A DNA stretch of 28,385 nucleotides from a virus. Numbering within the stretch: position 1 is the stretch's first letter; every line of letters starts with the position of its first letter. The translations under genes and the position numbers were made by a program. Location: IMG/VR virus record IMGVR_UViG_3300034096_000988, positions 1 through 28,385 of that record; one strand, written 5' to 3'. The notes under the pieces are model-generated. The model saw nothing but the letters and a program-made list of their open reading frames with translations, ran no database searches and had not been told where the DNA came from. Of this stretch, positions 1 through 28,385 are shown in pieces.

Positions 1-829
1 ACTTGTAGCAAGACCCGCAACGATTCGGCAAAATAGTCGCGCCAAACTTCGCCCGGTTGTTTTTATGATGAACGCCCCGGTATCGAATCGGCGTCATGCG
101 GCTCTGAATTTTTGCCAAAAGACCCGGGTTGAATCCCAATATGGTTCGGTAGCTGTCAATCTCGTTTTTTAAAAGCTCGGTATGGACTTTGATTCCTGGC
201 ACCATGCCCTCGAAAGTTTCAGCTCCGGCCCGGTGCATTTCGATTGCGTCCGAATACCCATAGTCGAACGAAACTTCCGCCGCCTCTTCGGTGGTCATGA
301 TGCCCATTGCATAAGAGCCAGCCCCGATCCTAGTCCCGTAGTCGATCATAAGACCCAAAATCACTTGGTTCTTTGCTGGATTCTCGACCCAAGCTTGCGG
401 CCCCAATTTCACGGACAGCACGGACATTTTGACGCCAAGCTCCCCAGCCACACTTCGCGCCGCCTTAATTTCCTCCGGGTAGGCTGGATTAATCCCTGAT
501 ACGTTGAAAAGCTCGGTGGATATGCCTTGCTGAACCATCTTGATAGCAACGGCCGTCGAGTCTTTTCCGCCTGAGAAGGCGACAAGCCCCCGATCCTGAC
601 TGACTTCGCGCCTGACAATAACCGGCTCTTCAACCCTGGCGATTTCTGGCGCTTTTCCCTGGTACAGTTCTTTAATTATGGGCATTCCGTTGGCTGGAAG
701 CCTTGCCACAATTGGCCTTAGCGGGTTGTGCGCTGCAATCCTGAATAATTGCGCCGCAAACCCGCCAACCTCCCCGGTCGCATAGCTGCCTAGGTCAATT
801 GATTTCTTCGACTTCTGGCTCGTCTTCAT
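1..829 (-). CDS. PAPS-reductase-like PP-loop protein, partial (runs off left edge)
   Basis: The reading frame is open from the ATG at 829 to the window edge, giving at least 276 residues, so the C-terminus is missing. A PP-loop, SGGKDST, lies at about residues 86-92 and is the ATP-binding signature of the PAPS reductase/DndC/ATP-sulfurylase-like superfamily. The visible end holds a CGSC motif, which could bind metal or act in redox chemistry. The start overlaps the 3' end of the ParB/methyltransferase gene by 35 bp, and a GAGGA-like ribosome site lies about 14 nt upstream, so the two genes are probably translationally coupled. Phages often carry such genes near the terminase, with an unknown substrate. 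Sulfur assimilation, DNA thiolation and nucleotide modification are all possible. The family is clear; the role is inference. Confidence 0.8.
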   Translation of the reverse strand, partial: MKTSQKSKKSIDLGSYATGEVGGFAAQLFRIAAHNPLRPIVARLPANGMPIIKELYQGKAPEIARVEEPVIVRREVSQDRGLVAFSGGKDSTAVAIKMVQQGISTELFNVSGINPAYPEEIKAARSVAGELGVKMSVLSVKLGPQAWVENPAKNQVILGLMIDYGTRIGAGSYAMGIMTTEEAAEVSFDYGYSDAIEMHRAGAETFEGMVPGIKVHTELLKNEIDSYRTILGFNPGLLAKIQSRMTPIRYRGVHHKNNRAKFGATILPNRCGSCYK

Positions 830-2180
830 AGTCTGCAAAGCATTCCTCGTTGACCTCGACAGTTCCGCAAGCCTTTGAAGCTTCCGCCCCCGATCCTTTG
901 ACGAAAACAAGCACGTTTTGGTGGGTTTTGCCGATCTTGCGCCCTGCGCTGAAGGTTCGCCCCGCCCGGATTGGCAAGGTGCCAACTGCTGTAACCAGAA
1001 TAATCTCGTTGTAATATTCAAGCCCCGCATCAACAAAGGCCTGAATGGTGTCGCCGACAAAATTCAGATAAGCCCCGGTCTTTTTGTCCCTGACCTCGCC
1101 CACGACAAAACAAGCGAACCGGTTGGGCTTCAATCGCTTGCAAGCTTTCGCGATGATGTCGCTATAGGCGTCCCGAAACTCGCTATATTCAAGGGTTGAC
1201 AGGTCTTGCGGGTCATCGCTGTAAACCTCAAGGTCAGCATAGGGCGGGCAGCTGAAAACCAAGTCGGCGTCGATATCGTGGCAAGTTTTGTCAATGCCCC
1301 GGCTATCGCCGCAAATCCAAGCCGGGTGCGGCTCGTTGGCGGTGCATGATGCCTCGGCTTGCTCCCGGTTCGCCTCTACCTGCTCTGGCCTCAGCTCATG
1401 GCCGACATACTGGCGGTTTAGCTTGGCTGCCACGATCCCGCGCACCGATCCGCCCGCAAAGGGGTCAAGCACCATGCCGCCCTCAGGACTGAACCACCGA
1501 TAAATGATTTCGCATAGCACCGGGTCAAATATTGAAGTCCCGGTTAAGCTTCCGGCTTTCTCGTTTACGGTCTTGGAAAACTTCAGCAAGTTCTCTGTTC
1601 TGCCGTTGCCGCTATCGATCCCCATGGAAAGCCACCCGCGCTTTCGATCCTGCCACCATCCGTCCCGCGCATTAAGCACGGAAAACGGCGGAACCAAGAA
1701 TTTTTCTGACAGGCTTCCTTTGCTGTCGCTGGTACTGCCTTCGCTTCCCTCTTCGCCATCGTCGCCAAAAGCGCCGTCAAGCAATCCATCAAGCTCGTCT
1801 GCAGAAAACCCCAGCAAATCCAAATCAAACCCGTCCTCGCTCAGTTCCTCTATTTCGATTTGCAGCATGTCAAAGTCCCACCCGGCATTTAATGCCAACT
1901 TATTGTCAGCGATGATATAAGCCCGCTTTTGCGACTCGGTAAAATGCGCCAAATCAATCGTGGGAACCTCTTTGATACCAAGCTTTTTAGCTGCCAAGAG
2001 CCGCCCATGGCCCGCAATGACTCCGCTACTGCCATCTGTAAGAATGGGATTTGTGAACCCAAACTCCTTGATGCTGGCCGCGATTTGCGCCACCTGATCC
2101 TCGCTATGGGTGCGGCTGTTCCTGGCGTATGGAATCAAGTCGTCGGTGCTGCGCTGGATAATCTCAAGCTCTTTTTTCAT
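795..2180 (-). CDS. ParB-like N-terminal domain fused to DNA N4/N6 methyltransferase
   Basis: This 461-residue protein has a ParB/sulfiredoxin-like domain at residues 10-80, including the GHGRLLAAKKLG motif at 57-68. An acidic Ser/Gly-rich linker at about 130-158 follows, then a methyltransferase domain. In the second domain DPFAGGS at 239-245 matches the AdoMet-binding FxGxG motif, and SCPPYADLEVYS at 310-321 matches catalytic motif IV (xPPY). Motif I preceding motif IV fits the alpha or gamma order. The likely reaction is methylation of adenine N6 or cytosine N4 in phage DNA, for restriction avoidance or packaging. It overlaps the zinc-finger gene upstream by 4 bp (ATGA) and the PAPS-reductase-like gene downstream by 35 bp, in one late-type operon. 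The target site cannot be read from the sequence. Confidence 0.85.
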   Translation of the reverse strand: MKKELEIIQRSTDDLIPYARNSRTHSEDQVAQIAASIKEFGFTNPILTDGSSGVIAGHGRLLAAKKLGIKEVPTIDLAHFTESQKRAYIIADNKLALNAGWDFDMLQIEIEELSEDGFDLDLLGFSADELDGLLDGAFGDDGEEGSEGSTSDSKGSLSEKFLVPPFSVLNARDGWWQDRKRGWLSMGIDSGNGRTENLLKFSKTVNEKAGSLTGTSIFDPVLCEIIYRWFSPEGGMVLDPFAGGSVRGIVAAKLNRQYVGHELRPEQVEANREQAEASCTANEPHPAWICGDSRGIDKTCHDIDADLVFSCPPYADLEVYSDDPQDLSTLEYSEFRDAYSDIIAKACKRLKPNRFACFVVGEVRDKKTGAYLNFVGDTIQAFVDAGLEYYNEIILVTAVGTLPIRAGRTFSAGRKIGKTHQNVLVFVKGSGAEASKACGTVEVNEECFADYEDEPEVEEIN

Positions 2181-2383
2181 AGTGGGGAAAAACTCCTGTT
2201 TTTTCTTTCGGCTTCGTTACGGCATTGAACACAAAGCCCTTTGACCAACCGCTCTGAATTCATGCCGCACTCGTCGCATTCGCCCGGTCTGCCGGGTTCA
2301 ATTTCAGCGCTTGCTCTGTTTTTAATTTGTAACTCGCGCTCAAATTCCGCATAGTCGCTGGCTCTGTCTAAGTTGTCGATCAT
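2177..2383 (-). CDS. DksA/TraR-type C4 zinc-finger protein
   Basis: A 68-residue protein with two CxxC pairs (CDEC and CVQC) separated by 14 residues, preceded by a charged helix beginning MIDNLDRASDYAEFERE. This is the layout of the short TraR/YbiI-like zinc-finger proteins found in many phages. Family members can bind RNA polymerase through the secondary channel and alter transcription; whether this one does is inference. It overlaps its neighbours on both sides by 4 bp (ATGA junctions), so it belongs to the holin-methyltransferase operon. Confidence 0.75.
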   Translation of the reverse strand: MIDNLDRASDYAEFERELQIKNRASAEIEPGRPGECDECGMNSERLVKGLCVQCRNEAERKNRSFSPL

Positions 2384-2628
2384 CTGAAAAGCGTGGAAAT
2401 GTCGATTTTTAAATGCTCAGACACCGCGTGTCCGATGGCTCCGATTAAGGCAATAACGCCCCAACCAAGCACCTGTTTTTGGATGGCCTCCCACCGCTCC
2501 GCTTTGACTTTTTCCCTGGCAATCATGGCCCGGATAAACTCATGGTGTTCTGCGTGGGTGGCTGCTGTTACGCTTTCGTGCTGCTCAAGCACGTCGGCCA
2601 GTATTTCCCTCAGTGTTTTTTCGTCCAT
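2380..2628 (-). CDS. Small membrane protein with one C-terminal TM segment
   Basis: An 82-residue protein. The first 50 residues are charged and probably helical, with several His and Glu. One hydrophobic stretch, GWGVIALIGAIGHAV, at about residues 55-70 is a likely membrane segment. Its start codon overlaps the stop of the holin gene by one base and it runs into the zinc-finger gene by 4 bp. The position directly after a holin suggests a lysis accessory role (second holin, antiholin or spanin-like), but no specific family was recognised. Confidence 0.6.
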   Translation of the reverse strand: MDEKTLREILADVLEQHESVTAATHAEHHEFIRAMIAREKVKAERWEAIQKQVLGWGVIALIGAIGHAVSEHLKIDISTLFR

Positions 2629-3029
2629 TACTTACGCTCGACGCCTTTTACTTTCTCAACCATTCGCATAGTGCCGAACCCAAGCAATCCAAATAAAAGA
2701 GTGCCAAGCGCTTCGGTTTCAATGCCTGGAAAGATTGGCGGAAACCCCGCCGCGATTGCGCAACCGTTAGCGATTGGTCTAAATAAGAATTGGTAGCCAT
2801 AGCCCAGTGCGCCGCACCATCCGACTGCTGGCCTCCAACCTGATACGAAAAGCGACCCACTGGCCGCTTCAGTTTTATTGATTTCAAGCTGCCCCATAAT
2901 CGAACTAAATTCCTGGGTCAGCTCTTGTTTTATTGCCTCTGCTTTGCTTTCCGCTTCGATATTAGCGTCGGCCCAAATTTTGTTGCCCGCTGTATCAATT
3001 AGCGTTGCTACTTCCCCGATCCCGAACAT
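2628..3029 (-). CDS. Phage holin, three-TM type
   Basis: A 133-residue protein with an amphipathic N-terminal helix, the conserved segment SGWRPAVGWCGALGYGYQF, and hydrophobic stretches near residues 65-80, 83-97 and 105-120. This pattern is typical of the putative three-transmembrane holin family of lambdoid phages of Gram-negative bacteria. A holin forms lesions in the inner membrane that let the endolysin reach peptidoglycan. The lysozyme gene lies about 430 bp upstream in the same direction. The ribosome site (GGGGA, 6 nt from ATG) lies in the 3' arm of a strong hairpin ending just before the start codon, so expression may depend on that structure opening. Confidence 0.85.
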   Translation of the reverse strand: MFGIGEVATLIDTAGNKIWADANIEAESKAEAIKQELTQEFSSIMGQLEINKTEAASGSLFVSGWRPAVGWCGALGYGYQFLFRPIANGCAIAAGFPPIFPGIETEALGTLLFGLLGFGTMRMVEKVKGVERK

Positions 3030-3059
3030 AAAAAATCCCCGCTGTAAGTTTGCGGGGAT
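3030..3059 (-). terminator. Terminator-like hairpin abutting the holin start codon
   Basis: Read on the minus strand, an 8-bp GC-rich stem (ATCCCCGC at 3059-3052 pairing with GCGGGGAT at 3042-3035) with a 9-nt loop is followed by six T residues at 3035-3030, and the holin ATG follows immediately at 3029. It has the form of a rho-independent terminator. The 3' arm also contains the only good Shine-Dalgarno for the holin, so it could act as an attenuator, a translational lock, or both. Confidence 0.6.
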
Positions 3060-3079
3060 AATATGTGGCGGTTGTCGAT

Positions 3080-3108
3080 CTTATAAGGGGAAGCGCTTCA
3101 CTATCTAA
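3080..3108 (-). promoter_or_regulatory. Candidate late/lysis promoter
   Basis: On the minus strand a TATAAG box (3085-3080) lies 17 bp downstream of a weak -35, TTAGAT (3108-3103). The spacer contains a perfect 10-bp palindrome, GAAGCGCTTC, at 3090-3099. The weak -35 and centred dyad would suit an activator-dependent promoter, and the gene just upstream encodes a Mor-like activator. The predicted start near 3073 gives a roughly 45-nt leader ending in the terminator-like hairpin. This is by-eye inference. Confidence 0.3.
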
Positions 3109-3451
3109 GGCTTGGACGCTTTTTCATCACCCCACTGCAGATTGTTTTAATCTGCCTATCTGATAGCCTGAACTTAATGGCTAAATCGATAATATGCGCC
3201 CCTTCAGCCCTCAGTTTTCTGATTTCAGCGTTTCTGACTTCGCGCTTTCCGCTTTCATCTTTAGGAATATAAACCCAGTCCCCGTAATGGCTGCACATGG
3301 CCTGCCATGCCACCGGGGAAAGCGAAACGTGCGGGGATTCCTTGCCATCTGACGGAAAGTAGTACGTCACCCCGCCGATCTGATCGACAAGCCTCCCGGC
3401 CTCAACAATACCGATAACCTCGATAATTTCATTTATTGACGGGTGCCTCAT
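3101..3451 (-). CDS. Mor-like transcriptional activator (HTH)
   Basis: A 116-residue protein. The N-terminal half contains a Gly-Gly turn (LVDQIGGVTYYFP) and a second similar strand (GDWVYIP). The C-terminal part, from RNAEIRKLRAEGAHIIDLA onward, looks like the helix-turn-helix of the Mor/C family of phage Mu. Mor-type proteins bind as dimers next to weak promoters and activate middle or late genes. The gene lies just before the holin operon, roughly where lambda has its late regulator Q, so it could switch on lysis and structural genes. It starts 3 bp after the lysozyme stop. Family assignment is by motif only. Confidence 0.55.
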   Translation of the reverse strand: MRHPSINEIIEVIGIVEAGRLVDQIGGVTYYFPSDGKESPHVSLSPVAWQAMCSHYGDWVYIPKDESGKREVRNAEIRKLRAEGAHIIDLAIKFRLSDRQIKTICSGVMKKRPSLR

Positions 3452-3454
3452 AAA

Positions 3455-3961
3455 TCACCATTTTTTATAAATGCCGCTTTTCCAGATTTCCCATTCACAG
3501 CACCGGCGATTAATTAACCCTTGGCATTCCTTGCCCTGCGATTTATTCCAAGCCTTCCACGCGCTTTCAAGGCTTGCATACCTGCAGACCTCAGCCGGGT
3601 CGTTTATCAGCTTGACTACGCTCGATCCGACAAAGCTTTTGACCCCGATGTTGTAAGCCAGAATAACCAAGGCGTCGAACTGGTTTTGCGTCAATGGTTT
3701 GATAATGGACAGTCTGACGTAATGCTCAAACTCCCATAAGTCAGTCGAAAAAAGCTCGACGGCTTCCGGCTCCGAAATCCCAAACCGATAAACATCCCAC
3801 TCCTTTCTGGCGATTAAATGCCCATAGCCAATAGTCGCCCCGCGGCACCACTCTGAAATAGGCTTACCAGTTTGGTCGTCATAGGGAATTAGGCTTAACT
3901 GCTCAATTTCTGCCAACAAGCCAAATCCCCTTAAACCCAGTTTCAAGTCGTCGTTAATCAT
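3455..3961 (-). CDS. Endolysin: GH24 phage lysozyme
   Basis: A 168-residue protein. Aligned by eye with T4 lysozyme, the catalytic triad is E20, D29 and T43 (EQLSLIPYDD followed by ATIGYGH). It hydrolyses the N-acetylmuramic acid to N-acetylglucosamine bond in peptidoglycan. No signal peptide or SAR membrane anchor is visible, so release should depend on the holin. The ATG at 3961 is chosen because an AAGGGG ribosome site lies just upstream; a longer frame to 4006 would overlap the preceding small membrane protein gene and lacks that signal. The N-terminus is slightly extended relative to short T4-like enzymes. Confidence 0.9.
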   Translation of the reverse strand: MINDDLKLGLRGFGLLAEIEQLSLIPYDDQTGKPISEWCRGATIGYGHLIARKEWDVYRFGISEPEAVELFSTDLWEFEHYVRLSIIKPLTQNQFDALVILAYNIGVKSFVGSSVVKLINDPAEVCRYASLESAWKAWNKSQGKECQGLINRRCCEWEIWKSGIYKKW

Positions 3962-3965
3962 GTTT

Positions 3966-4127
3966 TCACCCCTTAATTGACAGCAAGTAATTGATTTTGT
4001 CTTCAATAAAGTTGTTTATTGACGAGACTAAAAGCGCTGCTGGCGCTGCCACTGCCTTGAGCACCAAAAGCCCGATCAAAACCATCAGAATCAATAAAAT
4101 CCTTAAAAACCTATAAATCGCTGTCAT
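3966..4127 (-). CDS. Small single-TM protein
   Basis: A 53-residue protein with basic residues at the N-terminus and a long hydrophobic stretch (about residues 8-36) rich in Leu, Ile and Ala. The ATG at 4127 follows a GGGAGG ribosome site; a longer frame to 4187 has no such signal. The gene ends 4 bp before the lysozyme start, so a lysis role such as pinholin, antiholin or an Rz-like partner is plausible, but no family was recognised. Confidence 0.6.
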   Translation of the reverse strand: MTAIYRFLRILLILMVLIGLLVLKAVAAPAALLVSSINNFIEDKINYLLSIKG

Positions 4128-4308
4128 TTTCTTGCGCCTCCCAAAACGCTTGATTTCTTGCCTCGTTAAGTTCGATCCCGCTGTCAACCTTTATGCCCAC
4201 CCGCTCTGTAAAGGAATAAGGGTCTGACTTGAATACTGCGACATTCAAAATGCCCTCGTTTTCTGCCTTGGTCATGTACCATTGCCAGTCGTCGGTGTTT
4301 ATAGCCAT
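4111..4308 (-). CDS. Hypothetical small acidic protein
   Basis: A 65-residue soluble, acidic protein with no recognised domain. A GGCGGGG ribosome site precedes its ATG. It overlaps the following small membrane protein gene by 17 bp and starts 8 bp after the SSB stop, so it is co-transcribed with the replication and lysis genes. Confidence 0.6.
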   Translation of the reverse strand: MAINTDDWQWYMTKAENEGILNVAVFKSDPYSFTERVGIKVDSGIELNEARNQAFWEAQENDSDL

Positions 4309-4316
4309 AGCCCCGC

Positions 4317-4790
4317 CTAAATTAAGTGGCTTCTTATTTGCCAGTTAAGGGAATCGAATGGAATGTCATCGTCCCAATCGTCATAACCGCCGCCAGACTG
4401 ACTCGCCGCTGGCTGCTGGGTTGCGCCCTGGTATGCGCCCGGGTCTGATCTTGGCCCGCTGCTTTCGCCCTTGCTGTCCATCAGTCTCAAATCTTCAACG
4501 ATGATGCTGGTTGAATATTTCTCTACGCCATCGCTGCCCGTAAACTTGTTGGTTTTAATTCGGCCTTCAACGTAGCACTGCGACCCTTTCTTGAGGTATT
4601 CGCCCGCGACCTTTGCCAGCCCGCCAAAAAATGTAACCCTGTGCCACTCGGTTTCCTCCTGTCGCTGGCCGTCCTTTTTCCATCGCCGCGTGGTGGCTAG
4701 TCTGATGTTTGCGATTTGATCCCCGCTAGGCATGTGCCTAACATCAGGGTCAGCGCCTAATCTGCCGATTAACATAACTTTATTTAGCAT
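4317..4790 (-). CDS. ssb: Single-stranded DNA-binding protein with a buried acidic tip
   Basis: A 157-residue protein. The OB-fold is clear: LNKVMLIGRLGADPDVR at the start, then TEWHRVTFFGGLA and GSQCYVEGRIKTNKF, followed by a Gln/Gly/Ser-rich linker. It coats ssDNA during phage replication and recombination. The ATG at 4790 is preferred because the OB-fold begins there and AAGGA lies upstream; an extension to 4838 would overlap the neighbouring gene. The usual terminal protein-interaction tip DDDIPF is present but is not terminal: 12 more residues, DSLNWQIRSHLI, follow it before the stop. That may alter recruitment of host partners. Confidence 0.95.
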   Translation of the reverse strand: MLNKVMLIGRLGADPDVRHMPSGDQIANIRLATTRRWKKDGQRQEETEWHRVTFFGGLAKVAGEYLKKGSQCYVEGRIKTNKFTGSDGVEKYSTSIIVEDLRLMDSKGESSGPRSDPGAYQGATQQPAASQSGGGYDDWDDDIPFDSLNWQIRSHLI

Positions 4791-4800
4791 TAGAAAGTCC

Positions 4801-5043
4801 TTAGTGAAGTTTCGAATTAGTTTCTGTTTCCAATTCAAGCACTACATATTTCAGCCATTTAAGAACAGGCGCTCTTCCCGACGAGCTTTCTAATGTTGAA
4901 AGCGAGTGTGTAATTGTTTTAATCAAATAAATCTCATATTCTGATTTATCATCAAATAAACTTTTATTTGAATCAATAATCATATTGGTTAATTTATCTG
5001 CATTTTCTTTATTAACTATTACTGCATTCTCTGGATTTTCCAT
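4801..5043 (-). CDS. Hypothetical AT-rich small protein
   Basis: An 80-residue protein rich in Asn, Lys, Ser and Leu, with no recognised domain. Its DNA is visibly more AT-rich than its neighbours, which suggests separate acquisition. It ends 10 bp before the ssb start, and its 3' end contains the ssb ribosome site. A start-proximal ribosome site is weak. It could be a moron-like insertion in the replication operon; no function is proposed. Confidence 0.55.
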   Translation of the reverse strand: MENPENAVIVNKENADKLTNMIIDSNKSLFDDKSEYEIYLIKTITHSLSTLESSSGRAPVLKWLKYVVLELETETNSKLH

Positions 5044-5072
5044 ATTATTACCTTTTAGTTTTAAATATTATT

Positions 5073-5489
5073 TCAATTGATTTTAGATACTATTACTTTG
5101 ACCCCTGGCCTTTCCGCGTAAACCTTGCTTATTACTGAATAAACGACCTGAGAATCATCGTTAAAAACTATTTTGTTCATCGCGTCGGAAATGGCTTTCG
5201 CCACATTGTCGAAATCGGGCTTGACTGTCGGGAACAGCTCCCCTTTTGCCGCTTGCACCTTTTTCCTTTTCGACCATGATTGAGGGATAGGGAAGAGGGC
5301 GGTGAGCTGAAGCATCACCGGCCCCTCGATTGGCAGCTGCTCACCCATGGCCAGCTTTGCCAAGTCAGCGACGACCTTTTCATAGCGCTTGGTTTTTGAC
5401 GGGGTGTAAACCGCTCCTGTTTTCGCTGAATGCCTTGGTCGCCCTTTGCCTTGCGGGTCGCCTGGAACCCTGAATTCAACAATCATCAT
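5073..5489 (-). CDS. rusA: RusA-family Holliday junction resolvase
   Basis: A 138-residue protein close to the usual 120-140 residues of RusA. The family signature KPDFDNVAKAISDAMN lies at 90-105, supplying Asp92 and Asp94, followed by FNDDSQV at 109-115, which adds the third acidic metal-binding site. RusA dimers cut four-way DNA junctions, which fits resolution of recombination intermediates before packaging and complements the exonuclease/RecT system on the other arm. Two adjacent ATG codons are possible starts; AAGGGG lies just before them. The start overlaps the upstream gene by 14 bp. Confidence 0.92.
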   Translation of the reverse strand: MMIVEFRVPGDPQGKGRPRHSAKTGAVYTPSKTKRYEKVVADLAKLAMGEQLPIEGPVMLQLTALFPIPQSWSKRKKVQAAKGELFPTVKPDFDNVAKAISDAMNKIVFNDDSQVVYSVISKVYAERPGVKVIVSKIN

Positions 5490-5739
5490 TCGCCCCTTTT
5501 TGTTTAAATCTCATGCACTTTTCTCGGTTTGATTTCGGCCAAAAAATGGCCTTAGGTGTGCCATAAGCCCCGCCAAGTGAGGCGTAATAACTTTCTAGGT
5601 CTTTTGGGCTTGGCTTCCTCCCATCCGACCCGGTGGCCTGTAATTTCTTTTTCAGCCTTCCGCACATGCCCGCGCCCTGAATCGGGTCGGTTTTGGATGG
5701 CTCGAACATTTCGCACTGACTGCAGGTTCTAACGCACAT
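5476..5739 (-). CDS. Hypothetical Cys-containing small protein
   Basis: An 87-residue protein with Cys residues at the N-terminus (CVRTCSQC), an internal CGR and a C-terminal KCMRF. The spacing suggests metal binding, possibly zinc. It overlaps rusA by 14 bp and starts 2 bp after the stop of the small basic protein gene. No family was recognised, although short Cys-rich proteins are common between replication genes and rusA in lambdoid phages. Confidence 0.6.
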   Translation of the reverse strand: MCVRTCSQCEMFEPSKTDPIQGAGMCGRLKKKLQATGSDGRKPSPKDLESYYASLGGAYGTPKAIFWPKSNREKCMRFKQKGANDDC

Positions 5740-5741
5740 AA

Positions 5742-5879
5742 TCAGCTTAACGTCCAGTCGACTTGCTTGAACTTGCTAGATTTCCATACCGAAACGTAAA
5801 TTTTTGGCGGCTCAAGCCTTTGCTTGTTGAACTTGCCGTACCTCTTTCCGCTTTTGATGCCTGGTTTGTAAACGGCCAT
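5742..5879 (-). CDS. Small basic protein (45 aa)
   Basis: A short, Lys-rich, Trp-containing protein beginning MAVYKPGIKSGKRYGKFNKQ. A run of G residues (GGGGGGA) 4 nt before the ATG is a strong ribosome site. Its stop lies 2 bp before the start of the Cys-containing gene, which supports a real operon member. The high positive charge could suit nucleic acid binding, but no family was recognised. Confidence 0.5.
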   Translation of the reverse strand: MAVYKPGIKSGKRYGKFNKQRLEPPKIYVSVWKSSKFKQVDWTLS

Positions 5880-5977
5880 AAATCCCCCCGCTTAGAAAAT
5901 GTAAAAATAATCGGCCAACAAGGCCCGTTTGGCCCCTGGCCTATGCCATTGCATAGCCTTGGTTGCGTAAACCGCGT

Positions 5978-6436
5978 CTATGGGTCGATTTCTTGCGAAT
6001 TTCGATTGTTTTGCAGTAAAGCCTTTTTGATTTCCGCCAGATTGGCTGAAACTGTCGCTTTGCTGGCCTTTGGTTTTGGTAGTCTTTGCTGGTCTGTTTT
6101 GTAAGCCGCCCCGCGATGCTCCCAACTCCCTCTGCTTGCCGCTAGAAACTCCGCGATTGATGGTGGCCAATCCCGATCCTGCCTGACCGCTCTTATGCCG
6201 TGCCTGATCTGCTCCTTGGTGAGATTTGAAAGAGCGTCTGACCATTCCATCATTGCCAGCTCTAGGTTCGTCTCGTCGCCTATTTGCCTGTCCCATCTAA
6301 CCCCCCAAATTGCTCGGAATCGTACAAATAACGCTGCTGTCAGCTTCCGGGTTAGTCCATTCTTCGGCCATGATCTCGTTAATTCTGGCTCCGACGCCTT
6401 TAGCGCCTGACCTGCTATTGCTGCCACTTGCCGCAC
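5978..6436 (-). CDS. Replication protein P-like helicase loader
   Basis: A 152-residue protein. The block FRAIWGVRWDRQIGDE, then LTKEQIRHGIRAV and DWPPSIAEFLA, matches short phage replication proteins of the lambda P type, which bring the host DnaB helicase to the origin. The start is GTG at 6436: a full AGGAGGT lies 5 nt upstream, inside the coding region of the preceding initiator gene. The two genes therefore share about 140 bp in different frames, and the recognised part of this protein begins near residue 30, so the overlap mainly encodes a variable N-terminus. About 98 bp without a supported gene follow the stop. Confidence 0.8.
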   Translation of the reverse strand: MRQVAAIAGQALKASEPELTRSWPKNGLTRKLTAALFVRFRAIWGVRWDRQIGDETNLELAMMEWSDALSNLTKEQIRHGIRAVRQDRDWPPSIAEFLAASRGSWEHRGAAYKTDQQRLPKPKASKATVSANLAEIKKALLQNNRNSQEIDP

Positions 6437-7154
6437 TTGTCACCTCCTGAATCCACTCGGCTTTGAAGCCCTGCCAGTTTCGTTCGATTGAAATTGTCAC
6501 CGCCTGGGTGATAGGAATGCCCGCTTTGAGGCTTTCGCGCTGAAAGCCATCAAGAGCGGTTTTTGTTATGGGTGCCTCCTTGCTTTTCCGGTGCCGGATA
6601 AAATCCGTCGCTAGATTTCCGTCAATGCCGTATTCGGCCAACAGAGCCAAATCAGGCTTTGGTTTTTCTTTTTGGTATTTTTTCTTTTCTATTTCTGTAT
6701 CTGTATCTGTATCTGTATCTTTATGGTTGAAAATTCGTTGATCGTTCGTGTCCGATTCGTTTACGATTCGTTTACGATTCGTTGCGGATTCGTTTAACGA
6801 TTCGTTCGTTTTTTCGGATTTTTTGGCCTTTTTGGCTTCCGCCGCCGCTTTTCCGGCTGCTGATTGCTTTTCAAGCCTTTCGTTTACAACTTCAAGGTCA
6901 CGATCAATTCGAGGGTGCCGCCATTCCGTTTCCGAAACGATGAAATATTCTTTTAGGCTCCGTTCAAGATTCGTCCACGATTCGTTATCGACTCGTGCAA
7001 TTCTCGCTAACCTTTCGCGGTTGTTTGGTAATGGCTTCCCTCGCTGCCAGTAGTTAAAGATTAAGAGCAAATAAGCCCCGTGTTCCTCGGTGGTTAAATG
7101 CGCCGTGTCGGCTAGGTAGTCAGCTATGTAAAGCTGTATATATGGCAGCGCCAT
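6297..7154 (-). CDS. DUF1376 replication initiator-like protein (lambda O position)
   Basis: A 285-residue protein. The N-terminal domain, MALPYIQLYIADYLADTAHLTTEEHGAYLLL in outline, is typical of DUF1376/YdaU phage proteins and has a winged-helix-like character. A low-complexity linker of Lys/Glu, repeated NES/NDQ residues and a DT repeat lies at about 100-155, followed by a conserved C-terminal WQGFKAEW region. It sits between cro and the P-like gene, which is the lambda O position, so origin recognition is likely. The linker DNA contains 11-bp-phased repeats that may be the origin. Its ATG follows GGCGGG and starts 1 bp after the cro-like stop. Confidence 0.8.
   Translation of the reverse strand: MALPYIQLYIADYLADTAHLTTEEHGAYLLLIFNYWQRGKPLPNNRERLARIARVDNESWTNLERSLKEYFIVSETEWRHPRIDRDLEVVNERLEKQSAAGKAAAEAKKAKKSEKTNESLNESATNRKRIVNESDTNDQRIFNHKDTDTDTDTEIEKKKYQKEKPKPDLALLAEYGIDGNLATDFIRHRKSKEAPITKTALDGFQRESLKAGIPITQAVTISIERNWQGFKAEWIQEVTSAASGSNSRSGAKGVGARINEIMAEEWTNPEADSSVICTIPSNLGG
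6732..6997. repeat. Iteron clusters, likely replication origin
   Basis: GATTCGTT repeats begin at 6754, 6765, 6776, 6787 and 6799, and related copies at 6968 (GATTCGTC), 6979 (GATTCGTT) and 6990 (GACTCGTG). A degenerate copy, AATTCGTT, is at 6732. Spacing is 11-12 bp, about one helical turn. On the downstream side, in the gene's reading direction, 6655-6725 is rich in T runs on the plus strand and could melt easily. Lambda ori has the same order inside gene O: iterons and then an AT-rich stretch. Confidence 0.65.
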
Positions 7155-7155
7155 G

Positions 7156-7392
7156 TCAACCCGCCTTTGGGTTCCCCGGCTTGTATTCGGGGATTCCCTG
7201 GAACAATGGCAGCACCTCGGCCGGGTGAACTTGCCAGCCGGTTTGCTCGCATAAATTCCGGCATAATTCCGGGCTTGGACTTCGGTGGCCGTTGACGATC
7301 TGCTTTAAATAGACCTTTTTGGTGCCGGAACTTTCGGCCCATTCTTTAAACTTGTCTTTCGGCAAAGTCGCCGCGTATTCTCTGATGTTCAT
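7156..7392 (-). CDS. Cro-like HTH regulator (YdaS type)
   Basis: A 78-residue protein. The segment from KDKFKEWAESSGTKKVYLKQ to residue 55 has a helix-turn-helix resembling YdaS-like Cro proteins. It is divergent from the S24-fold repressor across a 124-bp intergenic region with two operators, so it probably opposes the repressor and commits the phage to lysis. AAAGGA lies 6 nt before its ATG. It is the first gene of the rightward-equivalent operon containing the replication genes. Confidence 0.8.
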   Translation of the reverse strand: MNIREYAATLPKDKFKEWAESSGTKKVYLKQIVNGHRSPSPELCRNLCEQTGWQVHPAEVLPLFQGIPEYKPGNPKAG

Positions 7393-7430
7393 AATTTTCC
7401 TTTGGTTTGTGGGGTTTTAATCCACGGCTA

Positions 7431-7459
7431 AATATAGCGCCGTGCTAAATAAAATTCAA
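7431..7459 (-). promoter_or_regulatory. cro-like operon promoter
   Basis: On the minus strand, TTGAAT (7459-7454) and TATATT (7436-7431) are separated by 17 bp. The predicted start is near 7424, about 32 nt before the cro-like ATG. Operator 7435-7447 covers the spacer end and -10 box, so repressor binding should block it. A second TATAAT (7469-7464) directly follows operator 7468-7480 and may serve an alternative start, though its -35 is poor. Confidence 0.6.
7435..7447. promoter_or_regulatory. Repressor operator O1
   Basis: TAGCGCCGTGCTA fits the 13-bp consensus TAGC-N5-GCTA found at seven regulatory positions in this window. It overlaps the -10 box of the cro-like promoter. An identical copy lies at 8336-8348. 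Confidence 0.7.
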
Positions 7460-7467
7460 GAAAATTA

Positions 7468-7480
7468 TAGCATCATGCTA
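7468..7480. promoter_or_regulatory. Repressor operator O2
   Basis: TAGCATCATGCTA is a nearly perfect dyad of the same consensus, starting 33 bp (about three helical turns) from O1 and ending 2 bp before the -35 of the repressor promoter. That is where a bound repressor could touch RNA polymerase and stimulate its own gene, as lambda CI does from OR2. A right half-site, ATAGTGCTA, at 7498-7506 may be a weak third operator over the repressor -10. Confidence 0.7.
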
Positions 7481-7481
7481 A

Positions 7482-7510
7482 TTGTGCAGGCCGCTAAATA
7501 GTGCTATTGT
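7482..7510 (+). promoter_or_regulatory. Repressor maintenance promoter, likely leaderless transcript
   Basis: TTGTGC (7482-7487) and TATTGT (7505-7510) are 17 bp apart. The expected start, 6-7 nt after the -10, falls on or next to the A of the repressor ATG at 7517. No Shine-Dalgarno-like purine run precedes that ATG, which agrees with a leaderless mRNA like lambda cI from PRM. Confidence 0.55.
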
Positions 7511-7516
7511 TTTCAC

Positions 7517-8164
7517 ATGGACATTGCACGCATTAGATTTCAGAATTTAACCGGCTTGCTGAAGAGGTACAGAACTCAAACAGATTTCGCCACCGCTGTT
7601 GATACGGCCCCGGCTTACATAAGCCAGCTAATATCCGCAAGTCGAAAAAAAGACGGTAAACGCGGGGTCGGAAACGACTTTGCAAGAAAAATTGAGCGTC
7701 AGCTTAATTTGCCGTATGGGTGGATGGACGCCGCGCATAATGAACCAAAGGAACAAAGCAACGTGCAGCGCCTAACTTTTGCCGGTGGGAAGGTTCCGGT
7801 TTTACCCTGGGAAGCTGCCAAACTAAACCCTCCATCATCTGCCATGAAATCAGAAACTACTGAATGGATACAAACTGGCGGTAACTATTCCGCTGAAACT
7901 TACGCGTTGAGAGTTGAGGGCGACGCAATGTCGCCAGACTTCCCGTCCGGGACAGTCATTATTGTGGATCCGTTGGCCCAATATAAGCCAGAAAGCTTTG
8001 TCATCGTACAAGATGGCGAAAGCGTCCAGTTCAAGCAATTGATACAGGACGGACTTGATTTATATCTGAAGCCGTGCAACCCGCAATATCCTATAAAACC
8101 ACTCGGCACCGGAAATATAGTCGGCGTCGTTTGCGAATCGATACAATTCAGGCGCTTAATCTAG
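7517..8164 (+). CDS. CI-like repressor, LexA/S24 fold without catalytic Ser
   Basis: A 215-residue protein. An N-terminal helix-turn-helix covers about residues 8-68 (QTDFATAVDTAPAYISQLIS), then a linker and a C-terminal S24 domain. The canonical nucleophile motif GDSM is GDAM here (residues 135-138), with Ala137 in the Ser position, while the general-base Lys is retained in QFKQL (Lys173). An Ala-Gly pair at 89-90 in the hinge resembles a self-cleavage site. It should hold lysogeny by binding TAGC-N5-GCTA operators, but RecA-stimulated self-cleavage looks disabled. Related phage repressors with GDAM exist, so this is probably stable rather than a mutation. A terminator follows. Confidence 0.88.
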   Translation: MDIARIRFQNLTGLLKRYRTQTDFATAVDTAPAYISQLISASRKKDGKRGVGNDFARKIERQLNLPYGWMDAAHNEPKEQSNVQRLTFAGGKVPVLPWEAAKLNPPSSAMKSETTEWIQTGGNYSAETYALRVEGDAMSPDFPSGTVIIVDPLAQYKPESFVIVQDGESVQFKQLIQDGLDLYLKPCNPQYPIKPLGTGNIVGVVCESIQFRRLI

Positions 8165-8186
8165 CAATTATTCCATTCTACAAACT

Positions 8187-8210
8187 AGCCCGCCGCGTGC
8201 GGGCTTTTTT
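8187..8210 (+). terminator. Rho-independent terminator after the repressor gene
   Basis: AGCCCGC (8187-8193) pairs with GCGGGCT (8199-8205) over a 5-nt loop, followed by a T run to 8210. It lies 23 bp after the repressor stop and isolates that gene from the operon downstream. Confidence 0.85.
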
Positions 8211-8335
8211 ATACCTGAAATCCAGCGCCAAGCTATAAAAATCCGCCCAAATCAAAAAAAATTCAAAAAAATTAAACCCTGCAACCCGCGACTAGCAAGG
8301 AATCGAAAAAAAATAATGAATTTTTTTAAAAATAT

Positions 8336-8376
8336 TAGCGCCGTGCTATTGCTTTAATCTAGCGTAGAGCTATGAT
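8336..8376 (+). promoter_or_regulatory. Promoter with paired operators upstream of the DUF932 gene
   Basis: Two operators, TAGCGCCGTGCTA (8336-8348) and TAGCGTAGAGCTA (8360-8372), flank and overlap a promoter with -35 TTGCTT (8349-8354) and -10 TATGAT (8371-8376), 16 bp apart. The first operator abuts the -35, and the second fills the spacer and enters the -10. The expected start is near 8383. The 8211-8335 stretch before it is strongly A/T-rich and holds no gene; it may help polymerase binding. Confidence 0.65.
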
Positions 8377-8429
8377 TATTGCAAGCCCGGACGGGTGGAT
8401 AACCAAAACTAATCATAGGAATAAAAATC

Positions 8430-9413
8430 ATGGCTCACGAAATCACAATAAAAGCAAACGGCACAGCAGAAATGGCCTTTACCGGCAAAACCCCATGGCA
8501 CGGACTTGGCCAAAACATCGACCCGAACGCATCCATTTATGAATGGGTTCAGGCTGCGGGCTTGAACTGGTCAATTGAGCGCAGCCCGGTTCAGTATATG
8601 AATGGCGAAATGCATACCATGACAGGCCGCGACGTTCTGTATCGCTCAGACAATAATGAAGCCCTGAGCGTTGTAAGCTCAAGATACCAAATCGTTCAGC
8701 CTTATGATGTGCTGGAATTCTTCAGGGATTTGGTTGAAACCAAGGGCTTCCAAATCGAAACAGCCGGGTCGCTATTCGGTGGCTCAAGAATTTGGGCGTT
8801 AGCGCGAATCAATCGCGACGAGGTGATAAAAGACGGCGATAAAGTTTCAGGTTATTTGCTGCTTTCTACCAGCTGCGACGGCGGATTGGCCACCAGCGCT
8901 CAGTTCACTAGCGTTAGGGTTGTATGCAATAACACCCTGAGAATGGCGAACCACGATACCGATCAAAAAGGCTTTACCAAAATCTCGATCCCGCACAGCA
9001 CTAAATTCGATCCAGTCGCCGTCAAAATCGCCCTGGGGGTTGCCGACAAGCGCTTCGACACATTCATTTCTGAAGGCCGCAAGTTGGCCGAAAAAATGAT
9101 CTCAGACGACGCCAAAGACGACTTTTTGAAGCTGCTCCTAAAAGACACAACGGACGCCCAAGACATCAGCAAAACCAAGGCCTATCAAACCATCAACAAC
9201 CTATATAACGGCGCTGGCATGGGCTCATTAATGGAAAGCGCTGACGGCACCGCATGGGGTTTGCTGAATGCAGTTACCCAATATGTTGACCATGAAAAGC
9301 CCGCAAAATCGACTGACTACCGCCTTGATGCCGCTTGGTACGGCTCTGGCGCAAAACTGAAAGACCGCGCCTTTGAACTGGCTTTGGCGATGCCTGCCAA
9401 AAAGTTCTTTTAA
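8430..9413 (+). CDS. DUF932 phage/plasmid-like protein
   Basis: A 327-residue protein of the DUF932 family: the N-terminus contains GKTPWHGLGQNIDPNASIYEW, and SVVSSRYQIVQPYDVLEFF and VRVVCNNTLRMA follow, all hallmark segments. The family is frequent in phages and plasmids and its molecular function is unknown. AGGA lies 10 nt before the ATG. The gene is flanked by its own repressor-controlled promoter and a strong terminator, so it is a one-gene early unit, suggesting a role at infection or induction that is harmful in a lysogen. That role is inference. Confidence 0.9.
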   Translation: MAHEITIKANGTAEMAFTGKTPWHGLGQNIDPNASIYEWVQAAGLNWSIERSPVQYMNGEMHTMTGRDVLYRSDNNEALSVVSSRYQIVQPYDVLEFFRDLVETKGFQIETAGSLFGGSRIWALARINRDEVIKDGDKVSGYLLLSTSCDGGLATSAQFTSVRVVCNNTLRMANHDTDQKGFTKISIPHSTKFDPVAVKIALGVADKRFDTFISEGRKLAEKMISDDAKDDFLKLLLKDTTDAQDISKTKAYQTINNLYNGAGMGSLMESADGTAWGLLNAVTQYVDHEKPAKSTDYRLDAAWYGSGAKLKDRAFELALAMPAKKFF

Positions 9414-9432
9414 CCGCTGTACCTCCAACTCA

Positions 9433-9456
9433 ACCGGGCTTCGGCCCGGTCTTTTT
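9433..9456 (+). terminator. Strong rho-independent terminator after the DUF932 gene
   Basis: ACCGGGC (9433-9439) and GCCCGGT (9444-9450) form a 7-bp stem closed by a TTCG tetraloop, followed by CTTTTT. It starts 20 bp after the stop codon. The genes that follow have no clear promoter before 10499, so they rely on read-through, antitermination or an unseen promoter. Confidence 0.85.
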
Positions 9457-9471
9457 AAGGGTATTTGAGAA

Positions 9472-9603
9472 ATGAAAAATAACATCTTTGTATCGGCTGA
9501 CGAAAGCTTCAAAACAGCCGCCGCCTATGTGGCAATCATGGCCGCAATTGCCGTCGGCGCAATCGCTATTAACTTTTACATTCTTTATAAGTTCATTATT
9601 TAA
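9472..9603 (+). CDS. Small membrane protein (43 aa)
   Basis: A short frame beginning MKNNIFVSADESFKTAAAYV with one hydrophobic segment of about 24 residues (AYVAIMAAIAVGAIAINFYI) and ending KFII. A GAGA ribosome site precedes the ATG and the next gene starts 12 bp after the stop. Single-span proteins of this size are common in early phage operons, where some cause superinfection exclusion. No family was recognised. Confidence 0.5.
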   Translation: MKNNIFVSADESFKTAAAYVAIMAAIAVGAIAINFYILYKFII

Positions 9604-9615
9604 AAAGGGGGTTTT

Positions 9616-9915
9616 ATGTATGTGCACGAAAAAAAGGCCTTTTCAATGATCTGCCCTGAAATGTCATCCGTCACTACTGACGCTAGCTTTATTAAGTGCA
9701 AAGGCTCTGAGTGCATGGCTTGGCGGTTTGACAACCCTCCATTAAGGCGAATTGTCCCGGCTGAAGGGGACTATAAATTCGCGCCACCTAGCTATGCCTT
9801 TGACCTTGTTACTGCTGAAAATAACGAAGATGGTGACGGCGATATATGGGTTGAAAACAATGAAAGCCTTAACGAAAGACGATTGGGCTTTTGCGGCCTT
9901 GCGGGGAAGCCATGA
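9616..9915 (+). CDS. Hypothetical phage protein with CKGSECMAWR motif
   Basis: A 99-residue protein with CPEMS near the N-terminus, CKGSECMAWR at about 29-38 and a C-terminal GFCGLAGKP. These Cys-containing blocks recur in small phage early proteins of unknown role and may bind zinc. A GGGGG ribosome site lies upstream. Its stop overlaps the start of the next gene (ATGA at 9912-9915). Confidence 0.7.
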   Translation: MYVHEKKAFSMICPEMSSVTTDASFIKCKGSECMAWRFDNPPLRRIVPAEGDYKFAPPSYAFDLVTAENNEDGDGDIWVENNESLNERRLGFCGLAGKP

Positions 9916-10181
9916 ACAGCATTGAGGCTAAAAAATTAGCTGACCAAATGATTTTTGGAGTGCTTAAAGACAACCCAAAATCAACAGCCCTTGAAATATT
10001 CAACAAGCTGAAACCAACCGTCAAAAACAAAGGGTCATTGAAAGCCGCTCTACCTGAAAGCGACCAAACGATAAGGGAACGATTAAGGGTCGCGGAAAAA
10101 AATGGTTATGTTTTAGGGGAAGTTCGGCAAAAAACGGTTTTAACAGAATGGTCATTAACAGAAGAGGGGCACCAACCATGA
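9912..10181 (+). CDS. Small winged-helix-like protein
   Basis: An 89-residue protein beginning MNSIEAKKLADQM. The middle, STALEIFNKLKP then TIRERLRVAEKNGYV, and the end, VLTEWSLTEEGHQP, resemble a winged-helix DNA-binding domain. The ATG at 9912 is chosen over an upstream start at 9891 because GGGGAAG precedes it and it makes an ATGA junction with the previous stop. An early regulatory role is possible but unproven. Confidence 0.6.
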   Translation: MNSIEAKKLADQMIFGVLKDNPKSTALEIFNKLKPTVKNKGSLKAALPESDQTIRERLRVAEKNGYVLGEVRQKTVLTEWSLTEEGHQP

Positions 10182-10477
10182 TCTGCTTTGTATCAAACCA
10201 AGAACGCAACCATCAAGCCGATGTTGAAGCTAGTGAGCGAAGAGCTGAAGCGCTGGCCGCGAAAGCTGCCGAAATGATGAAGCCCGACAAGCTTTATTAC
10301 CCTTATCAGGGGTTTATATTGCTGTGCATGATTCTCGAAAGCCAAGACAGCCAGCTTGACGATATCGTTAAAGCCATCCTGGACAAAAGCGCTGCTGACT
10401 TGCTTGATTCTATGCTACACAACAAGGCCGCCGAACTAGCAGAAAACTATATAAAAAGCCATAGCGGCCATTATTAG
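10178..10477 (+). CDS. Hypothetical early protein
   Basis: A 99-residue protein from the ATG at 10178, which forms an ATGA junction with the preceding stop. The N-terminal half is charged and Ala-rich helix (ASERRAEALAAKAAEMM). No family was recognised. The stop is followed by an A/T-rich stretch leading into the recombination operon promoter. Confidence 0.55.
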   Translation: MICFVSNQERNHQADVEASERRAEALAAKAAEMMKPDKLYYPYQGFILLCMILESQDSQLDDIVKAILDKSAADLLDSMLHNKAAELAENYIKSHSGHY

Positions 10478-10498
10478 CAATTTTTTTTACAAAAATAT

Positions 10499-10538
10499 TA
10501 GCAAAACGCTATTAATCGATTTAGCAAGGCGCTATAAT
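10499..10538 (+). promoter_or_regulatory. Promoter with paired operators for the recombination operon
   Basis: Operators TAGCAAAACGCTA (10499-10511) and TAGCAAGGCGCTA (10522-10534) start 23 bp apart. A consensus -10, TATAAT (10533-10538), overlaps the last two bases of the second operator. The -35 is poor (TATTAA, 10510-10515, 17-bp spacer). The layout and the preceding T-run plus AAAATATTAGC context closely match the promoter module at 8336, which suggests common origin. Confidence 0.65.
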
Positions 10539-10569
10539 CAGCGCCTCAGCAAAAAAAGGAAAACGCACC

Positions 10570-11361
10570 ATGCAAATAATAGAAAAGCTACCGTTTGACG
10601 AGTATTGCGCCCTGGAAGGGTACATCAATAATTCGGCGCTTAAGCTGATAAATCAAAGCCCCGCTCACTACAAGGCGTCACTTGAAGAGCCAATGGAAGA
10701 GTCAAGCGCTTTGCTTATCGGCCACGCTTCCCACACCGCCATACTTGAGCCGGAATTATTCCAGTCAAGTTATTCGGTTTTTCCTGACAACTTGACCAAG
10801 CAGACGAAAGACGGGAAGAACGAGTGGGCAAGACTTGAAGCGTTAGGGCTTCCGATCCTTAGGTTTTCGGAATGGGAAGCCGCTGTCAAGTTGTCTGCAG
10901 CTGTAAAGTATCACCCGACCGCTTCAGAGTTGCTGCAAGGCAAGAAAGAACTAACCATCTTGTCTGAGCTTCAGCAAACAAAAGTTAAGGCTCGGCTCGA
11001 CTGCCTGATTGACGGCATTATTGTTGACGTCAAGACCACTGAGGACGCAAGCCCTGAGGCCTTTAGCCGAACCATTTACAACTACGAATACCATCAACAG
11101 GCTGCATTTTACCTGGACGCCGCTAATGCCTGCGGGCTTGAAGTTGGGCAGTTCATTTTCATTGCAGTTGAAAAAAAGCCGCCCTATGCAATCGGCATTT
11201 ACCAGCTTGACGCTGACGCCATAACTGAGGGTAGAGCGCTATACAGAAAGGCTCTGAAGGCTTACGAAACCGCTGAAGCTTTCGACTATTGGCCCGGATA
11301 TTCCACCCTGATCCAAGCTATATCACTGCCCCACTGGGTAAGGAGAATTAACCATGATTAG
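10570..11361 (+). CDS. PD-(D/E)XK exonuclease, RecE C-terminal/DUF3799 type
   Basis: A 263-residue protein. The N-terminus (YINNSALKLINQSPAHYKA) and GHASHTAILEPELF are family hallmarks. Catalytic residues fit Glu133 (LSE), Asp144 (KARLDCLIDG), Asp153 and Lys155 (IIVDVKTT), with YHQQAAFYLD after them. It should resect one strand of double-stranded DNA ends, leaving ssDNA for the RecT-type annealing protein encoded two genes downstream. AAGGA precedes the ATG. It is the first gene of an operator-controlled operon. Confidence 0.9.
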   Translation: MQIIEKLPFDEYCALEGYINNSALKLINQSPAHYKASLEEPMEESSALLIGHASHTAILEPELFQSSYSVFPDNLTKQTKDGKNEWARLEALGLPILRFSEWEAAVKLSAAVKYHPTASELLQGKKELTILSELQQTKVKARLDCLIDGIIVDVKTTEDASPEAFSRTIYNYEYHQQAAFYLDAANACGLEVGQFIFIAVEKKPPYAIGIYQLDADAITEGRALYRKALKAYETAEAFDYWPGYSTLIQAISLPHWVRRINHD

Positions 11362-11527
11362 CTTTTTAATTTTTCACAACCTGGACAACGCAAACGCTGA
11401 AGCGACAAGGCTTACAAAGATGTCCGGCACATACTGGTCAACCAAGCGCCTTGAATCAAAACAATGGGTGGTAACTGACGAATACCATCCGAAAAAATCA
11501 TCAACCCAACCAAAGGAATCAAAATGA
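11354..11527 (+). CDS. Hypothetical 57-aa protein between exonuclease and RecT
   Basis: The frame begins MISFLIFHNLDNANAEATRL and is tightly packed: it overlaps the exonuclease stop by 8 bp and meets recT through ATGA at 11524-11527. An AGGAGA ribosome site lies just upstream of the ATG. The N-terminus is hydrophobic and the C-terminus Lys/Ser/Pro-rich. No family was recognised, but the packing makes it a credible gene. Confidence 0.6.
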   Translation: MISFLIFHNLDNANAEATRLTKMSGTYWSTKRLESKQWVVTDEYHPKKSSTQPKESK

Positions 11528-12642
11528 ACGCCGCTGAAATGATAAACGCCCCTAGCAACGCAATTTTGCCAGTTGCCTACCCTGACGCTGATTTTAAGCG
11601 CCTGATTGAAAAGGACGCCACCAGCGTTCCCGACATCACTTTCAACGACGGCAATTTCAGCCGCGCCGAAAGGTTAGCCAAGCTCATGGCCTCCGGTGCT
11701 GCCACCGTCCCGCGCCATCTTCGCGGCAACGTGGCCGACTGCTTTGCCATCGTGCTACAAACCTTCGCATGGGGTCTGAACAATCCCTTTGCCGTGGCCA
11801 GCAAAACCCACATGATTAATGACATCCTTTGCTATGAAGCCCAGCTTGTCAACGCCGTTATTCAATCCAGTGGGGTGATTAAGGGTCATTTTCATTATGA
11901 CTATAAGGGCGACGGCGCCACGCTCGAGTGCAGGGTAGGCGCTATCCTTTCCGGCTCAAACGAAATCACCTGGGGTGAATGGCTTTCAAATAATAGCGTA
12001 ACAGTCAGAAACTCCCCGCTCTGGAAAACCAACCCGCGCCAACAGCTTGGCTATTTGCAGGTCAAAAATTGGGCTCGATCGTTCTACCCTGGCGCTTTGC
12101 TTGGCGTCTATACGCCTGACGAGCTTTTTGACGATGTTGGCGCTGAATATGACTCGATCAAAAGCGTAGACCTTTCAACGCCCGAACATGAAGCCCTGGC
12201 GATTATTGACGAAATCAACGCCACCGGCTCAATCGATCAATTGCAGCTCTTGAAATCAAAAGCCGATTTGGTCAAGGGTGAAATCAGAAAGAGGGTGCTT
12301 GAGGCTTACAAAGCTAAGCGAAAAGCGCTGACCGCTTCCAATCAGGAACAAGCCGCCCCGGCTCAAGAGCCCGATCAACCAAAAGCTGAAGCGCTGCCCG
12401 ATGAAGAGCCCGCGACCATTGAAATCGATAACGCGGTCATCGTTGATGAAGAGCTTAACGCCATCGACCAAGATACCGGCGAAATTCTGGACGGCTATAC
12501 CGACTTAAGACTGGCCATCAGCGAGTGCGCCACCCTTAGCGACTTGGCTAGGATTTTAAAGTCAATGCCGCCTCAAGCTAAAGCCGATCTGAAAGCCGAA
12601 CTATCAGCTCAGCAAGTAAAAATCAACGAGGCTAAAAAATGA
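11524..12642 (+). CDS. recT: RecT-family ssDNA annealing protein with C-terminal extension
   Basis: A 372-residue protein. The RecT core contains VPRHLRGNVADCFAIVLQTF, NPFAVASKTHMINDILCYEA, EITWGEWL and a segment from NSPLWKTNPRQQLGYLQVKN. It binds ssDNA made by the exonuclease and anneals homologous strands. After about residue 245 there is an extension: a helical Lys/Arg-rich stretch, an acidic Pro/Ala linker, and a short helical end (DLARILKSMPPQAKADLKAE) that could contact partners. ATGA junctions join it to genes on both sides. Confidence 0.9.
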   Translation: MNAAEMINAPSNAILPVAYPDADFKRLIEKDATSVPDITFNDGNFSRAERLAKLMASGAATVPRHLRGNVADCFAIVLQTFAWGLNNPFAVASKTHMINDILCYEAQLVNAVIQSSGVIKGHFHYDYKGDGATLECRVGAILSGSNEITWGEWLSNNSVTVRNSPLWKTNPRQQLGYLQVKNWARSFYPGALLGVYTPDELFDDVGAEYDSIKSVDLSTPEHEALAIIDEINATGSIDQLQLLKSKADLVKGEIRKRVLEAYKAKRKALTASNQEQAAPAQEPDQPKAEALPDEEPATIEIDNAVIVDEELNAIDQDTGEILDGYTDLRLAISECATLSDLARILKSMPPQAKADLKAELSAQQVKINEAKK

Positions 12643-13604
12643 CCACAAACACATTGCCCGAAATCATAGTCGAAATAACAGGAAAAGTTTTAACAAGCAC
12701 TTTGCCTGAATTCGCCAGCGCTGCCCGCGCATACATCGAACAAATCAACATGCTGCCATCCACCGACGAAGAGTTCGGTGAGGCTGAAGCCGTAGCCAAG
12801 GAACTTGAACGCAACGAAAAGCTTTTGGAAGAGAAAGAAGTCGAAGTTATCAACCAAACTTCTGACATATCGCAAATTATCCAAACGCTTAAGTCGGTCA
12901 AAGGCCTCATGAGGGACACCCGGCTTACGCTGACAAAGGTTGTAAAAATTAGGAAAGAGGCGATTAAAGGCGACATTCTGGAAGAGGCTAAAAATAGAGT
13001 CGCCGCCGCCCTGGCTGAAGCTGAAGAAAAAACCAAGCCAATCAAGTTACGCGGGTTTGTGGCGCTACCCCTGCTGGATGATGCCGCCAAGAACAAAAAG
13101 ACCCCTGAAAGCATCGCCGCCGCCGTTAATTCGGTTGCGAATTCAGCCGTCAAAATAATCAATTTAACCGCTGACGATGTTGCTGAAAAGCTTAAATGGT
13201 TGAAGCTCAATTACTCCGGATATTCCCACCTGTTCCCCGATCTGCAAACTGTCATTTTTAGGGATTCGGTGCTACTGGAAGAGCTTGTCACGTCGCGGGT
13301 AAATACTTACTTGATGCAGGTTGAAATTGACGAATCCAAAAAGGAAAGCGAACAAACGCCGCCAGAACCCGAAAAGCCAGCCCCGGCAAAACAGGCGTCA
13401 CCAGAACCCGCGCCAAAAGCTGAAGCCAAGCCCGCCGAAATTGCCCCCGGCAAATCTGAGCCGCCAATGTCAGAAAAGCCGACCGACGAGCAAATTGTTC
13501 AGGCTATAGCCGATTCGTTCGGGGTTGATCTGCTTGTCGCAATCGAATGGTTGCTCGACGTAGACATGGAAGCCATGAGTGCCAAGCTTTTTGAAGCCCT
13601 TTAA
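12639..13604 (+). CDS. Coiled-coil recombination-operon protein of unknown function
   Basis: A 321-residue protein. Residues 40-145 are highly charged and helical, probably coiled coil, followed by a compact region at 150-235. A Pro/Ala/Lys/Glu linker at about 240-285 precedes a short helical tail (VQAIADSFGVDLLVAIEWL). It is joined to recT by ATGA and is the last gene before a stable hairpin. Similar proteins accompany RecT systems in other phages without an assigned role; a nuclease inhibitor or annealase accessory is possible. Confidence 0.7.
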   Translation: MTTNTLPEIIVEITGKVLTSTLPEFASAARAYIEQINMLPSTDEEFGEAEAVAKELERNEKLLEEKEVEVINQTSDISQIIQTLKSVKGLMRDTRLTLTKVVKIRKEAIKGDILEEAKNRVAAALAEAEEKTKPIKLRGFVALPLLDDAAKNKKTPESIAAAVNSVANSAVKIINLTADDVAEKLKWLKLNYSGYSHLFPDLQTVIFRDSVLLEELVTSRVNTYLMQVEIDESKKESEQTPPEPEKPAPAKQASPEPAPKAEAKPAEIAPGKSEPPMSEKPTDEQIVQAIADSFGVDLLVAIEWLLDVDMEAMSAKLFEAL

Positions 13605-13612
13605 CCAATGGG

Positions 13613-13641
13613 GGTGGGTAGGTTTTCGTAACCTGCCCACC
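13613..13641. terminator. 12-bp hairpin without T tract
   Basis: Positions 13613-13624 pair with 13630-13641 over a TTCGT loop: 12 continuous pairs including one G-T wobble. Neither strand has a following T run, so a classic terminator is uncertain; an RNA processing or protection element between the recT operon and the AlpA-like gene is the alternative. Confidence 0.55.
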
Positions 13642-13660
13642 TATTAATCAGGAAAAAATT

Positions 13661-13894
13661 ATGACAGACATTATTGCAGCACTAAAAAGAATCGCTGAAA
13701 GCCTGGAAAGCCAAGCGCCAACCGACAAGCTTTGGTCGATTGACGATATCGCCGCCTACTCCCAGCACCACCGAAACGAAATTTACAAACTGAAAGACCG
13801 GCCCGATTTCCCGCGCCCAATCATGGTGACCAAGCACCCACGGTATGAACCGGAAGAAATAAAGGCTTATTTCAAAACCAAGTTGAGGGCATAG
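13661..13894 (+). CDS. AlpA-like HTH protein, possible excisionase
   Basis: A 77-residue protein. LWSIDDIAAYSQHHRNEIYK and DFPRPIMVTKHPRYEPEEIKAY form the winged helix seen in AlpA and MerR-like excisionases, with the typical FPRP turn. Such proteins bend att DNA and tilt the integrase toward excision. Its placement about 1.4 kb from the integrase 3' end on the opposite strand fits either a directionality factor or a plain regulator. AGGA lies 9 nt before the ATG. Confidence 0.7.
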   Translation: MTDIIAALKRIAESLESQAPTDKLWSIDDIAAYSQHHRNEIYKLKDRPDFPRPIMVTKHPRYEPEEIKAYFKTKLRA

Positions 13895-13902
13895 GTGCTG
13901 CA

Positions 13903-14094
13903 ATGGCCTTTAATAATGACTACATTGTTGGGAAAGCAACCCGGCAATGCGAAAGGTGCAAGTGCGACTTTATCATCATGGCAAGGGTTCAGGAAACTTG
14001 CACCGCTTGCCGGAAAATAATCAACAAAGAACGATCTAAAGAACACGGTCGAAAAGCTAGAGCTCTTAAAAAATCAAAAAAGGTGATGACATGA
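13903..14094 (+). CDS. Small zinc-ribbon-like protein
   Basis: A 63-residue basic protein with two Cys pairs, CERC and CTAC, and a Lys/Arg-rich tail, consistent with a zinc ribbon that could bind nucleic acid. AGGTG precedes the ATG. The stop makes an ATGA junction with the next gene. No named family was recognised. Confidence 0.6.
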   Translation: MAFNNDYIVGKATRQCERCKCDFIIMARVQETCTACRKIINKERSKEHGRKARALKKSKKVMT

Positions 14095-14318
14095 AAAAAA
14101 TAACCCTGATAACCCTAATCGCTGCGCTGACGGGTTGCGTAGCACCAGCCCCTTATAAGGCTATGCTTTTGACTCAGCAAGATAAGGACGAGGCCGCTTG
14201 CAAGATGGAAGCCGCCAAGGCTAAAAACCCCTATTACCCTGGTAACTTTATTCTGGACGCTCAAGAGCGCCGCGACACTTTCGACCTTTGCATGAAGTCT
14301 AAAGGGTGGGTAAGATGA
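14091..14318 (+). CDS. Small lipoprotein
   Basis: A 75-residue protein with a type II signal peptide: KK, a hydrophobic stretch ITLITLIAAL, and the lipobox LTGC with Cys16 as the likely lipidation site. The remainder is polar with two more Cys. It probably sits in the periplasm or outer membrane leaflet. Lipoproteins made early by temperate phages often change host receptors or block superinfection, which is one possible role. It is joined to both neighbours by ATGA. Confidence 0.65.
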   Translation: MKKITLITLIAALTGCVAPAPYKAMLLTQQDKDEAACKMEAAKAKNPYYPGNFILDAQERRDTFDLCMKSKGWVR

Positions 14319-14617
14319 CCGCCATCAACAAGCGCACCCCCGGCCCTTGGTCAATAAACAATAGCCATGGCGCGACATACATTGAATGCCCTGTAACCTT
14401 TGCGCCGATATGCAGGGTTTCAGCCACAAACCAGCAAGGCAACGCCGTTTTAATAAAGCACGCACCCGATCTTTTGGCCGCTGTTGAATCCTTGCTTGAG
14501 TTTGCCCCTGGCAATTATTGCGACGATCCAAGGGACGACAGGGATATTGATTATTCAAGAGCAAAGGCTTTTGAAAACGCCCAAAAACTTGCACAAAAAA
14601 TAAAAGGTGATTTATGA
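14315..14617 (+). CDS. Hypothetical phage protein (TPGPW type)
   Basis: A 100-residue protein beginning MTAINKRTPGPWSINN and containing NAVLIKHAPDLLAAVESLL. This TPGPW...APDLL pattern is widespread in small phage early proteins with no known function. The ATG at 14315 is chosen for its ATGA junction with the lipoprotein stop; the upstream alternative at 14306 lies inside that gene. It ends with an ATGA junction to the next gene. Confidence 0.65.
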   Translation: MTAINKRTPGPWSINNSHGATYIECPVTFAPICRVSATNQQGNAVLIKHAPDLLAAVESLLEFAPGNYCDDPRDDRDIDYSRAKAFENAQKLAQKIKGDL

Positions 14618-15081
14618 GTCGCGAAGTTTTAAAGCTTGCCCTGGCCGCGCTTGAAAGCGCCCTATGGGAATCTAACGAGCCGCTTCCCGAATTGGTTGAC
14701 GAGGCAATCGAGGCGCTAAAGGTTGAGCTTGCAAAGCCCGACCCTGAACCGGTTGCATATTTGTACAAGTGGGATGACGATAGTGAAATAGGTCTGTTTA
14801 AAAATAAACAGCTTGACTTAGTTGATAGGTCTGATGTGCTAGAAATTCCGCTTTCATCACCTACGCCCAGCAAGCAGCTAAACGAGGCCGAAAAGCCCGA
14901 TCCTGAACCGGTGGCAACTGTTATTGTTTTGAGCGGTGGCCCGCTTAACTTTTATAAAACAGAGTGGACTGTTTACCCCGCTGCTTGGCACCCTGGAAAA
15001 TATACCTTGTTCAAATCGCTGCCAGAAAACCCAGCCCGTAAGAACTTCCAAGCCTTAAGGAAAACAAATGGTCGGCTTTAA
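14614..15081 (+). CDS. Hypothetical protein with repeated DPEPVA linker
   Basis: A 155-residue protein. An N-terminal helix (LKLALAALESALWE) precedes two copies of KPDPEPVA, each leading into a beta-rich segment: VAYLYKWDDDSEIGLF and VATVIVLSGGPLNFYK. This modular DPEPVA layout is common in accessory phage proteins of unknown role. It overlaps the following gene by 14 bp. Confidence 0.6.
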   Translation: MSREVLKLALAALESALWESNEPLPELVDEAIEALKVELAKPDPEPVAYLYKWDDDSEIGLFKNKQLDLVDRSDVLEIPLSSPTPSKQLNEAEKPDPEPVATVIVLSGGPLNFYKTEWTVYPAAWHPGKYTLFKSLPENPARKNFQALRKTNGRL

Positions 15082-15316
15082 AATAACCCATTTTAATCAA
15101 TTTGCCTATGTTGCCAATGCTGCAACCCCAAACCATGAAGATGCCGTCCTCTCAGGCTGTAAAAATACAATATCTTTTGATTCTGACTATCTAACAATAA
15201 CGGCAATGAAAGAAAAAAAAGCACTTTGCACTATATCTTTTGACCTCACGCCACAGTTTACGAAAGAAATAAAAGCCCTCGCAGCCGTGCTTGAACAAAC
15301 AGAATCTGACGATTAA
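15068..15316 (+). CDS. Hypothetical small protein before the integrase
   Basis: An 82-residue protein with a beta-rich N-terminus and a C-terminal helix (TKEIKALAAVLEQTESDD). AAGGAAAACAA precedes the ATG. It is the last gene of the plus-strand early region and converges with the integrase: the two stop codons overlap by 4 bp, leaving no room for a conventional terminator between them. Confidence 0.55.
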   Translation: MVGFKITHFNQFAYVANAATPNHEDAVLSGCKNTISFDSDYLTITAMKEKKALCTISFDLTPQFTKEIKALAAVLEQTESDD

Positions 15317-16338
15317 TTTTTTTCTAGGGGTGGAATAATTGCCATTATTTTACCCCCCCACATTCTTTCCGCTAAGGCCTCGGCCGACTCCCTGTAATAA
15401 ATCATCAGCGACTTAGGGTCGCGGTGACCGATAATCCTGCAAAGCTCAACTACGTCATACTTATAAACGCTCACCATCTTGGTGAGCGCAGTAGCCCTGG
15501 AATCGTGAAACCTTGCGTTATCCACCCCAGCCCGATTACAAGCCCGCCTGAATAGCGACGACAAAACACCAAGCCCAACTGCGAACGGCTTTTCCTGGCC
15601 TTTTAGCTTTTCCAAAATCTCGACAGCCCTTGGCGATAGCGGAACCTGACGACCATCGCTGTTTTTTGAGGTTTCTAGGGTTAGAAATCTTCGCTTGATG
15701 CTGATTTTCGGCCATGTCAGCGTCAATAGCTCTTCGCGCCTCAGCCCGGTTTCAAGCGCGAAAAGGAAAGCCGCTGCAATGATTTGTTGCTTTGTTTCAA
15801 TGGCCCGATCTTCAGCATAACCAAGCGCCTCGCAAATGCTGTCGCGCTCTTCGTCGCTGAATATTCGCTGTCGGTGCTTTGGCTGCTTTGGCCGCTTTAC
15901 ATCGCGAACCGGATTTGACCTTATCCACTGCCATTCGCGCCGCGCCTGCTCGAAAATCGATGACAGTAGGTTCATTTCCCGGTTTACGCTGGAAGCCTTG
16001 ACCTCTTTTAGCCTGCTGTCGCGCCATTCTGCCAGTCTAGGTGTTGTGATATCCGAAAGCTTCCAAGCTGCAAATGGAAGCCGTTTAAAGCTTTCGATCC
16101 TGACCAGCTCCCAGCGCTGCCCCTTTTTAAGTATCGAAACCTCTGACGCGTAACGATCCAGTGCGTCAATAAGCGTTTTTTTTGAATTGTCGCCCCGGAA
16201 TCCGGCTAAAATTTCCGCTTCGGTTGCGATGGCCCATTGCTGCGCCTTTGATTTGGTTGGGAATGATGCCGCCTTTCTGATGCCTTTCCTGGCGACCTGC
16301 GCTTGCCAAACCCCGTTCTTTTCCAAGATAGTAGCCAC
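15313..16338 (-). CDS. int: Tyrosine-type phage integrase
   Basis: A 341-residue protein with an N-terminal arm-binding region, a core-binding SAM-like domain (about 55-150) and a C-terminal catalytic domain. Catalytic residues read Arg200 (ETGLRREELL), His278 and Arg281 (HDSRA), His305 (GHRDPKS) and Tyr314 (or 315). It recombines attP with attB. The track start is GTG at 16338; no good ribosome site is visible, and arm-type repeats begin in the next base, so the start is uncertain. An operator-overlapped promoter lies about 60 bp upstream. Confidence 0.93.
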   Translation of the reverse strand: MATILEKNGVWQAQVARKGIRKAASFPTKSKAQQWAIATEAEILAGFRGDNSKKTLIDALDRYASEVSILKKGQRWELVRIESFKRLPFAAWKLSDITTPRLAEWRDSRLKEVKASSVNREMNLLSSIFEQARREWQWIRSNPVRDVKRPKQPKHRQRIFSDEERDSICEALGYAEDRAIETKQQIIAAAFLFALETGLRREELLTLTWPKISIKRRFLTLETSKNSDGRQVPLSPRAVEILEKLKGQEKPFAVGLGVLSSLFRRACNRAGVDNARFHDSRATALTKMVSVYKYDVVELCRIIGHRDPKSLMIYYRESAEALAERMWGGKIMAIIPPLEKN

Positions 16339-16554
16339 GTCGTAAAACCGTCGTAAAATAAAAAATAAACGACGTGAATTATCGGGGTCAATCGTGATTT
16401 TAGCAAGCTGCTACATGCAGCAAAAATGCACGTCCCGGCTTAATCAGGCATAATAGTTAAAAAGCCTGAAAGCCTGCGGTGTGCCTCTCCTCGGCACCAT
16501 ACAACCCATTAAAATCAAGGGTTGTAAGGTGCATTGTCGTAAAATGGTCGTAAA
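16339..16554. other. attP-like region with paired arm-type repeats
   Basis: GTCGTAAAA occurs twice at 16339 and 16350 and twice at 16536 and 16547 (last base differs), each pair 11 bp apart and in the same orientation, like integrase arm sites. Between them, CCTCGGCACCA (16489-16499) looks like the 3' end of a bacterial tRNA-Leu, followed by an 8-bp inverted repeat (TACAACCC 16500-16507 with GGGTTGTA 16519-16526). The core overlap cannot be fixed without an attB. The stretch holds no gene. Confidence 0.65.
16397..16413 (-). promoter_or_regulatory. Operator over a candidate integrase promoter
   Basis: TAGCAAGCTGCTA (16401-16413) fits the repressor operator consensus. On the minus strand it is directly followed by TAAAAT (16402-16397), a plausible -10 with the same operator-to-box spacing as the TATAAT at 10533 and the TATATT at the cro-like promoter. 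The -35 is weak (TTGCTG 15 bp or TTTGCT 16 bp upstream). Start near 16390, about 50 nt before int. Confidence 0.5.
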
Positions 16555-16559
16555 CTGCT

Positions 16560-17174
16560 TTAAAGCCCCGCCATAGCGACCTTAAAATCGCCTAGTATAT
16601 CCTCCATGTCCTGAACCGATCCCGCTGCGGAAACGGCCATTTTTGCCGCCTGCCTTGCGCCTTCGACCTGCGACCCAACGGCTGACCATAGCCCCGCTGT
16701 ATAAACGATTAAATCGGCTACTTGCGTTGGCGTGGCTCCGGTGGCAATTGCCTCGTTATGCACCCAAACATAAGGCGCTGAATTGGTAGGGTAGCCCGCT
16801 GCAATATAAGCCTTAGCATCTTCCAGCTTGGCAATATAAGTAACTTCTTGTCCCGCTGAAACGGTTATAAACCTTAGCCGTGTTATTCCGGAAACCCTGT
16901 CAATCTCGCCGTGAACCCTGACAATCGCTTCAGCCAGCGACTCAGCATAAGCCGCCTTAGTAATGTAATACTTTGCTCTGTCTTGAGTAGCGCCTGAATA
17001 AGCCTCGTTGATTTTAAGCAAATGATTGTCGTCAACTGACGAAACTGTAAAGGTATTGCCATTTATAGTTATAGTGTCGCCCGGCTTAACGTAATTTAGC
17101 CAGCGCGTCCCAAACCCCTCAGCTTGAATGCTCCCGTTTGCTATGCTGATATAACCCTGTTCATATATGCTCAT
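16560..17174 (-). CDS. Tail fibre-associated protein
   Basis: A 204-residue protein. The N-terminal part (GYISIANGSIQAEGFGTRWL, then VKPGDTITI and VSSVDDNHLLKI) is the beta-rich domain found in short phage tail proteins encoded next to J. The C-terminal half (AKLEDAKAYIAAGYP, APYVWVHNEAIATGATPTQVAD) resembles tail fibre accessory regions. The stop lies 6 bp from the attP arm site, at the end of the late operon. It starts directly after the J-like gene. Adsorption or fibre assembly is likely. Confidence 0.7.
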   Translation of the reverse strand: MSIYEQGYISIANGSIQAEGFGTRWLNYVKPGDTITINGNTFTVSSVDDNHLLKINEAYSGATQDRAKYYITKAAYAESLAEAIVRVHGEIDRVSGITRLRFITVSAGQEVTYIAKLEDAKAYIAAGYPTNSAPYVWVHNEAIATGATPTQVADLIVYTAGLWSAVGSQVEGARQAAKMAVSAAGSVQDMEDILGDFKVAMAGL

Positions 17175-20100
17175 TTAATCCCCTATTGCTACCCAATTCA
17201 TTGACCCCTGAGCAATTGACGACGATCCGGAAACAGCCCACGAATAGCTCTGAAAAGTGTAGTTATTTTGAGCTGCTGCGCTATTTAAAAGCTTTTGTCG
17301 CAAATATGCCGTTGTTGATGTTGGGGTTAGCGTAAAGTCGCCCGCCCCGTATTGTTGCCCTGATACTATCCTGATTGACCAAAAGTCTCGATTGTAAGCG
17401 CCGTTTGAAACTCCAGAATCGTAGCTCCCCGATCTAGTGTTTGACCTATCGCTAGTGCTTACAACCTGGATGCCATTGGCAAAAACTTTCATTGTGGCGT
17501 CAGAATAAAACTCGTCCTGATTCCATGTGGCCATGTAACGAGTCGCGTAATTTTCCCAATTAGGGTCAACAGTCCAAACTGGCATGTGCAGGACTTTTGT
17601 GACAGTTGTATATTGGTTGTCGTTTGTTACTGTCATGTTTGTTGTCGGGCTTACCGGAACGGTTGCCTGACTGTAATTATATTCGTCAATCCCCCTTGAA
17701 TACTTTGTGCTGTCCGTGTCCCTGGCTACAAAATAAAGCAAAATCTTGGTTCTACCTCCCATATTAACGGAATTGGTATCAACGACAATCTGACCATGAT
17801 CCGCCGCCGAAATATTAATGGTTTTGCCTATCAGCCAGTCCCAGCCTGTGCCGTTCCAGCCTAGAATGTACCAATCGACAGACCGGTAAAAATAGCCATG
17901 CGTCGAAATGCCGTCGCCCCTTACGCTTGAAACCTGAACGGCCACTGTCACTGTCGCGGTGTTAGCCGGTAGTATGCTTTCCGCCGAATACCAGCCGTCA
18001 ACATTAAGCGCCCCCGAATTGCTGGCAACTGTAATGTTTCCCGCATTGGCCGCATAGTCAAGTTCTGCGATGGCGTCGAACTGCCATTGTCCAGAACCTG
18101 GCGCTGTTTCGTGCAAGTTTTGCGCCCTGATCGACCATGTTTGTGAGCTTTGATTCTGCGCCGCGTTGTAGCTCTGCAAGCTTGCCGGTGAAACCATGAT
18201 GGTAGGTTGCGAATCCCAGTAACCGTCGATTAAAACGGTCTGCCCGGAATTGGCCTGACCTAGCTCGATCCGCCTGACGCTTTTAGATTCCCGGTACTGC
18301 CCGCCTCTGAAGCGCTGAAAAGTCAGGTTGCCGCCAGTCAGCAAGGCATAGTCGCGGTTAGCCACTGAGTCGCCATCTTTGTAGACGATCATTGAGCCGT
18401 TGCCATTAATAACCGCGTTTCCGTTGCCTATGGTTAGGTTTTCGGTTGCCGCCATCCGGCCCGTTTTTAACTGGCTTGCGCTGACGCTGCCCGTAATACC
18501 GACATCTGCATCAAGCAAAACCGCCGCGTTGCCGTTCAATGATCCAATGATAAAAGGTGGTTTTTCTATTCCGTTAATATTGACAGCGAACGCTTCAGCA
18601 TTGAAAACCAAGGGCGATGATGCATTATCAAGCGCTTGCTGAAGCCCGGTTTTAATTTCATCCGGTGTCATAGCGTTAATACTTGAAACGGTGGCGGTAT
18701 ATTCGGCTGTAAAATTCAGCGAGTCGCGCCCGAACGAGTCATAAGCCGCCAAAACAAAATAATGCGGTACATTTTCTACAAGGCTTGGAATGGTTATTGT
18801 TTGATCCTTCCCGGCATAAATACAGTTCCCTGTTCCTGGCTCTGTTCCGCTTGGCGTAAAGCCTGACGTTTGACTCATCCAGACTAAAACGCCGTCCCAG
18901 TCCGTTTCGCTGGGTCGGGTGTAGGTGATAACTGCCATCTTGATTCCGGCAAAAAACGAAACGCCCGACAGCGCTCCGATTTGCGGGTTTGACATGGTGA
19001 TTTGCGCCTTGTTGACCGATGACCCCTGGCCGTTGCTGGCCGATACCATGAATGTCAACGAGCGCCATGGCCCGCCGTCCTTTTTGACGTCCTCGTCGGT
19101 GTATTCGAAAGCCGTCGCCGCTGTGCTGATTGATCGCCGCTGAACTCCCGCCGCCCAAACCTCAACCGTGTAGCTTGTCGCCCTGGTAACTGGCAACCAT
19201 TTTATTTTGGCTTTTGATCCGGTGAATGGCTCAACTGATGCCAGCCCGGTAACGTCGCCCGGTGGGGGTATTAGGCCAGCCGTCCCGCTCCATGTTGCCC
19301 AATCGCCCCGCGCCAATCCTACGCCCGCGACCCTGACCCAAACCGGCCCCGGCTCGACTCGAATATTCGTGCTGGTTGACGCTGTATCTGGATGTGTAAC
19401 CCAGTCGATATTATTGGCTGACGATTGAATTATGTAATGATCCGCGCCCGCTGCTGGATTCCATGACAGCAAAAGTGCAGGATTTTCCGCCGTGCCTGCA
19501 TGGGTTACGTCCAGCCGGGTTATTACTGGCTTGGTGATCTTTTTGGGAAGCTGCCACGGCTCTGGAAGCGCTGGAACGGTTCCGGTTTCGGCTTGGTGAA
19601 CTTCTATTGCCTCATTGGTGCAGGTAATCTCAACAAGGTTCAAGCCGCGTGGCCTGATTGGCGGAAGCACCCTGGCACTGATATAAATTTCCTGTGCCTT
19701 GCCTATTGCAAAATAGGTTCGTTCCTTTTCATCCGTAACAACCGGGTCGAACCCTAAAAATGTCGGCAAAGGTGTCAAGCTGGGTATTGAAGTAAAGGTT
19801 ATTTTATAAGGGTCGCCGCTGATATGTGGCTCGCATTCAAACGGCCCTGCGGTGCTGCCGTCTGGCTTCCTTAGCAAAATTAAACTACCAGCCTCAGCGT
19901 TGACGGGTTCGCTTAGGGTTAATTCGTCCATACCAAAATCAACCAACTCGCCAGAAATACCCCAGTTGACCATTGGGTAGCTGATGGCGATTAGGTCGCC
20001 GACTGTGGGGATATGTCCCTCAAGCTCGGTCTGAAACGTGATGACTTTTCGGCGATACCGGTTAGCCGCCGCATGGGTGATGCCTTCGCGCCACGCTTGC

Positions 20101-21869
20101 GCCTCGTGGCTTATCCCCTGGATCTTGACCCGTGCCGGATTGGCGCTGGTTTCGCCCGGTAAAACCGCTAATGTTTCCATGGGCATTAGGGTGTCCTTAT
20201 TGATCCATTCAACGATAACCGAATCCGCCGACTGTCCGTTTGGCATAAGGTATTTAACGCTGAACGATCCCTTGACGATATTGCGGGTGCAAAACATCGC
20301 AGTATGAAGCGCCTGTTGGGTGTCTCTGATAACCCGTATCAAAGACCCCTGAGTAATGACGATGGCCCGCCCGCACTGAGCAATTGCACCAAGCGCCTCA
20401 AGCGCTGAAATTTTATTGTCGAAAACTATGTCGCAGTAGTCGCCTTTCCCGGTTCCAAACAACGCTTCACGGCTGGCATAGTATTGATCTAAGTCAAAAA
20501 GCCCCTGTAAATCAATCTGCGAATCGACAAGCTTAAGACCATAATCGGCTTTAGCCGCGTCGGCAATTGCCCAAGCAATCGACCGGCTAGGGGTGGCGGT
20601 ATTGCTCCATCCTTGCGTCGGACTCCATGTTTTAAGCCGCCGCTGCACTAGGCAATTGATCCGCCTGCTTGACGTGCTTGAAAGGTTATTTGTGGCTTTA
20701 GCAATTACCGCCAGCGTGGTGATGTTGCCGTAATTTTGCACCCCTGGAACATATCCGCGCATTCCAGCCCAAATAATAGTGTCCCCGGCTCTGGCGCTTG
20801 TATCGTCGGCGCTAACTCGCTTAACCCTTACTGCATAGCGCCCCTTTGCAACATCAAACGAATACGATTTTCTGATGGCTGTTGGGCTTGCTCCTCCTAT
20901 AGTTCTTGTAAGGTAAACAATAAAAGGCCCGAAAGCGCCTGTTGACGGGTTCCACAATGCCGCCTCAATATGAAATGTTGCCGATCTTGTGTCCATTTTT
21001 CCAAGGTCGTTTGCATAGTACATACCATAAGGCGCGACAATATCGACGCCTATTTTGTTGATTTCTGTATCTTCAGCATTTACAAAAAACGGCCCGACGT
21101 AATTGTTATAAATCAATTCCTGACCCGAAACCTCCCCGGATACCTCAACCCTGGTTGGAAAGCTTGTGACCGTAGCCCCTGGCCCGTAAATCGTATAACT
21201 GACCTCTTCAAACGATGAAATCGGGGTGTCCTCGATCCGCATGTCCAAAATGTCATAGTCGCCCTGGCCTATGCACAGCAACATGTACAAATATTGCTCG
21301 TTGTCTTTATATTCGGTGTATGGCATGGCCGCATAATCAGGGTAAACGCGGTGCTTTCCATAAATTACCGGAATGGGGGCGCCTATCCTGGCTGAATTGC
21401 CCTGCGCTTGCAGGTTGTAAGTCGGACTTGCTGCGGCTGCGTCCTGGCTTTGAAGGTTTGACAGCCCGTTGCCCGCTGGCACAATCAGCGATACAAGGAA
21501 GTTACCAACAATTCCAACCGCCGCACCAGCAACAGCCCCAGCGACAGTCCCATAAGCCGCCGCCACAACGCCGCCTGTAAACGCCGCCGCAATTGCAACC
21601 ACTACCATCAGCAATACTTGCAGGATGTTTGAGCCGCCTTTGCCGCCCTGCGGAAGCTCTACAAAAGCCACTATGTCATTTTGGCCTATGGTTTGATCCC
21701 AGTCGGCCCGTAAAAGTGCTTCACCATTTTTAAGGCAAATGGTCGGCGCTGAAAAGGTTACTTTGTTTTGATCCAGCCAATCGTTAATTGACAGCTCAGA
21801 ATCGAGTTTAAAAACCTCTTTATCATGCCTGGAATTTAACGGGTTATAAGACCTAACTATTACGCCCAC
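17175..21869 (-). CDS. J-like tail tip / host specificity protein
   Basis: A 1564-residue protein, longer than lambda J (about 1130). The N-terminal 80 residues resemble a ubiquitin-like tail hub domain, followed by a Gly/Ala-rich hydrophobic segment at about 80-135. The tip-J core has SARIGAPIPVIYGKHRVYPD and RSIAWAIADAAKADYG. Two or three fibronectin III-like units follow near 770-1050. The C-terminal third contains the central-fibre IGSLNGNAAVLLDADVGITG region and a long variable beta-rich end likely to contact the receptor. It overlaps the NlpC/P60 gene by 10 bp. Confidence 0.9.
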   Translation of the reverse strand: MGVIVRSYNPLNSRHDKEVFKLDSELSINDWLDQNKVTFSAPTICLKNGEALLRADWDQTIGQNDIVAFVELPQGGKGGSNILQVLLMVVVAIAAAFTGGVVAAAYGTVAGAVAGAAVGIVGNFLVSLIVPAGNGLSNLQSQDAAAASPTYNLQAQGNSARIGAPIPVIYGKHRVYPDYAAMPYTEYKDNEQYLYMLLCIGQGDYDILDMRIEDTPISSFEEVSYTIYGPGATVTSFPTRVEVSGEVSGQELIYNNYVGPFFVNAEDTEINKIGVDIVAPYGMYYANDLGKMDTRSATFHIEAALWNPSTGAFGPFIVYLTRTIGGASPTAIRKSYSFDVAKGRYAVRVKRVSADDTSARAGDTIIWAGMRGYVPGVQNYGNITTLAVIAKATNNLSSTSSRRINCLVQRRLKTWSPTQGWSNTATPSRSIAWAIADAAKADYGLKLVDSQIDLQGLFDLDQYYASREALFGTGKGDYCDIVFDNKISALEALGAIAQCGRAIVITQGSLIRVIRDTQQALHTAMFCTRNIVKGSFSVKYLMPNGQSADSVIVEWINKDTLMPMETLAVLPGETSANPARVKIQGISHEAQAWREGITHAAANRYRRKVITFQTELEGHIPTVGDLIAISYPMVNWGISGELVDFGMDELTLSEPVNAEAGSLILLRKPDGSTAGPFECEPHISGDPYKITFTSIPSLTPLPTFLGFDPVVTDEKERTYFAIGKAQEIYISARVLPPIRPRGLNLVEITCTNEAIEVHQAETGTVPALPEPWQLPKKITKPVITRLDVTHAGTAENPALLLSWNPAAGADHYIIQSSANNIDWVTHPDTASTSTNIRVEPGPVWVRVAGVGLARGDWATWSGTAGLIPPPGDVTGLASVEPFTGSKAKIKWLPVTRATSYTVEVWAAGVQRRSISTAATAFEYTDEDVKKDGGPWRSLTFMVSASNGQGSSVNKAQITMSNPQIGALSGVSFFAGIKMAVITYTRPSETDWDGVLVWMSQTSGFTPSGTEPGTGNCIYAGKDQTITIPSLVENVPHYFVLAAYDSFGRDSLNFTAEYTATVSSINAMTPDEIKTGLQQALDNASSPLVFNAEAFAVNINGIEKPPFIIGSLNGNAAVLLDADVGITGSVSASQLKTGRMAATENLTIGNGNAVINGNGSMIVYKDGDSVANRDYALLTGGNLTFQRFRGGQYRESKSVRRIELGQANSGQTVLIDGYWDSQPTIMVSPASLQSYNAAQNQSSQTWSIRAQNLHETAPGSGQWQFDAIAELDYAANAGNITVASNSGALNVDGWYSAESILPANTATVTVAVQVSSVRGDGISTHGYFYRSVDWYILGWNGTGWDWLIGKTINISAADHGQIVVDTNSVNMGGRTKILLYFVARDTDSTKYSRGIDEYNYSQATVPVSPTTNMTVTNDNQYTTVTKVLHMPVWTVDPNWENYATRYMATWNQDEFYSDATMKVFANGIQVVSTSDRSNTRSGSYDSGVSNGAYNRDFWSIRIVSGQQYGAGDFTLTPTSTTAYLRQKLLNSAAAQNNYTFQSYSWAVSGSSSIAQGSMNWVAIGD

Positions 21870-22276
21870 TTTTCATTTCTCCAAAATGTTTGTTTTCCCC
21901 ATCCGTCATGTCTGAGCGCCTGCGGGGTTGAGTAAATAACCCCGGCCCCTTCAACACAATGCAAAGCGCCATTGATGCCAAGCGCTCTGTCAATGATCCA
22001 TACGCCGATATGTGAGGGGTGTCTGGCTTGGCTCATCAAAACAGCGTCACCGTCTGCGGGCTCGTCAACCTGCCTCCAGCCATCAAACCGCCCCTTATCA
22101 TCGAAAGCCCTGACAGTCGCCGCAATGCTGCCAGCGTCCACGTTTACTATTTGAACCTCGATCCCGAAATGTTCGCGCTGAACATGGCGAAAAAAGCCGT
22201 AACAATCGAAAGCGTCCGGCCCCTGTGCCCCGGATTCCCACGGCTTGCCGATGTATTGACTTGCCCAGTGAATCAT
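21860..22276 (-). CDS. NlpC/P60 tail peptidase (K-like)
   Basis: A 138-residue protein. The NlpC/P60 active site is visible: Cys25 in FDCYGFFRH, His86 in HPSHIGVW (or the nearby His83) and a later LHCVEGAG. Such tail proteins cleave peptidoglycan peptides at injection or process tail parts. The fold starts directly at residue 1, so the lambda K N-terminal extension (JAB domain) is missing. ATGA links it to the DUF1833 gene upstream. Confidence 0.88.
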   Translation of the reverse strand: MIHWASQYIGKPWESGAQGPDAFDCYGFFRHVQREHFGIEVQIVNVDAGSIAATVRAFDDKGRFDGWRQVDEPADGDAVLMSQARHPSHIGVWIIDRALGINGALHCVEGAGVIYSTPQALRHDGWGKQTFWRNEKWA

Positions 22277-22833
22277 CTAATCAACCCCGGAAACCTTGTG
22301 GCGGTGTAATCCTCGTTTGGGAATCGCTTGTTTGCATAATCACCCACGCTGGCAATCGCAGTGATTTGTAAGTCTGTAACATCTATTGAATCGACTTTAA
22401 GGGTTAAAACAGGGATCATGTGGGGTTCGTTTAGCCTGCCCTGGCCATCTATATCAGACAGCAAATAAGGGCGGTATGTGACCTCAAGACTGCCCGGCAA
22501 CACAATGGCCGCGTCTAGCTGGTCAATGACGATCTTTGATGCATTGTCGATAGTGATTTCAATCGCTGGCGCTGATGACTTTTCGACGCCTGGAATGCTG
22601 AAGTCGAAAGCGAACCCAACAAAAAGCTGGAAGGTTCCAGCATGAAGCGGTGCGTCGGCCTCAAGTTTTGCTTCCCAGTCCCGATAGTCCCGCACCACGC
22701 GGATAGAATCCGGCTGGTTTGATTCGTTAAGAAAAGCCGGGTGCCTGAATTCAAGGGTGTGAATAATAACCTCATCACTCGGCGACGAGGCGTAAGCCTC
22801 TTTTATGGCTGCTGATAGCGTATTGTTTGGCAT
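22273..22833 (-). CDS. DUF1833 tail protein (lambda L position)
   Basis: A 186-residue protein from the ATG at 22833. LSAAIKEAYASSPSDEVIIHTLEF and the later FDFSIPGVEKSSAPAIEITIDN are typical of DUF1833 tail tip proteins. The shorter start is chosen because it lies 2 bp after the stop of the preceding gene and begins at the conserved part; a longer frame to 22890 would overlap it. It lies between tape measure and hub genes, so tail tip assembly is the likely role. Confidence 0.82.
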   Translation of the reverse strand: MPNNTLSAAIKEAYASSPSDEVIIHTLEFRHPAFLNESNQPDSIRVVRDYRDWEAKLEADAPLHAGTFQLFVGFAFDFSIPGVEKSSAPAIEITIDNASKIVIDQLDAAIVLPGSLEVTYRPYLLSDIDGQGRLNEPHMIPVLTLKVDSIDVTDLQITAIASVGDYANKRFPNEDYTATRFPGLIR

Positions 22834-22835
22834 AA

Positions 22836-23207
22836 TTAAGCGCTTGCTACTGGTCGGTTTTTGATTTCCATCTTGGCTGTTACCTGCCATTTTCCGCTGA
22901 CATAGGCCACGCTGAACGGCCCTGCAAACCGCATCTGAACGGTCGATGCACCCATGCCATTTTTAAACGGCCCATCAAACCACGCGGCCCCATCGTTTAG
23001 GTCGTGCTTGTGAAAGCTTTCAAAGGTGGCAAGCTGCGCGTCAGATTCGAACAGCCATTGCATTGCGCAATTGTCAGTCGTTTGTGTAAACTGCCTGCGC
23101 GCCCGCTTTGGCCCCGATGACATTTCGGTTCTTACAACCGGGTCAACATTCTCGAAGCCAAAACCGCCCGCAAGTGGTTTGGGTAGTGTGTCTGGCCATG
23201 CTGGCAT
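22836..23207 (-). CDS. Minor tail protein (lambda M position)
   Basis: A 123-residue protein beginning MPAWPDTLPKPLAGGFGFEN with RTEMSSGPKRARRQFT, a pattern seen in many siphophage minor tail proteins. The C-terminal AGPFSVAYVSGKWQVTAKMEI is beta-rich. It sits 1 bp after the tape measure stop and just before DUF1833, consistent with a distal tail protein linking the tube to the tip. Confidence 0.75.
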   Translation of the reverse strand: MPAWPDTLPKPLAGGFGFENVDPVVRTEMSSGPKRARRQFTQTTDNCAMQWLFESDAQLATFESFHKHDLNDGAAWFDGPFKNGMGASTVQMRFAGPFSVAYVSGKWQVTAKMEIKNRPVASA

Positions 23208-23208
23208 T

Positions 23209-25506
23209 CTATAGCGCTCCCGCTGATCTATTCAGCCCATATTGACGTTCAAGCACCGATGAAAGCCCGCCGCCCCTGGCTATGTTGTTGCCCATAACCC
23301 CCTCTATCTGCTCAATCAGTACGTTTATTTGTGTTCCGTTCGGGGTTTCCTGGCGACTTTCTGAAGCCTTGGTTCCTGGTGGGGTTGTAATGTTCACAAT
23401 GACATTTCCGCCCCCGCGATAATTTTTAGCGTGCCTCGGGTCGTTCTCGGTCAATACCTCTTCGCCCTTAAGCGCCACAATGGGGACTTCATTCCCTACC
23501 AGCCCGCCGCTGTGGAAGCGCTTAGCATTGTTAAACACCGAAGGGTGAACCATGGACAGCCCGGTAAACTCGCCCACGATCCCGCCGCTGTGCTTGTTGC
23601 CATAGCTCAAGAGCGGCCCGTTTCCCTGGAATCCGCCGCCGCTTCCGGTGTATGCGCTTGTAATTGATTCGGCAAAACTTCCAAGAATCCCGCCAAGCTC
23701 GCCGGTTTTCCCGTAGTCCTTGCCAAGCAACGCGTTAAACAACTGAGCCGCTGAAGCCTCGGCAACCATTCGTCTTAATGCGTTTGAAAAGCCTTCAGCC
23801 ATGCCGCCGATACCATCTGAAAACGGGTCAAACAAGAAATCAGCGAACGCGTCTTGCATGTTCCGCGCCGCCTGGGTGCTGAACTCTGACAGCTCGGAAG
23901 TTGCTGTTTTAGCCGGGTCAATGAAGTTTTCGTTGTAGCTTTTTCCAAGCTGGTCAAATAGCTCTTTGGCCTGCTTGTCGTCAATTACGCCTGCTTTTAA
24001 GTCGTCCTGAATCCTGGCTATTCCACTACTAAGGCTTGATGATGAATCAACCCCTGACGGCCCGCCTGTCATGCCTGCGATTTCTTTTTTCAGGTCGTAA
24101 TACTTGTTCGCGTCTTCAATGGCTTGCTGCCATGCCGCGCTTTGTCTTTTTTGTGCCTCGGTTTCAGCGTCTATAGCCTCGATAAGCCCGACTATGGTTT
24201 CCCGCTCCGATTCGGTGGCGTTGGCCGCTTCGCTCCTGATTCGCAATTGCTTGGTTTTTTCTTCGGATGAAAGCCCCAAGGCTTTTAGTTCGAATTGCAG
24301 GTTTTCAATGTTTTTGGCTACCGCTTCGCGCTCTGAGTTAAAAGCCTTGGCTTTGGCGCTGGCCTCGCTTTGAGCCGCTGCAACCCGTTTTTTGCTGTTT
24401 TTAAGCGTTTCCTCGGTATGCTTGGCGTCTGCGCTGGCCTTATCTTCAGCTGCCCGCTTTTCTTTGGCCTCTGCCTCTGCCTTTGCCGCCGCTTCAGCGT
24501 CCGCCGCGTCCTTTGCTGCCTTTTGTTTTTTAAGCGAGTCGCGACGGTTGATTTCCTGGCCTATGTCGAAACCTGTGTAATCCGACATAGCTTTGCCAAC
24601 AAAACCCATTTGGTTATAGGTTTTAATCCTGGCCTCAGAATGCGCCAATTGATCGTCAATGGTGTCTGAAAGATTGCGCTTGAGAATGTTAAGGCTATTG
24701 GTTGCCGACTGGACAATGCTCTTAATGATCCCCTCAGACCGATCGTTTAAAAGCGCGTCCTCGAACTCGTGCCAAGCGTCAGAAAGGCCCGATATTTTGC
24801 CGTTCAGCGTGTCCATGGCCCTGGCATTCGATCCGCTGGAAAGCTCCCCCATTTTGACAATAATTTTGTCAATCGCTTCCCGGCCTATTTCACCCTTGGA
24901 CGACATTTCCGCCAGCTTGTCGCCGGTGACACCCAGCACTTCGGCTGCAATTTTGTAGATTGGCACCCCGCGCTCAGCAAGAACAATCATGTCCTCCTGT
25001 TGAAGCTTGCCTTTTGAGTAGGCTTGCCCCAATTGCTGAACAATTGAGGTTAATGTTTCCTGCTTGCCGCCAAGCTTCGCCGCTTGATCCGTGAGCGACT
25101 GCATAACTTGCTGTGTAGGCTCAAGCCCCATGTTTTTCAGCATGATGAAGGATGTCGTGAGCCCTTCAATCTCAAACGGGGTGTCTTTTGCGAATTTGGA
25201 TATAAAAGAAAACGCTTGCTCACCGCCTGCCATGCCGCCCATGACAGACACCAGCTGAGTTCTCAGCATTTCCATGTTTCGGTTTGTGTCGAGAATGTCT
25301 TTTGATAGGCTGGCAAATGCTGTAAACCCAACAAATCCAGCGACGGCGCTTTTGACAGCGCTCATTGACTTGGAAAGGGCGCTTGCTGAATCCGCCGCCT
25401 TTTTTGACTCGCTACTTATGCCATTTATGGCATTTACCGCCCTGGTTGCCGCGTCTACCGCTTCCTTGGAATCGCCTGATATTTTGATTTTAACGTCAAT
25501 GCTCAT
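23209..25506 (-). CDS. Tape measure protein
   Basis: A 765-residue protein. The conserved tape measure domain lies at about 70-250: NRNMEMLRTQLVSVMGG, TSFIMLKNMGLEPTQ and MIVLAERGVPIYKIAAEVLG. Ala/Lys/Glu-rich coiled coil follows at about 330-400 and more helix to 560. Hydrophobic segments include SAVAGFVGFTAFASL near 55. Its length sets tail length; about 765 residues predicts roughly 110-120 nm at 1.5 angstrom per residue. The start overlaps the end of the GT frameshift product by 11 bp. Confidence 0.9.
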   Translation of the reverse strand: MSIDVKIKISGDSKEAVDAATRAVNAINGISSESKKAADSASALSKSMSAVKSAVAGFVGFTAFASLSKDILDTNRNMEMLRTQLVSVMGGMAGGEQAFSFISKFAKDTPFEIEGLTTSFIMLKNMGLEPTQQVMQSLTDQAAKLGGKQETLTSIVQQLGQAYSKGKLQQEDMIVLAERGVPIYKIAAEVLGVTGDKLAEMSSKGEIGREAIDKIIVKMGELSSGSNARAMDTLNGKISGLSDAWHEFEDALLNDRSEGIIKSIVQSATNSLNILKRNLSDTIDDQLAHSEARIKTYNQMGFVGKAMSDYTGFDIGQEINRRDSLKKQKAAKDAADAEAAAKAEAEAKEKRAAEDKASADAKHTEETLKNSKKRVAAAQSEASAKAKAFNSEREAVAKNIENLQFELKALGLSSEEKTKQLRIRSEAANATESERETIVGLIEAIDAETEAQKRQSAAWQQAIEDANKYYDLKKEIAGMTGGPSGVDSSSSLSSGIARIQDDLKAGVIDDKQAKELFDQLGKSYNENFIDPAKTATSELSEFSTQAARNMQDAFADFLFDPFSDGIGGMAEGFSNALRRMVAEASAAQLFNALLGKDYGKTGELGGILGSFAESITSAYTGSGGGFQGNGPLLSYGNKHSGGIVGEFTGLSMVHPSVFNNAKRFHSGGLVGNEVPIVALKGEEVLTENDPRHAKNYRGGGNVIVNITTPPGTKASESRQETPNGTQINVLIEQIEGVMGNNIARGGGLSSVLERQYGLNRSAGAL

Positions 25507-26061
25507 TTTCTGGCCGCGCCTTGGTTTTGTTGTCTCGTATCATTTCAAGGTGGGCGACAAGCTCTTCGATATCAGCCACCCCTACAATTTCGGCTGCAAT
25601 CTCAAGGCCTGCCCAATCAATACCCCCTAGCATGTTCCACACCCTGATTGCCGCTAGGTGTATAAGCGGTGCAGGCTGATTAGTAGGGAAGGGTAGAGCC
25701 CTATCTTCTAACCAGCCTCTGGCTTTTCCAACGAGCTTTCGACCTTGGCTTTATGCTCAGCATATTGGTCTTTAATTTTGGATATGATAGGTGCCCACGC
25801 TTCCGGCCTATCTTCCGCCCACTCCATAAATAGCGCCGTTGAAAACGGCACTTCCTCAGGGGTTCCGCCTGCAATCAGGTCGTTTTCTCTGGCATTCCAG
25901 TCAACCACGAAGGTTGAAAGAATGTTGCGAATCGTGGCACCGTCCCTTGGAAGTTCTTCCATTTCTAAGTTTGTCGGCCTTCTTGCCGTGATTACCAACC
26001 CGCCAGCCTCCACGTCAAACTGGCGGTTTTTACGGATTTTTTCAATTATTGCCTGAATCAT
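25496..26061 (-). CDS. Tail assembly chaperones G and frameshifted GT
   Basis: Frame 0 gives a 117-residue G-like protein (26061 to 25708). A second frame, open without its own start, runs from that region to TGA at 25498-25496 and would add 75 residues after a -1 shift at about residue 113, giving a 188-residue fusion. This matches lambda G/GT and the position just before the tape measure gene. GT chaperones bring the tape measure and tail tube proteins together and are not in the mature virion. The extension has ordinary protein-like composition (HLAAIRVWNMLGGIDWAGLE), supporting translation. Confidence 0.78.
25723..25729 (-). promoter_or_regulatory. Candidate -1 frameshift slippery site
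   Basis: Read on the minus strand the heptamer is G GAA AAG (25729 to 25723). The second codon slips from AAG to AAA with full pairing for tRNA-Lys, close to lambda's G GGA AAG. It lies 15 nt before the frame-0 stop. CCAG and CTGG just after it can form a small hairpin. A shift here joins G to the T-like extension. Confidence 0.6.
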
Positions 26062-26267
26062 TGCTGTTTCTCGATCAATTCATAACGGGTCGTTATATGC
26101 TCCAATTCTCTGAGCCCATCCTTTAGGTCACCAATCACTAAGCGCTCAAGGGTTACAAAAACCCCTTTTTCGTTTAGCTTGATGTCGGCCTTTGTGACAT
26201 ATCGCAACTCTTCTTCAGATACGCCCAGCGCGTTTAGTATTTGCCCTTGAATGTTTCTGATAGCCAT
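26058..26267 (-). CDS. Hypothetical small tail-module protein
   Basis: A 69-residue protein beginning MAIRNIQGQILNALGVSEEE, with a predicted helix, beta strands and a charged helical end. It starts on the last base of the major tail gene and overlaps the G gene by 4 bp (ATGA). Lambda has no gene here between V and G. No family was recognised; a tail assembly role is likely from position alone. Confidence 0.6.
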   Translation of the reverse strand: MAIRNIQGQILNALGVSEEELRYVTKADIKLNEKGVFVTLERLVIGDLKDGLRELEHITTRYELIEKQQ

Positions 26268-26908
26268 TAGGTAGCCAGCTCGGTTTGTGCGCCTTGCGCT
26301 TCGATGGTCATTTTGCCCGTAACCATTGCACCGGTAGCGCCGCCCGGCTGGCCTGAATAAAACACCGTGCCGTAAAACATAACCCGCTGTCCATTTTTGA
26401 ACTGAATCATAAACGCCCTGAGAGCACCCAATTTTGTTACGTCCCGAGCCTTTTTAAGCGCCGCGTCGGAAACGTCCCAAATGGTGTCGAAAGAATAGGA
26501 CAGCGCCTCAGCCAAGCCTTGAATGTTTGATTTTTGCGCCGCATGGATGGTGGTGGTTGGGATTTTGTCCGGTTCGCCGCCCGATCCGTTTACGGTCGTT
26601 AAGGTTGACATGCTGGTATTGAAAGCCACCGGCCTAAAGGTTCCGCTGGTGAAGTCATCAAAAAGCGTGCTGTCCTCGCCCTCCAGCTTGAAAGAGGTAT
26701 TAGCCACAACACCAGAAACGCGGAAAATCCGCAAATTAACCTGGGTCATGCCTTGCACTTCCATCAATACAAAAGTGCCGTTGCTTGGTGGCGTTGTGCA
26801 AGAAACAACCGCCTCAGTCGCTTTGCTGATTGCAGTGACCGTAACCGCCGCCCCTGGTGCGTCAGACATAAAAACCTTTACGTTTGTCCATGTTGAAATA
26901 TTGGCCAT
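26267..26908 (-). CDS. Major tail tube protein
   Basis: A 213-residue beta-rich protein. Blocks such as VSCTTPPSNGTFVLMEVQGM and FRVSGVVANTSFKLEGEDST resemble lambda V-type tube proteins, and the later SFDTIWDVSDAALKKARD and GQRVMFYGTVFYSGQPGG are typical of tail proteins near this position. It polymerises into the tail tube. It lies between the tail terminator and chaperone genes, the usual place. No separate Ig-like C-terminal domain is seen. Confidence 0.82.
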   Translation of the reverse strand: MANISTWTNVKVFMSDAPGAAVTVTAISKATEAVVSCTTPPSNGTFVLMEVQGMTQVNLRIFRVSGVVANTSFKLEGEDSTLFDDFTSGTFRPVAFNTSMSTLTTVNGSGGEPDKIPTTTIHAAQKSNIQGLAEALSYSFDTIWDVSDAALKKARDVTKLGALRAFMIQFKNGQRVMFYGTVFYSGQPGGATGAMVTGKMTIEAQGAQTELAT

Positions 26909-26920
26909 TGCTACCCCTTA

Positions 26921-27346
26921 TTAAATTTGCTGAATGATTGTTCGTGATGTGAAGTTGTCGCGCCAAACGTAGAACCCGTCTAAAAAACTGATTAGGTCGC
27001 CGCCTGCAAACTCCATAGGCTCGAAATTTACTGACGGCTCCCACCCGATCAATTCCGCCTTGATTAGCTCCCTTAGGTCGTGGCTTGCGTCTGCAGCGTC
27101 GCCGCCCATGGAGTCAGAAACGCAATAAATGGTCGTAACCACCGAAACCTGAACATCGACGTTTTGAATGACAAGTTGGGTGCTTAATCCGCTTGATGCC
27201 GACTCCCTTGTTTGAAAAACATAAGCCCCTTTGTCGGTTTTTTTGCCCTGTAAAATTTGCGCCAAGCTGGCCGCGCCCGCGACTTCTTTTAGCTCGGTTA
27301 CATTGTTTTTAAGGCGCGATTGAGTCGCCGGTCTGATGTTTTCCAT
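26921..27346 (-). CDS. Tail terminator-like protein (U position)
   Basis: A 141-residue protein. The middle is a beta sheet pattern (STQLVIQNVDVQVSVVTTIY), then a helix (ASHDLRELIKAELIGWEP) and the end FLDGFYVWRDNFTSRTIIQQ, which matches tail terminator proteins found just before the major tail gene. It should cap the finished tube and join it to the head. The 250 bp upstream have no clear gene. Confidence 0.72.
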   Translation of the reverse strand: MENIRPATQSRLKNNVTELKEVAGAASLAQILQGKKTDKGAYVFQTRESASSGLSTQLVIQNVDVQVSVVTTIYCVSDSMGGDAADASHDLRELIKAELIGWEPSVNFEPMEFAGGDLISFLDGFYVWRDNFTSRTIIQQI

Positions 27347-27597
27347 TGCTGCACTATGCCGACTGCAGCGCTTAGAATTAAGGTGAAGCGCTTCCTAAAA
27401 AGGGTTTTATTGCCGTGGCGGGTCGTCTGGCCGTGAAGCCACTTTGATAGTCGAAAACCCTGTTCGGGGTCTGCGCATTTGGACAAGGGGTTAGAAAACC
27501 CTATCGCGTATCACCCGCGAATGGGGTATGTGATGCAATGATAAATGGCACCTAAGACAACCCCTGAGCGGGTTATTTGGTGCCACAGATTTGATTT
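27347..27597. other. Late-operon gap without a supported gene
   Basis: Between the DUF1320 connector and the tail terminator, phages of this type usually carry an HK97 gp10-like gene. Here no frame gives a convincing protein. A 62-residue frame from a TTG at 27486 overlaps the next gene and has no ribosome site. The stretch contains a composite hairpin (27546-27585), several AGGGTTTT-like fragments and the palindrome GAAGCGCTTC at 27385-27394. It may be regulatory or the remains of a lost gene. Confidence 0.5.
27546..27585 (-). terminator. Composite hairpin after the DUF1320 gene
   Basis: An outer stem of 7 bp (TGGCACC 27546-27552 with GGTGCCA 27579-27585) encloses an inner AACCC (27559-27563) and GGGTT (27570-27574). 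On the minus strand only three T residues follow, so termination would be weak. It lies about 13 nt after the DUF1320 stop and may partly terminate or protect the late mRNA. Confidence 0.45.
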
Positions 27598-28017
27598 TTA
27601 GAAGCTGGACAGCGACTGATCCGACATTATTGGGCTTTGCTCTTCGATGTAAATTGACCCTGAACTTTGCTCTTGTGAAGCGCCGTTTTGATCAAGACCA
27701 AGCTTGAATTTGCCCGACGAAACGCCCTTTAAAAACTCTATTGCTGACCTGTAGTTTGATTCGACGACCTCAACTTGCATGTCATAAAAAAGGTTGTTTC
27801 TGGCGATGTCGCAAGCCCGTTTTTTTAGATTGAGAGGCACCGATGACAATGGAAGAGCATAGTCGGTAAGATAGTCGTCAATCTCCGCGCACGCGTCATC
27901 AATCGCCATCTGAGCAACAGAATAGTCAATTGACCCTGTTCGCGCCCGGTCGGTTCGTTGCAATATTTCAGCCTCTCCGAACCGATCAATCAAGTCTTGT
28001 GCTGTGCAGTAGTTCAC
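27598..28017 (-). CDS. DUF1320 head-tail connector protein
   Basis: A 139-residue protein. The N-terminus MNYCTAQDLIDRFGEAEILQ and the segment MAIDDACAEIDDYLTDYALPLSS, followed by LKKRACDIARNNLFYD, are diagnostic of DUF1320 (Mu gp36-like) proteins, which form part of the head-tail joining apparatus. The Ser/Gln-rich tail after about residue 110 is variable. It follows the deacetylase-like gene by 16 bp. Confidence 0.85.
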   Translation of the reverse strand: MNYCTAQDLIDRFGEAEILQRTDRARTGSIDYSVAQMAIDDACAEIDDYLTDYALPLSSVPLNLKKRACDIARNNLFYDMQVEVVESNYRSAIEFLKGVSSGKFKLGLDQNGASQEQSSGSIYIEEQSPIMSDQSLSSF

Positions 28018-28033
28018 GATACCGACCTCAAGC

Positions 28034-28385
28034 CTATTCTGTATCAGTTAAAAAGCCCCTAGATTTTAACTCTCTTGCCATTTCGCAAAATGGCTTGACT
28101 ACATAACTCCCTGCTATTTTTCCTGCCTGGATATAGTCAAACAAATCAATATAATCACTAATAGCCCAAGTTGTGCTGTCCAATGCGGTTGATGCTGATT
28201 TGTGACCGTAAATATTAATCCATGCCCCGGCATCCCTAGCAGCGTCAATGTTTGCTTTTGCCTGTGCAAGTGATGTTGTATTGTTAAGAGAGAATCCGCC
28301 TAATATTAATCTTGAGCATTTTGGGAACCTTGTGCTGTATAGCGCATAAATTCCAAAAAATCCGGTCGATATAGTCATTCGGATA
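28034..28385 (-). CDS. Polysaccharide deacetylase-like C-terminus, partial (runs off right edge)
   Basis: The frame is open to the window edge, so the 114 residues from the ATG at 28378 are probably the end of a longer protein. LAQAKANIDAARDAGAWINIYGHK followed by WAISDYIDLFDYIQAG resembles the last strand and helix of NodB-type (CE4) deacetylases, where a His near the C-terminus completes the active site. The catalytic Asp and metal His motifs would lie outside the window. In a head-tail operon it could be a decorating enzyme that acts on surface polysaccharide or peptidoglycan. The fold call is tentative. Confidence 0.5.
   Translation of the reverse strand, partial: IRMTISTGFFGIYALYSTRFPKCSRLILGGFSLNNTTSLAQAKANIDAARDAGAWINIYGHKSASTALDSTTWAISDYIDLFDYIQAGKIAGSYVVKPFCEMARELKSRGFLTDTE

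Follow-up and report, generated by a model that had tools for sequence, protein, structure and literature searches.

The locus studied here raises the question of why a phage gene should carry arrays of short direct repeats within its own coding sequence. The gene (6297 to 7154, minus strand) lies in a window of 28,385 bp, by which we mean the whole stretch of viral DNA, an IMG/VR contig, that was analyzed, and encodes a protein of 285 amino acids composed of a DUF1376 domain, a linker, and an O-like C-terminal domain. An initial annotation had read the repeats as part of a likely origin of replication, arranged in the order of the lambda origin in gene O but belonging to a different initiator family. 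From the sequence comparisons described below, we consider it highly probable that the window indeed holds a replication origin inside its own initiator gene, in which the DUF1376 domain binds the iterons, an A-rich stretch opens, and theta replication starts.

The repeats themselves are clear. The main array (6754 to 6806, minus strand, in the linker-coding part of the gene and about 350 bp into it) consists of five exact copies of GATTCGTT (sense AACGAATC) that start at plus-strand positions 6754, 6765, 6776, 6787, and 6799, that is, at spacings of 11/11/11/12 bp, as first described. Two degraded copies, AATTCGTT (6732 to 6739) and CGTTCGTG (6743 to 6750), extend the array in the same 11-bp phase on the minus strand, giving seven units in phase. 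A second cluster (6968 to 6997, minus strand), nearer the gene start, contains GATTCGTC at 6968, GATTCGTT at 6979, and GACTCGTG at 6990, exactly 11 bp apart. Both clusters had been assigned to the linker-coding part; this holds for the main array, but the trio falls in the DUF1376-coding part, at codons 53 to 62 (domain residues 4 to 87). Across the whole window, only two exact plus-strand copies of GATTCGTT lie outside the two clusters, and Rfam gave no match in the window. The self-match at lag 11 reaches 29 of 33 positions, compared with a maximum of 24 over lags 8 to 25 in 100 first-order Markov windows; when the gene was shuffled among synonymous codons, none of 20,000 shuffles reached 29, and six copies of AACGAATC appeared in only 2. 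Since the 11-bp pitch runs through all three codon phases, so that the copies are read as NES, KRI, or TNR, and since no shuffle reproduced the self-match, the repeats are a DNA-level signal and not a peptide repeat.

On the 3′ side of the iterons lies a stretch of low stability, A-rich on the sense strand (6655 to 6725, minus strand; 72% AT), which is a putative unwinding element. It contains four GATACA units (as TCTGTA) at 6694 to 6717 and an A-tract, and only two other separate places in the window are less stable than the 60-bp segment from 6664, which falls within the least stable 0.35% of positions. The initial description of the iterons as followed by this stretch is accurate in the direction of the gene, on the minus strand, and not otherwise.

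DUF1376 (PF07120) is matched over its full length, with residues 4 to 87 of the initiator covering profile positions 1 to 85 of 86 (E = 1.1e-24; 87 bits against a curated cut-off of 30.1), and it is the sole Pfam match of the initiator at E values up to 0.01, at which neither the N-terminal domain of Phage_rep_O (PF04492) nor RepA_N (PF06970) was found. Among the PHROGs, the initiator matches families annotated as "primosomal protein" (E = 2.3e-63) and "replication initiation O-like" (E = 1.7e-23), and the O-like phrog_678 is matched by the C-terminal part alone. This C-terminal O-like domain (residues ∼165 to 243, encoded by 6426 to 6662, minus strand) is common to initiators with other N-terminal domains. 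The DUF1376-coding part (6894 to 7145, minus strand) is predicted, from Pfam and an AlphaFold model, to encode a winged-helix DNA-binding domain. The model is confident at residues 11 to 110 (pLDDT above 90 over most of this range) and 171 to 230, and its DUF1376 part forms a winged helix with helices at residues 10 to 16, 22 to 38, 46 to 52, and 57 to 67, a short beta element, and a long helix at 81 to 122. The linker is weakly conserved among relatives and disordered in the model (pLDDT below 50 at residues 129 to 153). Structural neighbors of the DUF1376 model, realigned from the Foldseek list, score Z values of 5.7 to 7.2, from the N-terminal domain of DnaD (5.7) to the ORC2 winged helix (7.2). 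N-terminal domains of the pSK41-type RepA_N initiators are among them (4pql, 7.1; 5kbj, 6.9), and the four entries 4pql, 5kbj, 4pt7, and 4pta together span 6.4 to 7.1, level with other winged helices; a Z of about 7 is middling and would indicate the fold and not the function. Foldseek searches of the initiator model against the PDB gave no match at E values up to 0.001, and sequence searches of solved structures with the initiator gave nothing significant. In the open-access literature, DUF1376 is only mentioned, and we found no function for it.

The neighboring genes complete a lambda-like arrangement. Directly downstream lies a P-like helicase loader gene (5978 to 6436, minus strand, GTG start; phrog_109, "P-like helicase loader," E = 2.5e-12), whose match to the Pfam family of lambda P is weak (E = 0.003) and under the curated cut-off. 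The loader gene starts within the 3′ end of the initiator gene, with an out-of-frame overlap of about 140 bp, and its GTG codon is preceded by an AGGAGGT ribosome-binding site that sits in the C-terminal coding part of the initiator. The adjacent frame, 5892 to 6296, was considered as the loader and rejected for want of any family match. Just upstream of the initiator gene is a Cro/HTH-like regulator (7156 to 7392, minus strand), and a CI-like repressor (Peptidase_S24; 7517 to 8164, plus strand) is divergent from the initiator. The order of Cro-like gene, initiator, and P-like loader is that of lambda, and the initiator family is DUF1376, a predicted winged helix, so the initial comparison with lambda stands in both its parts. 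Among relatives, the next gene encodes a P-like, DnaC/IstB-like, DnaB, or DnaA-C protein; profiles built from such seeds match the downstream gene in 87 of the 141 loci with a downstream frame. Elsewhere in the window are a gene for a fusion between a ParB-like domain and a DNA methyltransferase (795 to 2180, minus strand) and a recombination block (8430 to 13604, plus strand) with genes for a DUF932 protein, an exonuclease VIII-like protein, a RecT-like annealing protein, and a RecE-like exonuclease. GC skew, proposed as a check on the origin, was rejected as evidence because in the window it merely tracks the strand of the genes.

Whether the repeats are a peculiarity of one phage can be judged from the DUF1376 family. 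At loci picked by similarity to the query, we took DUF1376 genes from three kinds of source (viral contigs, phage records, and bacterial genomes), retained 155 as nonredundant (less than 50% shared 4-mers), and compared the self-matching of each gene at every lag with shuffles that preserve the protein and codon usage. The mean z over the 155 genes is 2.09 at lag 11 and 1.51 at lag 22, 2.13 at lag 7, 1.92 at lag 14, 1.18 at lag 21, and 0.86 at lag 6, with hardly any other lag above about 0.5; since shuffling was done within the gene, regional composition might inflate these values somewhat, but it would not favor lags 7 and 11 over their neighbors. The 150 control genes taken from those loci are flat throughout, and lambda gene O, used as a positive control, yielded lags 20, 23, and 24, in agreement with its annotated iteron spacing. 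Lag 11 exceeds a z of 2 in 83 of the 155 genes, that is, not in all, and the joint signal of lag 11 with lag 5, 6, or 7 (each with z above 2) is found in 67 of the 155 DUF1376 genes versus 1.1% of 537 control genes. Both periodicities are strongest in the linker-coding region and absent from the 3′ remainder of the gene; the DUF-coding part has lag 11 only, and more weakly (z of 0.75; 10% of genes above 2.5), so that an equivalent of the window's second cluster exists in a minority of relatives.

What relatives share is a pitch and a place. The iteron words are diverse (AACGnnCGTTC, AACAGGTGTTG, ATGCGAACGCA, CCCAGTnGG-type, and others) at a constant pitch of 11 bp, and in 47% of cases their self-complementarity exceeds that of permuted columns (z above 2). 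The initial annotation had asked whether relatives keep the DNA repeats while residues drift, or instead keep the Asn-Glu-Ser residues with scrambled codons; relatives hold pitch and place and retain neither the letters of the iterons nor Asn-Glu-Ser. Where the window has its A-rich stretch, relatives carry short repeats of 7 bp (AACCAAT, the commonest unit), 6 bp (GATACA, the unit in the clade to which the window and YdaU belong), or 5 bp (AAAGT-type), with sense-strand contents of 53% A, 31% C, and 5% G. Both arrays occur together in 57 genes, and in every one of these the short A/C-rich repeat follows the iterons on their 3′ side, at a median of 48 bp. This recurrence of the layout across the DUF1376 family, with 11-bp-phased repeats kept at the same place, makes it most likely the replication start of these phages and supports the likely-origin reading.

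The iterons appear to belong with the N-terminal domain. A scan for the C-terminal domain retrieved initiators whose N terminus is of another type (Phage_rep_O or HTH_36, for example). In 18 nonredundant initiators of this kind, the iteron pitch is mainly 22 to 23 bp, sometimes 17 or 21 bp; the 11-bp signal is slight and the 7-bp signal absent. A nearest-neighbor test, which addresses near relatives, showed that iteron similarity tracks DUF1376 identity (z of 6.7) and not C-terminal identity (z of 1.4). This link drops to a z of 2.3 when pairs are restricted to less than 60% identity, and the global correlation between iteron similarity and domain identity is weak, near zero; because of this fading, the sequence comparisons are merely suggestive of coevolution between the iterons and the DUF1376 domain.

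When viral contigs were searched by the array pattern alone, 53 contigs with arrays were recovered, and 44 of these arrays lie in reading frames of DUF1376 (35) or Lin1244_N (PF14297; 9, two of them assigned by profile scan and the others by evident similarity), the remaining 9 lying in unassigned genes or having no clear assignment. Four of these 9 contigs carry the exact window-type array outside DUF1376 frames, so the letters of the iterons cannot by themselves identify the initiator; three copies of AACGAATC in exact window-type arrays occur, for instance, in the linkers of other, unassigned replication-like proteins in L320, L322, and L323. In 19 nonredundant Lin1244_N genes, the lag-11 signal (z of 3.84; 89% above 2.5) is stronger than in DUF1376, a figure that is partly circular because some of these genes were chosen by the array itself, and 5-bp AAAGT-type A-rich repeats stand behind the 11-bp arrays. 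By these sequence features, Lin1244_N would be a second winged-helix-type family with such an origin layout. Phage initiators of this family with 11-bp AACGnnCGTTC-type arrays are found in viral contigs L335, L338, L345, L348, L351, L355, L356, L357, L364, and L373 to L432. Multiblock AACGnnCGTTC arrays also occur in L342 (near 4150) and L369 (near 11800) in no clear long reading frame, and these may be a dispersed repeat that has nothing to do with origins.

For the window, we infer the following sequence of events. The DUF1376 winged helix would bind the iterons, whose 11-bp phase gives each helical turn one site and keeps all sites on one face of the DNA, with a few additional sites in the part of the gene that encodes the domain itself. 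The resulting nucleoprotein assembly would strain the adjoining GATACA/A-tract stretch and cause it to open. The O-like C-terminal domain would then recruit the P-like loader together with the host helicase, which would be passed onto the opened strands so that theta replication could begin.

The main rival to this origin is an operator, through which the DUF1376 protein, bound to the array, would regulate how its own gene is transcribed or translated, with the true origin lying elsewhere. Plasmid and phage initiators often autoregulate, and the second cluster is the closer of the two to the gene start; an operator could, moreover, coexist with an origin. As the sole function of the array we regard it as unlikely, because the main array is well inside the gene and because an operator needs no short-period A-rich element, yet such an element follows the iterons in fixed order in every gene that has both. 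The array also occupies the same place as the mapped origins in lambda O (PMC7466680) and pSK41 rep (PMC5703833). Still less probable is a site for some other protein, whether for partition by the ParB-like protein, for a host factor (DnaA, for instance), or for recombination: the window does encode a ParB-like/methyltransferase fusion, but in many contigs arrays of this pitch go with genes of DUF1376 or Lin1244_N, and the similarity of the iterons follows that of the DUF1376 domain. That the repeats merely serve the protein, with protein-level selection or replication slippage having produced a low-complexity linker of Asn, Glu, Ser, Thr, and Lys, would suit the disorder of the linker in the model and the simple Asp-Thr repeat encoded by the GATACA run, but it is rejected with near certainty by the codon phases and the loss of signal upon synonymous shuffling, by pitches of 11 and 7 bp that are not multiples of 3, and by relatives with other letters at the same pitch, which slippage of one unit would not yield.

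Reading the array as an origin gives a large family of "unknown function," DUF1376, a testable function as an origin-binding initiator. It also provides a sequence rule for locating origins in uncultured phages, namely, a winged-helix gene whose linker holds 11-bp iterons followed by 5-, 6-, or 7-bp A-rich repeats, and the occurrence of 11-bp (DUF1376) and 22- to 23-bp (other N-terminal domains) pitches on the same C terminus makes the modularity of these initiators directly testable. More broadly, DUF1376 and Lin1244_N initiators may form a widespread phage replicon superfamily with a shared origin code of in-gene 11-bp iterons plus a 5-, 6-, or 7-bp A-rich repeat, in which the short repeat would serve for unwinding and be recognized in single-stranded form by the initiator or the loader, and the iteron sequence would coevolve with the winged helix at a fixed pitch; we consider the case for this proposal evenly balanced.

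How the window relates to known systems can be seen from four comparisons. The E. coli K-12 Rac gene ydaU (1421119 to 1421976; positions 120 to 977 of L084) is a DUF1376 gene, and, as in the window, the DUF1376 protein YdaU stands beside a helicase-loader-type gene, ATP-binding and DnaC-like in K-12 and P-like in SA53. The repeats of K-12 ydaU (AACAGGTGTTC-type at 11 to 12 bp, then GATACAGATA) are degraded and their signal weak (z of 3.0 at lag 23 and 1.3 at lag 11), too degraded for the gene to be used as a strong example of the family. An active but repressed origin, oriJ, has been reported in Rac (PMC3945230); we found no exact position for it in the open-access literature and predict ydaU as a candidate location. 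The Phage_rep_O and HTH_36 initiators (L011, L078, and others) share with the window the C-terminal domain and iterons in the linker-coding part, and a Mannheimia phage example also has a P gene downstream; they differ in their longer, often palindromic iterons at a pitch of 17 to 23 bp.

The other two comparisons are with lambda and pSK41. The lambda origin lies in the middle of gene O, with iterons that adjoin an AT-rich stretch (PMC7466680), and the window resembles it in that direct repeats are encoded between the N- and C-terminal domain parts of the initiator gene, are followed in the gene direction by an AT-rich stretch, and have a helicase loader gene directly downstream. Lambda, however, has four 18-bp iterons 20 to 24 bp apart and the N-terminal domain proper to O, whereas the window has words of 8 to 10 bp every 11 bp, a DUF1376 N-terminal domain, and short-period repeats in its AT-rich part; it thus has neither the Phage_rep_O domain nor the ∼18-bp iterons at 20- to 24-bp spacing of the lambda O family. 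In pSK41, the origin is central within rep and contains four boxes bound by a winged-helix N-terminal domain, and the linker that the origin encodes can be dispensed with (PMC5703833). In the window, too, the repeats are central in the gene, and the DUF1376 model is structurally near this N-terminal domain, at a middling Z that other winged helices equal; the window differs from RepA_N in the lack of a RepA_N Pfam match, in its phage setting with a P/DnaC/DnaB partner gene, and in its C-terminal domain. The module of the window thus resembles lambda O and pSK41 in its likely working and is a member of neither family, with a different N-terminal domain and iteron pitch, and it is best read as a lambda-like in-gene origin served by an uncharacterized winged-helix family with iterons of one helical turn.
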